A stretch of DNA of 64,000 nt, from NCBI GenBank assembly GCA_900317155.1, contig ONFO01000030.1:1-64000 (forward strand), written 5' to 3'. The notes under the pieces are model-generated. The model saw nothing but the letters and a program-made list of their open reading frames with translations. It had not been told where the DNA came from and made no database searches. The DNA comes from an uncultured Bacteroidales bacterium. Its GTDB lineage: Bacteria > Bacteroidota > Bacteroidia > Bacteroidales > F082. Shown here in pieces: positions 1 to 64,000 of this stretch (within the stretch, counting starts at the first letter, position 1; each line of letters starts with the position of its first letter). The position numbers were made by a program, and so were the translations under genes.

Positions 1-1
1 C

Positions 2-85
2 CTCGATTTTGCCCCTGAAACGTTTCAATCGCTGGAATCGCCTTTATCCATTGGGATTCAGCACATGTTGCAGCCTGCAAAATGA
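2..85 (+). CDS. 3' end of an unidentified CDS entering from the left edge
   Basis: An open frame runs from the window edge to a TGA at 83-85 and gives 27 residues ending in HMLQPAK. It is followed at 160-186 by a hairpin with a T-run, as expected for the end of a rightward gene. The fragment is too short to assign to a family, and it could be a chance open frame. Confidence 0.3.
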   Translation, partial: LDFAPETFQSLESPLSIGIQHMLQPAK

Positions 86-159
86 CCTATAAGTCAAAAT
101 TGATTTCTTTGTGTTTTCCAAAAACAATGGATTAAAAAGTGGGGGCAAAGGTAAATAAA

Positions 160-186
160 TTGAAGACTAACCCGTCTTCAATTTTT
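160..186. terminator. Probable bidirectional terminator
   Basis: A perfect 8-bp stem TTGAAGAC/GTCTTCAA with a 6-nt loop is followed by TTTTTATT on the plus strand and has an A-rich left flank (T-rich on the minus strand). It lies between a rightward frame ending at 85 and the leftward protease gene ending at 243. A second stem, AGCCCG/CGGGCT (190-195 and 211-216), lies just beside it. Confidence 0.6.
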
Positions 187-242
187 ATTAGCCCGCCTGA
201 ATCCATCGAACGGGCTGATTATTTTGATTTTATGTTTAGGGG

Positions 243-3200
243 TTACTCCACCACGACCTTCTTCACTTCGACACCATACCTATTGCTGATACGGACGAAA
301 TAAACTCCTATCTCATTCAGATGGAGATGTTGCAAGCCGTTCGCTTCGTTGAGGCCGAAGATTAGCTGTCCCATGGCGTTGAAAACGTTGACTTGTGAAG
401 TCTGGCGCAGTTCGATAGTAAAGTCACCATTTGAGGGATTGGGATAAATGGTAAAGGCATCTAATCCCGTCGAAGGATTGTATTCGTTCAAGTCGAGTAC
501 TACCTCATTGGGTGGCAGCACGATGTTGTCCACCCAGACGCAATCTTGCCCACCTGTGGCACCGCCATCTTTTTCGTAGCTCCAAGTGAGGTGATGGCTA
601 CCTTCAGGAACCATGAAACTAATGTAAGTCCATCCGGTTTCGCCTGCCCAACGTCCCATGCGTTCGCCATCGACATAAAACACCAGGAAGTCGTAACCCG
701 TCTCGGTGGAGGTCCTCACATAGAAACTGATCTCGTTGTCGCAAGCGAAGTCATAGTCGAGACTCATGTCGGCATGGCTGCTGTGACCCATCGATGTGGT
801 GCGGGCGCAGTATTGTCCTAGGTAGGTTCCGTTGGTGACAATCTCCCAGCCACCTTCGCCCTCGAACTGCCAGTCGAACTGGCTGAAGTCACCCGTCTCG
901 AAGTCTTCCATTTGGCTGTCCACGTTGAGGAAATAGGAATCCGTGACGATGTAATTTCCTGAATAGGTGGCCAAAATGAGTTCAAAGGCTTGGGCGTTTC
1001 TGGCTTCTGCAATGCTTAGAGTGAAATCAACAGTGAAAGTGTCATCAACAGCCAAATCGCCAATGCTGAAGAAAGTCTGGTCGAAGATGATTTCTGGGGC
1101 GGAACAGAACACGCCAAAAACAGTGCTGGGGGCAAGGCTATGGCCGGTGTTCTGGCCAATGAAATGCAGGGTGATGGTCTCGCCGCTGTCGGCATGGCCG
1201 TTGCTGTTGCCTTCTCCTTCCTCCAAGATGGTAGCGATAGGCCCGAAGTCGGGGGCGTTGAGGGTCATGTCGAATTGGCTCACCCAGGTCTCGTTGTCGT
1301 TGGTGCAGGTCAGAGTGAAGGTGACCACAGTTTGGTCGGGCACATCGTCGCTAACGGTGAAGGCAAAGGCATTGTCGAGGCTAACATTAGCATAGGAGTC
1401 TACTGTTCCAACCGTAGCAGAACCTTGCGTAACAGTGATATACGGTGCGTCACAACTCAAGGTGGCAGTGACGTTGTTGGCCGAAAGGTTGCCAACATTG
1501 CGGAAGCCAACGTTAAGGCTTTGGCTTTCGTTGAAGTCCACCTGACCGTCGGGATCGTTGAGGGTGTAGCTGTCGAAAAGCACATGGGCACAATTGTCGT
1601 TGTCGAAATGCAATTCAAGGTGCTGCGGCCAACCATTCATGCCCGTGACATAGAGGTCGAGGACATCGTTGTTGTTGACGGCGGCAAAATAGAGTTCTGA
1701 CTCGCCATTGGCATCGGTGGAAGCCAAAGCAATCAGTTCATCCCCCTTGAAAAGTCGGCATTTGAAGTTGTAAACACCATTGCCATTTTCATCCTTCACA
1801 GTGACGGGGATACGGTTGGTACCTACGGGAAGGGTAGTAGCGCACTCTATTTCGGGTGTAAAAGGTTCGTCAAACCAAGCACTGAGACCTACATCGCCCA
1901 AGGCATTGAGGGCATAGAAAGTCCAACGCAACACGCCAATCTCGCCATCCATGGTGATGAAAGGCGAGGTCTGTATCTTACTTTCTTTCAAGGCTTCGCC
2001 GAGACCAGCCATGCGTTCGTGGCAGTAGGCATCGATAAGCTCACGGTGGTAATGGTTAGAAGGACCATCGCCCAACTGGTTATACCAACCATAGCGCGAG
2101 TTGCCGATGGCGGCCACGGCGCCAGTTTCGTTCACAACCATGCGTTCCAAGATACAGTCGTCGGCAAAGTCGCCACAGATGCAACCTTGGCTCTTGAAGA
2201 TGAAGTAGTTGTGGTCAGTGCCATTGGCGCCATAGAATAGGCTCGGCGTGATGTCCCAGTTGCTCCAGCCCGACACATAACTCGTGTTGGCATGGCCGAA
2301 GTGGTTCACGAATTGTATACCATCGTTGATGGCAGCAGCCAGCTCGTCTGGGTCCCAACTGTGGGATGGCGTTTCATAGATACGCACAAAATCATAGTCT
2401 TCAGGGTATCCATATGTCGTATAGCCGTTGAAGTTGCACTCACCAACGAGGCGTTCAAGGTCGTTGCTGGCATATACGCCATCGCCGAGATGCTCACCAG
2501 CCAGAATGGGTCTACGGAACTCGCCTAAGACAGGCGAAGTCATATAGCTGAATGACTTGGAGAGTATGGTTTCCAATTGGTTGGCATTGGTGAAAGGCAG
2601 ACGCGCGATGGACAATTCGGGCAATAGGTCGTCTTCTCCAATTTCGCCCCATTTGTTGTCGCCGTCGTCGTTGAGGGTGCCGTCGAGACAGGCGTAATAG
2701 CTGTCGGAAGGCACGTTGTCGTCGTAGCCTTCTTGGGCGTGACACCACAGGCTGCGATAAGGGACCAAGTTGACATCGCCTCCAAGGAGTACCATGGAAA
2801 TACCGTTTTTCTCGTATTCATCGATGATGTAGTTACGTATCTTTTCCTTGTTGTCGCGACCTTGCATGGCAGTGTAAATGTCTTGGGTGGTGGCAATACG
2901 GACACGGATGCCGCGACCAGCATAAAGGGCCACATAATCTGAGAAGTTCTCCACATAGTTTTGTGGTGTGATGAGCAGCATCTCGTATTCTGGCAAGGCA
3001 CCGTCGCGGCGGGCATAGCTATCAAGCATCTCGGCATTTTGCGCCAAGCGGTTGATGCTGTTTCTCGTCTCGGGACGTAGCCAGAGTTTGCGGCTGTGGT
3101 CGGCACGAGAGGCCTGATATTCCACTTTGACCGTTACGGTCTGGGCATAACTGACCTGACCTGAGGCAGGTTTGTATTTCACAGGCGTAAAGCCTCCGAA

Positions 3201-3623
3201 GGCAAACGAGACGCCATTGAGCACCTGCGTGCTGACTGTGTTGAACTCTTTATTGGGATAGGCTTCGTTGGAGCGGTATAATGCCTCGTTTTTCTCAAAA
3301 GCCATTGGGCTGTCATCCGAGATGGGGTGCGACCTTTGCGCAGGGATAAGGTTATATTGGCCTTCAAGTTTCACAAAGTCGCTCAAAACCAAATGGATGG
3401 CTGTGGCTTCGGTGTTGGGAGGCAACATGAGGCTGATGCTCTGCCAAGGTAGTTGTGGCTCACCAACGGTACCGTTTTGGACGGATTGATCAAACGAAAG
3501 CGTCTGGTATTCACCGACTTGTTTGACGGTAGGCATTCCGAAATGATAAGTGTGTGTGATGTTTTGCGCCGAGACTATGATGCCAGCGGCAAGCAATAAA
3601 AAGGTTAAAGCAAGTTTTTTCAT
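243..3623 (-). CDS. Secreted gingipain-like C25 cysteine protease with T9SS sorting domain
   Basis: 1126 aa. It has a Sec signal peptide (MKKLALTFLLLAAGIIVSAQ), a propeptide-like N-terminal region, and a caspase-like peptidase C25 domain. The catalytic His is probably in VNHFGHAN (about residue 441) and the Cys in QGCICGDF (about residue 481). Beta-sandwich/CARDB-like repeats follow, then a C-terminal T9SS type A sorting domain starting near FTIYPNPSNG (about 1053-1126). By family knowledge it would be exported through the outer membrane by T9SS and anchored or released as an endoprotease. The start at 3623 is preferred over an upstream in-frame ATG at 3722 because a -7 promoter motif (3645-3652) lies between them. 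Cleavage specificity cannot be read from sequence. Confidence 0.88.
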   Translation of the reverse strand: MKKLALTFLLLAAGIIVSAQNITHTYHFGMPTVKQVGEYQTLSFDQSVQNGTVGEPQLPWQSISLMLPPNTEATAIHLVLSDFVKLEGQYNLIPAQRSHPISDDSPMAFEKNEALYRSNEAYPNKEFNTVSTQVLNGVSFAFGGFTPVKYKPASGQVSYAQTVTVKVEYQASRADHSRKLWLRPETRNSINRLAQNAEMLDSYARRDGALPEYEMLLITPQNYVENFSDYVALYAGRGIRVRIATTQDIYTAMQGRDNKEKIRNYIIDEYEKNGISMVLLGGDVNLVPYRSLWCHAQEGYDDNVPSDSYYACLDGTLNDDGDNKWGEIGEDDLLPELSIARLPFTNANQLETILSKSFSYMTSPVLGEFRRPILAGEHLGDGVYASNDLERLVGECNFNGYTTYGYPEDYDFVRIYETPSHSWDPDELAAAINDGIQFVNHFGHANTSYVSGWSNWDITPSLFYGANGTDHNYFIFKSQGCICGDFADDCILERMVVNETGAVAAIGNSRYGWYNQLGDGPSNHYHRELIDAYCHERMAGLGEALKESKIQTSPFITMDGEIGVLRWTFYALNALGDVGLSAWFDEPFTPEIECATTLPVGTNRIPVTVKDENGNGVYNFKCRLFKGDELIALASTDANGESELYFAAVNNNDVLDLYVTGMNGWPQHLELHFDNDNCAHVLFDSYTLNDPDGQVDFNESQSLNVGFRNVGNLSANNVTATLSCDAPYITVTQGSATVGTVDSYANVSLDNAFAFTVSDDVPDQTVVTFTLTCTNDNETWVSQFDMTLNAPDFGPIATILEEGEGNSNGHADSGETITLHFIGQNTGHSLAPSTVFGVFCSAPEIIFDQTFFSIGDLAVDDTFTVDFTLSIAEARNAQAFELILATYSGNYIVTDSYFLNVDSQMEDFETGDFSQFDWQFEGEGGWEIVTNGTYLGQYCARTTSMGHSSHADMSLDYDFACDNEISFYVRTSTETGYDFLVFYVDGERMGRWAGETGWTYISFMVPEGSHHLTWSYEKDGGATGGQDCVWVDNIVLPPNEVVLDLNEYNPSTGLDAFTIYPNPSNGDFTIELRQTSQVNVFNAMGQLIFGLNEANGLQHLHLNEIGVYFVRISNRYGVEVKKVVVE

Positions 3624-3644
3624 ATAGATTTCAATATTGAGTCG

Positions 3645-3652
3645 CAAAAGTA
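3645..3652 (-). promoter_or_regulatory. Bacteroidetes -7 motif of the C25 protease gene
   Basis: Read on the minus strand the site is TACTTTTG, matching TAnnTTTG, 21 nt before the ATG at 3623. No clear -33 element was identified. It supports the shorter start of the protease. Confidence 0.55.
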
Positions 3653-3693
3653 AGTAGAAATTCGGAAAAAGGGGAGGGCTTTGACTTAATATC

Positions 3694-5946
3694 TCATTCT
3701 TTAGGATTGCCCAACACATCATGGACTTCCCAAGATCGCGCTTTCATTTTGCAGGTGGCCGTGCAGCGGATGTCAGAAACGGAGGACCCAAACAATACTT
3801 CATAGGTGCCTGCAGCGGTCTCCCAAGCCGAATGTTCCTCGTTGAAGGAAGCCAGTTCGTAGGCACTGACTTTCATCGTTAAAGTCTCGGACTCGCCTGG
3901 TGCCAATAGTTTGGTTTTGGCAAAGGCCTTTAGCTCGCGGGAGGGTTTTTCAAGACCACCAGATGGTGTGGCCACATAGAGTTCAACGACTTCGCGGCCT
4001 GCCACTTTGCCTGTGTTGGTTACCGTAATTGTGGCAACAAAACCATCTTTGTCGGCTTTAACCTTGGGTTTTGAATAACTGAATGTGGTATAGCTCAAGC
4101 CATAGCCGAAGGGGTAGGAGACCTCCACATTGTTGGTCTGGAAATAGCGATAACCCACCCAGATGCCTTCGGCATAGTCGGTGTAGTCGACATTTGGGCG
4201 TTCGCCTTTTCTGCCTTTGGTCATGTCCCAATAATAGGGGAAGTTTTTGGATGACGGCATGTCCATATAGTTGATGGGGAAAGTCATGGGGAGCTTGCCA
4301 GAAGGATTCACTTTACCCTTCAAAATGTCGGCCACGGCATGGGCGCCTTCTTGTCCAGGCGCCCAAGGAAGTACGATGGCATCGACCAGATGTTTCCAAG
4401 AAGCCGTCTCTATGACGCCGACGATGTTGAGCACCACGACGACTTTCTTTCCCGCTTTATGATAGCTCATGCTGATGTTTTGAAGCAGCTCTCGCTCGAT
4501 GGAGGTGAGTTCAAAGTCGTCTTTTACGGCACGATCGGCTCCTTCGCCAGCAATTCTTCCCAAGACCACTACGGCCACATCGTTGTCTTTGGCCTGACGT
4601 TCAATGGCTTTCACTGAAATTAATGGCTCGGAGCGGTGCCGTTTGTCGATGGCACTTCCTTCCATCTTTTCCGTTGCTGACTGTGTTGCATAGCACGTGC
4701 GGTAGAATTCGGCCAGGTTTTCATCCAAGGTAAAGCCCGCTTCGGTCATGGCTTCCTGCATATTGACGATGTGTTTCGTGTTGACCTCGCCCGAGCCAGT
4801 CCCGATACCAAAGAAGTCGACAGAAGTGAGGCCATAGAGTGCTACTTTTTCGCTGCCTTTCAGCGGCAAGGTGTTGCATTCATTGCGCAGCAGAATGATG
4901 GATTCCTCGGCAGCTTTACGTGCCACAACCGCATGAGCTTTCAAGTCGGGCTTGTTGGAGAATTTGTAGCCCTTGAAATGCGGAGTCTTGACAATGTATT
5001 GCAGCATCCGACGCACATTGCGGTCAAGCTCCTCTTGGCTGATGGTGCCCTCGTTGACGGCAGCCAAAAGGCGGTCAATCTCTACTTGTCGGCCAGGTTC
5101 CATCAAGTCGTTGCCCGCTTTTGCGGATTTCACCGTTCCGTCTTTGACCCCCCAGTCGGTCATTACGATGCCGTCGAAGCCCCACTCGTCGCGGAGGACA
5201 GTGGTCAGCAGGCCGTGTTTCTGTTGGGTGTATTCGCCGTTGAGCTTGTTGTACGACGACATCACCGTCCAAGGTTTCCCTTCCTTGATGGCAATCTCGA
5301 AGTTTTTCAGATAGAGCTCCCTCAAGGCGCGGTTGCTTATACGCGCATCGTTTTCCAAGCGATTGGTCTCTTGGTTGTTGGCTGCGAAATGTTTGACCGA
5401 TGTGCCTACACCGTTTTTCTGTATGCCACGAACATACGCCGCCGCCATCTTGCCCGAAAGCAGCGGGTCTTCGGAGTAATACTCGAAATTACGTCCACAG
5501 AGAGGGTTGCGGTGGAGGTTCATTCCCGGGGCGAGGAGCACATCCACGCCATATTCCAGCACTTCATTGCCCATGGCAGTGGTTACGGTTTCAACGAGTT
5601 CAGGGTCCCAAGAGCTGGCAAGGAGCGTGCTGGTAGGGAAGCCCGTGCAATAGAAGGTCTGGTCAGTGCCTTCGCGTTTGGGCTGGATGCGGAGACCGGC
5701 AGGACCGTCGGCAAGCACCGTCATGGGGATGCCGAGGCGCTCGATTTCACGGGTATAGCCTGCGGCACCAGGCACCAACGATCCAAGACCACCCACCAAA
5801 AGGGAGACTTTCTCCTCAATGGTCATCGCATTCAATATTTCTTCGACGTTGTCTTCACGAAGTGTGAGTGTCTGTTGGATAGTTTGAGCATAGGAAGACA
5901 AGCCCCATGCAAAGCAAAGCAGAATAGTGAAACATGTTTTTTTCAT
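3694..5946 (-). CDS. bglX: Secreted glycoside hydrolase family 3 beta-glucosidase (BglX-like)
   Basis: 750 aa. It has a signal peptide (MKKTCFTILLCFAWGLSSYA), a GH3 N-terminal TIM-barrel with KHFAANNQE and the nucleophile Asp in VMTDWG (about residue 262), a GH3 C-terminal alpha/beta domain (VVVVLGRIAGEGADR), and a fibronectin III-like C-terminal domain (GREVVELYV). Length and domain order match periplasmic BglX-type enzymes, which remove terminal beta-linked glucose or related sugars from oligosaccharides. It is transcribed divergently from ddh, and promoter motifs for both genes lie in the 88-bp gap. The exact substrate (gluco- or xylo-oligosaccharides) is not determinable here. Confidence 0.9.
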   Translation of the reverse strand: MKKTCFTILLCFAWGLSSYAQTIQQTLTLREDNVEEILNAMTIEEKVSLLVGGLGSLVPGAAGYTREIERLGIPMTVLADGPAGLRIQPKREGTDQTFYCTGFPTSTLLASSWDPELVETVTTAMGNEVLEYGVDVLLAPGMNLHRNPLCGRNFEYYSEDPLLSGKMAAAYVRGIQKNGVGTSVKHFAANNQETNRLENDARISNRALRELYLKNFEIAIKEGKPWTVMSSYNKLNGEYTQQKHGLLTTVLRDEWGFDGIVMTDWGVKDGTVKSAKAGNDLMEPGRQVEIDRLLAAVNEGTISQEELDRNVRRMLQYIVKTPHFKGYKFSNKPDLKAHAVVARKAAEESIILLRNECNTLPLKGSEKVALYGLTSVDFFGIGTGSGEVNTKHIVNMQEAMTEAGFTLDENLAEFYRTCYATQSATEKMEGSAIDKRHRSEPLISVKAIERQAKDNDVAVVVLGRIAGEGADRAVKDDFELTSIERELLQNISMSYHKAGKKVVVVLNIVGVIETASWKHLVDAIVLPWAPGQEGAHAVADILKGKVNPSGKLPMTFPINYMDMPSSKNFPYYWDMTKGRKGERPNVDYTDYAEGIWVGYRYFQTNNVEVSYPFGYGLSYTTFSYSKPKVKADKDGFVATITVTNTGKVAGREVVELYVATPSGGLEKPSRELKAFAKTKLLAPGESETLTMKVSAYELASFNEEHSAWETAAGTYEVLFGSSVSDIRCTATCKMKARSWEVHDVLGNPKE

Positions 5947-5968
5947 GGCGAATGAATTAATTTGGGTA

Positions 5969-5976
5969 CAAAAATA
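5969..5976 (-). promoter_or_regulatory. -7 promoter motif for the GH3 gene
   Basis: TATTTTTG on the minus strand, about 23 nt upstream of the GH3 start codon, matches the Bacteroidetes TAnnTTTG consensus. Confidence 0.5.
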
Positions 5977-6007
5977 AAAAAAACTCGCCGAGATTTTTTC
6001 TTTTTTC

Positions 6008-6015
6008 TACTTTTG
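6008..6015 (+). promoter_or_regulatory. -7 promoter motif for ddh
   Basis: TACTTTTG, 19 nt upstream of the ddh ATG, matches TAnnTTTG. The upstream region is A/T-rich and no convincing -33 element is seen. Confidence 0.5.
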
Positions 6016-6034
6016 CCCTTTAAATCTGCAAAAT

Positions 6035-6928
6035 ATGAACAAGATCAGAGCCGCCGTAGTAGGTTACGGCAATGTGGGCCGCTTCGCACTCGAAGCTTTG
6101 GAAGCCGCCCCCGACTTCGAAGTGGCGGGCATCGTCCGTCGTAATGCTAACAAAACTATTGAACTCTCTCAATACGAGGTTGTTAAAGACATCAAGGAAC
6201 TGAAGAACGTGGATGTGGCCATCTTGGCATGCCCCACGCGCAGCTGTCCCGAATACGCCAAACAGATTCTGCCTTTGGGTATCAATACTGTGGATTCCTT
6301 CGACATTCACACCTCCATCGTGGACTATCGACGTGAATTGATGCCTATTAATAAGGAAACGAAAACCGTCAGCGTCATTGCAGCTGGCTGGGACCCGGGT
6401 TCGGATTCCATCGTCCGCACTTTGATGCAAAGCCTTGCGCCTAAAGGCTTGTCATACACTAACTTCGGCCCCGGTATGTCGATGGGACACAGCGTTTGCG
6501 TGCGCTCCAAAAAAGGTGTGAAGAATGCCTTATCAGTAACCATTCCTTTGGGCGAAGGCATCCATCGTCGCATGGTCTATGTGGAACTTGAAGATGGCGC
6601 GACTTTGGAACAAGTGACCAAAGACATTAAGGCAGACCCGTATTTTGCAAGTGACGAGACCCATGTGTTTGCCGTCGACAGCGTTGATGCTGTGCGCGAT
6701 ATGGGACATGGCGTAAACTTGGTGCGCAAAGGTGTCTCAGGTAAGACCGCCAACCAGCGCATGGAGTTCAACATGAGCATTAACAATCCTGCTTTGACAG
6801 GTCAAGTGTTGGTCAACGTGGCCCGCGCCACGATGCGCCTGCAACCAGGTTGCTACACGATGGTGGAGATTCCCGTCATCGACATGCTCCCAGGCGAGCG
6901 CGAGGAACTGATTGCTCATTTAGTGTGA
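6035..6928 (+). CDS. ddh: meso-diaminopimelate D-dehydrogenase
   Basis: 297 aa. An N-terminal Rossmann fold with the NADP-binding motif VVGYGNVGRFALEAL is followed by AAGWDPGSDS and FGPGMSMGHS, the signature stretches of the Corynebacterium Ddh family. The enzyme makes meso-diaminopimelate in one step from tetrahydrodipicolinate, ammonia and NADPH, supplying lysine and peptidoglycan cross-links in the cytoplasm. Length matches the family (about 300-325 aa). It stands alone between two GH3 genes, with its own promoter motif and a 67-bp gap to the next gene. No other lysine-pathway gene is visible nearby. Confidence 0.93.
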   Translation: MNKIRAAVVGYGNVGRFALEALEAAPDFEVAGIVRRNANKTIELSQYEVVKDIKELKNVDVAILACPTRSCPEYAKQILPLGINTVDSFDIHTSIVDYRRELMPINKETKTVSVIAAGWDPGSDSIVRTLMQSLAPKGLSYTNFGPGMSMGHSVCVRSKKGVKNALSVTIPLGEGIHRRMVYVELEDGATLEQVTKDIKADPYFASDETHVFAVDSVDAVRDMGHGVNLVRKGVSGKTANQRMEFNMSINNPALTGQVLVNVARATMRLQPGCYTMVEIPVIDMLPGEREELIAHLV

Positions 6929-6995
6929 CTTATGGGATTTGCTTCGCAAAGAAATCTGTCAAAAATATGAAAAATAATCTAATAAAAATCTGAAT

Positions 6996-9350
6996 ATGAA
7001 TATTTTGAATAAGATTTTTGATCGATTTCTTGTCCTCAGGACAATCCTAATACTATTTGTTGTATTGGTTGTTTGCTCTTGCAACAAGAAGCAAGACAAG
7101 GTTGAGGCTTTGTTGTCTCAAATGACCTTAGAGGAAAAATGCGGCCAGCTATCTTGTCCCATAGGTTTCAATTTCTACGGTAAAGATGGCGATTCGCTTT
7201 GGCTCGCCTATGATTTCATTGGATTGATGGACACTATGCCGCTCGGCTCCTGTTGGGCGGTACTTCGTGCCGATCCTTGGTCAAGGAAGACGGTGGAAAC
7301 GGGCCTGCATCCACGTGAGTCGGCAAGATTACTGAACAAGATGCAACGTCATGCAATAGAAAACACGCGACTTGGTATCCCGATACTGTTTTGCGAAGAA
7401 ACGCCCCATGGCCACATGGCAGTAGGCACTACTGTTTTCCCGACAGGTATCGGCCAGGCCAGTACTTGGAATCCTGCCTTGCTGGAACAAATGGGCGAAG
7501 TGATGGGGAAGGAGGTGCGGCTTCAAGGCGCACAAATCGGCTATGGCCCCGTCCTCGATATCGCTCGCGACCCACGATGGTCAAGGGTGGAGGAAACCAT
7601 GGGCGAAGACCCATATCTTTCTGGCGTTTTAGGTGCAGCGGTAGTGAAAGGAATGCAGAAAAACGTTTGTGCCACCTTGAAGCATTTGGCCGCCTACGGC
7701 ATCCCGCAAGGCGGACACAATGCCGCCACTGCAGAGGTTGGGCAAAACCGCTTAAAGACAGATTACCTGCCATCCTTTGAAAAAGCCATTTGCGAAGGCG
7801 GTGCCAAGACCGTGATGACTTCCTACAACACCATCGACGGTGTGCCATGCTCGGCGAATCAATGGCTGCTTCAAGAGGTTTTGCGCAATTCGTGGAACTT
7901 CAAAGGTGTCGTTTTCTCCGATCTAAATGCCGTCAACGCCATTTATGCCACGCAACATGTGGCCGCCGACCCAGCCGAAGCCGCTGCCATGGCTTTGAAA
8001 GCGGGTGTCGATATTGACTTGGGCGGTTACAACTATGGTGGCTTCTTGAAAGAGGCCTTGCAGCGAGGTCTCGTCACCGAAGCCGACATCGACCGTGCCG
8101 TGCGTCATGTCCTTCAACTGAAATTCGATTTGGGATTGTTTGAAAACCCATACGTTGACGAGGCTTTGGCAGAGGCAGAAGTGGGCGCAATAGAAAACGC
8201 CCAATTGGCCAAGCAAGTGGCATTGGAATCCGCCGTTTTGCTGAAAAACGACGGCGTTTTGCCTTTTGGCAAAAACATCAAAAAGGTGGCTGTCATTGGA
8301 CCGAATGCCGACAATATGTACAACCAACTGGGTGACTACACCGCACCCCAAGCCCCTAATCGCATCGTGACCATGCTCGAAGGCATCCAAGAAAAGGACA
8401 GGGCAGAAGTGATCTACGCCAAAGGCTGTGCCGTGCGCGATGAGAACGATGCCAATGTTGACGAGGCGGTGAAAGTTGCCAAAGCCGCTGATGTGGTGGT
8501 GTTGGTGGTAGGCGGTTCTTCTGCCCGCGACTTCAAGACAAGCTACGAGGAAACGGGTGCTGCCATCGTTAACGAGTCCATTTCCGACATGGACTGCGGT
8601 GAGGGTTACGATCGCTCAACTTTGAGGCTTTTGGGCAAGCAGGAGGAACTGCTGCAAGCCATCTGCGCCACGGGAAAGCCCGTCGTGACGGTTTACATCC
8701 AAGGCCGACCTTTGGACATGAACCTTGCTGCTGAAAAGTCAAACGCTCTGCTGACGATGTGGTATCCTGGCCTGGAAGGCGGTTCTGCCTTGGCCGACAT
8801 CCTTTGGGGCGAATACAACCCCGCTGGCCGTCTACCTATCTCTGTGCCGCGCTCGGTGGGACAAATACCTGTCTATTATTCCCAACCTCAAACGGGTGAT
8901 TATGTGGAGGAAACCGCCAAGCCTTTGTTCCCCTTCGGCTATGGTTTGAGTTATACCCAATTTGAATACAGCGATTTGAAGGTAGAAGTCTTGTCGGACA
9001 TGTCATCCCAGCAGAGGCTTGTGGGTGAGCGGGAATCTATGGCCGACACCTTATGTAGAGTCACTTGCACCGTGAAAAACATCGGTTCTTTCGACGGTGA
9101 CGAGGTCGTCCAACTCTATGTCCGTGACGAAGTGGCCAGTATTGCCCTAGCCTCAAAACTGCTGAAAGGCTTTCAAAGGATACATATTAATAAAGGTGAT
9201 ACCCAACAGGTCACTTTCTACCTCACTGAACGCGATTTGGCGATGTATTCAGTTGAAAAAGGCTGGCATTTGGAGCCCGGCGATTTTACAATTATGATAG
9301 GTGGAAGTTCAGAAAATGTTGTGCTTTCCAGTAGTCTCAAACTGAAATAA
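6996..9350 (+). CDS. Lipoprotein glycoside hydrolase family 3 enzyme (beta-glucosidase/xylosidase)
   Basis: 784 aa. The lipobox VCSCN at the end of a hydrophobic signal indicates an outer-membrane or periplasmic lipoprotein. The GH3 N domain has KHLAAYGIPQGGHN and the nucleophile Asp in VVFSDLNAV (about residue 309). The C domain follows (VVLVVGGSSARDF), then an FnIII-like domain (GDEVVQLYVRD). It differs clearly from the GH3 enzyme encoded at 3694-5946, so it is not a recent duplicate, and it is closer in feel to exo-acting beta-glucosidase/xylosidases of polysaccharide utilisation. Its stop codon directly abuts the stop of the convergent gene at 9351. Confidence 0.9.
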   Translation: MNILNKIFDRFLVLRTILILFVVLVVCSCNKKQDKVEALLSQMTLEEKCGQLSCPIGFNFYGKDGDSLWLAYDFIGLMDTMPLGSCWAVLRADPWSRKTVETGLHPRESARLLNKMQRHAIENTRLGIPILFCEETPHGHMAVGTTVFPTGIGQASTWNPALLEQMGEVMGKEVRLQGAQIGYGPVLDIARDPRWSRVEETMGEDPYLSGVLGAAVVKGMQKNVCATLKHLAAYGIPQGGHNAATAEVGQNRLKTDYLPSFEKAICEGGAKTVMTSYNTIDGVPCSANQWLLQEVLRNSWNFKGVVFSDLNAVNAIYATQHVAADPAEAAAMALKAGVDIDLGGYNYGGFLKEALQRGLVTEADIDRAVRHVLQLKFDLGLFENPYVDEALAEAEVGAIENAQLAKQVALESAVLLKNDGVLPFGKNIKKVAVIGPNADNMYNQLGDYTAPQAPNRIVTMLEGIQEKDRAEVIYAKGCAVRDENDANVDEAVKVAKAADVVVLVVGGSSARDFKTSYEETGAAIVNESISDMDCGEGYDRSTLRLLGKQEELLQAICATGKPVVTVYIQGRPLDMNLAAEKSNALLTMWYPGLEGGSALADILWGEYNPAGRLPISVPRSVGQIPVYYSQPQTGDYVEETAKPLFPFGYGLSYTQFEYSDLKVEVLSDMSSQQRLVGERESMADTLCRVTCTVKNIGSFDGDEVVQLYVRDEVASIALASKLLKGFQRIHINKGDTQQVTFYLTERDLAMYSVEKGWHLEPGDFTIMIGGSSENVVLSSSLKLK

Positions 9351-10814
9351 TCAGCTAACTTTCACATTAACAATCCCATTCCTGTCGCAGCGCAACACTA
9401 CGCGTTTGTACTCGGTCTTGCCCTCGTAAACGCATTGGATGACGAAAGTAATATGGTAAACTTTCTTTCCTTCGATGGGTTTGTATTCTTCGTCCTCCCA
9501 AGTGCCCGAGAGCGGGAAACTCGGATTGTCCATTTTGCGCGTGTATTCCGTGATGTTGTAACGAAGGATGTCGTTGATACCCCTGAGCGGATAAGGGCTG
9601 GCCTTGGCCAATTCGGCAGGCCAAAGCTGGACTTTCTTGCGGTATAATAACACCTTTTCGTCCTTGCCGCTCACTTCGGTGAAGAGAGGATTGCGGCTGC
9701 GTAGCTTCATCACCTCGGGCAGTATCTTGTCGCTGTCGATGAAGTCGACACTGTCCTTGCTCCAGCCAATGTATCTTTCTTTGACGCGGAAGTCAGTGCG
9801 GGTGTCAAACACCTTGCTGCTGACACGACGTGCGAAAATAAGGCGTAGCCAGTCTTTCAGCCTGTCCTTAAACATATAGCTGATTACCAATGCGATAAGG
9901 AAAGGTAGAGTGAAGTTGCCGTATCGTTGCTGGAAGAAAAACGACGACAAAGTGGCCACCACCATGGCAGCCCCTGCAGCGAGGCTATAGAGGATTTGTT
10001 CAACCAAGAAGGTGTTCTTTCGCTTGGTGGCGTTAAGGTAAAGGTCGCTCTCGGTGAATTTTTTAAGGAGGCTGGCGCGGAAGACGAAGTCTTCGTTGCC
10101 TTTGGGCTCGTCCACTTTTACGCAGAGGTAGCCCTGTTTTTCCCTATAAGCCCTTTCTTCAAAGAGCACTTCTTTGAACCGTGCTTCAAGTTGCTGATAA
10201 TCATCTGGATGCTTCAGTCGAATGTTGTCGCGGAGTCGGTAGGTGTATTTCTCTAAGACATTGCTCAAAAATTCATCGCCGTAGGCAAATACTTGCCTTA
10301 TCCTATCCGAAGCGTTTTTCTCATCCAGCTGACCAAGAAGATGGCGATAGCGTCCTAATATTTTGCAGCCGTCTATCAAATAATGTTGGCATTGTTCTCG
10401 ACGGTTGGGCATGTCTGCCTCATGGGTGAGGACAAAGCAGCCATCACGGAAGGCACTCTTTGCAATGGCACAATACATCCTGATGGCATGTGTGAGGTCT
10501 TGCGTGTCATCGGGAGCGATGTCCAGGTCGTTGAAGTTGGTGATGAGCGCTTGGTTGGGAAGCAATTGCTCGTCATTGGCCAATTCGTGCAAGCTATAGG
10601 ACGGGGTGATAAGGCGCACACCCGACTTGAGGTCACGGTAGAAGTCGTCTTTGCTGTACTTGGCCGCGTTGATGTCGAGGCTGTTAGGGACAAAAATCCA
10701 CGTGTTCATCACATAGTCGGCGTATTTCGTTGGACGTTCCGCTTGATGTGTGTTGAACCCTACCTTGAACTCCAAGGTGAACTTGTCGTGGACTTTTGTC
10801 TCTAAGTCAATCAT
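9351..10814 (-). CDS. Conserved-looking protein of unknown function with two central membrane helices
   Basis: 487 aa, family not recognised. The N-terminal ~270 residues are soluble and mostly helical. Two hydrophobic segments follow, around ILYSLAAGAAMVVATLSSFF and LPFLIALVISYMF (residues about 285-330), then a basic C-terminal half ending in a beta-rich region. The topology suggests an inner-membrane protein with two cytoplasmic domains. Its ATG overlaps the stop of the upstream acyltransferase gene (ATGA-type 4-bp overlap), so the two are translationally coupled and may act together on lipids or the envelope. That link is inference from context only. Confidence 0.6.
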   Translation of the reverse strand: MIDLETKVHDKFTLEFKVGFNTHQAERPTKYADYVMNTWIFVPNSLDINAAKYSKDDFYRDLKSGVRLITPSYSLHELANDEQLLPNQALITNFNDLDIAPDDTQDLTHAIRMYCAIAKSAFRDGCFVLTHEADMPNRREQCQHYLIDGCKILGRYRHLLGQLDEKNASDRIRQVFAYGDEFLSNVLEKYTYRLRDNIRLKHPDDYQQLEARFKEVLFEERAYREKQGYLCVKVDEPKGNEDFVFRASLLKKFTESDLYLNATKRKNTFLVEQILYSLAAGAAMVVATLSSFFFQQRYGNFTLPFLIALVISYMFKDRLKDWLRLIFARRVSSKVFDTRTDFRVKERYIGWSKDSVDFIDSDKILPEVMKLRSRNPLFTEVSGKDEKVLLYRKKVQLWPAELAKASPYPLRGINDILRYNITEYTRKMDNPSFPLSGTWEDEEYKPIEGKKVYHITFVIQCVYEGKTEYKRVVLRCDRNGIVNVKVS

Positions 10815-11389
10815 TGTTGTGCGTTTCTGTATTGTTCGTCAAGATTGAAGCCTTCTGGATGCTTGGCTTTGATGTCTTTGTAGTAGTCCCAAATCTCGGC
10901 CAAGTCTTTGTCGTAATCGCCAGTGGGATAAAAGATTCGTTCTATGCCACAATACCGTTTCTTGTAGTCGATGAAGCCAAGAACGATGGGCACATTGGCG
11001 CCTTGAGCGATGACATAGAAGCCTTTTTTCCAATGCTTTACGGCTTTTCGGGTGCCTTCAGGACAAATCACGAGTTGCGTGTCTTTGTTTTGGCTGAACA
11101 TCTCGACCATCTGCTCCACGAGGTGGTTCTGATGACCGCGATTGACTGGGATACCTCCGACTTTCTTCAAAAGCCAGCTAATGCCAGGCTTGAAGAACTC
11201 TTGCTTGATCATCACCTTGAACTTGATGTCGTAGTACCAATAGTAGGCCAAGCCGACAAAGAAATCCTCGATGGCGGTATGCGGTGCCATGATGCAGACG
11301 GCATTGCCGAGGTCCTTTGGGGCCTCGTTGACGGTCTTCCAACCGCCAAGTTTGAGTCCTAATTTTCCGATAGATTTTTTAATACCCAT
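10811..11389 (-). CDS. 1-acyl-glycerol-3-phosphate acyltransferase-like (PlsC family)
   Basis: 192 aa. The acyltransferase motifs HTAIEDF (HX4D) and ICPEGTR (EGTR) are clear, with KVGGIPVNR between them, as in PlsC/LPLAT proteins that transfer acyl chains to lysophosphatidic acid or similar acceptors. The ATG at 11389 is chosen. A TTG six codons upstream (11407) would also be open but is less likely. It lacks the N-terminal transmembrane anchor of longer PlsC proteins. The downstream membrane protein gene overlaps its stop codon. The acceptor lipid is not certain; a role in ornithine or other lipid synthesis is possible. Confidence 0.82.
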   Translation of the reverse strand: MGIKKSIGKLGLKLGGWKTVNEAPKDLGNAVCIMAPHTAIEDFFVGLAYYWYYDIKFKVMIKQEFFKPGISWLLKKVGGIPVNRGHQNHLVEQMVEMFSQNKDTQLVICPEGTRKAVKHWKKGFYVIAQGANVPIVLGFIDYKKRYCGIERIFYPTGDYDKDLAEIWDYYKDIKAKHPEGFNLDEQYRNAQQ

Positions 11390-11539
11390 AATCAAATGAC
11401 TTTCCAACGCTTAGTCCAGCTTTTTATCTGGTATTTGAGGTTAGGTTTTCGCTGCAAAAATAATAATTAAGGGAATAAACTTGAAACAAATGTCATACAG
11501 TTTTTTCCCATCTTCTTGAGAAAGTAATCTGTTTTTTCC

Positions 11540-11547
11540 TAAATTTG
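11540..11547 (+). promoter_or_regulatory. Promoter (-33 TTG, -7 TAAATTTG) for the DUF1566 genes
   Basis: TAAATTTG at 11540-11547 lies 21 nt after a TTG at 11516-11518, the normal Bacteroidetes spacing, and 60 nt before the ATG at 11608. It probably drives both 11608 and the closely following 12274 gene. Confidence 0.55.
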
Positions 11548-11607
11548 CCTAGTCAAAAAACTAATTTTTAATCCTATACATATTAAATCATTAAATATCA
11601 ATTTATT

Positions 11608-12261
11608 ATGAAAAACATTTCGCTTAAAAAACTGATGTTGGCACTCCTCATTGGAGTTGCACTGCCTTGCGTGAACGCTCAAACTTCTCAAGTTGCCCAT
11701 ATCGGCGACATCCTTTGCGAGGGCAACCAAGTGGTAAGCCCCGCCAATTTCAATGCCTCCACCCACACCCCCATTGGCGTGGTCTTCTATGTCGATAATG
11801 TCGGTAAACACGGCTGGGCCATCGACTTGCAGGATATGGGTTCTTATAAATGGCAAAACCCAAATGGTGAAACGCCTTTAACCAACTATGGCAATCAAAG
11901 GTTGGCTATCTATGACCTTGACGGCTATCGGAACACTGAGATTATTTATGCCCTGTACAATGATAGTACCTTTAGTGCACGATTCCCCGCATTCGATGCC
12001 GTTGATTTCGAGAACGGTTGGTATCTGCCTACCATCGGACAACTCAATTACCTCTACGGCAACCTCATTGAGGTGAATGCTGGCATTTACGCCGCAGGAG
12101 GTATCCCATTTGAAACAGGAATCAGTTGGACCTATTGGTCGTCTACCGAGAATACCTCACAATATACATGGGCTTTATACTCAAATGGTGGTTTCAGTAA
12201 CGATAGTATGACTCGTAGCTATCGTGTCCGTGCGGCCCGCAATTTTGCATTAGACCAATAA
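11608..12261 (+). CDS. Secreted protein with one DUF1566/Lcl-type domain
   Basis: 217 aa. It has a signal peptide (MKNISLKKLMLALLIGVALP, cleaved near VNAQ). One copy follows of the domain repeated in the next gene: VDFENGWYLPTIGQLNYLY, then TYWSSTEN, and the terminal YRVRAARNF. These are hallmarks of DUF1566 (Lcl C-terminal domain, C-type-lectin-like fold), found in bacterial surface adhesins. The next gene starts 12 bp downstream, so they form an operon of a short and a long relative. A binding or adhesin role is inferred from the family and not shown. Confidence 0.75.
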   Translation: MKNISLKKLMLALLIGVALPCVNAQTSQVAHIGDILCEGNQVVSPANFNASTHTPIGVVFYVDNVGKHGWAIDLQDMGSYKWQNPNGETPLTNYGNQRLAIYDLDGYRNTEIIYALYNDSTFSARFPAFDAVDFENGWYLPTIGQLNYLYGNLIEVNAGIYAAGGIPFETGISWTYWSSTENTSQYTWALYSNGGFSNDSMTRSYRVRAARNFALDQ

Positions 12262-12273
12262 AACCTGTGCGTC

Positions 12274-15200
12274 ATGAGAGCAAGAGACAAAATCAAGAAA
12301 TGGCTGTTGCTGTGCGTGGCAATGCTGCTTTGGGGCGGAATGGTCCATGCCGCCGAGCTTCCCAGCACACCGGCTGATACCTGTCGCATCTTAGCCTTTT
12401 GCAATCCGCCAGAGGCGGGCACCATTACAGGCAGCTTATCAGGCGACTATGCCATAGGCACTGTGCTGACCTTCACAGCCGAGGCCAATCCTGGCTATTA
12501 CTTTAGCAATTGGACCAATGGCTTTGGCGAGGTGGTGAGCATTTCCAAAACGTATACTCATGTCGTCACCTACCATTGCGTGTTGATTGCCAATTTCACC
12601 AATCATCCGGGCATCGGCAACCTTGTCACCAATGCCGACGGTAGCCAAGGCGTGTTGTTCCACGTCAATCCCGAAGGCACCGAAGGCTGGATGGTGGCCT
12701 TAAACGATGCCTCCCCAGGTGTGCAGTGGGGCGACAATTCCAATGTGTTGGCTTTGCACGAGATGCCTTTCCAGCTTCCCATCGCCTTGGAAGACCAGTC
12801 GGGCTATCTCAACACGAGTATTCTCAGGAACTTGCAAGACCCTGCAAACGGTTATGCGGCCAGTGTGGTGGATTTCGACAACGGTTGGTATCTGCCCTCC
12901 GTGGGCCAGCTGCGCAAGCTCTATTCGGCCTTGCCTTTCATTGAGACGGCCATTACGGATGCGGGCGGCACAACCTTGAGCGACGGCTACTATTGGAGCA
13001 GTTCGGAGTATTCGACTGGCGAGGCTTTCAGTCCTGCGTTTGCCTTGAACAACTCACCTAAAGGGGCAGGTTGTCGCATCAGGGCCATCCGCAATTATGT
13101 GATGGTGGGAAACAACGTTGTCCTAGTGGCTTCCAACAACAACAGTTATGGAACGGCCACGGTGTCGGGCAATGGAACCTTTACTAACGGGCAGCTTGTG
13201 ACGGTGACGGCCACGCCTAGTGCGGGTTACGCCTTTGACCACTGGTCGGAAGACGGTGTGGCGGTTTCGTATGACGCGCAATACCAGTTCACTTTCACGC
13301 GCAGCCGTTCTTTGGTGGCGCATTTCGCCTTGAAAGGCAGTGTGGGCAGCATCATTTCCAACGCTGACGGCAGCAGAGGTGTGGTGTTCTGGCAAAGTCC
13401 CGACGGCACCGAAGGCTTGATGGTCGCTTTGGAGGATGCCTCCGAAAGCTGTGCATGGGGCGAGAATGTCAATGCACTTACCTTGGTGAATAAACCATAT
13501 GATCTTCCCATCGCTTTAGAAGATGTTTCGGGCAACACCAACACGCGCTGCATCCGTAACCATCAAGGCACCGATAATGGCTATGCTGCCTCTGTAGTCG
13601 ATTTCGAGCATGGCTGGTATCTGCCTTCGGTGGGCGAGTTGCGCAAGCTGTATGCAGCTCTGCCTTTGATTGAGAACGCGTTGGCCATTGCAGGAGGCGT
13701 TACTCTTACTACCGACACCTATTGGAGTAGCACGGAATACGATAATGGCACAACCGCCACTGCAACCTTCGCTATAAGCAATGCTCCCAAAGCAGGTGCA
13801 GGCCGCGTGAGAGCCATAAGGCATTTCTCAACCTTGGGGCCGAATGCCGTTGCAGTTAGGGCCAACGATGCCGCTTGTGGCACTGTGAGCGGTGGCTCAA
13901 GCAACTTGGCCTACAACCAATCGGTCACGGTGACAGCCACGCCTAACGAAGGCTACGTTTTCAACTATTGGACTGAGAACGGGATGATTGTTTCGTATAA
14001 CGCGCAATACCAGTTCCCCTTCTCTCGTAGCCGTTCCTTGGTGGCTCATTTCGTGGTGCCGGGCAGTGTGGGCAGCGTGGTCAATAATGCCGACGGCAGC
14101 CGTAGTGTGGTGTTCTGGCAAAGTCCCGACGGCACCGAAGGCTTGATGGTCGCCATGGAAGATGCTTCCGAGAGCTGTGCATGGGGCCAGAATGTCAATG
14201 CACTTACCTTAATTAATAAGCCCTTCAACCTTCCCATTGCCTTGGAGGATGTGTCGGGCAACACCAACACGCGCTGCATCCGCAACCATCAGGGCACGGA
14301 GAACGAGTATGCTGCCACGGTCGTTGATTTCGAGCATGGCTGGTATCTGCCCTCGGTGGGCGAGTTGCGCAAACTCTATGCAGCCCTGCCGCAGATTGAG
14401 CCTGTGCTCCTCAATGCGGGCGGTGTGATGCTCACCGAAAACACCTATTGGAGTAGCACGGAATACAACGATGGCACAGCCGCAACTGTAACCTTCACTA
14501 TAAGCAATGCTAACAAGGGAGATGCAGGCCGTGTGAGAGCCATCAGGCATTTCTCGACGGCTGGAGTCAACGCCATTGCGGTCAAGGCCAACGATGCCTC
14601 AGTGGGCACCGTGAGTGGGTCTGGCAACTACAATAACGGTCAATCGGTCACGGTGACGGCCACGCCTAACGAAGGCTACACCTTCAACTACTGGACGGAA
14701 AACGGAATGATTGTTTCGTTTGACGCGAATTATGCTTTCCCCTTCACGCGCAGCCGTTCCTTGGTGGCCAATTTCGTTTTGGAAAACAGCGTCGGCAGCG
14801 TCATCACTAATGAAGACGGCAGTCGCGGCGTGATTTTCCATAGGGATCCAGCGGGCATTGGCGGTTGGATGGTGGCTTTGGAAGATGCTTCCGAAGGATG
14901 TGTGTGGAACAACAATTTTGATGTTCCCGAACTGGAAAACCTGAATCCGTCCTTCACCGTGAATCTGCTTTCCGACATGGATGGCATCCACAACAACCGC
15001 ATCCTTCGCAGTGCTTTTGAGGCCAACCCTGAATATGCGGTCAACCAAACGGATTATGAAAATGGCTGGTATTTGCCCACTGCTGGACAACTGCGCAAGC
15101 TTTATGCCGTCATGCCGCAAATTGAGCCTGTCATCTTGAATGCGGGCGGCGTAATGCTGACAGAAAATCCTTATTGGAGCAGTACGGAACGCACTGCAGG

Positions 15201-16530
15201 TCAGACTTGGGCACCTGCCTTCGACTTCAATGCCTTAAATAAAGGAGACGCTGGCCGTGTACGTGCCATCCGCAACTATCTCATGCCTGAAGTGGAGCCA
15301 GGGAAACACATCTTTGTCGGTACCAACGGCACCCTGTTGTGGAGTGACCCGTATAACTGGATTAATCCATCGAAAAACTTGCTGGATAATGATGATGATG
15401 TGATCATTGCCACCAAATGCGTTGTTGATGTCGATGCTTCGGTCAGGTCGCTGACGATGGCTGCTGGTAGCACTATCAGCGTGGATGAAGACAAGATTTT
15501 GACCGCTACGGAAAGCATCTCCAATACCTATGAGTCTCGCATCAACCTTAGCGAAGGCGCACAATTGATGAATCCAACTGAAAACACCTGGTTTGCTTTA
15601 AAGAAAAGCATTTTAGGTTATGTCAACAACGATGGTGGCGGTTGGTACACCATTGCTTCACCTGCCGTGGCTGGCATGGACGCTGAGACTTTTGCCCAAG
15701 GTAATTATGACTTGTATTACTATGACGAGCCAACTTCCTACTGGATAAACCAGAAAATGGATGATGGCGGTTTTGACAAACTTAATTTGGGTCAAGGGTA
15801 TTTGTATGCCAATGCTGCACCACAACTGTTTACCTTTGAGGGTCAGGCCAAGGCTTCACTCGCCGAGTTCAGCAAGCCCATTACCTGTACGGCATCTGCT
15901 TATCCTTTGCAAGGCTTTAATCTCGTTGGTAATCCTTACACGAACAACATCAATGTCTACAACCTGAAGGTGAATAATGTTCCTCTGACATCGTATTACA
16001 AACTTCAAAACGATACAGTTTTTGTGGTTTATACCAACGAGCCGATTCTTCCAGCGGAAGGCTTCTTTGTGAGAAGCGGGGCAGGCGACTTGAGTTTCAA
16101 TGCAGCGGCGAAAGACATAACGCCCAACGCTTACGTTCGTCTTGTTTTGAATGAAGCTGACAAGATGCTTGACCGTGCCTATCTGAAGATGACCGAAGGG
16201 GATGGTTTGGGCAAGATGGAAAATGGTAGACCCACTGCTTCATTGTATTTCCGTCAGGATGATAGGGAATATGCCATCGCGGTGAGAAAGGATGGAATAG
16301 CTGAATACCAGATTGGTTTCCAGACCATTTATAATGGTACGTTCACCATTACCGCAGATTTGTTGGATGCAGAATGCGGCTATCTACATCTTATTGACCA
16401 ACTCACAGGTGAAGACATCGACTTGTTGTCCACGCCATCCTATACCTTTGAGGCGAAGACAACAGACAATGCCAATCGCTTCAAATTGGTGCTTTCCAAT
16501 ACTGAGGACGCCAATGGCAATGAGAAATAG
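12274..16530 (+). CDS. Large secreted repeat protein: four InlB-type plus DUF1566 repeat units
   Basis: 1418 aa. After a signal peptide (WLLLCVAMLLWGGMVHA) come four units. Each has an InlB-like 'VTVTATPNEGY...W' beta domain of about 70 aa and a DUF1566/Lcl domain of about 165 aa (GWYLPSVGELRKLY, YWSSTEY, RVRAIR). Units 2 and 3 are nearly identical in long stretches at the DNA level (726-bp period), pointing to recent duplication. Residues from about 1010 on form a different beta-rich region with the sequence GFNLVGNPYTNN. The protein ends at NTEDANGNEK without the T9SS sorting domain I would expect after such a module. It is probably a surface adhesin; the ligand is unknown. Confidence 0.8.
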   Translation: MRARDKIKKWLLLCVAMLLWGGMVHAAELPSTPADTCRILAFCNPPEAGTITGSLSGDYAIGTVLTFTAEANPGYYFSNWTNGFGEVVSISKTYTHVVTYHCVLIANFTNHPGIGNLVTNADGSQGVLFHVNPEGTEGWMVALNDASPGVQWGDNSNVLALHEMPFQLPIALEDQSGYLNTSILRNLQDPANGYAASVVDFDNGWYLPSVGQLRKLYSALPFIETAITDAGGTTLSDGYYWSSSEYSTGEAFSPAFALNNSPKGAGCRIRAIRNYVMVGNNVVLVASNNNSYGTATVSGNGTFTNGQLVTVTATPSAGYAFDHWSEDGVAVSYDAQYQFTFTRSRSLVAHFALKGSVGSIISNADGSRGVVFWQSPDGTEGLMVALEDASESCAWGENVNALTLVNKPYDLPIALEDVSGNTNTRCIRNHQGTDNGYAASVVDFEHGWYLPSVGELRKLYAALPLIENALAIAGGVTLTTDTYWSSTEYDNGTTATATFAISNAPKAGAGRVRAIRHFSTLGPNAVAVRANDAACGTVSGGSSNLAYNQSVTVTATPNEGYVFNYWTENGMIVSYNAQYQFPFSRSRSLVAHFVVPGSVGSVVNNADGSRSVVFWQSPDGTEGLMVAMEDASESCAWGQNVNALTLINKPFNLPIALEDVSGNTNTRCIRNHQGTENEYAATVVDFEHGWYLPSVGELRKLYAALPQIEPVLLNAGGVMLTENTYWSSTEYNDGTAATVTFTISNANKGDAGRVRAIRHFSTAGVNAIAVKANDASVGTVSGSGNYNNGQSVTVTATPNEGYTFNYWTENGMIVSFDANYAFPFTRSRSLVANFVLENSVGSVITNEDGSRGVIFHRDPAGIGGWMVALEDASEGCVWNNNFDVPELENLNPSFTVNLLSDMDGIHNNRILRSAFEANPEYAVNQTDYENGWYLPTAGQLRKLYAVMPQIEPVILNAGGVMLTENPYWSSTERTAGQTWAPAFDFNALNKGDAGRVRAIRNYLMPEVEPGKHIFVGTNGTLLWSDPYNWINPSKNLLDNDDDVIIATKCVVDVDASVRSLTMAAGSTISVDEDKILTATESISNTYESRINLSEGAQLMNPTENTWFALKKSILGYVNNDGGGWYTIASPAVAGMDAETFAQGNYDLYYYDEPTSYWINQKMDDGGFDKLNLGQGYLYANAAPQLFTFEGQAKASLAEFSKPITCTASAYPLQGFNLVGNPYTNNINVYNLKVNNVPLTSYYKLQNDTVFVVYTNEPILPAEGFFVRSGAGDLSFNAAAKDITPNAYVRLVLNEADKMLDRAYLKMTEGDGLGKMENGRPTASLYFRQDDREYAIAVRKDGIAEYQIGFQTIYNGTFTITADLLDAECGYLHLIDQLTGEDIDLLSTPSYTFEAKTTDNANRFKLVLSNTEDANGNEK
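12391..15285 (+). repeat. Four in-gene tandem repeats, about 726-bp period
   Basis: Units begin near 12391, 13111, 13840 and 14570. Two stretches starting at 13381 and 14107 share about 50 identical bases, which fixes the period at 726 bp for units 2 and 3. Units 1 and 4 are more diverged. Such repeats can change in number by recombination. Confidence 0.8.
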
Positions 16531-16551
16531 AAGTTGACATTTGGCGCATAA

Positions 16552-16587
16552 AAAACAGCCGACGGAATTTGTCCCGTCGGCTGTTTT
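16552..16587. terminator. Strong bidirectional terminator
   Basis: The stem AAAACAGCCGACGG / CCGTCGGCTGTTTT (14 bp, perfect) has an 8-nt loop between the convergent ends of the repeat-protein gene (16530) and the M13 peptidase gene (16608). A-run and T-run flanks make it work in both directions. Confidence 0.9.
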
Positions 16588-16607
16588 CGTGTGTTTGGGT
16601 GGTGTTG

Positions 16608-18653
16608 TTACCAAATCACGGCTCTCTCTTCAGGAGCGATATACATATTGGTTCCTTCAGGAATGTCGAAAGCCTCATAGAAGTGCGGCATCGAGCCGAG
16701 GGTACGGTTGACGCGAGCCTCGGCAGGTGAGTGCACGTCGGTCTTCACTTGGCGTTCGATGTACTTGTCGCGCGAGTTGTTGCGCCAGATGGTACCATAG
16801 CTGATGAAGAAACGCTGGGCGGGCGTATAGCCGTCGATGCTTTGGTTGGCCTTGGCCTCATCTGTCATCTGGTAAGCATCCCATGCCACATTAAGACCAC
16901 CGAGGTCAGCGATGTTCTCGCCGAGGGTGAGTTGACCGTTGATTTGATAGCCTCTCACATTGAATTCGTTGAAGAGCTTCACCAGTTGTTGGGTGCGTTC
17001 GGCAAACTTGGCGGCATCTTCTTCGGTCCACCAGTTGTTGAGGTTGCCCTTCTCGTCGTACTTGCAGCCTTGGTCGTCGAAGCCGTGGGTCATTTCGTGG
17101 CCAATCACCACACCGATGCCACCATAGTTGACGGCGTCGTCAGCATCCATGTTGAAGAACGGAGGTTGAAGGATGGCGGCGGGGAACACGATTTCATTCA
17201 TCTCGGGGCTGTAGTAGGCGTTGACAGTCTGCGGAGTCATGAACCACTCTTCCTTGTCGACAGGCTTGCCGATTTTGGCCATTTCCCTCTCGTTCTCGAA
17301 ACGGATGGCGCGGTGCACATTCTCGAAATACGAATCAGGTGTGACTTCATACTTGCTGTAGTCCTTCCACTTGTCGGGATAACCGATTTTCACGTTGAAG
17401 GCATCGAGTTTGACGAGTGCCTTGGCTTTGGTTTCTTCGCTCATCCAGTCGAGGTTCTTGATGCGCTCACCCAAGGCAATACGAAGGTTGCCAACAAGGT
17501 TCAGCATACGCTCTTTGGCCTCGGCAGGGAAGTGCTTTTCCACATAGAGTTGACCGATGGCTTCGCCCAGGCAACCCGAAGTGGCGTCAAGGATGCGGCG
17601 CCAACGGGGCTGCTGCACTTCCTGACCGTAGAGGTAGTTGCCATAGAAGCTGAAGTTCTCAGCGTCGAGGTCGCTGCTCAACATGGAGGCGCTACCGTGG
17701 ATGACCTTCCAACGCAGGTAGTCCTTAAGGGTATTGAGGTCCGTGTTGAGGATGATTTTGTCCATAGCGGCCATGAAGTCGGGCATACCCACGTTAAGGC
17801 TTTCGATCATCGGGGCACCAGCGTACTTGAAATAGGTGTTCCAATCGAAATTGGGCGTCGTTTTCTGCAATTCGACAAGCGTTCTCATGTTGTAGGTCTT
17901 GTCGGGGTCGCGGCGTTCCACGCGAGTCATCGAGTTGGTGGCTAGTTTGGTCTCAAGGGCCAGGATGCGCTTGGCCTTGTCGGCAGCGGCTTCAGGTTCG
18001 GTGCCGGTGAGTTCAAACATCTTCGCGACATGTTCGACGTATTTGTCGCGCATCTCTTGCGATTCTTCAACGAGATAGTCGTCGCGGTCGGTCAGGCTCA
18101 AACCACCTTGATAGAGGTGCATGATGACCATTTCGGCATTCTTCGGGTCGGGGCTGCCGCCTGCTCCAAAGAATCCGCCGATGCCTTCGCTGTGGAGTTT
18201 GCCTAAAAGCTCAGCCAGTTGGGTCTTGTCGTTAAGGTTGTCGATCATCTCGAAATAAGGCTTCAACTCGCTGTAGCCGCGCTCGTCGATGGCGACGGTG
18301 TCCATGCCAGCGTTGTAGAAGTCGCGGATTTTCTGGGCCACACTACCTTGTTGTGCGGTGGTGTCTTGTGAGACCTCATCGATGATGTCTTGGATGAGAA
18401 GCTCGTTGCGTTGGTCGATTTCCGTGAAGGCTCCGTAGGTGGAGTATTCTTCCGGAATCGGGTTGTTCTTCAACCACTCGTTGTTGACGAAGCGGAAGAA
18501 ATCCTCAGCCGGGTTGATTTCGGTGTCCATGTTGCTCAGCTCGATGGCGGGAACAACTTCTTTCTTGGGTTCAGGTGTTTCGGCTGTCTTTTGTCCACAG
18601 CCAGCTGCCACTGTACAAATAATCGTCATGGCTACAATGTGTTTTTTCTTCAT
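16608..18653 (-). CDS. M13 family zinc metallopeptidase lipoprotein (neprilysin/PepO-like)
   Basis: 681 aa. The lipobox VAAGC follows a short signal (MKKKHIVAMTIIC). M13 hallmarks are NAYYSP, the zinc motif HEMTHGF (about residue 519, HExxH), and the third zinc ligand Glu in GENIADLGGL, with the C-terminal substrate-binding region SPAEARVNRTLGSMPHFYEAF. The length is typical for bacterial M13 endopeptidases, which cleave short peptides in the periplasm or at the cell surface. It is separated from dnaX upstream by a MITE-like element (18697-18823). The mRNA leader carries AAGATTT-type heptamers. Confidence 0.92.
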   Translation of the reverse strand: MKKKHIVAMTIICTVAAGCGQKTAETPEPKKEVVPAIELSNMDTEINPAEDFFRFVNNEWLKNNPIPEEYSTYGAFTEIDQRNELLIQDIIDEVSQDTTAQQGSVAQKIRDFYNAGMDTVAIDERGYSELKPYFEMIDNLNDKTQLAELLGKLHSEGIGGFFGAGGSPDPKNAEMVIMHLYQGGLSLTDRDDYLVEESQEMRDKYVEHVAKMFELTGTEPEAAADKAKRILALETKLATNSMTRVERRDPDKTYNMRTLVELQKTTPNFDWNTYFKYAGAPMIESLNVGMPDFMAAMDKIILNTDLNTLKDYLRWKVIHGSASMLSSDLDAENFSFYGNYLYGQEVQQPRWRRILDATSGCLGEAIGQLYVEKHFPAEAKERMLNLVGNLRIALGERIKNLDWMSEETKAKALVKLDAFNVKIGYPDKWKDYSKYEVTPDSYFENVHRAIRFENEREMAKIGKPVDKEEWFMTPQTVNAYYSPEMNEIVFPAAILQPPFFNMDADDAVNYGGIGVVIGHEMTHGFDDQGCKYDEKGNLNNWWTEEDAAKFAERTQQLVKLFNEFNVRGYQINGQLTLGENIADLGGLNVAWDAYQMTDEAKANQSIDGYTPAQRFFISYGTIWRNNSRDKYIERQVKTDVHSPAEARVNRTLGSMPHFYEAFDIPEGTNMYIAPEERAVIW

Positions 18654-18692
18654 TACTATTTATTTAAAGATTTAAGATTCAAAGATTTAAAA
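18654..18692 (-). repeat. AAGATTY heptamer-rich leader
   Basis: Directly upstream of the M13 start codon, near-tandem copies of AAGATTT/AAGATTC (plus-strand reading) form a low-complexity leader. Similar stretches lie before the starts at 25520, 38694 and 54211. Confidence 0.5.
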
Positions 18693-18696
18693 ATGA

Positions 18697-18823
18697 GATT
18701 CCCTACGGGAATGGAGAATAGTGTTGTGTGTATACACGGCGGCATAACCAAGTTAAAGGAGGTTTGGTGCCCAAAGCCGCCGTATTGAATAATAATGACA
18801 ATACGCCATTCCCTCAGGGAATC
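18697..18823. repeat. MITE-like structured intergenic element, copy A
   Basis: 127 bp bounded by inverted ends GATTCCCTACGGGAATGG (18697-18714) and CCATTCCCTCAGGGAATC (18806-18823), each end being itself a small palindrome. Inside is a perfect 8-bp stem ACGGCGGC/GCCGCCGT (18736-18743, 18776-18783) with a 32-nt loop. The same plan recurs at 40821-40948. On the coding strand it begins 13 nt after the dnaX stop codon. Confidence 0.7.
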
Positions 18824-18836
18824 TTCAACCTTTCCA

Positions 18837-20675
18837 TTATAAATCTCCTTCTAGTTTTAGTTCCGTCTGCAATGTCCTCAAATAAGGCCGTTCTTCCACC
18901 ATCTTTTCAAACTTATCTTTGTCGGTGTAGGCCTCGATTTCGGCGGGACGCTCCATCACCTCGGGCTTGAGTTGGTATTGGTTGTTGTGCAGGCTTTGTT
19001 TCAGATGATGCTTCAAGGCACTCATGCCTTCTGTATCGTGCTCAAAGAGCAGGTTGTCGACGCTGAAATGGATTTCGGATGTGCCTATTAATTTAGGTGT
19101 GTATTTCCCTAATGCCGCCGCAAAATTGGGTGAGACGTTCTTGTAGCGGTTGACAAAATCAGCCCAAGCCGCAGTGAGTTGCTCCTGGGTGAAAGGGGTG
19201 TCCCAAGTCTCCTCTTTTTCTTCAGACTTCTTTTCGGCTTGCTGCATGGCCTTGTTGATGCTGATACTGCTTGTCGTTCCGCGTGGACGGACGACTGGCT
19301 GAGCGGACGTTGAGCCCGTCGAAACGCCACTTGTAACTGGTGGGTTTACGGATTGTGTAGGTTGAGGTTGTTGTGCAGTAGTCGGCCCTTCGACCCTTCG
19401 AGAAGTCTCAGGGATCCCAGTCTCAGGGACCTTGGCAGAAACCACGGGCTCAGAAACCTTTGTAGTAGCGGCCGTTGAGCCCGTCGAAACGCCGCTAGGT
19501 ACGGTAGGGTTTACGTTTTGTGCAGGTCTATTCTGCGGCATCTGCACAGGCTGTGCTTGAGCCGTAGGTAGATTCAAGGCTTGGCTGCACAAGGCGCATA
19601 TCTTCAACAAGGCAATCTCCAAATGCAGGCGTTTGTTGTTGGCGGCACGATAGTCGATGTCGCACTTGTTGTTGATTTCCAAGGCTTTAATCAAGAAGGG
19701 TAGGGGACAGGTTTGCGATTGAGCCAGATACCTTTGCTTCAATTGCTCACTGACTTCCAAAAGCTGTACCGTAATCGGGTCTTTGCATACCAAAAGGCTT
19801 CTCAGATGGTTACCCATGCCGCTGACAAAATGCTGTGGCTCAAAGCCTTTGCCGATGATGTCGTTAAGGATGAGCAGGATGTCACTCGTGTTGCCATGTA
19901 GAATATGGTCGACGATTTGGAAATAATAGTCGTAATCCAACACATTCAGGTTGTCAATGACATCCTTGTAGGTGATGTTCTTGCCGGAGAAGCTGACCAT
20001 CTGGTCGAAGATGGAAAGTGCATCGCGCAAGGCACCATCGGCTTTTTGGGCGATGATATTCAGGGCTTCGGGCTCGGCGGCTACACCTTCGCTTTGAGCG
20101 ACAAAAGCCAAATGTTTGGCGATATCATCCACGGTAATTCGTTTAAAGTCAAAGATTTGACAGCGTGAAAGGATGGTCGGGATGATTTTGTGTTTTTCCG
20201 TGGTGGCCAAGATGAACTTGGCATACGCAGGCGGCTCTTCCAAGGTCTTCAGGAAAGCGTTGAAAGCTGCCGCCGACAACATGTGAACCTCGTCGATGAT
20301 GTAGACTTTGTATTGCCCGATTTGTGGAGGGATGCGTACCTGGTCGACTAGACTGCGGATGTCCTCAACCGAGTTGTTGGATGCAGCGTCCAATTCATAG
20401 ATGTTGAACGAGGCGTTGTTGTTGAAGGCACGGCACGACTCGCATTCGTTGCAAGCCTCCATGTTCTCCGTGGGGTTGAGGCAGTTGATGGTCTTGGCCA
20501 TGATGCGGGCGCAGGTGGTCTTGCCCACGCCTCGCGGACCGCAAAACAGGAAAGCTTGCGCCAAGGTGTTGTTGCGGATGGCATTCTTCAGAGTATTGGT
20601 GATCGAGCCTTGACCAACGACGGTGTCGAAAGTGATGGGCCTGTATTTTCTTGCTGATACGACGAAATTTTCCAT
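18837..20675 (-). CDS. dnaX: DNA polymerase III subunit gamma/tau
   Basis: 612 aa. The clamp-loader ATPase starts at [17 protein letters not shown] and has Walker [16 protein letters not shown], zinc-binding cysteines (CNECESC), Walker [11 protein letters not shown] and the sensor/arginine finger region [14 protein letters not shown] Pro/Thr/Gln-rich linker (about residues 380-480) separates it from a tau-like C-terminal domain. It loads the sliding clamp during replication. The start at 20675 fits the family; a longer frame to 20711 would run over the promoter region. A -7 motif lies at 20701-20708. Confidence 0.95.
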
Positions 20676-20700
20676 ATCGGGAAGCCTTGGTTTTAACCGA

Positions 20701-20708
20701 CAAAAATA
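20701..20708 (-). promoter_or_regulatory. -7 promoter motif of dnaX
   Basis: TATTTTTG on the minus strand, 26 nt before the dnaX ATG at 20675. Confidence 0.5.
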
Positions 20709-20791
20709 CAAATTTTCAGCGTTGACCTACATAAATTGTCTCGGATAATGAATATTCTGTTCGTTTTCAACATGAATTCCTATTGATTAAC

Positions 20792-20851
20792 CACGAATTA
20801 TCAAAAATTCAATTTATGAATCAATTTGTGATAAATTTCTGATAATTCGTG
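20792..20851. repeat. Long inverted repeat between dnaX and the deacetylase gene
   Basis: A perfect 12-bp inverted repeat CACGAATTATCA / TGATAATTCGTG (20792-20803, 20840-20851) extends to about 18 bp with one mismatch. The enclosed bases are A/T-rich. It sits between divergent promoters and could be a cruciform, a binding site or a decayed mobile element end. Confidence 0.6.
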
Positions 20852-20924
20852 TTTTATAAAGAAAAAGCAAGCCAAGCTGTTTGATATTTTTCTGCACAAT
20901 TGTTGACGGCATTGAAATTCCTTT

Positions 20925-20932
20925 TATTTTTG
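20925..20932 (+). promoter_or_regulatory. Promoter giving a leaderless or near-leaderless mRNA
   Basis: TTG at 20903-20905, a 19-nt spacer, and TATTTTTG at 20925-20932 form a full Bacteroidetes promoter. Its expected start point falls at about the ATG at 20938. Confidence 0.55.
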
Positions 20933-20937
20933 TGCCT

Positions 20938-22248
20938 ATGAAAATGCTGATTCTGGTTCCGAAAGTCACAGGGCGCGTGATGTATGTCTTCGATTTGATG
21001 CTCAGGCAGTTGCTGGGCCTTGAATTCGATTTGACTACTAGCGAAGAGCAATTCGTGGCTTTTGAGGGATATAAGATGCATTATGGCACTCAAAGGATTG
21101 ACGATGAGCCTTTTGTAAAAGCGGATGAGCTGCTTTTTGAACGTCACATTCACGAACAATCGTTCCGAACTGTTGGATTTGAGGGAACCGTGGCTCCATA
21201 CGCGGTATTTGGCAACGGCAATCTCATGCCTTTCGATGTTTTTGCGGCTTCGTTTTTCTTGGTTTCCCGCTACGAAGAATACCTTTCGCAGGTGCGCGAC
21301 CAATACGGACGTTTCCGTGCAGAATCGACATGGATGTTTGAGAACGATATGCTTCAAAAGCCTTTGGTCAACATTTGGGCTTTGGCTTTGGGCAAACGAT
21401 TGCAAGCCGTTTTTCCTGATTTACCCATTAAAAAGCCGAAATTCACTTTCGTCCCGACTTACGACATCGATGCGGCTTGGTCATATAAGCATAAAGGTGT
21501 TTACAGAACTGTAGGTGGTTTCCTCAAGGATTTGGCTTCTGGCGACCGCGATCGCATCCGCGAAAGACATCAAGTGTTGAGAGGCAAGCGGAAGGACCCT
21601 TTCGATTCCTTCGATTTCCAGTTTGAGTTGCAGAAGGCGTTCAAACTCAAGCCGATATATTTCATTCTTTGTGGCAATTACGACACCAACGACAAGAACA
21701 TATCGCTCCGCAAGGAAGCCTTCCGTAACCTCATCAAGCACCTCGGCGACTATGCCGATGTAGGGATTCATCCCTCGTTTTCATCGTATCTGGACATCGA
21801 CAAGATGAGGACGGAAATCAGCAATCTTTCCGAGGTCCTGCATCGTCCGCTGACCAAGAGCCGCCAGCATTTCCTGAGGATGAACCTGCCACGTAGCTAT
21901 CAGAAACTCATCGAGTTGGACATCAGCGACGACTATACGATGGGATTTGCCTCACAAGCAGGTTTTCGGGCAGGCATCGCCGACACGTTCCGTTTCTATG
22001 ACCTTGAAAACGACATGGTCACCAACCTGCGTGTGCATCCTTTCGCCCTAATGGACGGCACCATGCGCGACTACCTTAACCTCGATGTGGAAACATCGCT
22101 TGCCCTCGCCAAGCAACTTGTCGATGAGGTGAAAGCGGTAGGCGGGACCTTTTTATATTTGACACACAACGAAACCCTTGGCGGCGAAAAACGTTGGGTC
22201 GGCTGGCCAGAGATGTACCGCCAACTTCTGACATATATTTACACTTAA
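20938..22248 (+). CDS. Polysaccharide deacetylase-like protein (DUF7033 type)
   Basis: 436 aa. An N-terminal region of about 150 aa is followed by a deacetylase-like barrel starting at FVPTYDIDAAWSYK, with PIYFILCGNYDTND and DVGIHPSF resembling the metal-binding His-containing strand, and a final TFLYLTHNETLGG. The family (carbohydrate esterase 4-like) removes acetyl or related groups from cell-wall or capsule sugars. The start at 20938 matches the start point predicted from the promoter. The next gene, an acetyltransferase-like protein, follows 82 bp downstream on the same strand, and the pair may work on the same envelope polymer (inference). Confidence 0.75.
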   Translation: MKMLILVPKVTGRVMYVFDLMLRQLLGLEFDLTTSEEQFVAFEGYKMHYGTQRIDDEPFVKADELLFERHIHEQSFRTVGFEGTVAPYAVFGNGNLMPFDVFAASFFLVSRYEEYLSQVRDQYGRFRAESTWMFENDMLQKPLVNIWALALGKRLQAVFPDLPIKKPKFTFVPTYDIDAAWSYKHKGVYRTVGGFLKDLASGDRDRIRERHQVLRGKRKDPFDSFDFQFELQKAFKLKPIYFILCGNYDTNDKNISLRKEAFRNLIKHLGDYADVGIHPSFSSYLDIDKMRTEISNLSEVLHRPLTKSRQHFLRMNLPRSYQKLIELDISDDYTMGFASQAGFRAGIADTFRFYDLENDMVTNLRVHPFALMDGTMRDYLNLDVETSLALAKQLVDEVKAVGGTFLYLTHNETLGGEKRWVGWPEMYRQLLTYIYT

Positions 22249-22330
22249 AGAATTGCTTGCAATTCATATCTCTAATTCCAATAAATTCAACAAACTACAA
22301 TTCTCAAATTCTCTAATTCTTGACGAATAA

Positions 22331-23260
22331 ATGATCCAATACCTCACACATAATCAAATCAACTTGAATAAATGGGATTCGACCATCGCTGAATGTGGTA
22401 ACATCTACGCATATTCCTGGTATTTAGACATCGTCCATCCTGGCTGGGAGGCCTTGGTTGAAGATGACTATCAGTCCGTTATGCCTCTAACAGGTGGAAA
22501 GAAGTTTGGTGTCAACTATCTCTATCAGCCCTATTTTGTGCAACAATTAGGCGTTTTCTCAAGACAGCCTTTGTCACCCGAAAAGACGGAAGCCTTTCTT
22601 AAAGCCATCCCTTCAAAATATCGTTTCGCAGAGATTAGATTGAATGAGAACAATACTTTAAATAATCCATTTGAAGGCATTGAATATCATCGCAATATAA
22701 TCCTTGACCTCAATCAAGATTATGGTTCCATCAGGGAGAACTACCATACCAACACCAAACGCAACCTTGCCAAGGCTGAAAACCACAACCTTCAGCTACT
22801 TTATAATGTGATTCCCTATCATGTGGTGGCCTTGTTCAGGGACAACCGTGGCGCCGACTTAGAAAAATGGGGCGACACCGAATACGGTACCTTGATAAGT
22901 TTGGGAAAGTCTGCCCAAATCCGCAATTCAGGATTTGTCTTAGGTGTGAACGAAATGGGTGATGGCGAGATTCTGTGTGCAGCCCTTTTCATGAAAGCCA
23001 ATGGCCGTATCACTTTCCTATTCTCTGGCCTCAACGAAAAAGGCAGGGAGCGGCAGGCTATGACTTACCTGCTTGACCAAGTCATCCAAAAGTATGCAGG
23101 CCATTCCCTTACATTCGATTTTGAAGGTTCCGATGACGATAATCTGGCCCGTTTCTATCTTGGCTTCGGCGGAGTGGAGACCAAATACCCTTCCTATTCT
23201 TTCAATCGGCTTTCAGGGTTTGAAAATAAGGTGCTGAACCTTTGGAAGAAACGGAAATGA
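22331..23260 (+). CDS. FemAB/GNAT-like acyltransferase
   Basis: 309 aa. The fold looks like the double-GNAT FemAB type. The region NYHTNTKRNLAKAENHNL followed by the C-terminal GNAT core (GEILCAALFMKANGRITFLFSG, then LTFDFEGSDDDNLARFYLGFG) is typical of Bacteroidetes proteins annotated as GNAT acetyltransferases. The likely role is transfer of an acyl or aminoacyl group in envelope or polysaccharide synthesis. It probably shares a transcript with the deacetylase-like gene at 20938. Donor and acceptor are unknown. A strong terminator (23314-23349) closes the unit. Confidence 0.7.
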   Translation: MIQYLTHNQINLNKWDSTIAECGNIYAYSWYLDIVHPGWEALVEDDYQSVMPLTGGKKFGVNYLYQPYFVQQLGVFSRQPLSPEKTEAFLKAIPSKYRFAEIRLNENNTLNNPFEGIEYHRNIILDLNQDYGSIRENYHTNTKRNLAKAENHNLQLLYNVIPYHVVALFRDNRGADLEKWGDTEYGTLISLGKSAQIRNSGFVLGVNEMGDGEILCAALFMKANGRITFLFSGLNEKGRERQAMTYLLDQVIQKYAGHSLTFDFEGSDDDNLARFYLGFGGVETKYPSYSFNRLSGFENKVLNLWKKRK

Positions 23261-23313
23261 GTTTCAGAGGCTCAATAAAGCAAAACAATCATACTAAAAG
23301 GTAGTATAAATAT

Positions 23314-23349
23314 AAATTGCCCGTCAAGAAAACTCCTGACGGGCAATTT
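23314..23349. terminator. Strong bidirectional terminator
   Basis: A perfect 13-bp stem AAATTGCCCGTCA / TGACGGGCAATTT with a 10-nt loop lies between convergent genes ending at 23260 and 23370. Confidence 0.9.
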
Positions 23350-23369
23350 CAATGCATCAAGGTTGGCAA

Positions 23370-25520
23370 TTATTTTGCTTCCTTCGGATAAGTCAATCCC
23401 ATGTTATAAAGGATGAACGAATAAATATCTGCTTGTTCTTCCAAGACCTTGGAGATGGGCTTGCCACCACCGTGACCTGCCTTGGTGTCGATGCGGATGA
23501 TCTTGGGCTGGTCTCCAGTCTGGGCTGCCTGCAAGGTGGCCGCATACTTGAACGAGTGGGCGGGCACCACGCGGTCGTCGTGGTCGGCAGTGGTGACCAT
23601 GATGGCGGGATAGTGTACGTCTGCACCGCTCTTGATGGTGTGTAGCGGCGAGTAGGCATACAAAGCCTTGAACATGGCCTCATCGTCTTCGCTGGTGCCG
23701 TAGTCGCTGGCCCAGTTCCAGCCGATGGTGAAGAGGTGGTAACGCAGCATGTCCATCACGCCAACTTGCGGAACGGCCACGGCAAAGAGGTCGGGACGTT
23801 GGTTGACGACTGCACCCACAAGCAGACCGCCATTGGAGCCACCGTTCAATGCCAAGTACTTTGGCGAGGTGTAGCCGTTATTAATAAGGTATTCGGCGCA
23901 GGCGATGCAGTCGTCGAAGACGTTCTGCTTCTGCAACTTGGTGCCGGCGATGTGCCATTCCTCACCGTATTCGTTACCACCGCGCAGGTTCATCTGGGCA
24001 TAGATGCCGCCATTCTCGATGAAGGGCAGGCGCGAGGTGCTGAAGCCTGGGTTGAGGGTGATGTTGAAGCCACCGTAACCGTACAGGAAGGTTGGGTTGG
24101 TGCCGTCTTTCTGCAAGCCTTTCTTGTAGGTCAGGAACATCGGGACCTTGGTGCCATCCTTCGAGGTGACAAAGACCTGCTCGGTGATGTAGTCCTCCGA
24201 CTTGAAGTCGATGGCGGGAGCACGGAACACGGTCGAGGTGTTGTCGTCGATGTTGTATTGGTAAATCGTGGTCGGGAAGGCGAAGGAGGTGAAGGCGTAG
24301 AACACTTCAGGTTCTTCATACTTGCTGCTGAAACCGACGGCGCCGTAGGTGGGCAGAGCAATCTCATGGAGTTGTTGGCCGTCCATGGTGTAGACATAGG
24401 CGTGGTTGGCTGCATCCTTGTCGTAGGTGACAATCATCTTGCCCTTGGCCAGGTTGATGCCAGAAATGACATTTTCGCTTTCGGGAATCACATCCACCCA
24501 GTTCTCCATCTGAGGAGCTTTAGCCGAGACTTTGCATATGCGGCCCTTGGGCGCGTTGTAGTTGGTGAAGATATACAGCACATCATCAATCACGTCGATG
24601 GGGCCATATTGGTAGTTCATGTCGTCGGCGATTTGTACAAACTTACCCTTCGGGTCTTGCATATCCCTAATCCATAGGGTGCTGCCTGCGCCTTGACCGC
24701 TCTCGAAGAGGAACATGTAATGCTCATCCTCGGTGAGGTCGACCTGGTGGAAATAACGCGGCTGTGCGGGGTTGGAGTAGAAGAGTTCGTCCTGTTCCTG
24801 CGGCGTGCCGAGTTTGTGGTAGTAAATCTTATGGTTTTCGTTGACATTGCTGAATTCCTTGCCGGCTTCAGGTCGATCGTAGGCGGCATAGAAGAAGCCG
24901 TCCTTGTACCACGATGCGCCCGTGAACTTGGCCCATTCGATGTGGTCGGGGAGGAGTTCGAGGGTAGCCATGTCCTTCACGTAGATTTCAACCCAGTCGG
25001 AGCCGCTGCGTTGGATGGTGTAGGCCATGTATTTGCCGTCGTTGGAGAAGCTGATGCCGCCCAACGAGACGGTGCCGTCGTCGGAGAGGGCATTGGGATC
25101 TAACAAGACGGTTGGCTCGCCGTCAAGCGTCTCCTGCATGTAGATGACGCTTTGGTTCTGGAGGCCGTCGTTCTTAGAATAGATGTAGCGACCATGTTTC
25201 TTCGAAGGCATGCCGTAGCGTTCGTAGTCAACGAGTTGTGTGAGGCGGTCCTTGAGGGCGCTGCGGAAAGGAATGTGGCTGAGGTAGTCTTGTGTGACTT
25301 CGTTCTGCTCCTTGACCCATTTCGCGGTCTCGGCGGAGGTGTCGTTTTCGAGCCAACGGTACGGGTCGGCGACCTTCGTGCCGAAGTAGTCGTCAACTAC
25401 GGTGGTGTCTTTTCTCGTCTCGGGGTAAGCCTTGACGGAATAGCGTTCAGGCTGCTGTGGTTGTTGGTTGCAGCCGAATAGGGTGATTGTGCCCATAACT
25501 AACAAGGTGAGTTTTTTCAT
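23370..25520 (-). CDS. Prolyl oligopeptidase family S9A lipoprotein
   Basis: 716 aa. It has a lipobox (TLFGCN), an N-terminal seven-bladed propeller domain (residues about 40-430) and a C-terminal alpha/beta hydrolase. The triad is visible: Ser in LNGGSNGGLLV (about 561), Asp in TTADHDDRVVP (about 647) and His in KAGHGGGKP (about 682). Length and motifs fit bacterial prolyl endopeptidases that cut proline-containing peptides up to about 30 residues. The lipoprotein signal puts it in the periplasm or on the outer membrane, where it would complement the M13 and C25 peptidases in this window. Confidence 0.94.
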   Translation of the reverse strand: MKKLTLLVMGTITLFGCNQQPQQPERYSVKAYPETRKDTTVVDDYFGTKVADPYRWLENDTSAETAKWVKEQNEVTQDYLSHIPFRSALKDRLTQLVDYERYGMPSKKHGRYIYSKNDGLQNQSVIYMQETLDGEPTVLLDPNALSDDGTVSLGGISFSNDGKYMAYTIQRSGSDWVEIYVKDMATLELLPDHIEWAKFTGASWYKDGFFYAAYDRPEAGKEFSNVNENHKIYYHKLGTPQEQDELFYSNPAQPRYFHQVDLTEDEHYMFLFESGQGAGSTLWIRDMQDPKGKFVQIADDMNYQYGPIDVIDDVLYIFTNYNAPKGRICKVSAKAPQMENWVDVIPESENVISGINLAKGKMIVTYDKDAANHAYVYTMDGQQLHEIALPTYGAVGFSSKYEEPEVFYAFTSFAFPTTIYQYNIDDNTSTVFRAPAIDFKSEDYITEQVFVTSKDGTKVPMFLTYKKGLQKDGTNPTFLYGYGGFNITLNPGFSTSRLPFIENGGIYAQMNLRGGNEYGEEWHIAGTKLQKQNVFDDCIACAEYLINNGYTSPKYLALNGGSNGGLLVGAVVNQRPDLFAVAVPQVGVMDMLRYHLFTIGWNWASDYGTSEDDEAMFKALYAYSPLHTIKSGADVHYPAIMVTTADHDDRVVPAHSFKYAATLQAAQTGDQPKIIRIDTKAGHGGGKPISKVLEEQADIYSFILYNMGLTYPKEAK

Positions 25521-25943
25521 TTATGGTTGATTTAAAGATTTAAAATTCAATATTTAAAATTCAAAATTCAAAGATTTGGACTCAACATTTTGTCGCTTCG
25601 CGTCACTGCGAGGCACGAAGCAGTCCAGAGCGTTATTTGACGGACAAAAGTACGATAATTTGGTGGAATGGTAGAATAATTCTTTTGCATTTCGAAAAAC
25701 TTCGCCAACTCGCCGAGTAAAAAACCACCAACTCGCCGAATGAATTCTTGCCAAGTTCCTAGATAGATTTTTATCTTTTTGATATACATAAACTTATGTT
25801 CTTATATTAAATATGAATGATAAACCTTTATGCAACTAGATTTCATCTTTCAAGACGATATGCTATTTATTGTTATATGTCGGAATAATTGTATCTTTGC
25901 ACCGAAGAAATACTGTATGACTAATAGTTTTAAATAATATGCA
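25521..25943. other. 423-bp intergenic region with repeats and the RM-operon promoter
   Basis: No convincing gene. From left to right it holds AAGATTY-like heptamers in the prolyl oligopeptidase leader, a copy of the widespread-looking repeat GTCACTGCGAGGCACGAAGC (25602-25621), two direct copies of CAACTCGCCGA 23 bp apart (25706-25716, 25729-25739), A/T-rich DNA, and the promoter of the restriction-modification operon (25870-25899). Short minus-strand frames here have no family features. Confidence 0.6.
25892..25899 (+). promoter_or_regulatory. Promoter of the DpnII-type RM operon
   Basis: TTG at 25870-25872, a 19-nt spacer and TATCTTTG at 25892-25899 match the Bacteroidetes consensus, 45 nt before the methyltransferase ATG. 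Confidence 0.65.
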
Positions 25944-26840
25944 ATGAAAGCGAAACCATTTATCAAATGGGTAGGCGGGAAAGGCCAACTCATAGAACAA
26001 CTCGAAGCAATGCTTCCTGCTGACTTTGATAATTGGGAGAACGTCACTTACATTGAGCCTTTTGTAGGCGGAGGAGCCATGCTCTTCTATATGTTGCAGA
26101 CGCATCCAAATATCAAGTCCGCAATCATCAATGACATTAACGAGGATTTGACTACATGCTATATGATGGTCAAACAAAGTCCTGATGCCTTGGTTGAATC
26201 ATTAAAGCAAATCCAAAAAGAGTACTACTCTCTCCAGAATGAAGATGCACGCAAGCAGTTCTTTTTGTTGATGCGCGATGAATTCAATACAAAGCAATTA
26301 AATCCTATCGACAATACCACGTTGTTTTTCTTCCTTAACAGAACTTGCTTTAACGGATTGTATCGAGTGAATAAGGCAGGACTTTTCAATGTGCCTTTTG
26401 GCAGATACGAAACGCCCACCATCTGCGATCCGAACACCATTTATTCTGACAGCGAGCTGCTTCAAAATGTTGAAATCCTTACAGGAGACTACCAGCAGAC
26501 AATAGCATATGCAAATGGTAATACGTTGTTTTATTTCGACCCGCCTTACCGCCCGTTGACCAACACCAGCAGCTTTAATGACTATGCCAAAGAAGCATTT
26601 AATGACTTTGCCCAGCGTCGTCTGAAAGAGTTCTGTGATCGGGTGGAGGCCTCGGGACATAAGTTTATGCTGAGCAATTCTGATTGCAGTGACATGTTCT
26701 TCGACGACTTGTACGCTCAATATATCATCGAACGTGTCTGGGCATCCCGTAGTGTAAATGCCAATCCTCAAAAGCGAGGCAAACTGACCGAAATACTAGT
26801 TCACAATTATCAAGCAACCAAACAAACACTAAAAGCATAA
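25944..26840 (+). CDS. dpnM: DpnM-type DNA adenine-N6 methyltransferase (GATC)
   Basis: 298 aa. Alpha-class (D12) adenine methyltransferase with the AdoMet motif FIKWVGGKGQLI, EPFVGGGAML, the conserved NRTCFNGLYRVN, catalytic motif FDPPYRPL and C-terminal RGKLTEILVHNY, all close to M.DpnII and Dam. It would methylate adenine in double-stranded GATC and protect host DNA. It is the first gene of a four-gene operon, and the endonuclease ATG lies one base beyond its stop. Specificity is inferred from the neighbouring R.DpnII homologue. Confidence 0.93.
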   Translation: MKAKPFIKWVGGKGQLIEQLEAMLPADFDNWENVTYIEPFVGGGAMLFYMLQTHPNIKSAIINDINEDLTTCYMMVKQSPDALVESLKQIQKEYYSLQNEDARKQFFLLMRDEFNTKQLNPIDNTTLFFFLNRTCFNGLYRVNKAGLFNVPFGRYETPTICDPNTIYSDSELLQNVEILTGDYQQTIAYANGNTLFYFDPPYRPLTNTSSFNDYAKEAFNDFAQRRLKEFCDRVEASGHKFMLSNSDCSDMFFDDLYAQYIIERVWASRSVNANPQKRGKLTEILVHNYQATKQTLKA

Positions 26841-26841
26841 T

Positions 26842-27675
26842 ATGGCAGCACACACCAAAGAGCAATTTGATTTGTTCATCTCCCAACTACGTGAGACTAA
26901 TGCGACACTTGACTTCTATTGCGATTTCCCGAAAATTGCGAAAAATGTAGCAGACATTGAAATCAGTCTCAATACGTTGAATTATCTTATCGGGAAAGAA
27001 GATTTACGCACTGCCGTACAAACACTATGGGATAGGGACAAACGAGTTTTTGAAGTGATGGATATTCTTATTGCCACACGCAAAAAGGATGGCAAGAAGT
27101 ACATCGACAATGATGGTTCTATGCATTCAATCCATTCACTGTTCAGTTCGGTTGATGGCGTGATGAAATTCATCGAAGGCACAGGCTTGGATAAAGTGTT
27201 CAAGAACAAGGATGTCAAAGATCTGGTGGATTATGTGTTCGGTGTTGAAACTGGATTAGACACCAATGCTCGTAAGAATCGTAGTGGTGAAATAACAGAG
27301 ACGCTTGTGGCACGCATCTTTGACAATGCCGGAATCAAATACCGCCAGCAAGTCTCATCAAAAGAGTTTCCCGCTATTTCTGATGTGTTGGGCGTTGACC
27401 AAAAAGTGTTTGACTTCGCTATTACCGCCAAAAACAAAACCTATCTTATCGAAGTCAACTTCTATTCAGGCGGTGGCTCAAAACTAAACGAGGTGGCGCG
27501 TTCCTACACTGATGTTGCGCCCAAAGTAAACGGTGTGCTTGGCTACGAGTTTGTTTGGATAACTGATGGCGAAGGTTGGATTAGTGCCAAGAACAAGCTG
27601 GAAGAAGCCTTTGCCGCTATTCCGAGCATATACAACCTTACTACAATTAGTGAATTTATTACCAAAATAAAATAG
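26842..27675 (+). CDS. dpnB: DpnII-type restriction endonuclease (GATC)
   Basis: 277 aa. Strong resemblance to R.DpnII/MboI along the whole length: ADIEISLNTLNYLIGKEDL, LVDYVFGVETGLDTNARKN, GGGSKLNEVARSYTDVAPK and YEFVWITDGEGW. The probable nuclease core is FDFAI followed by YLIEVNFY (D...E-x-N). It would cut unmethylated GATC. No truncation or frameshift is seen, so the system is probably active. It is tightly linked to the methyltransferase gene before it (1-bp gap) and is followed 3 bp later by an unknown gene. Confidence 0.94.
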   Translation: MAAHTKEQFDLFISQLRETNATLDFYCDFPKIAKNVADIEISLNTLNYLIGKEDLRTAVQTLWDRDKRVFEVMDILIATRKKDGKKYIDNDGSMHSIHSLFSSVDGVMKFIEGTGLDKVFKNKDVKDLVDYVFGVETGLDTNARKNRSGEITETLVARIFDNAGIKYRQQVSSKEFPAISDVLGVDQKVFDFAITAKNKTYLIEVNFYSGGGSKLNEVARSYTDVAPKVNGVLGYEFVWITDGEGWISAKNKLEEAFAAIPSIYNLTTISEFITKIK

Positions 27676-27678
27676 CAT

Positions 27679-28215
27679 ATGGCACCAACTCCTTCCATGG
27701 TTTCGCGTGGACAAAATCCACTTGCAGAATTTCCAGTTAATGGAACTTTTTATGTGGCTATTTATCAAGGCAGCTTATCTCCTTACGATGTTTTGATAAA
27801 ATACCGTCAAATCGAAAATGGCGAGTGGAGCCATATTCGAACACCTAAGCACATACATTGGGCTGTGGATATATTGATCAAGCAGCACATGGAGAATAAC
27901 GCCACAGAACGATTGATAGACTCTCTTATTGATTTGTGGGATAATACCATCCAACCAATTAGAAGCGAAGAAGAAAGAGCACGGATTCTCGATCCGGCAA
28001 CACTATTAGCCGAAGTGGATGCAGAAGCCGCAAATTATGAAGAATTGGCAGGGAAGGGTGAGTATAGCGTGAAGTTTTTATTGTTGCTTGCGCGGTTACT
28101 AATGGTTCAAGAGAAAACCAATTTTGAGGCTGCTTTCATGTTTAGAAATCTATTGGAACAGTTAAGAGAACATAAGGACATTTTCAAAATAGTTTCAACA
28201 GCAACACATCGATAA
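27679..28215 (+). CDS. Unknown protein inside the DpnII-type operon
   Basis: 178 aa, family not recognised. The N-terminal ~70 residues look beta-rich (NGTFYVAIYQGSLSPYDVLI, then RQIENGEWSHIRTPKHIHW). The rest is predicted helical, with a Leu-rich segment (YSVKFLLLLARLLMVQEKTN). No nuclease, methylase or HTH motif is visible. It starts 3 bp after the endonuclease stop and ends 1 bp before the second methylase, so it is almost certainly co-expressed with the RM genes. It could be an accessory, control or anti-phage factor, but nothing in the sequence decides this. Confidence 0.75.
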   Translation: MAPTPSMVSRGQNPLAEFPVNGTFYVAIYQGSLSPYDVLIKYRQIENGEWSHIRTPKHIHWAVDILIKQHMENNATERLIDSLIDLWDNTIQPIRSEEERARILDPATLLAEVDAEAANYEELAGKGEYSVKFLLLLARLLMVQEKTNFEAAFMFRNLLEQLREHKDIFKIVSTATHR

Positions 28216-28216
28216 A

Positions 28217-29401
28217 ATGTCAAAGAGTATCATATATCCTGATTTCGCCATTCTGCAAGGCGACTGCATGAAACGGCTGGCTGAGATAGAGGATAACTCC
28301 GTAGATGCCGTCTTTGCCGATCCACCCTACTTTCTCAGTAACGGCGGCATCAGCGTCCATAGCGGCAAGCAGGTATGCGTGGATAAAGGTGATTGGGATA
28401 AAGGTGGCACTCCAGAGTATATCTACGAGTTCAACCGTCAATGGCTTGCCTTATGTCGTACCAAGTTGCGCGACAACGGCACGATTTGGATTAGCGGAAC
28501 ACATCACAACATCCATGTCGTCATGCGCTGTCTGCAAGAGTTGGGCTACAAGGTGCTGAACACCATTACTTGGCAAAAGACAGACCCGCCGCCCAATCTT
28601 TCATGCCGTTATTTCAATTTCTCAACCGAGCTGATTATTTGGGCTCGCAAGTTTGAGAAGAAGCCGCATAAGTTCAATTATGAGACGATGAAACTGCTCA
28701 ATGGCGGGCAGCAAATGACGGATGTATGGCGCATTCCAGCAGTCAGCTTATGGGAGAAACAGCAAGGCAAACACCCGACTCAAAAACCCTTACGCTTGCT
28801 CTATCGAATTATCCTTGCCTCTACCAATGAAGGCGACACGCTTCTGGACCCGTTTAGCGGTTCAGGCACAACCGGCATTGCGGCCAATCTGCTCGGTCGT
28901 AAATACATTGGCATTGAGCAGGATGAGCAGTTTTGCGAGTTGTCCTTGCGTCGCCGTCAAGCCTTGGAGGACAAGAATACGCGCAAGAAACTGTTTGACA
29001 AGATGCGTTCTACACCCGAAGAAACGACTGTGCTCATCAATCACATGCGCGAAACAGATCGCGAAAAAGCGATGCAGTTGGGTATAACTTATGTGCGTGT
29101 TGGTGATGCCAAAGGTTCATTATTGGTCAAAGAAGGATTTGAACGTTTGGGCTATGTTTGCCTACACACCCGAGGCGATGAACCGAAGTTGTTCAGACTG
29201 ACCAAAAAAGGCTTTCAGATATGGACGGCAGAGGCGTTGCGCGAGGAAGGCTTCTCTGCCGAAAACGCTCCTTATTATGCTGTGATGCGGTTTGATTCCT
29301 CGGAGCAAGTTACGTTTGACCAACCTGTTGACCTTCATAAACGCCAGTACACCGAAGTCGCGCGCATCCAACCGCTTAGTGATTTCATTGGGTTAAGATA
29401 G
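28217..29401 (+). CDS. dpnA: DpnA-like adenine methyltransferase with C-terminal extension
   Basis: 394 aa. Beta-class N6-adenine methyltransferase with catalytic motif DPPYFLSNGG, VDKGDWDK, ITWQKTDPPPNLSCRYF and the AdoMet motif DPFSGSGTTGIAANLLGRKY, closely matching DpnA, which methylates GATC also in single-stranded DNA (useful during DNA uptake). DpnA is about 270 aa; here about 120 extra residues follow (from about residue 270), with repeats of charged helices and ending PLSDFIGLR. The extension is not recognised. The gene order M-R-unknown-A differs from the pneumococcal M-A-B order. Confidence 0.9.
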   Translation: MSKSIIYPDFAILQGDCMKRLAEIEDNSVDAVFADPPYFLSNGGISVHSGKQVCVDKGDWDKGGTPEYIYEFNRQWLALCRTKLRDNGTIWISGTHHNIHVVMRCLQELGYKVLNTITWQKTDPPPNLSCRYFNFSTELIIWARKFEKKPHKFNYETMKLLNGGQQMTDVWRIPAVSLWEKQQGKHPTQKPLRLLYRIILASTNEGDTLLDPFSGSGTTGIAANLLGRKYIGIEQDEQFCELSLRRRQALEDKNTRKKLFDKMRSTPEETTVLINHMRETDREKAMQLGITYVRVGDAKGSLLVKEGFERLGYVCLHTRGDEPKLFRLTKKGFQIWTAEALREEGFSAENAPYYAVMRFDSSEQVTFDQPVDLHKRQYTEVARIQPLSDFIGLR

Positions 29402-29409
29402 TCTGTTCT

Positions 29410-29738
29410 CAGTTCTTTCCAAAATGGAAATAACTGAAAAAATGACTGTTGCAAAAATTGCAACTGTCATCTAATGAGTTGGAAAAAAACAACCTGTCGG
29501 AAATCCCGACCAATTCATTCAGTTGTTTCATAGAAAAACCGGAATTCCCGATTTATCCTCAGTTGTTGTAAATTTTGCAATAACTGCCGACTATTTTCAT
29601 TTTGGAAACAGTCAGTAGTTCGGAATAACCGAACAACTAATGGTGGTATTTTCCAAAATGGAAATAACCATCCAAAAACATCGACTATTTCCATTTTGGA
29701 AATTGTCGTGTTGAATTAACCGAGAAAACCTCGGCAAC
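29410..29738. repeat. Array of about ten different short hairpins
   Basis: Imperfect palindromes of mostly 24-31 nt lie head to tail: 29410-29436, 29442-29470, 29473-29519 (nested), 29536-29554, 29560-29586, 29589-29613, 29616-29639, 29642-29672, 29682-29708 and 29710-29738. Several share the core TTTCCAAAATGGAAA or its other orientation TTTCCATTTTGGAAA, while the outer stems differ (CAGTT/AACTG, ATGAC/GTCAT, CGAC/GTCG, GTTG/CAAC). The stems stay paired although their sequences change, as expected when structure is kept or when palindromes arise repeatedly. Confidence 0.75.
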
Positions 29739-29767
29739 TTCGTGTCTAGTATGTGCTTTATGATAAA

Positions 29768-29903
29768 TGTTCAATACATTGAACATATTTAACAAAATAT
29801 TGTTCAGTATATAAAACATTTTTCCTCGTTTTAGGTTTATTTATCACTTAAATGTTCAATATGAAAGACAAATTTCTATTTAAAATGTTTTGTATATTGA
29901 ACA
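29768..29903. promoter_or_regulatory. Four operator-like palindromes before the ATPase gene at 29946
   Basis: Sites at 29768-29785 (TGTTCAATACATTGAACA, a near-perfect dyad), 29801-29818, 29853-29870 and 29886-29903 (TGTTTTGTATATTGAACA) share the pattern TGTTCAnTATATTGAACA. They form two pairs, each spaced 33 bp. The last site covers the -33 box of the promoter (TTG at 29890-29892), so binding there would block transcription. Confidence 0.7.
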
Positions 29904-29910
29904 TTTTATT

Positions 29911-29918
29911 TATTTTTG
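29911..29918 (+). promoter_or_regulatory. -7 promoter motif for the ATPase gene at 29946
   Basis: TATTTTTG lies 18 nt after a TTG at 29890-29892 and 27 nt before the ATG. Confidence 0.6.
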
Positions 29919-29945
29919 CAGCCAGAAACTCAATCATAGGGAAAA

Positions 29946-31172
29946 ATGGAAACATTAGTAAGAAGACATCTCAACAGGATGCAGACCGTGAACCTCGATT
30001 TTGTCAGGAACATCATGGACGAAATCGACTGGAACGAGCGGCTTCTAATGATCAAAGGCCAGAAGGGCGTCGGTAAGACAACACTCATGACACAACGCAT
30101 CATGCAAGTGTTTGGCCCAACCAACACCTCAGATGTGCTTTATGTGAGCCTTGATAACATCTATTTTGGCACTCATCATCTGCTGGATTTCATTGAGCAG
30201 TTCCATGCACAAGGAGGAAAATACCTGTTTCTGGACGAAGTGCATAAGTATAAGGGATGGAGCATCGAAATCAAGAACGCATACGATGAGTTTCCCGACA
30301 TGCACTTTGTGCTGAGCGGGTCGTCGTTGGTCAATCTTTCTGACGGGGAGGCCGACCTCTCGCGCCGCTGCATTGCCTATACCTTGCTTGGGCTTTCGTT
30401 CAGAGAATACTTGCGGATGTTCCATCAAAAGGACTTCAAAAGACGGACACTTCAAGAGATCCTTACCAACGGTAATAGCATCTGTGCCGAAGTCAATGCA
30501 CAAATCCGCCCATTGCCGCTTTTTGCTGAGTATTTACGCTATGGCTACTATCCTTTCTTGAAAGAAGGGCAGAACAATTATTATGTTCGTATCGAGAACG
30601 TTGTCAATACCATCATTGAGGTGGAACTGCCACAATTACGGAAACTCGACGTGGGCAATATCAGAAAAGTGAAGTCGTTGTTGGGCATTCTGTCTTCCAA
30701 TGTGCCTTTTGCCCTCGACACCGTCAAACTGGCGACTATGGCGGAGATTTCACGCACCACATTGTTGAATTATCTTCAAATCCTCAGCGAGGCTCGTCTG
30801 ATTCAGTTGTTGTATTCGGATGCAACGAATGTGAAACGACTACAAAAGCCGGACAAGATTTATTTGGAAAATCCCAATATGCTTCATGCCCTTGCCACGA
30901 CACGGGTCAACGAAGGTACAGAGCGCGAAGTGTTTTTCATTAATCAGCTCGCGTCAAGTCATGTTGTGGAATACAGCAAGACTTCAGCGGACTTCACCAT
31001 CGACCATCAATACACGATTGAAGTTGGTGGACGCTCTAAGATTGAAGTTGGTGGACGCTCTAAAGATGGCAAACAGATTGCTGGCGTTTCGAAGAGTTAT
31101 ATCGCTTCCGACGATGAAGAGTATGTGCTTGGTAACAAAATCCCGCTCTGGCTATTTGGCTTTTTGTATTGA
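29946..31172 (+). CDS. AAA_14/DUF4143 family ATPase (1)
   Basis: 408 aa. It has an N-terminal P-loop ATPase with Walker A GQKGVGKTTLM, Walker B KYLFLDEVHKY and sensor-like VLSGSSLVNL. A winged-helix-like middle follows (LATMAEISRTTLLNYLQIL), then a DUF4143 C-terminal domain with a degenerate nuclease-like core (FTIDHQYTIEVGG). This family is abundant in Bacteroidetes and archaea but has no established function. The motif IEVGGRSK is duplicated in tandem (24-bp repeat at 31017-31064). The gene carries its own operator-like array upstream and ends 3 bp from a stray copy of the parE 3' end. Confidence 0.85.
   Translation: METLVRRHLNRMQTVNLDFVRNIMDEIDWNERLLMIKGQKGVGKTTLMTQRIMQVFGPTNTSDVLYVSLDNIYFGTHHLLDFIEQFHAQGGKYLFLDEVHKYKGWSIEIKNAYDEFPDMHFVLSGSSLVNLSDGEADLSRRCIAYTLLGLSFREYLRMFHQKDFKRRTLQEILTNGNSICAEVNAQIRPLPLFAEYLRYGYYPFLKEGQNNYYVRIENVVNTIIEVELPQLRKLDVGNIRKVKSLLGILSSNVPFALDTVKLATMAEISRTTLLNYLQILSEARLIQLLYSDATNVKRLQKPDKIYLENPNMLHALATTRVNEGTEREVFFINQLASSHVVEYSKTSADFTIDHQYTIEVGGRSKIEVGGRSKDGKQIAGVSKSYIASDDEEYVLGNKIPLWLFGFLY
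31017..31064 (+). repeat. In-frame 24-bp tandem duplication in the ATPase gene
   Basis: Two adjacent 24-bp copies (31017-31040 and 31041-31064) differ at one base and encode IEVGGRSK twice. The unit covers the strand carrying the E-V-x-x-x-x-K residues, where PD-(D/E)xK-like domains hold their catalytic Glu and Lys. Confidence 0.9.
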
Positions 31173-31175
31173 GAC

Positions 31176-31273
31176 TTACATCTTATCCATCTCCGAATCA
31201 TCCTCAATCCTAAGATTGTCGATGATGAATTTCTGGCGCTCCATGGTGCTCTTGCCCATATAGTATTCCAGCA
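31176..31273 (-). pseudogene. Duplicated 3' end of parE
   Basis: 98 bp about 90% identical to the true parE 3' end at 33016-33113, with 10 mismatches, most of them silent. It encodes the last ~31 residues (EYYMGKSTMERQKF... ending MDKM) and the TAA stop in an intact frame. The two copies are direct repeats on either side of the hipBA module. The rest of the gene is absent at this end. Confidence 0.92.
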
Positions 31274-31475
31274 ATGGAAATCCGTTCTCAGAAAATCTTA
31301 CCATCCCAAAGCATCTTGAGAAAATCCGTCACATAAAAGAGTTCCTTTCTTCGGATATTCTTGTGATAGAGTCAAGTGAGACCAATGTACATATTTTGAT
31401 GTAAAAATAGGATAGTAAAGTCGGATTTTCAATCAAATAATCGCCCACTCAAATCTCTGCGCAAACCTCTCTTGT
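31274..31475. other. Gene-remnant region between the parE fragment and hipA
   Basis: No complete gene. A plus-strand open frame without a clear start runs to about 31403 and ends in ESSETNVHILM; it may be a remnant but matches no family I recognise. The minus strand carries the displaced hipA tail (31433-31552). Confidence 0.5.
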
Positions 31476-31552
31476 TCAGACTTCGAGATTTGGCATTGAT
31501 TTGCCGTGATTCTCCAATTCTTTATTCCTTGCTTTACTTCTCGGATAATGGT
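31433..31552 (-). pseudogene. Displaced C-terminal tail of hipA in another frame
   Basis: On the minus strand, one frame away from the hipA reading frame, the DNA encodes TIIREVKQGIKNWR and then ISKSEQERFAQRFEWAII before a stop. This is the usual end of HipA-family kinases. It shows that the hipA gene at 31476 has lost bases just upstream and now reads through the wrong frame. Confidence 0.8.
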
Positions 31553-32627
31553 ACTCGTTTGTATTCGAAGAAATCAACAGACTTTGGGTCGTCAAATTGG
31601 TCGGGTTCAGGTCGTAAGCAGGCGACAGTTGCCAACCTTTTTTACCTAAAAGGAATCCGTGGTTCCTGAAATGGTCGTCATGGTTGCCAATGCAAATGTT
31701 GAATGCCACACGGCGGTACAGTTCTTTCAGCGTGGCACTTGTGTCAGCCACGCCTGTGGGGCCAATGATGACATCCACAATGTCCAGGTAACCGTGTCCT
31801 GTGGAAGCGTTGTCACCGTCTTTGAGTTTGGCCAAAGTCAAGGTAGAAGCGAAATGCCGACGACCATTGTCAGTTCGGTCGAAACGATGTGACAACAATG
31901 TGTGATATTTTACGCCGTCAAGTTTCAACAAACGGGTCTCGGCAACATTGATGCCAACTTTTCTGGCCAACACATGCGCAAAATGCTCCCAAAGAGCAAC
32001 ATCGTAGTCATCGGAGACCGATGGAATCTTGGCGATACACAAATGGCCATTTTCATCCATGACATTGGCTTTAGGTCGAGCACCTCCCAACGATGAACCC
32101 TGGTGGAACAGGTTATCAAGCCATTCTTCACGCATGGGCCGTCCTGATTGCTCATTTCTTTCATATTCATGTGCCATGAAAACGAATTCACAGAGACTGG
32201 TCAATGGCGGTACGCGCATTTCATTCTCCGATGCACCTATGAAAGCGTCATTATGCATGAAACGAAAAGCACCCATCCGTGAAAAGTCATCCAATTGGGT
32301 CAAGTAATCATAGTCGGTAAAAGCCTTGGGGATGCGTTTTTCTTGTTCGGCTTTGATTCTCTCACGCTTGTCAATCAGCCTTTTGCCCCAACGGTCGGGC
32401 ATGGCATCACCAAAACAGCCGAAAATCTCGCCTGATTTGTATTGTTCGCCCGAGAAGTTCATCAAGTCTCCACTTAAAAGGATAGAGCGATTCGAGCGTA
32501 GCCATTCCACATCAAAAGAAAAACCGTATGAAGGCGTTCCTCTAAGCATTTCATGACTTAATGTGCCAACCAAAACAGGGGCATCAAGCCAGTCGAAATC
32601 CGCATATACTTGAAGCCTTTCCATCAT
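31476..32627 (-). CDS. hipA: HipA-family Ser/Thr kinase toxin, frameshifted near the C-terminus
   Basis: 383 aa as read. It has an N-terminal HipA domain (VLVGTLSHE...YGFSFDVEWL), a GARPKA nucleotide-binding loop after SSLG, the catalytic loop NHDDHFRNHGF (about residue 315) and metal-binding SPAYDLNP (about 335). The last ~28 residues are out of frame: the family's usual C-terminal helix is found in another frame at 31433-31552, so roughly 20-30 codons were lost. Intact HipA phosphorylates glutamyl-tRNA synthetase or similar targets to arrest growth. This copy keeps the catalytic residues but probably folds poorly. Its start overlaps the hipB stop (4 bp). Confidence 0.82.
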   Translation of the reverse strand: MMERLQVYADFDWLDAPVLVGTLSHEMLRGTPSYGFSFDVEWLRSNRSILLSGDLMNFSGEQYKSGEIFGCFGDAMPDRWGKRLIDKRERIKAEQEKRIPKAFTDYDYLTQLDDFSRMGAFRFMHNDAFIGASENEMRVPPLTSLCEFVFMAHEYERNEQSGRPMREEWLDNLFHQGSSLGGARPKANVMDENGHLCIAKIPSVSDDYDVALWEHFAHVLARKVGINVAETRLLKLDGVKYHTLLSHRFDRTDNGRRHFASTLTLAKLKDGDNASTGHGYLDIVDVIIGPTGVADTSATLKELYRRVAFNICIGNHDDHFRNHGFLLGKKGWQLSPAYDLNPTNLTTQSLLISSNTNEYHYPRSKARNKELENHGKSMPNLEV

Positions 32628-32947
32628 TCCGTCTTTTTTGATGCTCTTTGGCGCTGCTTCAAGTCTAAGTCTTGCAGGTTTCGCCCGATTTCATCTTTTT
32701 GTGCCAACAAGAGAATGTCTTCGTCCAACTGCAAGGCATACAAAACGCGCAAATAAATCCCTATAGCTACGGTGGGCGCACCTTTCTCGACGCGCATCAC
32801 CGAAAGTTGGGAACATGTGGCGCGCTCAGCCACCTGTGCGATGCTCAGGTCACGCCTCAATCGGGCCAACTTAATTTGTTCTCCAACGATGGAGAGGTTC
32901 TTGGCGAGTTTCCTTGGAAGCAGGGTGCCTTTTGTCGTTTTTGTCAT
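32624..32947 (-). CDS. hipB: HipB-like HTH antitoxin
   Basis: 107 aa. An XRE helix-turn-helix at about residues 23-75 (IKLARLRRDLSIAQVAERAT, then SQLSVMRVEKGAPTVAIG) is followed by a short charged tail. It overlaps the hipA start by 4 bp, the normal hipBA arrangement. By family knowledge it binds its promoter and neutralises HipA. A 10-bp inverted repeat (32951-32960, 32995-33004) flanks the promoter motif just upstream and is a good candidate operator. Confidence 0.85.
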   Translation of the reverse strand: MTKTTKGTLLPRKLAKNLSIVGEQIKLARLRRDLSIAQVAERATCSQLSVMRVEKGAPTVAIGIYLRVLYALQLDEDILLLAQKDEIGRNLQDLDLKQRQRASKKTE

Positions 32948-32950
32948 AAT

Positions 32951-33004
32951 AAACTATCATTTGAGACTGCAAAAATAGGGAATTATTGCATTATATGATA
33001 GTTT
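32951..33004. promoter_or_regulatory. hipBA promoter with candidate HipB operator
   Basis: Half-sites AAACTATCAT (32951-32960) and ATGATAGTTT (32995-33004) form a perfect 10-bp inverted repeat 34 bp apart. The -7 motif TATTTTTG (minus strand, 32970-32977) lies between them. Confidence 0.6.
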
Positions 33005-33015
33005 GTTCAGAAAAT

Positions 33016-34944
33016 TTACATCTTATCCATCTCGGAATCATCCTCAATCCTAAGATTCTCAATGATGAACTTTTGGCGTTCCATAGTGTTTTTGCCCATG
33101 TAGTATTCCAGCAGCTCCTTGATGCCGAAGTCGTAGCGAAGGATGACAGGCTCAAGGCGCATGTTGGGGCCGATGAAGCCTCGGAACTCGTCGGGGGAGA
33201 TTTCGCCCAACCCTTTGAAGCGGGTGATTTCGGCCTGCTTGCCGCATTTCTCCTTGGCAGCGATGCGTTCCTCGTCGCTATAGCAGTAGTAGGTCTCCTT
33301 CTTGTTGCGCACACGGAACAAGGGGGTCTGCAAGATATAGACATGTCCGTTGCGCACGAGGTCAGGGTAGAACTGGAGGAAGAAGGTGAGCATCAGCAGG
33401 CGGATGTGCATGCCGTCGACATCGGCATCGGTGGCGATGACGATGTTGTTGTAGCGCAGGTTCTCGATGTCCTCATCGATGTTCAAGGCGGCTTGCAGCA
33501 GGTTGAACTCTTCGTTCTCGTAACACACTTTCTTGGTCATGCCCAAGCAGTTGAGCGGCTTGCCGCGCAGGCTGAACACGGCCTGGGTCTGCACGTCGCG
33601 GCTCTTGGTGATGCTTCCCGATGCGGAGTCGCCCTCGGTAATGAAGATGGTGCTTTCGAGGCGCTTCTCGTGGTTGGTGTTGAGGTGGATACGGCAGTCA
33701 CGGAGCTTACGGTTGTTCAGGCTGACCTTCTTGGCGCTCTCGCGGGCAGCCTTCTTGATGCCGGCAATTTCCTTGCGCTCCTTCTCATTGGCTTGGATCT
33801 TTGCCTGCAGCACGCTGACCGTCTCAGGGTTCTTGTGCAGGTAGTTGTCCAAATGGCGTTTCAGGATGTCGAAGACGTATGTTTTAAGGAAGGGGCTGTC
33901 GTTGGTGCCGTCTGGATTGTTAGGCGCGAGGTGGGTGGAGCCGAGTTTGGTCTTGGTCTGTGCCTCAAACACAGGCTCTTGAATCCTCACACACAAGGCG
34001 CAAATCAAACCTTGACGGATGTCGGCAGGCTCGTATTCTTTTTGATAGAACTCGCGCACCACGCGGGCATAGCCTTCGCGGAAAGCGGACTGGTGTGTAC
34101 CACCTTCAGTGGTGTGTTGTCCGTTGACGAAGGAATAAAAGTAGTCGCTCGACTGACCGTTGACATGCGTGAAAGCGGCCTCAAAGTCGCCGTCCTTGAT
34201 ATGGATGATGGGGTAGAGGCCTTCGCCTTCCATGTTGTTCTGCAACAGGTCGAGGAGGCCGTTTTTAGAATAATAGCGCTTGTCATTGTAAATCAAGCTC
34301 AAACCACGGTTAAGGTAGGCGTAGTTCCACACGCGCTTCTCGATGTATTCATCCACATAGTGGTAGTTACCAAACAACGCGGAATCCGGGATAAACTCGG
34401 TCAAAGTGCCAGTGTCGCCATCGGAAGGAATGATGCCCGAATCACTGACCATTTTGCCTTGTGCAAACTCCACAATCCTTGTCTTGCCCTCTCGGACAGA
34501 CTGCACCTTGAAATAAGACGAAAGCGCGTTGACGGCCTTGGTTCCCACACCGTTCAATCCGACCGACTTCTGGAACACCTTGCTGTCGTATTTAGCACCC
34601 GTATTCAGTTGCGAAACAGCCTCTTTCAGCTTACCCAGCGGGATGCCACGGCCATAGTCGCGGATGCTGACTTTTTTTTCGGCTTTATCAACCCTAACTT
34701 CAATCTTCTTGCCGAAGCCCGAAGTGAACTCGTCGATGGAGTTGTCGACGACCTCTTTGATGAGCACATAGATACCGTCGTCCTGCGAGGCACCGTCGCC
34801 GAGTTTGCCGATGTACATACCCGGACGGCGACGGATGTGTTCCATGTCCTCAAGGTGGACAATGCTGTCGTCGTTATAGTTCTCAGTGGTTGGAATAGGG
34901 TCGCTATCTTGTGTGAAGATGTCGTCTTCGATGATTTCGCTCAT
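33016..34944 (-). CDS. parE: DNA topoisomerase IV subunit B (ParE)
   Basis: 642 aa. A GHKL ATPase ([23 protein letters not shown]), a transducer domain and a TOPRIM domain ([24 protein letters not shown]) end in the usual short C-terminus. The length fits ParE rather than a longer gram-negative GyrB. It forms the ATPase half of topoisomerase IV for decatenation; no parC is adjacent. Its last 98 bp are duplicated at 31176-31273. A -7 motif TACCTTTG (34962-34969, minus strand) lies 18 nt upstream. Confidence 0.9.
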
Positions 34945-34961
34945 AAAAGTGGATTTGGTTG

Positions 34962-34969
34962 CAAAGGTA
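34962..34969 (-). promoter_or_regulatory. -7 promoter motif of parE
   Basis: TACCTTTG on the minus strand, 18 nt upstream of the parE start codon. Confidence 0.5.
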
Positions 34970-34980
34970 CAAAAAAAACA

Positions 34981-36264
34981 TCAGAAAACACCTTTAGTGG
35001 TTGTTTTCACCCATTCCCAATCTTCACGATTGGGAACCAATTGTGCCAACCGACTCCCCGTTTGTTTGTGGAACACAATCCATTGATAAACGAACAAAGC
35101 CGAGTAAGTCAGTGTAGTGGTGATGGCTGCGCCTCGGATACCCAACAAAGGAATCAGGATGAAAGCAGAGACAAGAGTAACCGAAAGACCAATAAGCGAG
35201 GCGTAGAGGTTGTATTTCGGTTTACCTGTGCCAGAGAAATAATTGGCCAAAACGGTATGGGCAGAGAAAAACACGATACCAGGCGACATCAGCAGGATGA
35301 CGGGACGGATATCAGCAAACTCTTCCGAGAATAACAACTCAAAAAAAGATGTCGGGAGTAGGCAGATTACCAACAAAGCAGTGAATGTCAGCATAATGGA
35401 AATCTTCATGAAACGAAGTGTGAGTTGCGAGGCGCGTCGGTCGTTTTCGGTATTGCTGAGTGCAGAGAATTCCACTAAACCTATGCTATATCCGACTATA
35501 TTCACTCCTTCTGTAACTTGAGTACCGGAGGCATAAACACCTATGGATTTTTCGTCACATTGCGTGTTCAACAGATAGAGGCTCAGGCGTTTGTTCAAGG
35601 TACTGACCAAGGTGGATAATTGCATGAAAGCACCGTAATGCAACATTTCCTTCATGGTGTCTTTAATAGGTTCACGTTCTTCGCGTTTTAGACTTGGGAA
35701 GAGCAGTATCCAACCAATAAGGGTGGCCAAACTATAGCCACAAAGCTGAGAGTAGAGTAGGGCTTTCGCCGTCCTCAGGTTCATGGCGAAAATCAACACA
35801 GCCATCATTGTGACCTGTGTGAGTATTTGTATGAGAAACAACCAATTAAAAGTACCGACCTTCTCCTTCCCAAGGAAATGGTTCAAATTAAACTCGTGCA
35901 GGCTATAGACGAAAGTCATCAGCAAAACAAGCCAGGCATAGCCTTCAGGAACAATGGTGTGGTAAAAATCGGGAAATAAATGTAAAATTTTGAAAAACAA
36001 GAGGTAAATCAGCATCACAAAGGCAATCCAGCTGTAAGAAATCGTCATCAGCGTTGCGAGTTTCTTTCGAGGCGTGAAATACACCAGTCCACTGCCAGCG
36101 ATGAGTTCGATGCCTATTAATAAAAAGGTGATGTCCGTCTGGGCAATGAAAGCCTTTCCCCATTCAACAGCGCCAAGTAATTTGGTACCCATAATGAGGG
36201 TGGCCAATTGCGTCAGCACATTGACCGCTCTTGCCGCTCCCGTTCCCAGTATTTTTTTGAACAT
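34981..36264 (-). CDS. Polysaccharide flippase (MATE/Wzx-like) membrane protein
   Basis: 427 aa with about 12 hydrophobic helices throughout. The N-terminus (ILGTGAARAVNVLTQLATLI) and the central region (SLYLLNTQCDEKSIGVYASG) are typical of polysaccharide-biosynthesis exporters that flip lipid-linked oligosaccharides across the inner membrane. It lies upstream of parE with a 36-bp gap. A -7 motif TATTTTTG (36285-36292, minus strand) lies just upstream. No glycosyltransferase gene is nearby, so the exported glycan is unknown. Confidence 0.82.
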   Translation of the reverse strand: MFKKILGTGAARAVNVLTQLATLIMGTKLLGAVEWGKAFIAQTDITFLLIGIELIAGSGLVYFTPRKKLATLMTISYSWIAFVMLIYLLFFKILHLFPDFYHTIVPEGYAWLVLLMTFVYSLHEFNLNHFLGKEKVGTFNWLFLIQILTQVTMMAVLIFAMNLRTAKALLYSQLCGYSLATLIGWILLFPSLKREEREPIKDTMKEMLHYGAFMQLSTLVSTLNKRLSLYLLNTQCDEKSIGVYASGTQVTEGVNIVGYSIGLVEFSALSNTENDRRASQLTLRFMKISIMLTFTALLVICLLPTSFFELLFSEEFADIRPVILLMSPGIVFFSAHTVLANYFSGTGKPKYNLYASLIGLSVTLVSAFILIPLLGIRGAAITTTLTYSALFVYQWIVFHKQTGSRLAQLVPNREDWEWVKTTTKGVF

Positions 36265-36284
36265 ACTATCTCCCTTAGAATCTG

Positions 36285-36292
36285 CAAAAATA
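36285..36292 (-). promoter_or_regulatory. -7 promoter motif of the flippase gene
   Basis: TATTTTTG on the minus strand, 21 nt upstream of the flippase start codon at 36264. Confidence 0.5.
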
Positions 36293-36370
36293 CAAAAAAA
36301 GGATATGCCTAAAATCTGAAATAAAAATTGGTTGATACAATAAGGACAAAAGTGCCACGTTATTTCCTTT

Positions 36371-37321
36371 ATGAGAAAAATATTGACCCTTTTATTATTC
36401 CTTTTGCCGTTGTTCGCTTCGGCCCAACAGCTGATAGCTCATCGCGGCTGCATCAAGGATGGTTATGATTTTTGGCTTTATGTTCCAGAGGATTACGACC
36501 CCAATGAGTATTCGAAACCTCTGATATTGTTTCTACATGGAAGGACATTGTGTGGAGATGACTTGAATATAGTACGTAACTATGGGTGCATCAATGCGGT
36601 TGAACGAGGCGTAGGGATTGATGCTTTGATTGTTGCTCCCCAAGCTCAAGGTGCCTGGAATCCACAGAAATTACACGAGGTTTACGAATGGGTGAAAACG
36701 CATTACAACATCAACACAAGACGGTTCTATGTAATCGGGATGAGCATGGGTGGCTACGGTACTTTGGATTATGCGGCCACTTATCCAAACGAGGTGGCTG
36801 CAGCTATGGCCATGTGTGGTGGAGCTACAGTGAAAACGCTTTGTGGATTGAACGAGGTTCCCTTATGGATTGTTCATGGCACTGCCGATGCTGCTGTTTC
36901 TGTTAACTGCTCACAACGCGTTGTGGATGAAATGTGCGCCTGTGGTGATACGAGTAGACTCATTTTTAGTAAGATGAAAGGCGTTAACCACACCCGATTG
37001 GCACGTGTTTTCTATCTTGATCAGACCTACGATTGGCTTTTTTCGCATTCGTTGAGCGACTCGGCAAGAGTGGCCAATAAATCATACACTGTTACAAATG
37101 TATTGCTGAAAGATGCGTATGATAATTTGGAGAAGAAGACCAACCTGAAGATTATTGACAACAATACAGAGAGCAATAGGAAATACTACACAGTAAAGAA
37201 AGGCGACACCCTTAGCAAGATTGCTGTCGAAAACGAAACCACGGTTTCCATACTTTGCAAACTCAATAAGATGAAGAAAACCGACAAATTAAGGGTCGGA
37301 AGAAAAGTCAGAGTAAAATAA
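36371..37321 (+). CDS. Secreted alpha/beta-hydrolase (esterase) with C-terminal LysM domain
   Basis: 316 aa. A signal peptide (MRKILTLLLFLLPLFASAQQ) precedes an esterase domain with nucleophile Ser in GMSMGGYG, Asp in VHGTADAAV and His in GVNHTRLAR, resembling feruloyl/phospholipase-type esterases. The last ~50 residues form a LysM domain (YTVKKGDTLSKIAVENETTV), which binds peptidoglycan or chitin-like glycans. The fusion suggests an esterase kept at the cell wall, perhaps acting on wall-linked or dietary esters. It is a single-gene unit ending in a strong terminator. Confidence 0.8.
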   Translation: MRKILTLLLFLLPLFASAQQLIAHRGCIKDGYDFWLYVPEDYDPNEYSKPLILFLHGRTLCGDDLNIVRNYGCINAVERGVGIDALIVAPQAQGAWNPQKLHEVYEWVKTHYNINTRRFYVIGMSMGGYGTLDYAATYPNEVAAAMAMCGGATVKTLCGLNEVPLWIVHGTADAAVSVNCSQRVVDEMCACGDTSRLIFSKMKGVNHTRLARVFYLDQTYDWLFSHSLSDSARVANKSYTVTNVLLKDAYDNLEKKTNLKIIDNNTESNRKYYTVKKGDTLSKIAVENETTVSILCKLNKMKKTDKLRVGRKVRVK

Positions 37322-37336
37322 GCGATGCATAGTAGG

Positions 37337-37373
37337 AAAACAGCCCGCCAAACTAGATTTGACGGGCTGTTTT
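37337..37373. terminator. Bidirectional terminator
   Basis: The stem AAAACAGCCCGCCAAA / TTTGACGGGCTGTTTT (one mismatch) with a short loop lies between the convergent ends of the esterase gene (37321) and the sugar transporter gene (37393). Confidence 0.88.
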
Positions 37374-37392
37374 CGCTATGAAAAAAATAAGA

Positions 37393-38694
37393 TTATTCTA
37401 CCGGGATGTCCTTGTTGACGTTCTTCGAACCCCAGAGGGCGTAGAAGAGTAGGAAGGCGAGGCCGATGACGATCACCCAGTAACTCTGGAGGTAACCAAC
37501 ACCACCCAAGCCGTCGACTATGGCGTTCTGGAGCAGAGGCAGGATACCACCGCCGCAAACCAATGCCATGAAGATACCTGAAGCCTTTTCTGTGTACCTG
37601 CCAAGACCTTCAACAGCAAGGTTGAAGATGCCGCCCCACATCACCGAAGTGCAGAGACCGATGCAGACGAGGAAGGCTGCATTAAGTGGGATGTTCACCA
37701 TGCCGAAGCCGTGAGCACCGTTGAAAGCGGGGAACTTGACCATCGTGGAGGGTCCAAACATGGCCAACAGGGTAAGAATGATGCCGATAGCTGACACTAC
37801 TGTAAGCATCGATTTGGCCGACACTTTACTGCCGACGATGCCACCGATCAGACGACCAATGAGCATCAGGAACCAATAAGTGGCTGCCACTGAGCCAGCG
37901 ATGGCTTCGGCGTTGACACCGCTTCCCAACACATTGAGTTCGGGGTTCTGGAGCCATTTGTTCAAAACATTCGGAATGCCCACCTCGACACCGACATAGA
38001 TGAAAATGGCGATGGCGCCGAGCACAAAGTGACGGAAGGCCATTGGACCTTTGCCCTTTTCCACTTGTTTGACGGCGTCTTTATTCTGCTCGTTTTCCGG
38101 AATCTTAGTCATCAGGATGACGATGAAAGCGAAGGCAAAGATGCCCAAAGCGGTGTACATAAGAGGGAAGACGTCGCTAATCTTGGCATCAACGATACTG
38201 GGGATGAGCAAACCCGTAATGATAATGACTGCGGTACCACACAACGAGTTGAAGGAACCTCCAATCTGAATGAGTTGGTTGCCCTTGTTACCGCCACCGC
38301 CCAAACGATTCAACATCGGGTTGACCACAGTGTTGAGCAGGCACATGCTGAAGCCCGCCACGAAAGCGCCGAGGAGATAGACAGCGAAACTGCCAAAGAC
38401 ACCCGATAACGTCTGGATACCGACACCGATGAAGCCTACAATGACAGCGATGAGTGCGGTCTTCTTATAACCTCTCTTTTGGAGCAAGTTGCCAGAAGGA
38501 ATGCCCATCACAGCGTAGGCAATGAAGTTGGCAAACACGCCCAAAGTACCTTGCCAGTTGGGGATGTTGAACTGGTTCTTCAAGATGTCGCCCATGGGGG
38601 AAGCCAGGTTGGTGACGAACGAAATCATTCCGAACAAGAGAATCATCACAATGATCGGGATGGTGTAGTTCTGTTTTTTTAAGGTTGTTTCCAT
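37393..38694 (-). CDS. Glucose/galactose or fucose MFS transporter (FucP/GluP type)
   Basis: 433 aa with 12 predicted membrane helices. The N-terminal segments FVTNLASPMGDILKNQF and GYKKTALIAVIVGF, the GGGGNKGNQLIQIGGSFN region and LCGTAV are typical of the FucP/GluP sugar:proton symporter family. It lies last in a leftward run after galK, a nucleotidyltransferase gene and galM, so galactose or a related hexose is the likely substrate. The 35-bp leader before its start contains AAGATTY heptamers. Confidence 0.88.
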   Translation of the reverse strand: METTLKKQNYTIPIIVMILLFGMISFVTNLASPMGDILKNQFNIPNWQGTLGVFANFIAYAVMGIPSGNLLQKRGYKKTALIAVIVGFIGVGIQTLSGVFGSFAVYLLGAFVAGFSMCLLNTVVNPMLNRLGGGGNKGNQLIQIGGSFNSLCGTAVIIITGLLIPSIVDAKISDVFPLMYTALGIFAFAFIVILMTKIPENEQNKDAVKQVEKGKGPMAFRHFVLGAIAIFIYVGVEVGIPNVLNKWLQNPELNVLGSGVNAEAIAGSVAATYWFLMLIGRLIGGIVGSKVSAKSMLTVVSAIGIILTLLAMFGPSTMVKFPAFNGAHGFGMVNIPLNAAFLVCIGLCTSVMWGGIFNLAVEGLGRYTEKASGIFMALVCGGGILPLLQNAIVDGLGGVGYLQSYWVIVIGLAFLLFYALWGSKNVNKDIPVE

Positions 38695-38699
38695 AGATA

Positions 38700-38738
38700 T
38701 TTGAGATTTAAAGATTTAAGATTCAAGATTTAAAGAAT
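38700..38738 (-). repeat. AAGATTY heptamer leader before the MFS gene
   Basis: Near-tandem units AAGATTT, AAGATTC, AAGATTT fill the gap between the galM stop and the MFS start. Similar leaders occur at 18654, 25525 and 54214. Confidence 0.5.
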
Positions 38739-39785
38739 TGAAAACTTGAAAATGATTGTTTCGTTGTATTCTTCGCCTGAACGCAAGAAGGTGTTGGGGA
38801 AGTTAGGCTTGTTGGGCGAATCAGGGAGGGCTTGGCACTCCAAAGCGACTCCCGAGTAATCCTCATAGATGTGGCCGTTCTTGCCCCTCGGACAGCCTGA
38901 AAGCCAGTTGCCAGTGTACACCTGAACGCCGGGCTGGGTGGTGTAAATCTTCACCATGCGGCCCACGCCCTCATGTGAGAGCTCGGCAGCTAACGTGAGC
39001 TTGTCCTTTGCCACACCGTCGATGACCCAACAGCTATCGTAGCCTTTACCGTTGATGAGGTCGGGGAAAGGCTCTTTGATGTCGCGGCCAATGGGTTTTG
39101 CAATCGTGAAGTCCATTGGAGTATTGGCCACGGATGCCATTTCGCCTGTGGTAATCAGCTCGTTGGTGGCGGGCAGGAAACGCGAGGCGTTCAGTCTCAG
39201 GTTGTGGTCGAGTATATTGCCGTTTCCTTCGCCTTTTAGATTGAAATAGGTATGGTTGGTCAGGTTGACGATAGTGGTGTCCGACGAATAGGCACAGAGG
39301 CGGATGTTCAGCTCGTTCTCATCGTTGAGGGTGTAGTACACCTTCGACACCAGCTCGGCAGGATAACCTGCCTCGCCATCGGCACTGAGGTAGGTGAATA
39401 CCACACTCTCGCCATTAATGCGACTGGCCCATTTCTGGTTGGCGAAGCCGATGCTGCCACCATGGAGGTGATGTTTTCCATCGCCGGTATTGATTTCAAG
39501 CTGGTATTCCTTATCGTCAATCTTGAAGCGGCCGTTGGCAATGCGATTGGCGAAACGCCCAGGCGTTTTGCCTGCACAGGGCCCGTCACCATAGTAATCA
39601 GTGGCATTGGGGTAGCCCAGCACGATGTCGTCCAAGTGGCCGTTGCGGTCTGGTGTGACAATGCTCACAATGCCCGCGCCAATGTCGCTCAACTGCACCT
39701 TCACACCGTTGGCATTGGTCAGTGTGTAGAGCTTGATGTCTTTATTGTCAGGAGTTTTACCCCAGGTTTTTACTTCGATGTTCAT
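38730..39785 (-). CDS. galM: Aldose 1-epimerase (mutarotase)
   Basis: 351 aa. GalM signature residues are His in GDGKHHLHGG and His in NLTNHTYFNL, with the N-terminal SDIGAGIVSIVTPDR and the C-terminal glutamate region GVALECQALPDSPN. It interconverts alpha and beta anomers of galactose/glucose before phosphorylation by GalK. No signal peptide is seen, so it is cytoplasmic. It lies between the nucleotidyltransferase gene and the MFS gene of the same operon. Confidence 0.93.
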   Translation of the reverse strand: MNIEVKTWGKTPDNKDIKLYTLTNANGVKVQLSDIGAGIVSIVTPDRNGHLDDIVLGYPNATDYYGDGPCAGKTPGRFANRIANGRFKIDDKEYQLEINTGDGKHHLHGGSIGFANQKWASRINGESVVFTYLSADGEAGYPAELVSKVYYTLNDENELNIRLCAYSSDTTIVNLTNHTYFNLKGEGNGNILDHNLRLNASRFLPATNELITTGEMASVANTPMDFTIAKPIGRDIKEPFPDLINGKGYDSCWVIDGVAKDKLTLAAELSHEGVGRMVKIYTTQPGVQVYTGNWLSGCPRGKNGHIYEDYSGVALECQALPDSPNKPNFPNTFLRSGEEYNETIIFKFSIL

Positions 39786-39804
39786 TGTTGTTTATTTTGA
39801 CGCG

Positions 39805-39865
39805 GGACACGGGACTACGGGACGCGGGACCAAACCATAGTCTCGTGTCTCGAAGTCTCGTGTCC
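39805..39865. repeat. Post-stop tandem-unit palindrome (copy 4)
   Basis: Arms 39805-39830 and 39840-39865 (26 bp each, 9-nt loop) pair at all but five positions. Each arm is made of near-repeats of ACGGGAC (left) or CTCGTGT (right). On the coding strand it begins 8 nt after the nucleotidyltransferase stop codon. Confidence 0.75.
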
Positions 39866-39873
39866 AAAAAAAC

Positions 39874-40776
39874 TTACCATAAATGTTGGGGATAAACGCC
39901 TTTCTCAATCAACTCGCGGATCTTCCGCATCACCTCGGGCTTGTCTTCTTTATAAGTAACGCCGAACCATGAGGCATTGCTCGACAGCACCTTCAGCTTG
40001 GCCGATCCGTCGTGGATGCTTTGGTTCACCATCAACGGGATGAAGAATTCGGCTTTGATGTTGGTTTGGGCTGGTCCTTTCAGGAACCCGACAAAGCCCT
40101 TCTCGGAATAAGCGAAGAAGTCGGGTGTGAAGCCGAAGAAGTTCATCGAAACGAGTGAATCCATGTCCAGCGGATGCGAGCCCGTCTCGTCGGTGTAGGC
40201 CGCACCACCGTCTTCGGTGTGACCGATGGCCGTGCGTTCGACGATGGTTTGAAGATTGCCTTCCGCGTCTGCAGTGCAGATGCCGCGACTCACCGTGCCG
40301 AAGTCCGACATGGTGTTGCGGAGCTTGTAAGCTACCATGCTGTAGGCGCCTTTCTTGCCTTCACATTCCATGAGATACTTGGCCAAAACCTCATAGGCTT
40401 CCTTGCCATAGAAATCATCGGCGTTGATGGCGGCGAAAGGCTCGTGAATCACATCCTTGGCCATCAAGACGGCGTGGCAAGTGCCCCAAGGTTTGACGCG
40501 CCCTTCAGGGACGCTGAAGCCTTCCGGCAACTTGTCGAGAGACTGATACACATACTCTACGGGGATGCCGAATTTCTCCGTGTTGTTGACTTTCTTGAAG
40601 GCCTCGGCGAAATCCTCGCGGATGACGAAGACCACCTTGCCGAAACCGGCGCGCTTGGCGTCGTAAATGGAATAATCGAGGATGGCTTCGTTGTTAGGGC
40701 CGACGCCGTCCATTTGCTTCAGGGCACCGTAACGCGAGCCCATGCCTGCTGCTAAAACTAATAGTGTTGGTTTCAT
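39874..40776 (-). CDS. Sugar-nucleotidyltransferase-like protein in the galactose operon
   Basis: 300 aa starting MKPTLLVLAAGMGSRYGALK. The N-terminal G-x-G-x-R nucleotide-binding loop, GPNNEAILDYSIYDA and the substrate motif PFAAINADDFYG place it in the NTP-transferase family (nucleotide-sugar pyrophosphorylases). A longer frame to 40896 is rejected because it would run through a repeat element (40821-40948). Its place between galK and galM suggests it activates or transfers sugar-1-phosphates; no galT is in the operon. The nucleotide and sugar are not known. Confidence 0.8.
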   Translation of the reverse strand: MKPTLLVLAAGMGSRYGALKQMDGVGPNNEAILDYSIYDAKRAGFGKVVFVIREDFAEAFKKVNNTEKFGIPVEYVYQSLDKLPEGFSVPEGRVKPWGTCHAVLMAKDVIHEPFAAINADDFYGKEAYEVLAKYLMECEGKKGAYSMVAYKLRNTMSDFGTVSRGICTADAEGNLQTIVERTAIGHTEDGGAAYTDETGSHPLDMDSLVSMNFFGFTPDFFAYSEKGFVGFLKGPAQTNIKAEFFIPLMVNQSIHDGSAKLKVLSSNASWFGVTYKEDKPEVMRKIRELIEKGVYPQHLW

Positions 40777-40820
40777 TATGTTGAATTGTTGTTTGTTGAA
40801 TCGTTTAATTGTTGTTTTGA

Positions 40821-40948
40821 GTTTACCTTCGGGAATGGGGTGCTGTTTAGTTGTTACAAGTGGCGGCAAGAACAATTTGCCAATCTCTAACGGCATTGGC
40901 CGCCGCTATTAACAAAAACCTAAAACTTCCATTCCCCACAGGGGAATC
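40821..40948. repeat. MITE-like structured intergenic element, copy B
   Basis: Same plan as the element at 18697-18823. The right end is CCATTCCCCACAGGGGAATC (40929-40948), the left end is degenerate but keeps TTCGGGAATGG, and an internal stem AGTGGCGGC / GCCGCCGCT (40859-40867, 40899-40907) has a 31-nt loop. It abuts the galK stop codon with no gap, in the same orientation as copy A relative to its upstream gene. Confidence 0.7.
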
Positions 40949-42094
40949 TTATAATCTCCTAGCACCGTCCGAAATCACCACATCATAAACCTTAGGTTCG
41001 TGACCGAATTTGGCGGCAAATTTTTCTTTTGCCGTGACGATGAAGGCATCATACAGGTCTTCTTTCACCAAGTTAATGGTGCAGCCGCCAAAGCCACCAC
41101 CCATCACGCGGGAACCGGTCACGCCACATTCCTTGGCGATGTCATTGAGATAGTCTAATTCCTCGCAGCTCACCTCATAGAGTTTGCTCATGCCGTAATG
41201 CGTGCCGTACATGCGGTTGCCAACGGTTTCATAATCACCTTTTTCCAAGGCGTCGCAGACATCGAGAACACGCTGTTTCTCACCGATGACATATTCCGCG
41301 CGCATGTAATCCTCGGCAGGTATCTCCACATCGATCTCGTTGAGCATGGCCATCGTGGCATCACTCAGATATTTCACTTCAGGATGCTTCTTGGCTATGT
41401 GGGCACAGGCGTTCTCACACGACTCACGTCGACGGTTGTAGGCCGATGATGCCAATTCGTGTTTTACCAAGGTGTCAAGAAGCACGACTTTGTAACCCTT
41501 AGGGTTGAAAGGATAGTACTCAAATTCCATCGTGGCACAGTTGAGGCGCATCAGGTGACCTGCCTTGCCGAAGAGGGAGGCAAATTGGTCCATAATGCCG
41601 CACTTCACGCCAACATAGTTATGCTCCGTTGCCTGACCGATACGAGCAAGTTCAAACTTGTCGATGCCGAGGTTGAGTAACTCGTTGAGGGCAAATGCAA
41701 AAGTGCTTTCCAAGGCTGCCGATGACGACATGCCAGCGCCAATCGGAACATTGCCATAAAACACAGTGTCGAAACCTTGCAGCTTGTATCCACGCTTGAT
41801 GATTTCGCGGCACACTCCAAAAATGTAATTGGCCCAATGCAAATGAGGATGATCTTCCTCGTTCATGCCAAACTCACAATAGTCCTCCTTGTCAATGGAG
41901 TAGGCGCGAACCTTGTTGGTGCCGTTGAGGCGGATGCAGGCGTAGATGCCCGAGTCGATGGCACCCGGAAAAACGAAGCCACCATTGTAGTCAGTGTGTT
42001 CACCGATGAGGTTGATGCGTCCAGGCGATGTGTAAACAACGCCCTCATTACCAAAGCGTTGCTTGAAAAGAGATTTTAATTCTTCGATAGTCAT
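40949..42094 (-). CDS. galK: Galactokinase
   Basis: 381 aa. GHMP kinase hallmarks are PGRINLIGEHTDYNGGFV (galactose-binding signature), the phosphate-binding PIGAGMSSSAALE and the C-terminal MGGGFGGCTINLV. It phosphorylates alpha-D-galactose at C1. It is first in the leftward run galK-nucleotidyltransferase-galM-MFS, and the divergent or upstream neighbour is an AraC-type regulator. The full length is typical of bacterial GalK. Confidence 0.96.
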   Translation of the reverse strand: MTIEELKSLFKQRFGNEGVVYTSPGRINLIGEHTDYNGGFVFPGAIDSGIYACIRLNGTNKVRAYSIDKEDYCEFGMNEEDHPHLHWANYIFGVCREIIKRGYKLQGFDTVFYGNVPIGAGMSSSAALESTFAFALNELLNLGIDKFELARIGQATEHNYVGVKCGIMDQFASLFGKAGHLMRLNCATMEFEYYPFNPKGYKVVLLDTLVKHELASSAYNRRRESCENACAHIAKKHPEVKYLSDATMAMLNEIDVEIPAEDYMRAEYVIGEKQRVLDVCDALEKGDYETVGNRMYGTHYGMSKLYEVSCEELDYLNDIAKECGVTGSRVMGGGFGGCTINLVKEDLYDAFIVTAKEKFAAKFGHEPKVYDVVISDGARRL

Positions 42095-42162
42095 AGTGTA
42101 AGGTTAAATTTGGGCGCAAATTAGGAAAAAAATTGATTGGGTGACTTAGATTTTTGATTTGG

Positions 42163-43278
42163 TCACGATTTTTTCTCCGTCAGGTATTGCGACGGCGTTT
42201 GCCCATACTTTTTCTTGAACGAGCGCAAGAAGGTAGCATAGGAATTGAAGCCCGCCATGACTGAAATATCTTCCAAAGAGTGTTGGTTTTCAGTGCTTTG
42301 ACTATCTAACATGGCTTTGGCTTCCTCCAAACGAAAGTCGTTGATGTAGTCGTAGAAGGTCGTATGAAGCTCATGATTAATATGATTGCTGAGGTACTGT
42401 CGGTTGGTGCCCAAATGCTGGGCCAACTTCTGCAATGTCAGTGTGTTGTCTTGATAATACTTTTTTTCGCTCATAACCTTGTCAATGTCGCAGCCAATCA
42501 AGGGCTTACTTGCTTTGGGTTGAGGCGTGGTAATGGCTGTTTCTTGAGGTTCGTTTTCACTTTCGTCGACTGGGGAGGGAGTGAATACCTGCTGATGTAT
42601 CAGTTTTTGCATGACGTATAAAACAATGCCGATGCAGATGAAACAATAGAGCGTGTCGAAAAGCAGATTGCGCCCGACAGAGGTTTCTGAAAACCACGAC
42701 TGTTGCGACAGGCTTTCAATAGACCATAGCAGTTGGAAAGCAAAATAGAGGACAATTAAAATGTTACCCCAACGCAGGTCGAAATACTCCAGGTCTCCAA
42801 CATTGTCCAGTAACATCCGAGTATGTTTCTTGATGGAACGGACCAAATACACCAGCAAGGCCAACGAAACCGCCAAAGTGTATATTTGCACGACTGCCAA
42901 AACCATGGGACTTCGGCTAATAGCAAACAAGAGCAGGGCTATTAAATAAGGTACTTCCAAAAGCAGAAGCTGATGAATCTTATATCGATTAGGAAAAACC
43001 AATGAGACCGCGAACATCATGTAACCGCCCACGATGATGTAGTCGAAAAGAACCAAAAAGGTGTTGAGGAACTCGGAGTAAGGCTGATGGCGACAAGCTA
43101 ATACCACAAAGTTATTGAAAAAGCAGATGCCATGCAAGATTAAAACAAAAGCAAAAATCCTTTGAAACTGGTAGTTTCGGTGTTTCAAGAGCATGTAAAT
43201 GCTGCATAACGTCAACAAACATTGCGTCATGCCAGATACGAAACAGAGCAGCAATATGTAGAACGAGTCAATGTCCAT
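42163..43278 (-). CDS. Membrane-anchored AraC family transcriptional regulator
   Basis: 371 aa. About seven hydrophobic helices in the first ~220 residues (ILLLCFVSGMTQCLLTLCSI onward) are followed by a linker and an AraC DNA-binding domain with two HTH units (LTLQKLAQHLGTNRQYLSNH and ISVMAGFNSYATFLRSFKKK, ending YGQTPSQYL). Such membrane-bound AraC proteins are common in Bacteroidetes; the signal is unknown. It lies directly upstream of galK in the same direction and may regulate it. Three TTTTACGCA repeats upstream of its promoter are candidate binding sites. The promoter implies a leaderless mRNA. Confidence 0.88.
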   Translation of the reverse strand: MDIDSFYILLLCFVSGMTQCLLTLCSIYMLLKHRNYQFQRIFAFVLILHGICFFNNFVVLACRHQPYSEFLNTFLVLFDYIIVGGYMMFAVSLVFPNRYKIHQLLLLEVPYLIALLLFAISRSPMVLAVVQIYTLAVSLALLVYLVRSIKKHTRMLLDNVGDLEYFDLRWGNILIVLYFAFQLLWSIESLSQQSWFSETSVGRNLLFDTLYCFICIGIVLYVMQKLIHQQVFTPSPVDESENEPQETAITTPQPKASKPLIGCDIDKVMSEKKYYQDNTLTLQKLAQHLGTNRQYLSNHINHELHTTFYDYINDFRLEEAKAMLDSQSTENQHSLEDISVMAGFNSYATFLRSFKKKYGQTPSQYLTEKKS

Positions 43279-43283
43279 GTTGG

Positions 43284-43291
43284 CAAAGGTA
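43284..43291 (-). promoter_or_regulatory. Promoter of the AraC regulator gene, near-leaderless
   Basis: TACCTTTG on the minus strand, with TTTG at 43315-43318 as a possible -33 element (23-nt spacing). It ends 5 nt before the ATG at 43278. Confidence 0.5.
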
Positions 43292-43337
43292 CGGTTTTTC
43301 TCTCCGCTATTTTACAAACCGTGCTATTTACTTGGTT

Positions 43338-43404
43338 TTTTTACGCATCGCAGACTAAAATTTTACGCAATGACGAAATCTGGTTGCTGTTTTTACGCAT
43401 TGCA
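43338..43404. promoter_or_regulatory. Three TTTTACGCA repeats upstream of the AraC gene
   Basis: Copies of the 7-mer TTACGCA start at 43341, 43363 and 43393. The first and third also share the following YGCARAC. They lie in the 227-bp gap between divergent genes and are candidate sites for the AraC protein. Confidence 0.45.
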
Positions 43405-43505
43405 AACCGATTTTTGGGCGAATGAAAGACCGAAGCGGAGAAATATGGTGACATTTGCGAAACGAAAAACAGGCTATAACAAATTACAAACAAACACTAT
43501 TCAAA

Positions 43506-44540
43506 ATGGAACAAAACAAAAATCAAGAAGCTTGGCGTTTGCTTGACGATGCTTCAAAAATCAACGATCCTGCCACAAAGGCGGAAACCGACCACTTGGA
43601 AAGCCTTCTTAAACAAGCCCGAGAAGTTGCCGATGATCCGTATGAAGAAAGTTTCGCTCATGAGCATGAAAATCTGACGAATGTGGTTGCTTGGTCAAAT
43701 CAACGTCACAAGACATGGAGTTGGGCAATCATTGGAGGTGCCTTGCTGGGCGTTTTTTTGCTTTGGTGGCTGACTAATTCGAAAAATGAAGATGTGGATA
43801 AAGAGAAGCAAAAGTTGGAAAAGGTTGAGGCTTGGAGTCAACCTTGCGACACAGTGATTACTTACGAAAACTGCGGAGAGCCGAATTGGGTGGAAATGTA
43901 TAACAGCCCTAACAAATACAAGGCACACAATTTAGCCTATGCAAAAGAAAGGGTAGAGCATCTGAAAAACGACATCGCCAAAGCCGACTCCATGGAGTAT
44001 TATGCCGCACACAAGTCGGAATATGAAAAATCTCTCAAGGAGTGGGAACCAAAATTCGATGAAATCAACAGCATGTCGTACGACAAGCTCAAGGAAATGG
44101 CCGTGAAAGACGCAAAAAACGACATCAAGAAAGTGAAAGGCGGTGCCAACTTCGTACTCACACTGCTCATTATTGTTATTATTCTCATTCCTCTTTATAT
44201 TTGGACTGGTTATCAGCACGGTTATGAGATCACTGCGAGCCGTAGACGTGAAAAAGTACTTTCGTGGATACGCAAAATAGGTTTCGGCATTGCCGGTTTC
44301 TTCTTTGGCGCTGGACTCGTGTTCAAATTCTTCCCCGATGAAACCCCGAGGGAAAGACGTGAAAGAAAAGGTTTCTCCAATGATACGGGAAGAATAGGCA
44401 CAAACTTGCTCTTTAAAGGTCTTCTCATGCTTGCAGGTGCCATTATTTTGGCCTTTGTGTCGATTTTCATTATGTTGGTGGAAGTCATTGCTGGTTTGAA
44501 GCACAAGCTGAGAAATATAAAAACCGTTAGCAAAGCCTAA
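43506..44540 (+). CDS. Membrane protein of unknown function
   Basis: 344 aa from MEQNKNQEAWRLLDD; an upstream in-frame ATG at 43455 is less likely because the region before 43506 is low-complexity leader. Four hydrophobic segments are seen: WAIIGGALLGVFLLWWL (about residue 65), FVLTLLIIVIILIPLYIW (about 215), IGFGIAGFFFGAGLVF and LLMLAGAIILAFVSIFIML. Between the first two lies a Lys/Glu-rich coiled-coil-like region of about 130 aa. No known family is recognised. Its stop is followed in frame by a relic of a T9SS sorting-domain end (44541-44588). Confidence 0.65.
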   Translation: MEQNKNQEAWRLLDDASKINDPATKAETDHLESLLKQAREVADDPYEESFAHEHENLTNVVAWSNQRHKTWSWAIIGGALLGVFLLWWLTNSKNEDVDKEKQKLEKVEAWSQPCDTVITYENCGEPNWVEMYNSPNKYKAHNLAYAKERVEHLKNDIAKADSMEYYAAHKSEYEKSLKEWEPKFDEINSMSYDKLKEMAVKDAKNDIKKVKGGANFVLTLLIIVIILIPLYIWTGYQHGYEITASRRREKVLSWIRKIGFGIAGFFFGAGLVFKFFPDETPRERRERKGFSNDTGRIGTNLLFKGLLMLAGAIILAFVSIFIMLVEVIAGLKHKLRNIKTVSKA

Positions 44541-44588
44541 CCTAATACCTTGTCGAATGGCGTGTATGTGCTTCGCGCGAATGAATAA
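44541..44588 (+). pseudogene. Relic of a T9SS C-terminal sorting domain
   Basis: Directly after the stop of the preceding gene, and in the same frame, 15 codons end in LSNGVYVLRANE and a TAA. This is the canonical last strand of a type A sorting domain. 19 bases (TATGTGCTTCGCGCGAATG) are identical to the end of the M64 peptidase gene near 51330. Nothing upstream supports the rest of a gene. Confidence 0.7.
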
Positions 44589-44625
44589 ACCGATGTCCTG
44601 ATGGGATATAACGAGGAGATGAGAA

Positions 44626-45468
44626 ATGAAAAGAATAATCGCCCTGCTTATTTATTTGGTGCTTACCCTAGCCTATGTATATGGGGAAAATGACGGCAGA
44701 AGACCCCGCTGGCTGTCTGAAGTGCCGGTCGCGTCTAATGGTACATTTGAATATAAAGTCATTACCGTATATGCGCAGACTGCATCAGAAGCCAAAGGGT
44801 TAGTGCCGAGAGAAGTCACGAATTATGTTGAGACAACACAAAAAGTTCAAATCACCTCAGTATCGAAGATAACCTCAGAGAATCATAATGGCGATGTTTC
44901 AGAGGAAATCAGTTTTAATATGATGGCCATTGTGGAAGGTGATCCCGTGAATGTGGTGGTCAAAATCATCGACGAATACCATGAGGCCAAAGACGGTCAA
45001 GGGGTTTATTACTTTCTGTGTGCCGTCGGCAATCCCAAAGCTTCTTCGGTGAACTTTGATAGAGTGCAGATTACGGATAAATACGGAGCGAAAGGACTAT
45101 GGCGGTCGGCGATTATACCAGGCTGGGGACAGATGTACAAAGGCAGCACAGGAAAAGGTATTGCCATCCTCGGTGCCGAAGTGGTTGCCGTCGGCGGAAT
45201 AGTGGTTTTCGAGAGTATGCGCTCCAGCTATGTCGCCAAAATCCACACTCAACCGCAGTATGCCCAGCAATATGCCTCAAAAGCCAGCAACTGCAAGAAC
45301 ATCCGCAATGGCTTCATCGCGGGTGCCGCAGCAGTCTATGTCTTCAACCTGATTGATGCCATTGCCGCATCAGGTGCCCGATGGCTGAAGACCACCAACG
45401 GAGAGCTTTCTTTCTATCCGACAGCCACGGCTGACGGCATGGGACTTACGGTGGCTTATCATTTCTAA
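44626..45468 (+). CDS. Exported protein with DUF5683-like membrane region
   Basis: 280 aa. It has an N-terminal signal (MKRIIALLIYLVLTLAYVYG), a soluble region of about 150 aa, then LWRSAIIPGWGQMYKGSTGK followed by two hydrophobic helices. The 'PGxGQxYkG' pattern before a helix is the mark of the DUF5683 family of Bacteroidetes envelope proteins. Function is unknown. It precedes the lipoprotein trio by 66 bp on the same strand and may share a transcript. Confidence 0.65.
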   Translation: MKRIIALLIYLVLTLAYVYGENDGRRPRWLSEVPVASNGTFEYKVITVYAQTASEAKGLVPREVTNYVETTQKVQITSVSKITSENHNGDVSEEISFNMMAIVEGDPVNVVVKIIDEYHEAKDGQGVYYFLCAVGNPKASSVNFDRVQITDKYGAKGLWRSAIIPGWGQMYKGSTGKGIAILGAEVVAVGGIVVFESMRSSYVAKIHTQPQYAQQYASKASNCKNIRNGFIAGAAAVYVFNLIDAIAASGARWLKTTNGELSFYPTATADGMGLTVAYHF

Positions 45469-45534
45469 AACATTGATTTATAGCAGCAAATAATAAACAT
45501 CAATTAACTAAATCTAAATCAAATCGTTATTGTT

Positions 45535-47412
45535 ATGAAAAAAGCTAAACTAATTCTATGCGTAGTAATCGCCTGCGCATTGTGCATGTTTTGGTCTTGC
45601 AAAAAAGAGGAGCCATACGGCCAAATTCAAGGAATTGTGACCAATGCCTCCACCAATGAACCTATCCAAGGCGTCAACATTTCTCTCAGTCCTACTGGCC
45701 TCTCCGCCGTAACAGGCAGCGACGGACGCTATGAGTTCAACGACCTTGAGGCTGGACAATACACCGTTCAAGCCATGAAATCGGGTTTTGAGAGCAACAC
45801 GAAGAGAATCACCATCGTAGGTGGCAAGATTGCATCGGGCGACATGATGTTGACACGCATGACGAATGGCTTCCGCCTTAACGTGGAATACCTCGACTTC
45901 GGCACCAACTTCTCGCAGTTGCAGTTCAAGATCATCAACAACAACGAGACACAGCCGATGAATTGGGAAATCGTGGAAAGCATGAACTGGCTGACCGCCA
46001 ATCCTTCGACAGGCAACTTGGAAGGCAGTCAGGAGACAACGGTCACGGTTGAAATCGACCGCTCTCAAATCGATCAAAGCACGAGTGCATTCCTTACCGT
46101 CAGAAGTGGCAATCAAACGGTGGTATTGCCAATCAATGTGACAGTTCCCGGCAGCACTTCCAGCCCCCAACTTCAACTGAGCGAGACCTCGCTTGATTTC
46201 GGAATTTCCGCTAATAGTCTCACTTTCTATGTGATGAATGGCGGGCCTTCAAACACTTCGTTGAACTGGTTCTGCTCCAACGTCGCTGTGGATTGGTTAG
46301 TACTGAATCCCACATCGGGTACGACTTCCGGCGGCGGTAGCACTGAGGTGATTGCCAGCATCGACCGCACAAAAATTAACGGCATGGTTACCACTTCGGT
46401 CACTGTGAGCGGTGCAGGCAACACTTCCACCATTACTTTCACTGCCTCATCAGAAGGTTCGGGATCGGCCATTCTACAACTGAGCGATGGTGCGTTGGAT
46501 TTTGGCGATGAAGAGACCTCAAAGACCTTCCAAGTGAAGAATGTCGGCTCCAACGGCACCACACTTGACTGGACCATTGCAGCTCTTTCGGTAGACTGGC
46601 TGACGCTTACCCCAATGTCGGGCAGCACCAATGCAGGCGGAAGCACACAAGTGACAGCCGTTATCGACCGCAATAAGATTACCAGCCATGTTTCGACCAC
46701 GGTTACCGTAAATGGCACTAACAATAGTGCAAACCTCTCGGTATCTGCCGATTACAAGAATACTGGTGTGGTGGTTGACGATGGGCTGTTCTGTTATTTC
46801 AATTTTGATGACGAAGAGGTTGTGGACTGGCAGGGCAATTACATAGGCATTAATAGTGGCACGACCACCTCTACCGACACTCCTTCTGGTGAAGGCAAAT
46901 CCAGACAATTTAATGGCAACTCGCTCCTATTTATAGAAGATAATATCGTTCCATCGGGATCTTCATATACCATAAATTTGTGGTTTAAGACTGAAACAAA
47001 TGCCCAATATTTACTTGGTACAGATGTTTTGTACCTTGATTGGCCATGTTATAGTTTAAATCTGACAGAATCTTCCTGCATTAATTACATAGCCGACTCT
47101 CCAATCTATCCAACAACGACAAATAATCCCATTTCCAATTATCTTGATAATCAATGGCACATGTTGACAATCTCTGTAGTAAATAATGGAAACTTGGCTA
47201 TGATTTATCTTGATGGTGTGTTGTTTGAGTCAACGCAAAGTTATGGTAATAATGGTTGGAGTTGGGGCAGCAATGTAACCATGACCTTTATCGGATCGGC
47301 TGTTAACAATAACCACGCAGGAAAATTCAATGGCAAATTGGATAATTTCCGCAGCTACAATCGTTCGTTGAGTGCATTAGAAGTGCAATCCTTGTATCAA
47401 GCAAAACAGTAA
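45535..47412 (+). CDS. Multidomain lipoprotein: CarboxypepD_reg-like, three BACON-like, LamG-like
   Basis: 625 aa. The lipobox FWSCK is followed by a carboxypeptidase regulatory-like beta domain (residues about 28-108, GRYEFNDLEAGQYTVQ), three BACON-type Ig domains (each with 'W-x-x-NPxSG' and 'TVTVNGTNN'), and a C-terminal concanavalin/LamG-like domain (FYLDGVLFE-type pattern, FNGKLDNFRSYNRSL). BACON domains in Bacteroidetes lipoproteins usually bind glycans or mucin at the surface. Nearly the same protein is encoded at 47787-49658. The enzymatic partner is unknown. Confidence 0.82.
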   Translation: MKKAKLILCVVIACALCMFWSCKKEEPYGQIQGIVTNASTNEPIQGVNISLSPTGLSAVTGSDGRYEFNDLEAGQYTVQAMKSGFESNTKRITIVGGKIASGDMMLTRMTNGFRLNVEYLDFGTNFSQLQFKIINNNETQPMNWEIVESMNWLTANPSTGNLEGSQETTVTVEIDRSQIDQSTSAFLTVRSGNQTVVLPINVTVPGSTSSPQLQLSETSLDFGISANSLTFYVMNGGPSNTSLNWFCSNVAVDWLVLNPTSGTTSGGGSTEVIASIDRTKINGMVTTSVTVSGAGNTSTITFTASSEGSGSAILQLSDGALDFGDEETSKTFQVKNVGSNGTTLDWTIAALSVDWLTLTPMSGSTNAGGSTQVTAVIDRNKITSHVSTTVTVNGTNNSANLSVSADYKNTGVVVDDGLFCYFNFDDEEVVDWQGNYIGINSGTTTSTDTPSGEGKSRQFNGNSLLFIEDNIVPSGSSYTINLWFKTETNAQYLLGTDVLYLDWPCYSLNLTESSCINYIADSPIYPTTTNNPISNYLDNQWHMLTISVVNNGNLAMIYLDGVLFESTQSYGNNGWSWGSNVTMTFIGSAVNNNHAGKFNGKLDNFRSYNRSLSALEVQSLYQAKQ

Positions 47413-47428
47413 ATAATTCTGATTGACT

Positions 47429-47752
47429 ATGAAAAAACTATTTCTTTTCGCTCTGTTTGCTCTGATGTTTGCAGGCTGCACAGAGGATGAGTACACCTTG
47501 CTTGGCAAGGTAATAGGTACGGTGACCGATGCCACCACGGGCGAACCGATCAGCAATGTAACAATGACCCTTTCACCTTCGGGAAAATCCGCTACAACGG
47601 GCTCTGACGGCATATTTGAATTTAACGACCTTGAAGCCGTTCAATACAAGATGCAAGCTCGCCATGCCAATTACAAGACTGACACAAAGACAGTGACTGT
47701 GCTGGCAGGTGAAATAGTCAGAGGCGATATGCAGTTGACACCAAAGGAATAA
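47429..47752 (+). CDS. Short lipoprotein with only the regulatory-like domain
   Basis: 107 aa from MKKLFLFALFALMFAGC. The lipobox MFAGC is followed by one carboxypeptidase regulatory-like domain (IGTVTDATTGEPISNVTMTL, then GSDGIFEFNDLEAVQYKMQ). It is a single-domain relative of the N-termini of the flanking 623-625 aa lipoproteins. Its place between two near-copies suggests it is the remnant of a third copy, or a specialised small partner. The frame is intact with a proper signal, so it is kept as a gene. Confidence 0.75.
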   Translation: MKKLFLFALFALMFAGCTEDEYTLLGKVIGTVTDATTGEPISNVTMTLSPSGKSATTGSDGIFEFNDLEAVQYKMQARHANYKTDTKTVTVLAGEIVRGDMQLTPKE

Positions 47753-47786
47753 TTCAACTTTAATTCAATTAACAAAACTACAAATA

Positions 47787-49658
47787 ATGATGAAATCAAG
47801 AATCCAATTGGCCTTAGGCATTGTCTTTGCCTTTGCGCTGTGCATGATGACATCATGCGAAAAGGAAAAGCCAATTGCCACTGGCAAGATCCAAGGAATT
47901 GTTACCAATTCCACCACTGGCGAACCTATTAAGAGCGTTAACATCTCACTCAGTCCGACGGGCCTCTCTGCTGTTACAGGTAGCGATGGCCGCTACGAGT
48001 TCAACAACCTCGAACCTGGACAATACACGGTTCAAGGAATGAAAGAGGGTTATGAGAGCAATACAAAGAACATCACCATCGTGGCGGAAAACATCTCTTC
48101 GGGCGACATGACGATGAAGCCCATGGTGAGCGGCTTCACCATCAATGTGCAGACCCTTGATTTTGGTGAGAGCTTCTCGCAGTTGCAATTCAAAATCATC
48201 AATGCCAGCCAGACCATGCCCTTGAGTTGGGAAATCGAGGAAAGCTTGAACTGGCTGACAGCTACCCCAAATTCGGGCAACTTGCAAGGCGGCCAAGAAA
48301 CCACCGTTTCGGTGAATATCGACCGCGGTCAAATCCAACAGAGCACCACGGCTAATATCATCGTACGCAGCAGCGACCAAAGCAATGTGCTCCCAGTGAA
48401 TGTCACTGTCGCGGGCAACAATGGCCCACAGCTTCAACTCAGCGAGAATTCCATCGACTTTGGCACCTCTGCCAACAGCTTGACTTTCTATGTGATGAAC
48501 ACAGGTCCGTCAAACACTTCTTTGAATTGGGTATGCTCCAACATTAACGTGGATTGGCTGACCCTGACGCCTACTTCGGGCAACACGGCAGGTGGCGCCA
48601 GCTCCATGGTGACCGCTACCATCGACCGCTCGAAGTTTGAAGGCATGGTTTCCACCTCGGTCAGCGTAAGCGGTGCAGGTAGCTCTTCTACCATCACCTT
48701 CAGTGCGGCTTCAAGCGGTACGGGTACGGCCATCCTGCAACTGAGCGAAGGTTCGTTGGACTTTGGCGAGACTGCCACTTCCATGAGTTTCCAAGTGAAA
48801 AACGTGGGTTCCGCCGGTACCACGCTGAGCTGGAGTATCAATCCTGTAACTGTGGATTGGCTGTCGCTTACCCCGATGTCGGGCAGTACCAGTGCTGGTA
48901 GCGGCACCCTCGTGACAGCCATGATTGACCGCGACAAGATTCACGGTCCTGTCTCGACCACCGTAACTGTGAACGGCACCAACAACAGTGCCAATCTTAA
49001 CGTTTCGGCCAGCTATGTCGACAACAGCTTGGTGATTGCTGACGGTCTGTCTTGTTTCTTTAACTTCGACGGTGACGAGATTGTGGACTATTTCGGCAAC
49101 TATACAGGCATCAGTGCAGGTGCAACCTTTTCAATGGACACGCCGAGTGGAGAAGGACAATCCTTGCAGTTTAATGGTAGTTCATCAGTTGTTGTCCAAA
49201 GTAATATTGTTCCTGGAGGCAACACATTCTCGATGAACATTTGGTTCAAGACAGCTAATGCCAATCAACCTTTGGTTGGATCAAATCGAGCAACAGGAGC
49301 AGGCACACGGGCAGTGTTGATGTTTTCAAGTAATGGCAATATTAAGTATGTCTCCGGAAGCGGCACTACCCTTACCACCAACGGAACCGTTTCAAATTGT
49401 TTGGACAATCAGTGGCACATGGTAACCGTGACCTATGATGGTACTATTCTTATGATTTATGTTGATGGGGCGCTGTTTGATTCGAAAGCCTCTAACAGTA
49501 TGGCATGGGGTTCATCTGTAACCGTTAGTTACTTTGGTACAGATGATGGATATGGCGGTGCTTGGGGCTACTTCACTGGCAAGCTTGACAACTTCCGCAG
49601 TTACAATCGTGCTTTGACGGCATCTGAAATACAAACACTATACAACGCCAAACAATAA
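47787..49658 (+). CDS. Multidomain lipoprotein, second copy (CarboxypepD_reg, BACON, LamG)
   Basis: 623 aa. Lipobox MTSCE. The domain order is the same as in the 45535 gene: regulatory-like domain, three BACON-type domains (TLTPTSGNTAGGAS, SLTPMSGSTSAGSG) and a LamG-like end (FTGKLDNFRSYNRAL). Long stretches match the first copy almost word for word, so the two arose by gene duplication. The glycan-binding end differs more, which could give different ligand preferences (inference). A terminator at 49685 ends the cluster. Confidence 0.83.
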   Translation: MMKSRIQLALGIVFAFALCMMTSCEKEKPIATGKIQGIVTNSTTGEPIKSVNISLSPTGLSAVTGSDGRYEFNNLEPGQYTVQGMKEGYESNTKNITIVAENISSGDMTMKPMVSGFTINVQTLDFGESFSQLQFKIINASQTMPLSWEIEESLNWLTATPNSGNLQGGQETTVSVNIDRGQIQQSTTANIIVRSSDQSNVLPVNVTVAGNNGPQLQLSENSIDFGTSANSLTFYVMNTGPSNTSLNWVCSNINVDWLTLTPTSGNTAGGASSMVTATIDRSKFEGMVSTSVSVSGAGSSSTITFSAASSGTGTAILQLSEGSLDFGETATSMSFQVKNVGSAGTTLSWSINPVTVDWLSLTPMSGSTSAGSGTLVTAMIDRDKIHGPVSTTVTVNGTNNSANLNVSASYVDNSLVIADGLSCFFNFDGDEIVDYFGNYTGISAGATFSMDTPSGEGQSLQFNGSSSVVVQSNIVPGGNTFSMNIWFKTANANQPLVGSNRATGAGTRAVLMFSSNGNIKYVSGSGTTLTTNGTVSNCLDNQWHMVTVTYDGTILMIYVDGALFDSKASNSMAWGSSVTVSYFGTDDGYGGAWGYFTGKLDNFRSYNRALTASEIQTLYNAKQ

Positions 49659-49684
49659 AAGAAAACAAGTGTGACATTTTTTTG

Positions 49685-49719
49685 GTGGCCTCGAAGACTT
49701 TTTCGAGGCCGCTTTTTTT
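49685..49719 (+). terminator. Terminator of the lipoprotein cluster
   Basis: The stem GTGGCCTCGAA / TTCGAGGCCGC (one G-T pair) with a 6-nt loop is followed by seven T residues, 27 bp after the stop of the second lipoprotein gene. Confidence 0.9.
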
Positions 49720-49797
49720 ATGGGTCGTTTCCCGTTGTTTCAATTCGAGCGTTGATTAAAAAAACTTTCACCCCGCCTCAACTGACTGATAATTTTG

Positions 49798-49805
49798 TAT
49801 TTTTG
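49798..49805 (+). promoter_or_regulatory. -7 promoter motif of the M64/fucosidase operon
   Basis: TATTTTTG, 44 nt upstream of the ATG at 49850. Confidence 0.5.
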
Positions 49806-49849
49806 CCCATTCAAACTTTCAGATTCCTAACAAAATAAACCTATTAAAA

Positions 49850-51379
49850 ATGAAAAAGACCTTTGTTTTCCTGTTTGCCATCGCGTTTTCGTTGGTTTCG
49901 AGAGCGCAAGATGTCAATTTCGAGCAGTATTTCCTCAATGAAGGCTCGTTGCGTATGGATGTCTTCCAATGCGGTAATGCCGAAGGCTCGCACTATGTGT
50001 TTGAGCGTTTTGTTATCGAACCGTATTTTGGTGGCTCCAAGGTCAATCTGATTGACCCATTTAATTTTGGCACAAATCGGGTAAAAGTGGTTGATGCACA
50101 AACAAATACGCTCATATATTCAAGGGGCTACAATACCTTGTTCCAGGAATGGCAAACCACCGATGAAGCCCGAGTGATGGAACGTTGCTATGAAGAATCA
50201 GTAAGTGTTCCACTGCCGCGCAATGAGGCATATATCATCCTTGAAATCAGGAATTTCGATGGCGAGTTTGAAGAGATTTTCTCAAAGCTTTATGAGCCTA
50301 ATGAAATGTTCAATACCACCGAGCAACGCTATGTGTTTCCCGTTCAAGACATTATGGTCAGCGGCTCGCCCGAAAGCAAGGTAGACATTGTGATTTTGCC
50401 TGAAGGCTATATCGCTGATGAAATGGACCAATTCCTTCAGGATTGCCAGTATTTAGCCAATGTGTTCACTCAAGCGGAGCCGTTTGCAAGCCATATCAAC
50501 GACTTCAATTTCCGCGCGGTGCTCGCACCTTCTGAGGAAAGTGGTGTCGACATTCCAGCCTCCCATATCTGGAAGCGCACCATTCTCAATTCGCATTTCT
50601 ACACCTTTTATATTGATCGATATTGCACAACACGCGATTATTTCTCAGTGAAAGATGTGGCAGCCAACGCACCCTACGACCAGATTTACATTTTGGTGAA
50701 CAGCAGTCAGTATGGTGGAGGTGGATTTTATAATTTCTATTCGATGAGTACGGCAGGCAATATGTCGTCTTCCAGCGTCATCGTGCATGAGTTTGGCCAT
50801 GCTTTTGCAGGTTTGGCCGACGAATACGAGGAGCCAGACAACCCCTTGGCCTTGCTCTATAACCTGAACGTGGAGCCATGGGAGCCTAACATTACCACCT
50901 TGGTAGATTTTGAATCGAAATGGGCCGACCTCGTAGTCCCTGGTACACCTATTCCCACGCCGAACACGAATCAATATAACAATGTAGTCGGAGCTTTTGA
51001 GGGCGGAGGCTATTTGACGGAAGGCATGTATAGGCCGCAACGCAATTGCATGATGCGCAACTATGCCCCTTTCTGTGCCGTTTGCAACAGAACGATTGAA
51101 GCTGTGATTGAAGCGCATTCCGATAGCCCAGTTGCAGTGAAATCAGAGCATTTGCAGCCCGAACCGTCGCTTCGTGTGTGTCCTAATCCGGCTACGGATT
51201 TCATCGATGTGTTTGTCAATCAAGCGAATGAAAAGGCTGAAATCCTTGATTTGAACGGAAAGGTCGTGATGACGGTTCAACTCAAAAACGAGGTGAACAG
51301 AATCGGCATCAGCGACTTGTCCAAGGGCATGTATGTGCTTCGCGCGAATGGTGAGACTCGAAAATTTGTGAAACAATGA
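49850..51379 (+). CDS. Secreted M64 family metallopeptidase (IgA peptidase type) with T9SS domain
   Basis: 509 aa. A signal peptide (MKKTFVFLFAIAFSLVSRAQ) leads into a long beta-rich N-terminal region and a peptidase M64 domain, with VDIVILPEGY at its start and the zinc motif HEFGHAFAGLADEYEE (about residue 313). A T9SS sorting domain follows (RVCPNPATDFIDVFV to the end). M64 enzymes include IgA-cleaving and mucin-active peptidases of gut bacteria. The fucosidase gene starts inside its stop codon (ATGA overlap), so the two are translationally coupled. Confidence 0.9.
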   Translation: MKKTFVFLFAIAFSLVSRAQDVNFEQYFLNEGSLRMDVFQCGNAEGSHYVFERFVIEPYFGGSKVNLIDPFNFGTNRVKVVDAQTNTLIYSRGYNTLFQEWQTTDEARVMERCYEESVSVPLPRNEAYIILEIRNFDGEFEEIFSKLYEPNEMFNTTEQRYVFPVQDIMVSGSPESKVDIVILPEGYIADEMDQFLQDCQYLANVFTQAEPFASHINDFNFRAVLAPSEESGVDIPASHIWKRTILNSHFYTFYIDRYCTTRDYFSVKDVAANAPYDQIYILVNSSQYGGGGFYNFYSMSTAGNMSSSSVIVHEFGHAFAGLADEYEEPDNPLALLYNLNVEPWEPNITTLVDFESKWADLVVPGTPIPTPNTNQYNNVVGAFEGGGYLTEGMYRPQRNCMMRNYAPFCAVCNRTIEAVIEAHSDSPVAVKSEHLQPEPSLRVCPNPATDFIDVFVNQANEKAEILDLNGKVVMTVQLKNEVNRIGISDLSKGMYVLRANGETRKFVKQ

Positions 51380-52818
51380 AACATAGGTATTTGATATGGG
51401 TGTTAATGGGCGGTTTGATGTTGGCTTCTTGCGCCCACAGTCCCGAGCCAAGTGGTCCCATTCCAAGTCGCCAACAACTGGAGTGGCAACAACTTGAAAA
51501 CTATGCGTTTATACACTTCGGCTTAAACACGTTTAATAACATGGAATGGGGCTATGGCAACACGCCATCCTTTACTTTCAACCCCACCAATTTGGATTGC
51601 GAACAGTGGGTCTTGACCTTAAAAGCCGCCGGTATGAAAGGCGTAATCCTAACCGCGAAACACCATGACGGATTCTGCCTTTGGCCGACCGAGACCACCG
51701 ATTATTCCATCAAGAACACCTATTATAAGAATGGGGAGGGAGACTTGGTGCGCGAGCTTTCGGATGCCTGCAAGAAGCATGGCTTGAAGTTTGGACTGTA
51801 TCTCTCGCCTTGGGACCGCAACCAACCCGAGTATGGATATAAGGGCTATGTGGACATCTATCATCAACAGATTGAGGAACTTGTGAGCAACTATGGACCC
51901 TTGTTTGAGTTCTGGTTCGATGGTGCCAATGGCGGTAGTGGATGGTATGGGGGTGCCGATGAAATGCGCTCCATCGTAGCTGAGCAATACTACGACTATG
52001 AAAAGGCGAGGGACATCGTGTGGAAATATAGCCCCGAAGCGAGCATCTTTGGTGGCACAGTCCCGACCTTGCGATGGATAGGCAACGAGGAAGGCAAGGC
52101 CAATGCCACGCAATGGTGCATGTATAAAACTGACTTTGAGTCGCTTAACGATGAAAAGGCCTTGCAACAAGGCTTTCGTGACGGTGAGGCCTGGCTACCT
52201 GCCGAGGTGGATGTCTCCATTCGTCCGGGATGGTTCTATCATGAAAGCGAGGATGGTCAAGTGAAGACTGTGGAACAACTTATGGATTTGTATTACCAAA
52301 GCGTGGGTCATAATACCAATCTCTTGCTCAATTTCCCTGTGAATCAAGAGGGTAGGATACCCAGTATCGACTCAGCCAATGCCGTTCAATGGTACCAGAA
52401 GTTGCAAAAGGACTTCGCTAACGATTTGCTGAAAGACTGTAAGGTAGCTGCCAGCAACACCCGTTCATGGCGGTTCAGCCCGAAGCATGTTTTGAATGAA
52501 GACTACACTAAATACTGGGCAACCGAAGACAGCATACACCAAGCTGAACTCATCTTTGTTTTTCCCAAAACTACGGCTTTCAACCGCATATTGTTGCAAG
52601 AATATATTCCTTTGGGACAGAATGTTGATGCATTTTATTTAGACTATTACTTTAATGATAAATGGTTGCCTATTGAAGTGGATGAACCAACAACTACTAT
52701 CGGTTACAAGCGACTTCTTCGTTTCCAGACCGTTAATGCCGATAAGTTAAGAATTAGGTTTAAGGTGTTTAAGGGGACTCTGTGCATAAATAAGGTTGGA
52801 GCATTTTTAGTACAATGA
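51376..52818 (+). CDS. Lipoprotein alpha-L-fucosidase (GH29)
   Basis: 480 aa. The lipobox LASCA is followed by a GH29 barrel with YAFIHFGLNTF, ILTAKHHDGFCLWPT, GLYLSPWDRN and the probable nucleophile Asp in FEFWFDGANGG (about residue 181). A C-terminal beta domain of about 110 aa resembles the family's F5/8-like ends. It removes terminal alpha-linked fucose from glycans. Coupling to an M64 protease suggests joint attack on fucosylated glycoproteins such as mucin or IgA (inference). A palindromic element starts 3 nt after its stop. Confidence 0.92.
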   Translation: MKHRYLIWVLMGGLMLASCAHSPEPSGPIPSRQQLEWQQLENYAFIHFGLNTFNNMEWGYGNTPSFTFNPTNLDCEQWVLTLKAAGMKGVILTAKHHDGFCLWPTETTDYSIKNTYYKNGEGDLVRELSDACKKHGLKFGLYLSPWDRNQPEYGYKGYVDIYHQQIEELVSNYGPLFEFWFDGANGGSGWYGGADEMRSIVAEQYYDYEKARDIVWKYSPEASIFGGTVPTLRWIGNEEGKANATQWCMYKTDFESLNDEKALQQGFRDGEAWLPAEVDVSIRPGWFYHESEDGQVKTVEQLMDLYYQSVGHNTNLLLNFPVNQEGRIPSIDSANAVQWYQKLQKDFANDLLKDCKVAASNTRSWRFSPKHVLNEDYTKYWATEDSIHQAELIFVFPKTTAFNRILLQEYIPLGQNVDAFYLDYYFNDKWLPIEVDEPTTTIGYKRLLRFQTVNADKLRIRFKVFKGTLCINKVGAFLVQ

Positions 52819-52821
52819 CTT

Positions 52822-52879
52822 GTGACAATGACTATGACAGCTTGCCCATGGGCGTGAAAGCAGTCATTGTCATAGTCAC
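52822..52879. repeat. Post-stop tandem-unit palindrome (copy 1)
   Basis: Arms 52822-52843 and 52858-52879 (22 bp each) pair at 19 positions and are built from the hexamers AATGAC/TATGAC. The loop contains the palindrome GCCCATGGGC. It begins 3 nt after the fucosidase stop codon and ends 23 nt before the next gene. Confidence 0.75.
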
Positions 52880-52902
52880 TTGTCAAAGTAAAAAGATAAC
52901 TT

Positions 52903-53466
52903 ATGATTGAACATCATCCATTAAAACCGTTCGTTCCCTCAAACGCGAGAGTTTTATTCCTCGGCAGTTTTCCGCCGCCAAAGAAGCGTTGGTGCATGGA
53001 CTTTTTCTACCCCAACTTCATCAACGACCACTGGCGCATCGAAGGGCAAATCTGGTTCGGTGACAAGAACCATTTTGTGGACATCGAGCGCAAATGCTTC
53101 AAAATGAATGAAATCATTACGTTTCTGAACGAGAAAGGCATAGCGCTTTTCGATACAGCCATGGCAGTCAATAGGCTGAAAGACAATGCCTCGGACGCCT
53201 TTTTGGAAATTGTGGAGCATACCGACATTGATGCATTACTGAAACAAATACCGCAATGTCATGCCATTGCCACCACGGGCGAAAAAGCCACCACAGAAGT
53301 ATGCGCTTATTACAATACGAATTCGATTCCTTCTCCTAACGAACAAATCACCCTAAGGGAAGGATTAACACTTTATAGATTACCTTCATCATCACGCGCT
53401 TATCCTTTGTCATTTGACAAAAAGATTGAAGCCTACCGCAGGATGTTCGAGACGGTGTTTACCTAG
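52903..53466 (+). CDS. Uracil-DNA glycosylase family protein
   Basis: 187 aa. The first motif VLFLGSFPPPKKRWCMDFFYPN and the C-terminal RLPSSSRAYP resemble the two active-site motifs of the small UDG superfamily (G-x-x-P... and the substrate-loop LPSPSR-type). It may remove damaged bases or be a non-catalytic relative; substrate is not known. Its 3' end overlaps that of the convergent sirtuin gene by 8 bp. Confidence 0.7.
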   Translation: MIEHHPLKPFVPSNARVLFLGSFPPPKKRWCMDFFYPNFINDHWRIEGQIWFGDKNHFVDIERKCFKMNEIITFLNEKGIALFDTAMAVNRLKDNASDAFLEIVEHTDIDALLKQIPQCHAIATTGEKATTEVCAYYNTNSIPSPNEQITLREGLTLYRLPSSSRAYPLSFDKKIEAYRRMFETVFT

Positions 53467-54211
53467 TCATCAAGGCATCAATCGCAGGCAGTATCTCGCC
53501 TGATTTGCCTTCAAGGTAGATGTCCGTGATGTAGTTCGTATAGGTCGAAGGCTCCATGTTGATTTCGATGATCTTGGCACTGTTGCGCTTGGCGATGCCA
53601 GGGATCATGTTGGCCGGACTGACCTGTCCCGAAGTGCCGATGATGACGAAAGCATCGCAGTTTTCGGCAGCACGCACCGAGCCATAATAGGCGTCCTCGG
53701 GGATGCCCTCGCCGAAGAAGATGAAGTCGGGCTTCATCAGCCCTCCGCACTGAGTACAACGAGGCGGTTCCTCGGTGAGTGTCATGCTCTTGGCATCGAC
53801 CTTATGGCCGCATTTGGTGCAGACGAAGCGCGACATGTTGCCGTGGAACTCATACACCACGCTGTTGCCCGCCACGGTGTGCAGGTCATCGATGTTCTGT
53901 GTGATGACGCTGCTCAAACGGCCTTCCTTCTCCCATTTGGCCAAGACGAGATGCCCAGGATTGGGTTTGATGTCCTTGTTGCTGAAGAAGTTATAGAACA
54001 CCTCGCGGATGATCTTCCACGACTCCTTGGTGTGGCGGTAGTAAAAGTCGATGTCGAGTGAGTTGGGATCATACTGGTTCCAGATGCCGCCCTCGCCACG
54101 GAAAGGTGGGATGCCACTCTCAGCCGAAGTGCCCGCGCCAGTGAAGCCCACGATGTTCTTCGCCTTGGAGAGGATTTCGGCAGCTTGCTTGATTTTTTCG
54201 GTATTGTTCAT
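53459..54211 (-). CDS. cobB: NAD-dependent protein deacylase (SIR2/CobB type)
   Basis: 250 aa. SIR2 motifs are FTGAGTSAESGIPPFRG (NAD site), TQNIDDLHTVAG, catalytic His in YEFHGN, a zinc ribbon (CTKCG and CTQCG) and GTSGQVSPAN. It removes acetyl or longer acyl groups from lysines with NAD as co-substrate. The leader has AAGATTY heptamers. It overlaps the convergent UDG-family gene end by 8 bp, so the two mRNAs are antisense at their ends. Confidence 0.94.
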   Translation of the reverse strand: MNNTEKIKQAAEILSKAKNIVGFTGAGTSAESGIPPFRGEGGIWNQYDPNSLDIDFYYRHTKESWKIIREVFYNFFSNKDIKPNPGHLVLAKWEKEGRLSSVITQNIDDLHTVAGNSVVYEFHGNMSRFVCTKCGHKVDAKSMTLTEEPPRCTQCGGLMKPDFIFFGEGIPEDAYYGSVRAAENCDAFVIIGTSGQVSPANMIPGIAKRNSAKIIEINMEPSTYTNYITDIYLEGKSGEILPAIDALMTR

Positions 54212-54213
54212 GG

Positions 54214-54245
54214 ATTTAAAGATTTAAAATTCAAGATTTGAAGAT
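54214..54245 (-). repeat. AAGATTY heptamer leader before the sirtuin gene
   Basis: Near-tandem AAAGATTT / AAGATTT units lie directly upstream of the start codon, as at 18654, 25525 and 38700. Confidence 0.45.
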
Positions 54246-54322
54246 TGTTTTTCAGGTGCAAAGTTATATAAAAAAATCCACTATATTGCAACCTATAAGT
54301 TGCGAGTTTGGTTTTTTTGTAT

Positions 54323-54330
54323 TATTTTTG
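54323..54330 (+). promoter_or_regulatory. Promoter of the toxin-antitoxin-like pair
   Basis: TTG at 54300-54302, a 20-nt spacer and TATTTTTG at 54323-54330, 26 nt before the ATG at 54357. Confidence 0.6.
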
Positions 54331-54356
54331 CACCGTATATTTATTTAGACGATAAA

Positions 54357-54899
54357 ATGACTTTCGATAAAATAATAGAAGATGGGCGTCTTTGGGCTGT
54401 CCGTTATGACAATGACAAGGACAATGCGCTCCAAAAGGTGTTGTTGCAATGGTCTGATGCTGAATGGCTTGCAGATTTCTTTATGCAGAACCTCGATGAT
54501 TTGATTTCTTATTTCAGGATAACCAACATTGAGGATGCCATTTACCAAACTATGGAAGATAGGGATGATCTGGCTTGCATTATCATGGACATTTCGCCTG
54601 ATGCAAATCTTGACCATTTTTTCCGTCCGCTCGACAACAATCAGACTGGTGAGATGCTCCTTGAGAAAGATAAAGGCCGTCCTCGTCGCAGGAGTTGGCT
54701 GCGTTTGTATGCCATCAAACTCAATGTGGGCATATACATCATCACCGGTGGTGCCATCAAACTCACTCATACCATGCAAGAGCGAGAACACACTTTGCAG
54801 GAGTTGGAAAGGATGGAAAAGGTAAGGAATTTCCTGCTTCGCGAAGGCGTTTTTGACGAAGACAGTTTCAACGATTATCAAAAGGAGGTAGAACCATGA
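54357..54899 (+). CDS. Probable toxin of a HigBA-like pair
   Basis: 180 aa from MTFDKIIEDGRLWAVRYDND; a start 19 codons upstream is rejected because it would precede the promoter motif. The C-terminal half (SWLRLYAIKLNVGIYIITGG, then KLTHTMQEREHTLQELERM) resembles proteins found as the partner of an XRE antitoxin in Bacteroidetes. Its stop codon overlaps the start of the antitoxin-like gene (ATGA). I do not recognise the toxin family with certainty, so the role rests on this pairing. Confidence 0.6.
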   Translation: MTFDKIIEDGRLWAVRYDNDKDNALQKVLLQWSDAEWLADFFMQNLDDLISYFRITNIEDAIYQTMEDRDDLACIIMDISPDANLDHFFRPLDNNQTGEMLLEKDKGRPRRRSWLRLYAIKLNVGIYIITGGAIKLTHTMQEREHTLQELERMEKVRNFLLREGVFDEDSFNDYQKEVEP

Positions 54900-55210
54900 C
54901 ACAAGAAGAAGCCATTGCTCGTTTGAGCCGTTATCAGTCGCCCACGCCCTCAAAGTGGCGCGAGGAAGAAGAAAAACGCCGTCAAGCCAAGACAGAAGGC
55001 TGGCTGCAGTATTCTAGAAGGATTGCCATCAAGATCGCTCTTGCGATGAAACAGCAAAACCTTTCAAGGCAGGATGTGGCTGACCGAATGGGTTGCTCGC
55101 CGCAATATGTTTCACGATTGTTGAAAGGTGAGGAAAACCTCTCATTGGAAACTATTTGCAAGTTGGAGGAAGCGCTAAATATTTCCATCCTCCAATATGA
55201 ATTTGCATAA
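54896..55210 (+). CDS. XRE family HTH protein, probable antitoxin
   Basis: 104 aa. A helix-turn-helix of XRE type occupies residues about 45-95 (KIALAMKQQNLSRQDVADRM, then SPQYVSRLLKGEENLSLETI), after a basic N-terminal segment. It overlaps the upstream gene by 4 bp. In toxin-first pairs the second HTH gene usually encodes the antitoxin, which binds and represses the promoter. The pair is the second toxin-antitoxin candidate of the window. Confidence 0.75.
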   Translation: MTQEEAIARLSRYQSPTPSKWREEEEKRRQAKTEGWLQYSRRIAIKIALAMKQQNLSRQDVADRMGCSPQYVSRLLKGEENLSLETICKLEEALNISILQYEFA

Positions 55211-55227
55211 AACCTAGATAGTTTTAC

Positions 55228-55752
55228 TTAATCATACAGTTCAATAAACTCATACGAATTTCCCATAGCCTTCAAGAACTTAATAAAGTCCTCCTGACTA
55301 ATGATAATCGTCCCCGTGTTGTCATTGGGATGGAAGCTTAGGCTAGGGGCATTCAAGAGGTTTTTGTCGATGAAAAGGTGCACCTCGTGGTTTTCGTCGT
55401 TGATGAGGCCGAAAGGGGAGACACTGCCGGGCTTCAGGCCGAGGTATTTCTCCATGCGTGCCTCAGAGGCAAAAGTGAGCTTGCCTTGGTGCAGGCGCTG
55501 TTCGAGGTCGTGGATGTCCATTTGGTGCATGCACTCGAAGATGACGAGGTAGTGCTTGTTGCCCTTGTGGTTCCTGAAAAACAGGTTCTTGCAGTGCGTG
55601 GCCTCAAACTTGCCCCAGTAGGCCAACGACTCCTCGATGGAACCCAATGGCGGGTGGAACTTGATGTCAAAGTCGATGCCGAGGCCAAGCAGGGTATCCA
55701 CTACCTTCTGCTGCCGCTCACTCAAGGGTTGGTTTATTTCGGATGGTTTCAT
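55228..55752 (-). CDS. YbaK/ProX-type prolyl-tRNA editing protein
   Basis: 174 aa from MKPSEINQPLSERQQKVVDT; a longer frame to 55830 runs into a palindromic element and is rejected. The domain (FDIKFHPPLGSIEESLAYW, THCKNLFFRN, LGLKPGSVSPFGLIND) matches the ProXp/PrdX family of free-standing editing domains that hydrolyse mischarged Ala- or Cys-tRNA(Pro). The conserved Lys is in CKNLFF. Its gene ends 17 bp from the antitoxin gene end (convergent). Confidence 0.9.
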   Translation of the reverse strand: MKPSEINQPLSERQQKVVDTLLGLGIDFDIKFHPPLGSIEESLAYWGKFEATHCKNLFFRNHKGNKHYLVIFECMHQMDIHDLEQRLHQGKLTFASEARMEKYLGLKPGSVSPFGLINDENHEVHLFIDKNLLNAPSLSFHPNDNTGTIIISQEDFIKFLKAMGNSYEFIELYD

Positions 55753-55788
55753 ATTGTTGTCAATTTTTTCTTCTAATTCGGACTTCAG

Positions 55789-55890
55789 TTGACTATGACT
55801 TGTGACTATGACAATGACCACTTCCCCCAAGAAATGAAACTTTCACCTTCCGTACAAGCTGTCATAGTCATTGTCAACGGTCATAGTCAA
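55789..55890. repeat. Post-stop tandem-unit palindrome (copy 2)
   Basis: Arms 55789-55823 and 55856-55890 pair over most of 35 bp and are made of TATGAC/AATGAC hexamers, as in copy 1 at 52822. The loop is about 32 nt. On the minus strand it begins 2 nt after the uvrA stop codon. Confidence 0.75.
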
Positions 55891-55892
55891 TG

Positions 55893-58700
55893 TTACAACT
55901 TGCTTTTCAATGCTTTACCTGTATAAGATGCCTTGCACTTCACCAAGTCCTCGGGCGTGCCTTCAAAGACAATCTCACCGCCTTTGTTGCCGCTTTCGGG
56001 ACCCAAGTCGATGACCCAGTCCGCCGACTTGATGACATCCATGTTGTGCTCGATGATGATGACACTGTGGCCGTTGGCAATCAGGGCGTTGAACGACTCC
56101 AGCAGCTTGTTCACATCGTGGAAATGCAGACCTGTGGTCGGCTCATCGAAGATGAAGAGCGTGGGCTTCTCCACCTGTCCCTTGATGAGGAAATAAGCTA
56201 ACTTCACGCGCTGGGCCTCGCCGCCCGAAAGCGAACTCGACGACTGCCCGAGTTTGAGGTAACCCAATCCGACCTCCTGCAAGGGCTTCAATCGGTTGAC
56301 AATGCGCCCGACAATGGGAGTCTGCCGCTCAGAGGAGTGTTCAAAGAAGTCGATGGCCTCCTCGATGCTCATGTTGAGGATGTCGGAGATGTGCTTGCCG
56401 TCGTATTTGATCTCCAGTACCTCTTCCTTGAAGCGTGTGCCGTGACAGGCCTCGCAAGGCAGATAGACATCAGCCATGAACTGCATCTCGATCTTTTGCA
56501 CGCCCTCGCCCTCACATTCCTCGCAGCGACCGCCTGGCACATTGAATGAGAAGAAGGCAGGCTTGATGCCACGCAGTTTGGCCAGTTTCTGCTCGGAGAA
56601 CAATGTCCGTATCTCATCATAAGCCTTCAAGTAAGTAGCTGGGTTGGAGCGCGATGACTTTCCGATGGGGTTCTGGTCGATGAACTCGACGGCCTGGATG
56701 AGGCGCAGGTCGCCTTCCAAAGCACCATAGCTGCCACATTTCTCGGCGTTTTCGCCTAACTGCCGTTTCATGGCGGGGTAAAGCACATCCTTCACCAAGG
56801 TCGATTTGCCCGAGCCGCTCACGCCCGTGATGACGGTCATCATGTTGAGCGGGAAACGCACGGTGAGGTTCTTGAGGTTGTTCTGTGTCGCGCCTTTGAT
56901 GACGATGGCGTTGGCGCTCTTGCGTTGGCGGGTGGGCACGGGGATGCTCATCTTGCCCGTGAGGTATTGCGTGGTGAGGCTCTTCTCGCAGTGGACGAGA
57001 TCCTTGATCTCGCCCTCGAACACGACTTCGCCGCCAAAGGCACCTGCCATCGGCCCGATGTCGATGATGTAGTCGGCGGCACGGATAATCTCCTCATCAT
57101 GTTCCACCACGATGACGGTGTTGCCGATGTCGCGAAGGCGTTTCAGCACCTTGATGAGTTGTTCGGTGTCGCGGGAATGTAGGCCGATGCTAGGCTCGTC
57201 CAAGATATAAGTGGAGCCGACCAGACTGCTGCCCAACGAAGTCGCGAGGTTGATGCGCTGCGACTCACCGCCCGAGAGCGTGTTGGAGAGACGGTTCAGG
57301 GTCAGGTAACCCAAGCCCACCTCGATAATGAAATCCAGGCGGTTGTTGATTTCCACGAGTAGGCGAGAGGCGATTTTGCTGTCGGTCTCGTCGAGTTTGA
57401 GGTGGTCGAAGAAGGCCTTCAGCTCGTCCAAGGGCATCAGCACGAGGTCGGTGATGCTCTTGCCGCCCACCTTAACATATTGCGCTTGACGGCGCAGGCG
57501 TGTGCCGTGGCATTCGGGGCAGACCGTCTTGCCGCGGTAGCGCGACAGCATCACGCGGTATTGTATCTTATAGGACTGTGTCTCAACATAGTTGAAGAAG
57601 TCCACTATGCCTTCAAAATACTGGTTGCCGGTCCAGAGGAGGCTCACCTGTTCATCGGTGAGTTCGTAGAACGGCTTGAAGATGGGGATGCCCACCTTGT
57701 CGGCCACACGGATGAGGGCGTCTTTCCACTCGCTCATCTTCTCGCCGCGCCAGCAGGCGATGGCGTTCTCGAAGATCGACAGGCTTTTGTTGGGCACCAC
57801 CAGGTCGGGGTCGATGCCGATGACGCTGCCGAAGCCCTGACAGGTGGGACAGGCGCCGTAGGGGTTGTTGAAGGCGAACATATTGGCCGTGGGCGGCTCG
57901 AAAGTGATGCCGTCGGCCTCGAAACGCGACGAGAAGTCGGCTTCCTTCCGCTCGCCATCGAGTTCGCTAATCACCTGGCAGGTCTCCTTGCCCTCGTAGA
58001 AGGCGGTCTGCACCGAGTCGGAGATGCGCCCGATGGCGTCATCCATGCTCTCGCTGACCTTGATGCGGTCGATGAGCAGCTTCACCTTCTTCTCGCTGAC
58101 CTTTTTCTTCTGGTCGAGGAAATCCTCGATTTTGATGATCTCGCCGTTATATAAAATACGGTAGAAGCCCTGCTGCATGAGGATGTTGAGATGTTCTTCC
58201 AGACTGCGGCCTTCAGGCAGGTGAAGCGGCGCGACGATGTAGGCCGTGCTGCCTGTTGACAGACCGAGGATATGGTTCACCACATCCATCACCTGATGCT
58301 TCTTGACCAGCTTGCCCGAGGCGGGGGAGTAGGTCTTGCCGATGCGGGCGTAGAGGAGTTTCAGGTATTCGTAGATCTCGGTGCTGGTGCCCACGGTGGA
58401 GCGTGGGTTGTGCGAGTTCACCTTCTGTTCGATGGCGATGGCGGGCGAGAGGCCGGTGATGCTTTCCACATCGGGCTTGTTGAGTCGGCCCATGAACTGC
58501 CGTGCATACGAGCTCAAGCTCTCCACATAGCGGCGTTGTCCTTCGGCATAAAGCGTGTCGAACGCCAAGGACGACTTGCCCGATCCCGACAGGCCGGTGA
58601 TGACCACCAGCTTGTTCTTCGGAATCTGCAAACTGATGCTTTTCAGGTTGTTGACCTTCGCGTTGCGGATGGTGATATAGGAAGTTGTTTGCTCTTTCAA
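55893..58700 (-). CDS. uvrA: Excinuclease ABC subunit A
   Basis: 935 aa from a TTG start (58700). Two ABC ATPase halves are seen, each with a Walker A ([34 protein letters not shown]), a signature motif and Walker B, plus zinc fingers (CPTCQ... and CEACHGTRF). It recognises damaged DNA with UvrB in nucleotide excision repair. An in-frame ATG at 58724 lies inside the -7 promoter box (58722-58729), so the TTG, which gives [18 protein letters not shown] and matches known UvrA N-termini, is preferred. Confidence 0.93.
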
Positions 58701-58721
58701 GGTTCGGAAAAATTGAATTTG

Positions 58722-58729
58722 CAAAGGTA
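58722..58729 (-). promoter_or_regulatory. -7 promoter motif of uvrA
   Basis: TACCTTTG on the minus strand. It overlaps the first in-frame ATG (58722-58724), which therefore cannot be the start of this transcript. Confidence 0.55.
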
Positions 58730-58792
58730 CGGAAAAGCGGGGAAATAAGAGAGAGGGAAGAAGAAAATATTAAGAAATCTTCTGCGCCAAGC

Positions 58793-60148
58793 CTATAAGC
58801 AAAACGTCATATAAGGCGGAATGCACACAATGTCGCCTTTCAAAGAAAGGTTCTTTGGATGAATGACATAACAACCTCCAATACGCTCGTGAAATTTTTC
58901 CTTGAATCTTTCAAGCGAGGTGGTCGAGTAGTTCTCGGTTGACTTCACCTCAACAGGGAAAACCTTGTATTTCAATTTGCTATGGTTCGACAAGAGGAAG
59001 TCAATTTCAATGTCGTTGCGGTGCTTTGTTTCGTTGTAATGCGTATAAAAAAACAGCTTGTGACCCGCTGCCACCAGCATCTGTGCGATGGCGTTTTCGT
59101 ATAACATCCCCTCGTTGAGTGAGAGTTTCCCATGCAGGATTTCCCGATACAGTTCGCCATCGGAAACGTCGTTTTCGCTGAAAGCATGGCTGACCAAAAG
59201 TCCAGTGTCGCCCATATAGCACTTCACATAAGTCCTGTCCTCGTTAATGGAAAGCCCAACGTTAGGGTCGGCGCAGTTGAAGCACTCGTTGGCAATCATC
59301 GAATCGGCAAGCCAAAAGAAAGTGTCCTCATACTGCATGAAATCGGAGCCTTCCACTATCTTGTTGAGAACCACCCGCTTTTCGTGTTTGGAAAGCAGAC
59401 CGGGAACCTGGTCATAAATGGCCAGCACTTTTGAACGATATTGGTTACCAATTTTCATAATATCTTCTCGATACAACCGCAAGATGTCGCGCTTTTCCTC
59501 ATCGCATAAGGCAAAATCACGCGAGTTTTCGAGAAACACATCCAAGGGCTTCGGCATACCCCCGACAAGGAGATATTGCCTAAACAGCATCATGGCTTTG
59601 CGGTGCAAATCATTAGTGAGCGGTCGTTCCTTCTCGAAGCACAGCTTAATGTAATCCAGAAGTTGCTCCTCTCCGAAAGCCCAACAAAATTCCTCGAAAT
59701 CAAGTGGATACATCTTTATGCAACGCTCTTCTGAAGGGATAACGATGTCTGCGACATTCTCATGAATGGAAATAAGCGACCCTGTTTCGATATAATCATA
59801 GCGCCCATCTTGCACCAAATACTTCACGGCCTCGCGTGCTCGAGGAAATTTCTGGACTTCGTCAAAAATAATCAGTGACTGCCTTTCGTGCAACTTCACT
59901 TTAAACTCGCTGGAAATAAGCATAAAAAACGTGTCAAGGTCGTTGAGATTGTTCACAAAAGCCTCCTTCACCACATCCCGGGCCTTGGCAAAATCGATAA
60001 GGATATAGCTCTTGTATTCGTTTCGGGCAAACTCTTCCACGATGGTTGACTTTCCGATTCGTCTTGCTCCTTCGACAAGCAAAGCTTTCTGTCCGCCCAT
60101 CCTTTTCCATTCAAGGAACTTTTTGTATATCTTTCTCTTGAAAATCAT
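58793..60148 (-). CDS. AAA_14/DUF4143 family ATPase (2)
   Basis: 451 aa from MIFKRKIYKKFLEWKRMGGQ; a longer frame to 60256 runs through the repeat array and is rejected. Walker A GARRIGKSTIV, Walker B LIIFDEVQKF and TGSLISIHENV are followed by DUF4143 with the nuclease-like core IEIDFLLS and FPVEVKSTENY. The family is often called 'ATP-binding protein' with no agreed role. The gene has four direct repeats exactly 34 bp apart in its promoter region (60165-60281). Confidence 0.86.
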   Translation of the reverse strand: MIFKRKIYKKFLEWKRMGGQKALLVEGARRIGKSTIVEEFARNEYKSYILIDFAKARDVVKEAFVNNLNDLDTFFMLISSEFKVKLHERQSLIIFDEVQKFPRAREAVKYLVQDGRYDYIETGSLISIHENVADIVIPSEERCIKMYPLDFEEFCWAFGEEQLLDYIKLCFEKERPLTNDLHRKAMMLFRQYLLVGGMPKPLDVFLENSRDFALCDEEKRDILRLYREDIMKIGNQYRSKVLAIYDQVPGLLSKHEKRVVLNKIVEGSDFMQYEDTFFWLADSMIANECFNCADPNVGLSINEDRTYVKCYMGDTGLLVSHAFSENDVSDGELYREILHGKLSLNEGMLYENAIAQMLVAAGHKLFFYTHYNETKHRNDIEIDFLLSNHSKLKYKVFPVEVKSTENYSTTSLERFKEKFHERIGGCYVIHPKNLSLKGDIVCIPPYMTFCL

Positions 60149-60164
60149 ATAGTTATAATTTAAT

Positions 60165-60281
60165 TTCCGATAGTACGCATGTGCAAAGATATATAAAATT
60201 CCGATAATACGCACCTTTTGATAATAAATGTTTTCCGATGGTGCGCAGGTATTCAATTACTTTAAATTCCGATAATGCGCA
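60165..60281. promoter_or_regulatory. Four direct repeats at exact 34-bp period before ATPase 2
   Basis: Copies of TTCCGATARTRCGCA (R = A/G) start at 60165, 60199, 60233 and 60267, each 34 bp apart, with 19-bp A/T-rich spacers of different sequence. The -7 motif TATCTTTG (minus strand, 60184-60191) lies in the first spacer, so copies 1 and 2 flank the transcription start. They look like operator sites for one protein repeated about every three helical turns. Confidence 0.8.
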
Positions 60282-60340
60282 GGTGGAAAAGGGATTTAGG
60301 TCGCAAAATATGATGAAATATGCTGACTGTTACGAAAACT

Positions 60341-60442
60341 TTATTGTCCATACACCACAAAAACCATCAAAACACGAATTTTGTTGTACATAGACAATAA
60401 AATCATAAAAATTTCAATTTTTGTTGTCCATAAACAATAAAA
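60341..60442. promoter_or_regulatory. Three repeats at exact 40-bp period before ATPase 3
   Basis: 22-bp copies starting at 60341, 60381 and 60421 fit TTRTTGTNCATANACMAYAA, with weak dyad symmetry (TTGTTGT/ACAATAA). The spacers are 18 bp. The last copy contains the -33 TTG (60424-60426), and the -7 box TATATTTG follows at 60446-60453. Confidence 0.8.
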
Positions 60443-60445
60443 TTG

Positions 60446-60453
60446 TATATTTG
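60446..60453 (+). promoter_or_regulatory. -7 promoter motif of ATPase 3
   Basis: TATATTTG, 19 nt after TTG at 60424-60426 and 12 nt before the ATG at 60466. Confidence 0.6.
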
Positions 60454-60465
60454 CAGCGAAAAACT

Positions 60466-61680
60466 ATGCTTATGGACTTGATTTCAAGAAATTACTACGC
60501 CGAAAAAGTCGATGGTTGGTTGGGAAAAGGACGTGTTATCGTGCTGGTTGGACAACGTCGCATCGGGAAAAGTTATGTGCTGAAAGACTTTGTGTTGCGG
60601 CATAAAAACGAACCTGACGCCAATGTCATCTATATCGACAAAGAAAAAAAGGAGTTCGATGCCATCAAGGATTACACCACCTTGAACGAATACATCGATG
60701 CACGGTTCGCCATCGGAAGGCAAAATTATATCCTCATCGACGAGGTACAGGACATTGCCGAATGGGAACGCTCGGTGAGGAGTTACCGCACCGAGGAACG
60801 TACCGACATTATCATCACTGGCAGCAATGCAAAAATGCTTTCTTCTGATTTAAGTACTTTGCTGTCAGGGCGTTATCAAGAAATCCACATCCACGGACTA
60901 TCCTATTCCGAGTTTCTGGTTTTTCATAACTTGGAGGATAACGAAGGCTCCTTATATAAGTATTTGGATTACGGTGGTTTGCCTGGGCTGCGTCAAATCG
61001 GATTGGAGAGCGAGGAACGCATCCATGACTATTTGCAAAGTGTGTTGAACACGGTCGTACTGAAGGATATCATCGAACGACACAACATTCGTAACGTAAC
61101 GTTTCTGAACAAGTTACTCTTGTTCTTGGCTGACAATACGGGTAAACCTATCTCGGCAAACAACATCAGCAATTACATGAAAAGCCATGGCACGACGGTT
61201 TCCTCCAACATCGTCTTGGACTACAGTTCATTTTTTGAGGAAACTTATCTGTTGAAATGTGTGCCACGCTACGACATACACGGGAAGAAACTGCTCGAAA
61301 CGAATGGTAAGTATTACTTCGAGGATATCGGCTTGCGAAATCTGCTTTCTGAAAACACCCAACGCGAGAAAGACATCGAAAAAGTTCTTGAAAATGTGGT
61401 GTATCAGCAATTGCTTCGCATGGGTTATGAAGTTAAGGTAGGGCTGTTACAGGCCGGTGAGGTGGATTTTGTCTGCTCGAAAAGGAAACAGCAGGTCTAT
61501 GTGCAAGTGTGCTATCTGATTGCCACGGAAGAGACGGAGGAACGGGAGTTTGGCGTTTTAAGGCGCATTGCAGACAACCATCCGAAATATGTGATTTCCA
61601 TGTCGCCTTTGGTGAAACGTGATAACATCGATGGCATTATTCATCTCGGTCTGCGCGAATTTCTACTGAATGGTTTTTGA
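60466..61680 (+). CDS. AAA_14/DUF4143 family ATPase (3)
   Basis: 404 aa from MLMDLISRNYYAEKVDGW; an upstream frame start (60421) lies inside the repeat array and before the promoter. Walker A GQRRIGKSYVLKDF, Walker B YILIDEVQDIAEW and IIITGSNAKML lead into the winged-helix and DUF4143 domain, with the weak nuclease-like core EVDFVCSKRKQQVYVQVCY. The catalytic Lys of other members is not obvious, so nuclease function may be lost. It is transcribed divergently from ATPase 2. Confidence 0.86.
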   Translation: MLMDLISRNYYAEKVDGWLGKGRVIVLVGQRRIGKSYVLKDFVLRHKNEPDANVIYIDKEKKEFDAIKDYTTLNEYIDARFAIGRQNYILIDEVQDIAEWERSVRSYRTEERTDIIITGSNAKMLSSDLSTLLSGRYQEIHIHGLSYSEFLVFHNLEDNEGSLYKYLDYGGLPGLRQIGLESEERIHDYLQSVLNTVVLKDIIERHNIRNVTFLNKLLLFLADNTGKPISANNISNYMKSHGTTVSSNIVLDYSSFFEETYLLKCVPRYDIHGKKLLETNGKYYFEDIGLRNLLSENTQREKDIEKVLENVVYQQLLRMGYEVKVGLLQAGEVDFVCSKRKQQVYVQVCYLIATEETEEREFGVLRRIADNHPKYVISMSPLVKRDNIDGIIHLGLREFLLNGF

Positions 61681-61766
61681 GTGGACTCTCTACTCATTTT
61701 CCCAATAATTATTGTCCCCAAAACGAAAAAAAAATACATTTTTTGCTTGCAAATTCAAAAAATCCG

Positions 61767-61774
61767 TATCTTTG
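61767..61774 (+). promoter_or_regulatory. Promoter of the ECF sigma factor gene
   Basis: TATCTTTG at 61767-61774 with TTG at 61747-61749 (17-nt spacing) or TTTG at 61742-61745 (21 nt). The leader to the ATG at 61880 is about 105 nt. Confidence 0.6.
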
Positions 61775-61879
61775 CGGTGTAAAAATTCACTAACTAATCA
61801 ATAGGAGAGACGCTATCGAAAGATCTATACCCTTTATTAACAAGCACTTACGTTGAGTGCACAAAGAAAGGGGGACCTG

Positions 61880-62467
61880 ATGTCCAACATAGTGAAAAGC
61901 GACAAAGAGCTGATTGAACGCTACCAGGATGGTGATGTTCACAGTTTTGAATTATTGATTGGTAGATACCAGAAACAAGTTTATTCCTACATACTCACGC
62001 TAGTGAAAGACAAGCAGTTGGCTGACGATGTCTTTCAGGATACCTTCGTGAAGGTGATCCAGACCATCAAGTCGAAGGGCTACAAGGACGACGGACGTTT
62101 CGTGCAGTTTGCCATGCGCATCGCCCACAACCTTGTCATCGACCATTTCCGCAAGGAGAACCGCATTCCCACGGTGGAGTCGTCGAGCGAGGACTACAAC
62201 TACATTGACAACGTGCCGATTACCGACCATTCCGTCGAACAGGGCATGATCGTCGACCAGGTCCACAGCGACTTGCACCGTATGATCGCCTTCTTGCCCG
62301 ACGAGCAGCGCGAGGTGCTGCGGATGCGTATCTTCGACGACATGAGCTTCAAGGACATCGCCGACATCACCAACGTGAGCATCAACACGGCGTTGGGCCG
62401 CATGCGCTACGCCTTGATCAACTTGCGTAAGATGATGGTGGCCAATAATATGACCCTCACGTATTGA
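61880..62467 (+). CDS. ECF-type RNA polymerase sigma factor
   Basis: 195 aa from MSNIVKSDKELIERYQDGD; a TTG 9 codons upstream is also open. Sigma-70 region 2 (YILTLVKDKQLADDVFQDTF) and region 4 (LPDEQREVLRMRIFDDMSFKDIADIT) are clear, typical of extracytoplasmic-function sigma factors. No anti-sigma factor gene is adjacent. A small conserved-looking protein gene (62653-62850) follows. A long tandem-unit palindrome begins 8 nt after its stop codon. Confidence 0.9.
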   Translation: MSNIVKSDKELIERYQDGDVHSFELLIGRYQKQVYSYILTLVKDKQLADDVFQDTFVKVIQTIKSKGYKDDGRFVQFAMRIAHNLVIDHFRKENRIPTVESSSEDYNYIDNVPITDHSVEQGMIVDQVHSDLHRMIAFLPDEQREVLRMRIFDDMSFKDIADITNVSINTALGRMRYALINLRKMMVANNMTLTY

Positions 62468-62475
62468 CCCGCGCT

Positions 62476-62553
62476 ACCATGGCCTATGACTATGGCTTAT
62501 GGCCAATGCAACGGCAGTAAAAGTGGCCATAGTCATAAGCCATCGGCCATGGT
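62476..62553. repeat. Post-stop tandem-unit palindrome (copy 3)
   Basis: 30-bp arms 62476-62505 and 62524-62553 pair at most positions around an 18-nt loop. The units are TATGRCT/CATGGCC heptamers rather than strict hexamers. It follows the sigma factor stop by 8 nt. Confidence 0.75.
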
Positions 62554-62652
62554 CAAAAAAGAAAAACCGAAAAAAGAGAAAAAATCTTTCCTCGTGTAAA
62601 ATAATAACGGAAAGGTAGCGTTCTAAGGTAAAGTCAAACCTAAAAAACGCCT

Positions 62653-62850
62653 ATGAGAAATAGCTACACCTCTTACCTTTCATCCGTTGACGACGACATA
62701 TTAGTATCACAAATCAAAAGCGTTTTCGAGAGAGAGAGCGAGAATCAAAGACCTAGCCGCAATGTCATGCAGTTCCTTATGGGTTATGCCGCTGCCTACG
62801 ACACGGTGAACACCGGACTGATGGGGCAGGTCGCCTACATGAACAACTAA
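62653..62850 (+). CDS. Small protein of unknown function after the sigma factor gene
   Basis: 65 aa (MRNSYTSYLSSVDDDILVSQ, then a helical IKSVFERESENQRPSRNVM and QFLMGYAAAYDTV). No signal peptide or membrane segment is seen. It is followed by a strong terminator, and the region between it and the sigma factor gene contains the palindrome, so the two may share a transcript. I believe small proteins of this type recur downstream of sigma factor genes in Bacteroidetes, but that is a memory and not checked here. Confidence 0.7.
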   Translation: MRNSYTSYLSSVDDDILVSQIKSVFERESENQRPSRNVMQFLMGYAAAYDTVNTGLMGQVAYMNN

Positions 62851-62870
62851 GTCATTCGGATGATGAAGAC

Positions 62871-62899
62871 AAAAAGCCGCTGATTCAGCGGCTTTTTTT
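62871..62899 (+). terminator. Terminator after the small protein gene
   Basis: GCCGCTG stem, ATT loop, CAGCGGC stem, followed by seven T residues, preceded by five A residues (works in both directions). Confidence 0.92.
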
Positions 62900-62938
62900 G
62901 TGCCTACATCGGCAGCATCAATTGATTTTCATAACGAA

Positions 62939-64000
62939 TTATTGGTAAGTACCCCAATCTTTCCAAGAAACATAATCTATCCCGTTTATGTTACAGGAGA
63001 GGTCGCCTAAATAGAAAACTGCGCCACGACTTCCGTCTTCGCCACGAAGTGTAAGATAGTCTCGGGTGTTTTTCGAAAGCTTTTGTTCGGCCTCGATAGT
63101 ACTCTTTATTTCTATGGCGAAAGTATGTTTCCAGTCGGCAATAATATCAACCTCAAAGCCTTTCAGGTCACGGTAATACGTCAAATTAGGTTGCTTGCCG
63201 TGATTGAGTCTGGCTTTTAACAACTCACCGAGCGCAAAAGTCTCCACGATGGCTCCTTTGTTTGGGTGCAGAATTAGTTCTTCCACCGTCTCAATCCGCA
63301 GCAAATGACAAAGCAGCCCCGAATCCATGAAATACATTTTTGGGGTTTTGACTAATGTCTTTCCAAGGTTTTGACAGTCAGGTTCTAAGAAATGGATTAG
63401 AAACGATGATTCCAAGATAGAGAGCCATTGTTTTACGGTTGGAGCGGATACGCCGATGCCCCGGGCAATGCTATCCATCGAGAGCATTTGACCGCTATAA
63501 ATGGCGCAAATCTGTATGAACTTCTTGAACACAGACAAATTGCTATAATTGATTTGGCCTTCAACATCCAAATCGAGGTAGGTGTCCACATAACTGTTGA
63601 ACCAATCGTCTAATGTGAAATGTTTATCTGGGTCGCGCAAAGGTGGATAAAAACCTTTGAAAATAGCTTCATATACGTTGCTATCCAACAAGTTGTTGTG
63701 TTTTAATTCCTCGATGGAGAAAGGAAGCAATTTCAGGAAAGCTGCACGTCCAGCCAAAGAATCGGTCATGTTTTGCTTCAGGTTGAATTGGTTGGAACCC
63801 GTAAGAATGAACTTTCCGGGTGTATAAACCCCTTGATCCACATAATATTTGACCGCATCAAAAATCTCGGGTACCTTTTGGGCCTCGTCGATGATGGCGC
63901 CATTAGGGAAGGCCAATAGGAAGTCCATCGGATTGGCGGCAGCCATTTCCCGGAAAGCCTTGTCGTCAAACGAAACATATCGTTTTTCAGGAAAAGCCAT
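62939..64000 (-). CDS. AAA_14/DUF4143 family ATPase (4), cut by the window edge
   Basis: 353 aa visible; the N-terminus with Walker A lies beyond 64000. Walker B GAIIDEAQKV, ILTGSNQFNLKQNMTDSLAG and the DUF4143 core FEVDIIADWKHTFAIEIKS (a full D-x-E-x-K-like set) are seen. The ATG at the window edge may be internal. Its upstream DNA is not visible, so the presence of a repeat array cannot be tested here. Confidence 0.85.
   Translation of the reverse strand: MAFPEKRYVSFDDKAFREMAAANPMDFLLAFPNGAIIDEAQKVPEIFDAVKYYVDQGVYTPGKFILTGSNQFNLKQNMTDSLAGRAAFLKLLPFSIEELKHNNLLDSNVYEAIFKGFYPPLRDPDKHFTLDDWFNSYVDTYLDLDVEGQINYSNLSVFKKFIQICAIYSGQMLSMDSIARGIGVSAPTVKQWLSILESSFLIHFLEPDCQNLGKTLVKTPKMYFMDSGLLCHLLRIETVEELILHPNKGAIVETFALGELLKARLNHGKQPNLTYYRDLKGFEVDIIADWKHTFAIEIKSTIEAEQKLSKNTRDYLTLRGEDGSRGAVFYLGDLSCNINGIDYVSWKDWGTYQ

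Follow-up and report, generated by a model that had tools for sequence, protein, structure and literature searches.

Carrying a repeat array in the promoter is a trait of the AAA_14/DUF4143 family, though not a universal one, and we consider it probable that the STAND-like ATPase-nuclease encoded by such a gene reads the private array in its own promoter and represses itself through it. Comparisons at the level of sequence establish the arrays, their privacy (for three motifs), a pitch particular to each clade, a core kept across phyla, co-variation with protein segments, and co-transfer of array and gene. Because the array differs per gene and changes with the predicted DNA-contacting parts of the protein, the product of each gene is probably both the reader of its array and the regulator of that gene; the simplest interpretation is a candidate defence protein that regulates itself.

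Pfam assigned four AAA_14/DUF4143 genes (L025, L004, L012 and L013) within the window, i.e., the whole 64-kb stretch of DNA that was analysed. Both domains were above the Pfam gathering score in three of the four proteins; DUF4143 in L012 reached 24.9 bits, below the cut-off of 28.1. The PADLOC PDC-S01 profiles matched all four proteins (best E-values 2.5e-136 for L004, 2.6e-105 for L025, 1.4e-77 for the edge-cut L013 protein and 1.9e-28 for L012), nearly over full length for L004 and L025, and we equate the family with PDC-S01, an abundant candidate defence system whose activity is not yet validated. In the portions of the sources available, PDC-S01 is said to rank fourth in frequency among the defences of all prokaryotes, most such candidates still awaiting validation (PMC12988326), and to be the most frequent individual locus in a rumen set (PMC13356809); the same portions do not mention promoter arrays, private operators or co-variation. 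The accessible parts of the open-licence literature on AAA_14, DUF4143, COG1373, PDC-S01 and SSO1545 gave no description of such arrays, nor, for PDC-S01, of a mechanism. Solved structures searched by sequence with the L004 protein gave 0 matches, and the NCBIfam search gave a single weak match, far below its cut-off.

The L025 gene (58796..60148, minus strand; 451 aa; ATG at 60148-60146, stop codon at 58793-58795; Pfam and PADLOC) encodes a protein whose AlphaFold model (pLDDT 90) consists of an AAA core, a winged helix-turn-helix and a nuclease part; the model sequence (58796-60151) has one extra N-terminal residue, and model residue numbers are therefore higher by one. The winged helix-turn-helix was placed from model secondary structure at 59213..59446 (minus strand, model residues 236-313), with its third helix at 59303-59341 (minus strand, model residues 271-283), and the C-terminal PD-(D/E)xK-type part was placed from conserved residues and the model at 58796..59212 (minus strand). 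The order of AAA core and then winged helix is the STAND arrangement, a likeness of fold only. Among 49 members of the L025 clade, E352, E382 and E401 were invariant and D384 and K403 occurred in at least 90%, which makes up the PD-(D/E)xK set E ... ExD ... ExK. The L025 array consists of four 18-bp sites on the minus strand at a pitch of exactly 34 bp: copy 1, nearest the start codon (ACATGCGTACTATCGGAA, 60165..60182), copy 2 (AGGTGCGTATTATCGGAA, 60199..60216), copy 3 (ACCTGCGCACCATCGGAA, 60233..60250) and copy 4 (ACCTGCGCATTATCGGAA, 60267..60284). Its three-copy score was 39, compared to 31 for the best of 300 dinucleotide shuffles. Between copies 1 and 2 lies TATCTTTGC (60183..60191, minus strand), which we take to be a Bacteroidota-type -7 box by the consensus TAnnTTTG.

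The L004 gene (60472..61677, plus strand; 402 aa, with the ATG at 60466 as an alternative start; Pfam and PADLOC) is preceded by three plus-strand sites at a pitch of exactly 40 bp, scoring 38 against 33 for the best shuffle: a dyad, TTATTGTCCATACACCACAAAA (60341..60362), then TTGTTGTACATAGACAATAAAA (60381..60402), then TTGTTGTCCATAAACAATAAAA (60421..60442), the last lying over the expected -33 region. The putative -7 box is TATATTTG (60446..60453, plus strand); it and the -33 region are our presumed placements by consensus. The nuclease part of L004 has Q345-V-x-Y in place of ExK, and in the 29 sequences of its clade the PD-(D/E)xK set is likewise incomplete, reading Q-V-x-Y at ExK. The repeat arrays that the earlier note had described upstream of the family genes are thus confirmed, and the pattern is wider than that note could show. 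L012 (29946..31169, plus strand; 408 aa; Pfam, with DUF4143 below cut-off) has four plus-strand copies of an 18-bp dyad of the TGTTCAATAnATTGAACA type, at 29768..29785 (TGTTCAATACATTGAACA), 29801..29818, 29853..29870 (weak) and 29886..29903, with gaps of 33, 52 and 33. Its direct-repeat score of 28 was not above shuffles (p=0.36); its dyad count was 6 sites against 0.47 expected (p=0.001), and because the dyad consensus came from the very DNA being scored, the case for this array is weaker than the earlier note implied. L013 (62942..64000 within the window, minus strand, start at 64105 beyond the edge; Pfam) has its array beyond the window, with four copies at 22-23 bp spacing, not the 33-40 bp of the earlier note, 52-119 bp upstream of the start (score 38, best shuffle 33).

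The shared design extends through the family, as the earlier note had supposed. Within the same genome, 18 of the 29 family genes examined scored at least 38, compared to 6 of 345 other genes, and three of these six are divergent neighbours sharing a family gene's array; arrays are therefore not equally common upstream of unrelated genes. Eleven of the 29 lacked a clear array, the lower array score was reached by 158 of the 292 genes in the listed clades, and clade 11 (16 genes) was no different from controls, so that possession of an array by every member does not stand. Nor does the rule extend to the DUF234 sister ATPases of related genomes: of their 13 scorable genes, some being nearly identical, 0 had an array. 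Counting best periods without any score cut, and using the promoters of 345 other genes as controls, a period of 32-34 bp was found for 139/156 L025-like genes and 35/51 genes of another clade versus 33/345 controls, and a period of 39-41 bp for 28/53 L004-like genes versus 17/345; a few other family genes have 22-23 bp. Array spacing is thus clade-specific (33, 40 or 22-23 bp). Tandem Repeats Finder detected none of the window arrays because only the cores are alike. Copies within clade-1 arrays agreed at 0.84-0.98 in the core columns, which were chosen by the score itself, and at 0.32-0.46 in most spacer columns, and the units are therefore not tandem duplicates made by slippage. Across 28 pairs of orthologues, identity was 0.90 in the core and 0.56 in the spacer.

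The sequence of the arrays is private in one respect and shared in another. A genome-wide scan with three motifs found sites at 0-1 mismatch only in their own promoters, L025 at 0 mismatches and L004 at 0-1 mismatches within the 3.8-Mb genome; allowing two mismatches, the L025 motif had 44 genome matches compared to 23 for a reversed control, and two of the 44 lie inside another family gene's array. Clade skeletons such as TGCG or CTTGnnnnnGTG nonetheless recur across phyla, which qualifies the unshared sequence proposed in the earlier note. Fourteen of 24 scorable L025-like proteins of other phyla (56-70% identical) had arrays scoring at least 34, with the TGCG core in the same register in 12 of them, and the remaining 10 fell below the array score; one design recurs across phyla while the array sequence changes. 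Motif similarity was the same within and between genomes at matched protein identity, and selection for orthogonality within a genome was rejected as an explanation. As a hint only, among clade-1 arrays of known genome an identity of at least 65% occurred in 0/148 within-genome pairs and 40/1283 between-genome pairs. Two exact motif scans of viral contigs for phage decoys gave 0 and 1 match, the latter inside a predicted reading frame. Only 38 family relatives were found in viral contigs and 13 phage records had a match, and the family does not look mainly phage-borne on these counts.

Motif similarity was 0.83-0.85 between proteins more than 80% identical and 0.25-0.33 below 55% identity. Co-variation with the motif peaked at L025 winged-helix residues 255-284, and partial correlation was highest at residues 255-270 (r 0.29-0.33, max-corrected p 0.001, from permutations that ignore tree structure). 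After correction, motif similarity tracked the winged-helix segment and part of the nuclease, and none of the ATPase segments survived. In the full set the nuclease gave a beta of 0.43 versus 0.20 for the whole winged helix; with the nuclease the stronger, the array-reading part is not pinned down. Two other clades showed this segment-level co-variation less strongly. When residue-by-base mutual information (with APC) was computed for 43 non-redundant group-II sequences, winged-helix residues were not enriched (8 of the top 40 pairs versus 8.6 expected), and we make no claim for a residue-level recognition code. The predicted co-variation of the repeat with the middle-domain helix is therefore borne out for segments, jointly with part of the nuclease, and fails in the residue-by-base comparison.

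We infer direct binding, repression rather than activation, control by ATP, a trigger and anti-phage action, which could be joined as follows. The protein, which joins a STAND-like AAA ATPase to a winged helix and to a nuclease domain of the PD-(D/E)xK type, would itself recognise the private array in the promoter of its gene; its units would dock on the copies along one face of the DNA at fixed pitch (33-34 bp, about 3 turns, for the L025 clade; 40 bp dyads for the L004 clade; 22-23 bp for a third group), and the bound units would cover the promoter and keep expression low. The array would be freed by a change in ATP or ligand state, or when a trigger, for example infection, displaces the protein; expression would then rise and the ATPase-nuclease would be free to act.

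Of 64 arrays from the window genome and its relatives, 56 had a -7 box, which began outside the array core in 47 of the 56. In 31 of the 56 promoters no copy lay downstream of the box, which would also suit activation: a ligand-bound STAND activator of the MalT/IniR type might oligomerise on the array upstream of its own promoter. Consistent with this, the Foldseek match at rank 3 was 8bob, a maltose-system regulation entry (at entry level; the matched chain may differ), and a mycobacterial ATPase with an SSO1545-like domain (IniR) is required for induction of its target operon, according to the available part of that report (PMC5760070). We judge self-activation unlikely, since the other 25 promoters, L025 included, also have copies downstream of the box, and in Segatella copri, whose DSM 18205 homologue is WP_006848557.1, all three copies are downstream.

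Alternatively, the array may mark an end of a mobile cassette of one gene, or serve as its address, upon which the ATPase-nuclease acts, with regulation secondary, a reading that does not strictly exclude self-repression. To judge from sequence comparison, the array has been transferred together with its gene. Where relatives lie in different contexts, their homology stops no more than 12 bp from the stop codon in 67/86 pairs; in 15/31 pairs its left end falls in the stretch that runs from 18 bp upstream to 5 bp downstream of the first repeat. The uvrA slot holds different cassettes or none in related genomes: the uvrA-side flank (58683..58775, no strand assigned) is 96-97% shared with relatives carrying another family gene here (L334, L337, L341), whose array begins at the point where this flank diverges, and in relative L345 (genome G111) the sigma-factor-side flank (61690..62465, plus strand) directly follows uvrA with no family gene between. 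The co-variation of part of the nuclease fits a cassette as well, as does the presence of the array motif twice just after the stop codon in G111. A second, transposon-end-like operator at the 3' end was otherwise missing and is rejected: 0/124 genes had, no further than 60 bp from the stop codon, a motif match that equalled the weakest copy of their own array, a looser scan found extra sites in 4/128 loci (one of low complexity), and for 12.9% of 124 genes the best downstream match exceeded shuffles at p≤0.05, near chance for 20 shuffles. By Pfam, none of the four window proteins has a domain of a transposase or integrase, which with the 3' scans leaves neither the recombinase domain nor the two defined ends of a transposon. 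Further, there is no amplification, since identity among the 29 own-genome members does not exceed 61%; the left boundary is imprecise at DNA identities of at least 90%; and a gene transferred in the ordinary way along with its promoter would leave the same pattern. We hold a mobile cassette to be quite improbable. A bolder proposal, which we regard as quite doubtful, is that the array is both operator and self-address, recognised jointly by winged helix and nuclease, that array and ORF form a mobile minimal cassette, and that a resident of like specificity excludes or cuts newcomers. If so, the cassettes would make up an incompatibility system in which each genome carries dozens of orthogonal specificities.

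Since regulators of defence genes are often located outside those genes, a separate host protein might read the arrays; this is very unlikely, as 18 arrays in one genome would demand many readers, the core goes with the ATPase from phylum to phylum and with those of its segments predicted to face DNA, and the recurrence of TGCG across phyla argues against a host-specific reader. Chance or low-complexity repeats, suggested by the A/T richness of the promoters, weak scores in some clades and the L012 direct repeats, are hardly credible in general and are ruled out for the L025-like clade, given that neither dinucleotide shuffles nor the 345 control promoters reproduce them and that spacing is clade-specific.

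With self-repression as the preferred reading, a private operator that can be read from sequence would offer a predicted DNA target, an assayable promoter and a route to the trigger for many PDC-S01 members. The arrays suggest a natural collection of orthogonal self-regulators and, possibly, a winged-helix recognition code.

Among known systems, the window proteins are like PDC-S01 of PADLOC, a single-gene phage defence candidate whose profiles they match. They share the AAA plus winged helix fold with Orc1/Cdc6 and ORC initiators (Foldseek rank 2 was 2qby, bound to origin DNA), and the origin boxes of Orc1/Cdc6-type initiators are also repeated; in contrast, the family arrays sit in the promoters of their own genes and vary between paralogues. 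STAND regulators of the MalT/IniR type are likewise NTPase regulators of transcription; these act on other operons through a different C-terminal DNA-binding domain, whereas the C-terminal part of the family proteins is a nuclease. Matches to the archaeal SSO1545/PABY2304 ATPases and to STAND proteins (CED-4, plant NLRs) barely reach the nuclease part, and we know of no DNA array for either. A similar operator design is that of the controller (C) proteins of restriction-modification systems, whose self-operators are direct repeats placed over the promoter of a defence system; the family, too, has private repeated sites in its own promoters, with privacy as scanned for three motifs. RptR has the same direct-repeat self-operators over a defence promoter and, in the part of the report available, represses its own promoter through three repeats (PMC12255303). 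It differs in being a dedicated 9-kDa repressor of 6-bp palindromes, whereas the family sites are 15-20 bp long and 33-40 bp apart, and the large ATPase-nuclease would itself be the regulator.

Pfam placed four AAA_14/DUF4143 ATPase-nuclease genes within the 64-kb window of the 3.8-Mb genome G000: L025 (58796–60148, minus strand), L004 (60472–61677, plus strand), L012 (29946–31169, plus strand) and L013 (62942–64105, minus strand, running past the window edge). L025 was read from 60151, with one extra N-terminal residue, so that residue numbers in the conservation and model analyses are +1 relative to ATG-based numbering. The L025 promoter carries four 18-bp sites at a pitch of exactly 34 bp, L004 three dyadic sites at exactly 40 bp, and L013 four copies at 22–23 bp; the array score of each was reached by none of 300 shuffles. 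L012 has four dyads (gaps of 33, 52 and 33 bp) whose repeat score was not above shuffles (n = 300); its dyad count was significant, but the dyad consensus was derived from the same DNA. The 3–4 copies at 33–40 bp that the earlier note claimed for three of the genes describe L025 and L004; L012 fell below the shuffle test, and the fourth gene, L013, has a shorter pitch. A HipA-like gene (31476–32627) lies near L012 and a Sir2-family gene at 53459–54211. The nuclease domain of L004 and its relatives reads Y343-V-Q345-V-x-Y (Y invariant, Q nearly so) where the L025 clade has ExK.

We examined if such arrays were as common at unrelated genes, with a score that looked for a 15-mer present three times at any spacing from 18 to 60 bp. 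The best 30 of 48 AAA_14 matches in G000 were taken, leaving out 18 weaker ones; one, L030, was rejected as a family member. Of the remaining 29 genes, 18 scored at least 38. The comparison set was 345 other genes on 464 kb of G000 (the window plus 280 kb of contig C24 and 120 kb of C44), of which 6 did so; three of the six are divergent neighbours of a family gene and share its array. Equal frequency at unrelated genes, which would have told against the proposal, was not observed. Among 356 ORFs from relatives' loci, 16 scored at least 34, and by inspection ten of these were family genes or duplicates and one was a divergent neighbour, leaving five. The sister DUF234 ATPases had arrays in 0/13 scorable genes (21 loci). 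Few control promoters had a regular array; one that did, at ~62830–63150 of C44, has three perfect 15-bp repeats 51–52 bp apart between divergent ORFs, one of them carbonic-anhydrase-like by eye.

Three motifs were scanned genome-wide and, at zero or one mismatch, proved private. The L025 pattern matched without mismatch at its own four sites only; its 44 further matches all had two mismatches, and two of these fall within the array of L005, another family member; the reversed control pattern gave 23 matches. The L003 motif matched exactly at its own four sites only, with no matches at one or two mismatches, and the L004 motif, at zero or one mismatch, only at its own three.

The survey was extended to 304 distinct members (317 with duplicates) from own-genome, relatives' and other-phyla loci, a sample skewed to L025-, L004- and L012-like genes because its 80 hand-picked stretches, from several hundred places, were mostly those nearest to the window proteins. 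With no score cut, the best spacing was 32–34 bp in 139/156 L025-like and 35/51 L012-like genes (controls 33/345), and 39–41 bp in 28/53 L004-like genes (controls 17/345). Scores of at least 34 were found in 121/156, 16/51 and 12/53, respectively, and in 158/292 members over all listed clades; clade 11, with 2/16, did not differ from controls (p = 0.58). Among the best 80 genome-contig loci for L025 alignment, 60 of 86 scorable members (already counted within the 304) reached 34 and 73/86 had 32–34 bp spacing; for viral contigs the values were 13/29 and 19/29. L025-like proteins (56–70% identical), by record titles from Spirochaetota and Bacillota or related, had such arrays in 14 of 24 scorable cases, the other ten falling below 34; TGCG kept the same register in 12 of these 14 arrays and was off by one base in a 13th, with spacing of 32–35 bp. 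A neighbouring subclade has a CTTGnnnnnGTG-type skeleton at 33–34 bp in several phyla. Five genomes from Treponema, Spirochaetales, Holdemania, Bifidobacterium and Ornithospirochaeta, picked for holding an L025 relative, had arrays in 8/24 scorable genes (30 loci), with gaps of 22–23 bp (6), 32–34 bp (7) and 39–41 bp (4). At L295 (4167–5571) in Bifidobacterium jacchi, another kind of AAA ATPase gene, close to a family member, has three TGATTTATCAAATCA-type dyads 30 bp apart.

Within clade-1 (L025-like) arrays, agreement between copies was 0.84–0.98 over 15 core columns, which the array score itself selected, and 0.32–0.46 over most spacer columns, the core edges being intermediate. Identity over 28 orthologue pairs was 0.90 in the core and 0.56 in the spacer, and 9 of 90 differing core columns were altered in all copies together. 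Motif similarity was 0.83–0.85 at >80% protein identity and 0.25–0.33 at <55%, against a reverse-complement background of 0.21–0.25. Matrix regression (114 arrays, 1450 pairs) placed the main signal in the nuclease (beta 0.43, p 0.0005) and winged helix (0.20, p 0.009), with little in the ATPase (0.06, p 0.045) or linker (0.03, p 0.15); because the permutations ignore the tree, all co-variation p-values are only rough, and the contrast between protein segments is the safer evidence. Co-variation of the repeat with the middle domain, as proposed in the earlier note, was seen at the level of protein segments, for residues 255–270 (partial r 0.29, or 0.33 in pairs >55% identical; max-corrected p 0.001), and not in the per-residue test, which was negative. 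Residues 271–284 gave partial r of 0.15–0.19 (corrected p 0.10 and 0.04) and nuclease segments within 365–412 gave 0.19–0.23 (corrected p 0.01 and 0.001), the latter not surviving correction in closer pairs; no ATPase segment survived it. Among the 19 arrays of the L004 clade, a nuclease segment ranked first (r 0.27, corrected p 0.03), followed by winged-helix helix 2 (r 0.23, corrected p 0.09). For the 25 arrays of the L012 clade, segments 241–262, 291–320 and 361–389, defined by residue number alone, ranked highest (r 0.20–0.22, corrected p 0.03–0.05).

Promoter layout was assessed in 64 L025-like arrays from G000 and relatives (loci up to L250). In 56 of them a TAnnTTTGC box lay within 90 bp of the start; it began at unit phase 16–31, outside the core, in 47/56 (p 5e-8, the range being picked post hoc) and never at phase 0–8. 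Two to four copies lay upstream of the box in 55/56 and additional copies downstream in 25/56. This layout fits occlusion of both the –33 region and the transcription start, and may be compatible with activation too. Segatella copri DSM 18205 has all three of its copies between a TATCTTTGC box and the start codon.

Boundaries were compared in 103 protein pairs 80–99.5% identical. DNA homology stopped inside the available right flank for 86 pairs, 67 of which (43 independent clusters) had the end no more than 12 bp from the stop codon. The left boundary fell inside its flank in 87 pairs; for the 31 in which both members have arrays, its median position was 7 bp before the first repeat, and in 15 it lay from 18 bp upstream to 5 bp downstream of it. 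At DNA identity of at least 90%, where flanks cannot be masked by neutral decay, the right boundary stood (7/8 within 7 bp) and the left was loose (seven values, 280 bp upstream to 145 bp downstream). A slot between uvrA and a sigma-factor gene was surveyed at 30 loci, G000 included, from 60 genomes searched: a family gene lay within 1.5 kb of uvrA in 8, 15 had the sigma-factor flank without a family gene, and 7 had neither. At one locus (L332) L004 adjoins uvrA and L025 is absent; at three others (L334, L337 and L341) a different family gene occupies the slot, and its array starts where homology to G000 stops. From these boundaries and slot variants, transfer of array and gene as one unit is well supported. 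The array of L337, upstream of uvrA in G174, is longer than those of L334 and L341 by one near-exact 33-bp unit, and its copy number appears to have changed by unit duplication. The family gene at L361 (953–2480 of G111:C23) is preceded by three exact motif copies and followed, directly after the stop codon, by another two exact ones, 34 bp apart in the same orientation; its orthologue L362 in G143 has none after the stop codon. Each of 29 members checked in G000 was at most 61% identical to any other, despite orthologues of L025, L004 and L012 that are 94–98% identical in other genomes; it is possible that like specificities exclude one another. We take COG1373 to cover this family. COG1373 is a predicted AAA+ ATPase group and figures among the transfer-shared genes of a gut-microbiota survey (PMC10782964).

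By profile match of the window proteins, the family is PADLOC PDC-S01. Over all prokaryotes this has been ranked fourth in abundance among defences, within a class of candidates most of which still await validation (PMC12988326), and in rumen genomes it was reported to be the individual locus met most often (PMC13356809). In plasmid-bearing Thermus wild type, a gene with AAA 14 and DUF4143 motifs was up 6.6-fold (PMC4406477); this agrees with inducibility and proves nothing about arrays. Promoter arrays of this family found no mention in the open-licence texts consulted. The simplest account would be that a STAND-like ATPase-nuclease controls its own promoter by way of an array private to it. 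As a regulator, its closest parallel is RptR, described as using three direct repeats to repress its own promoter in a defence island (PMC12255303).
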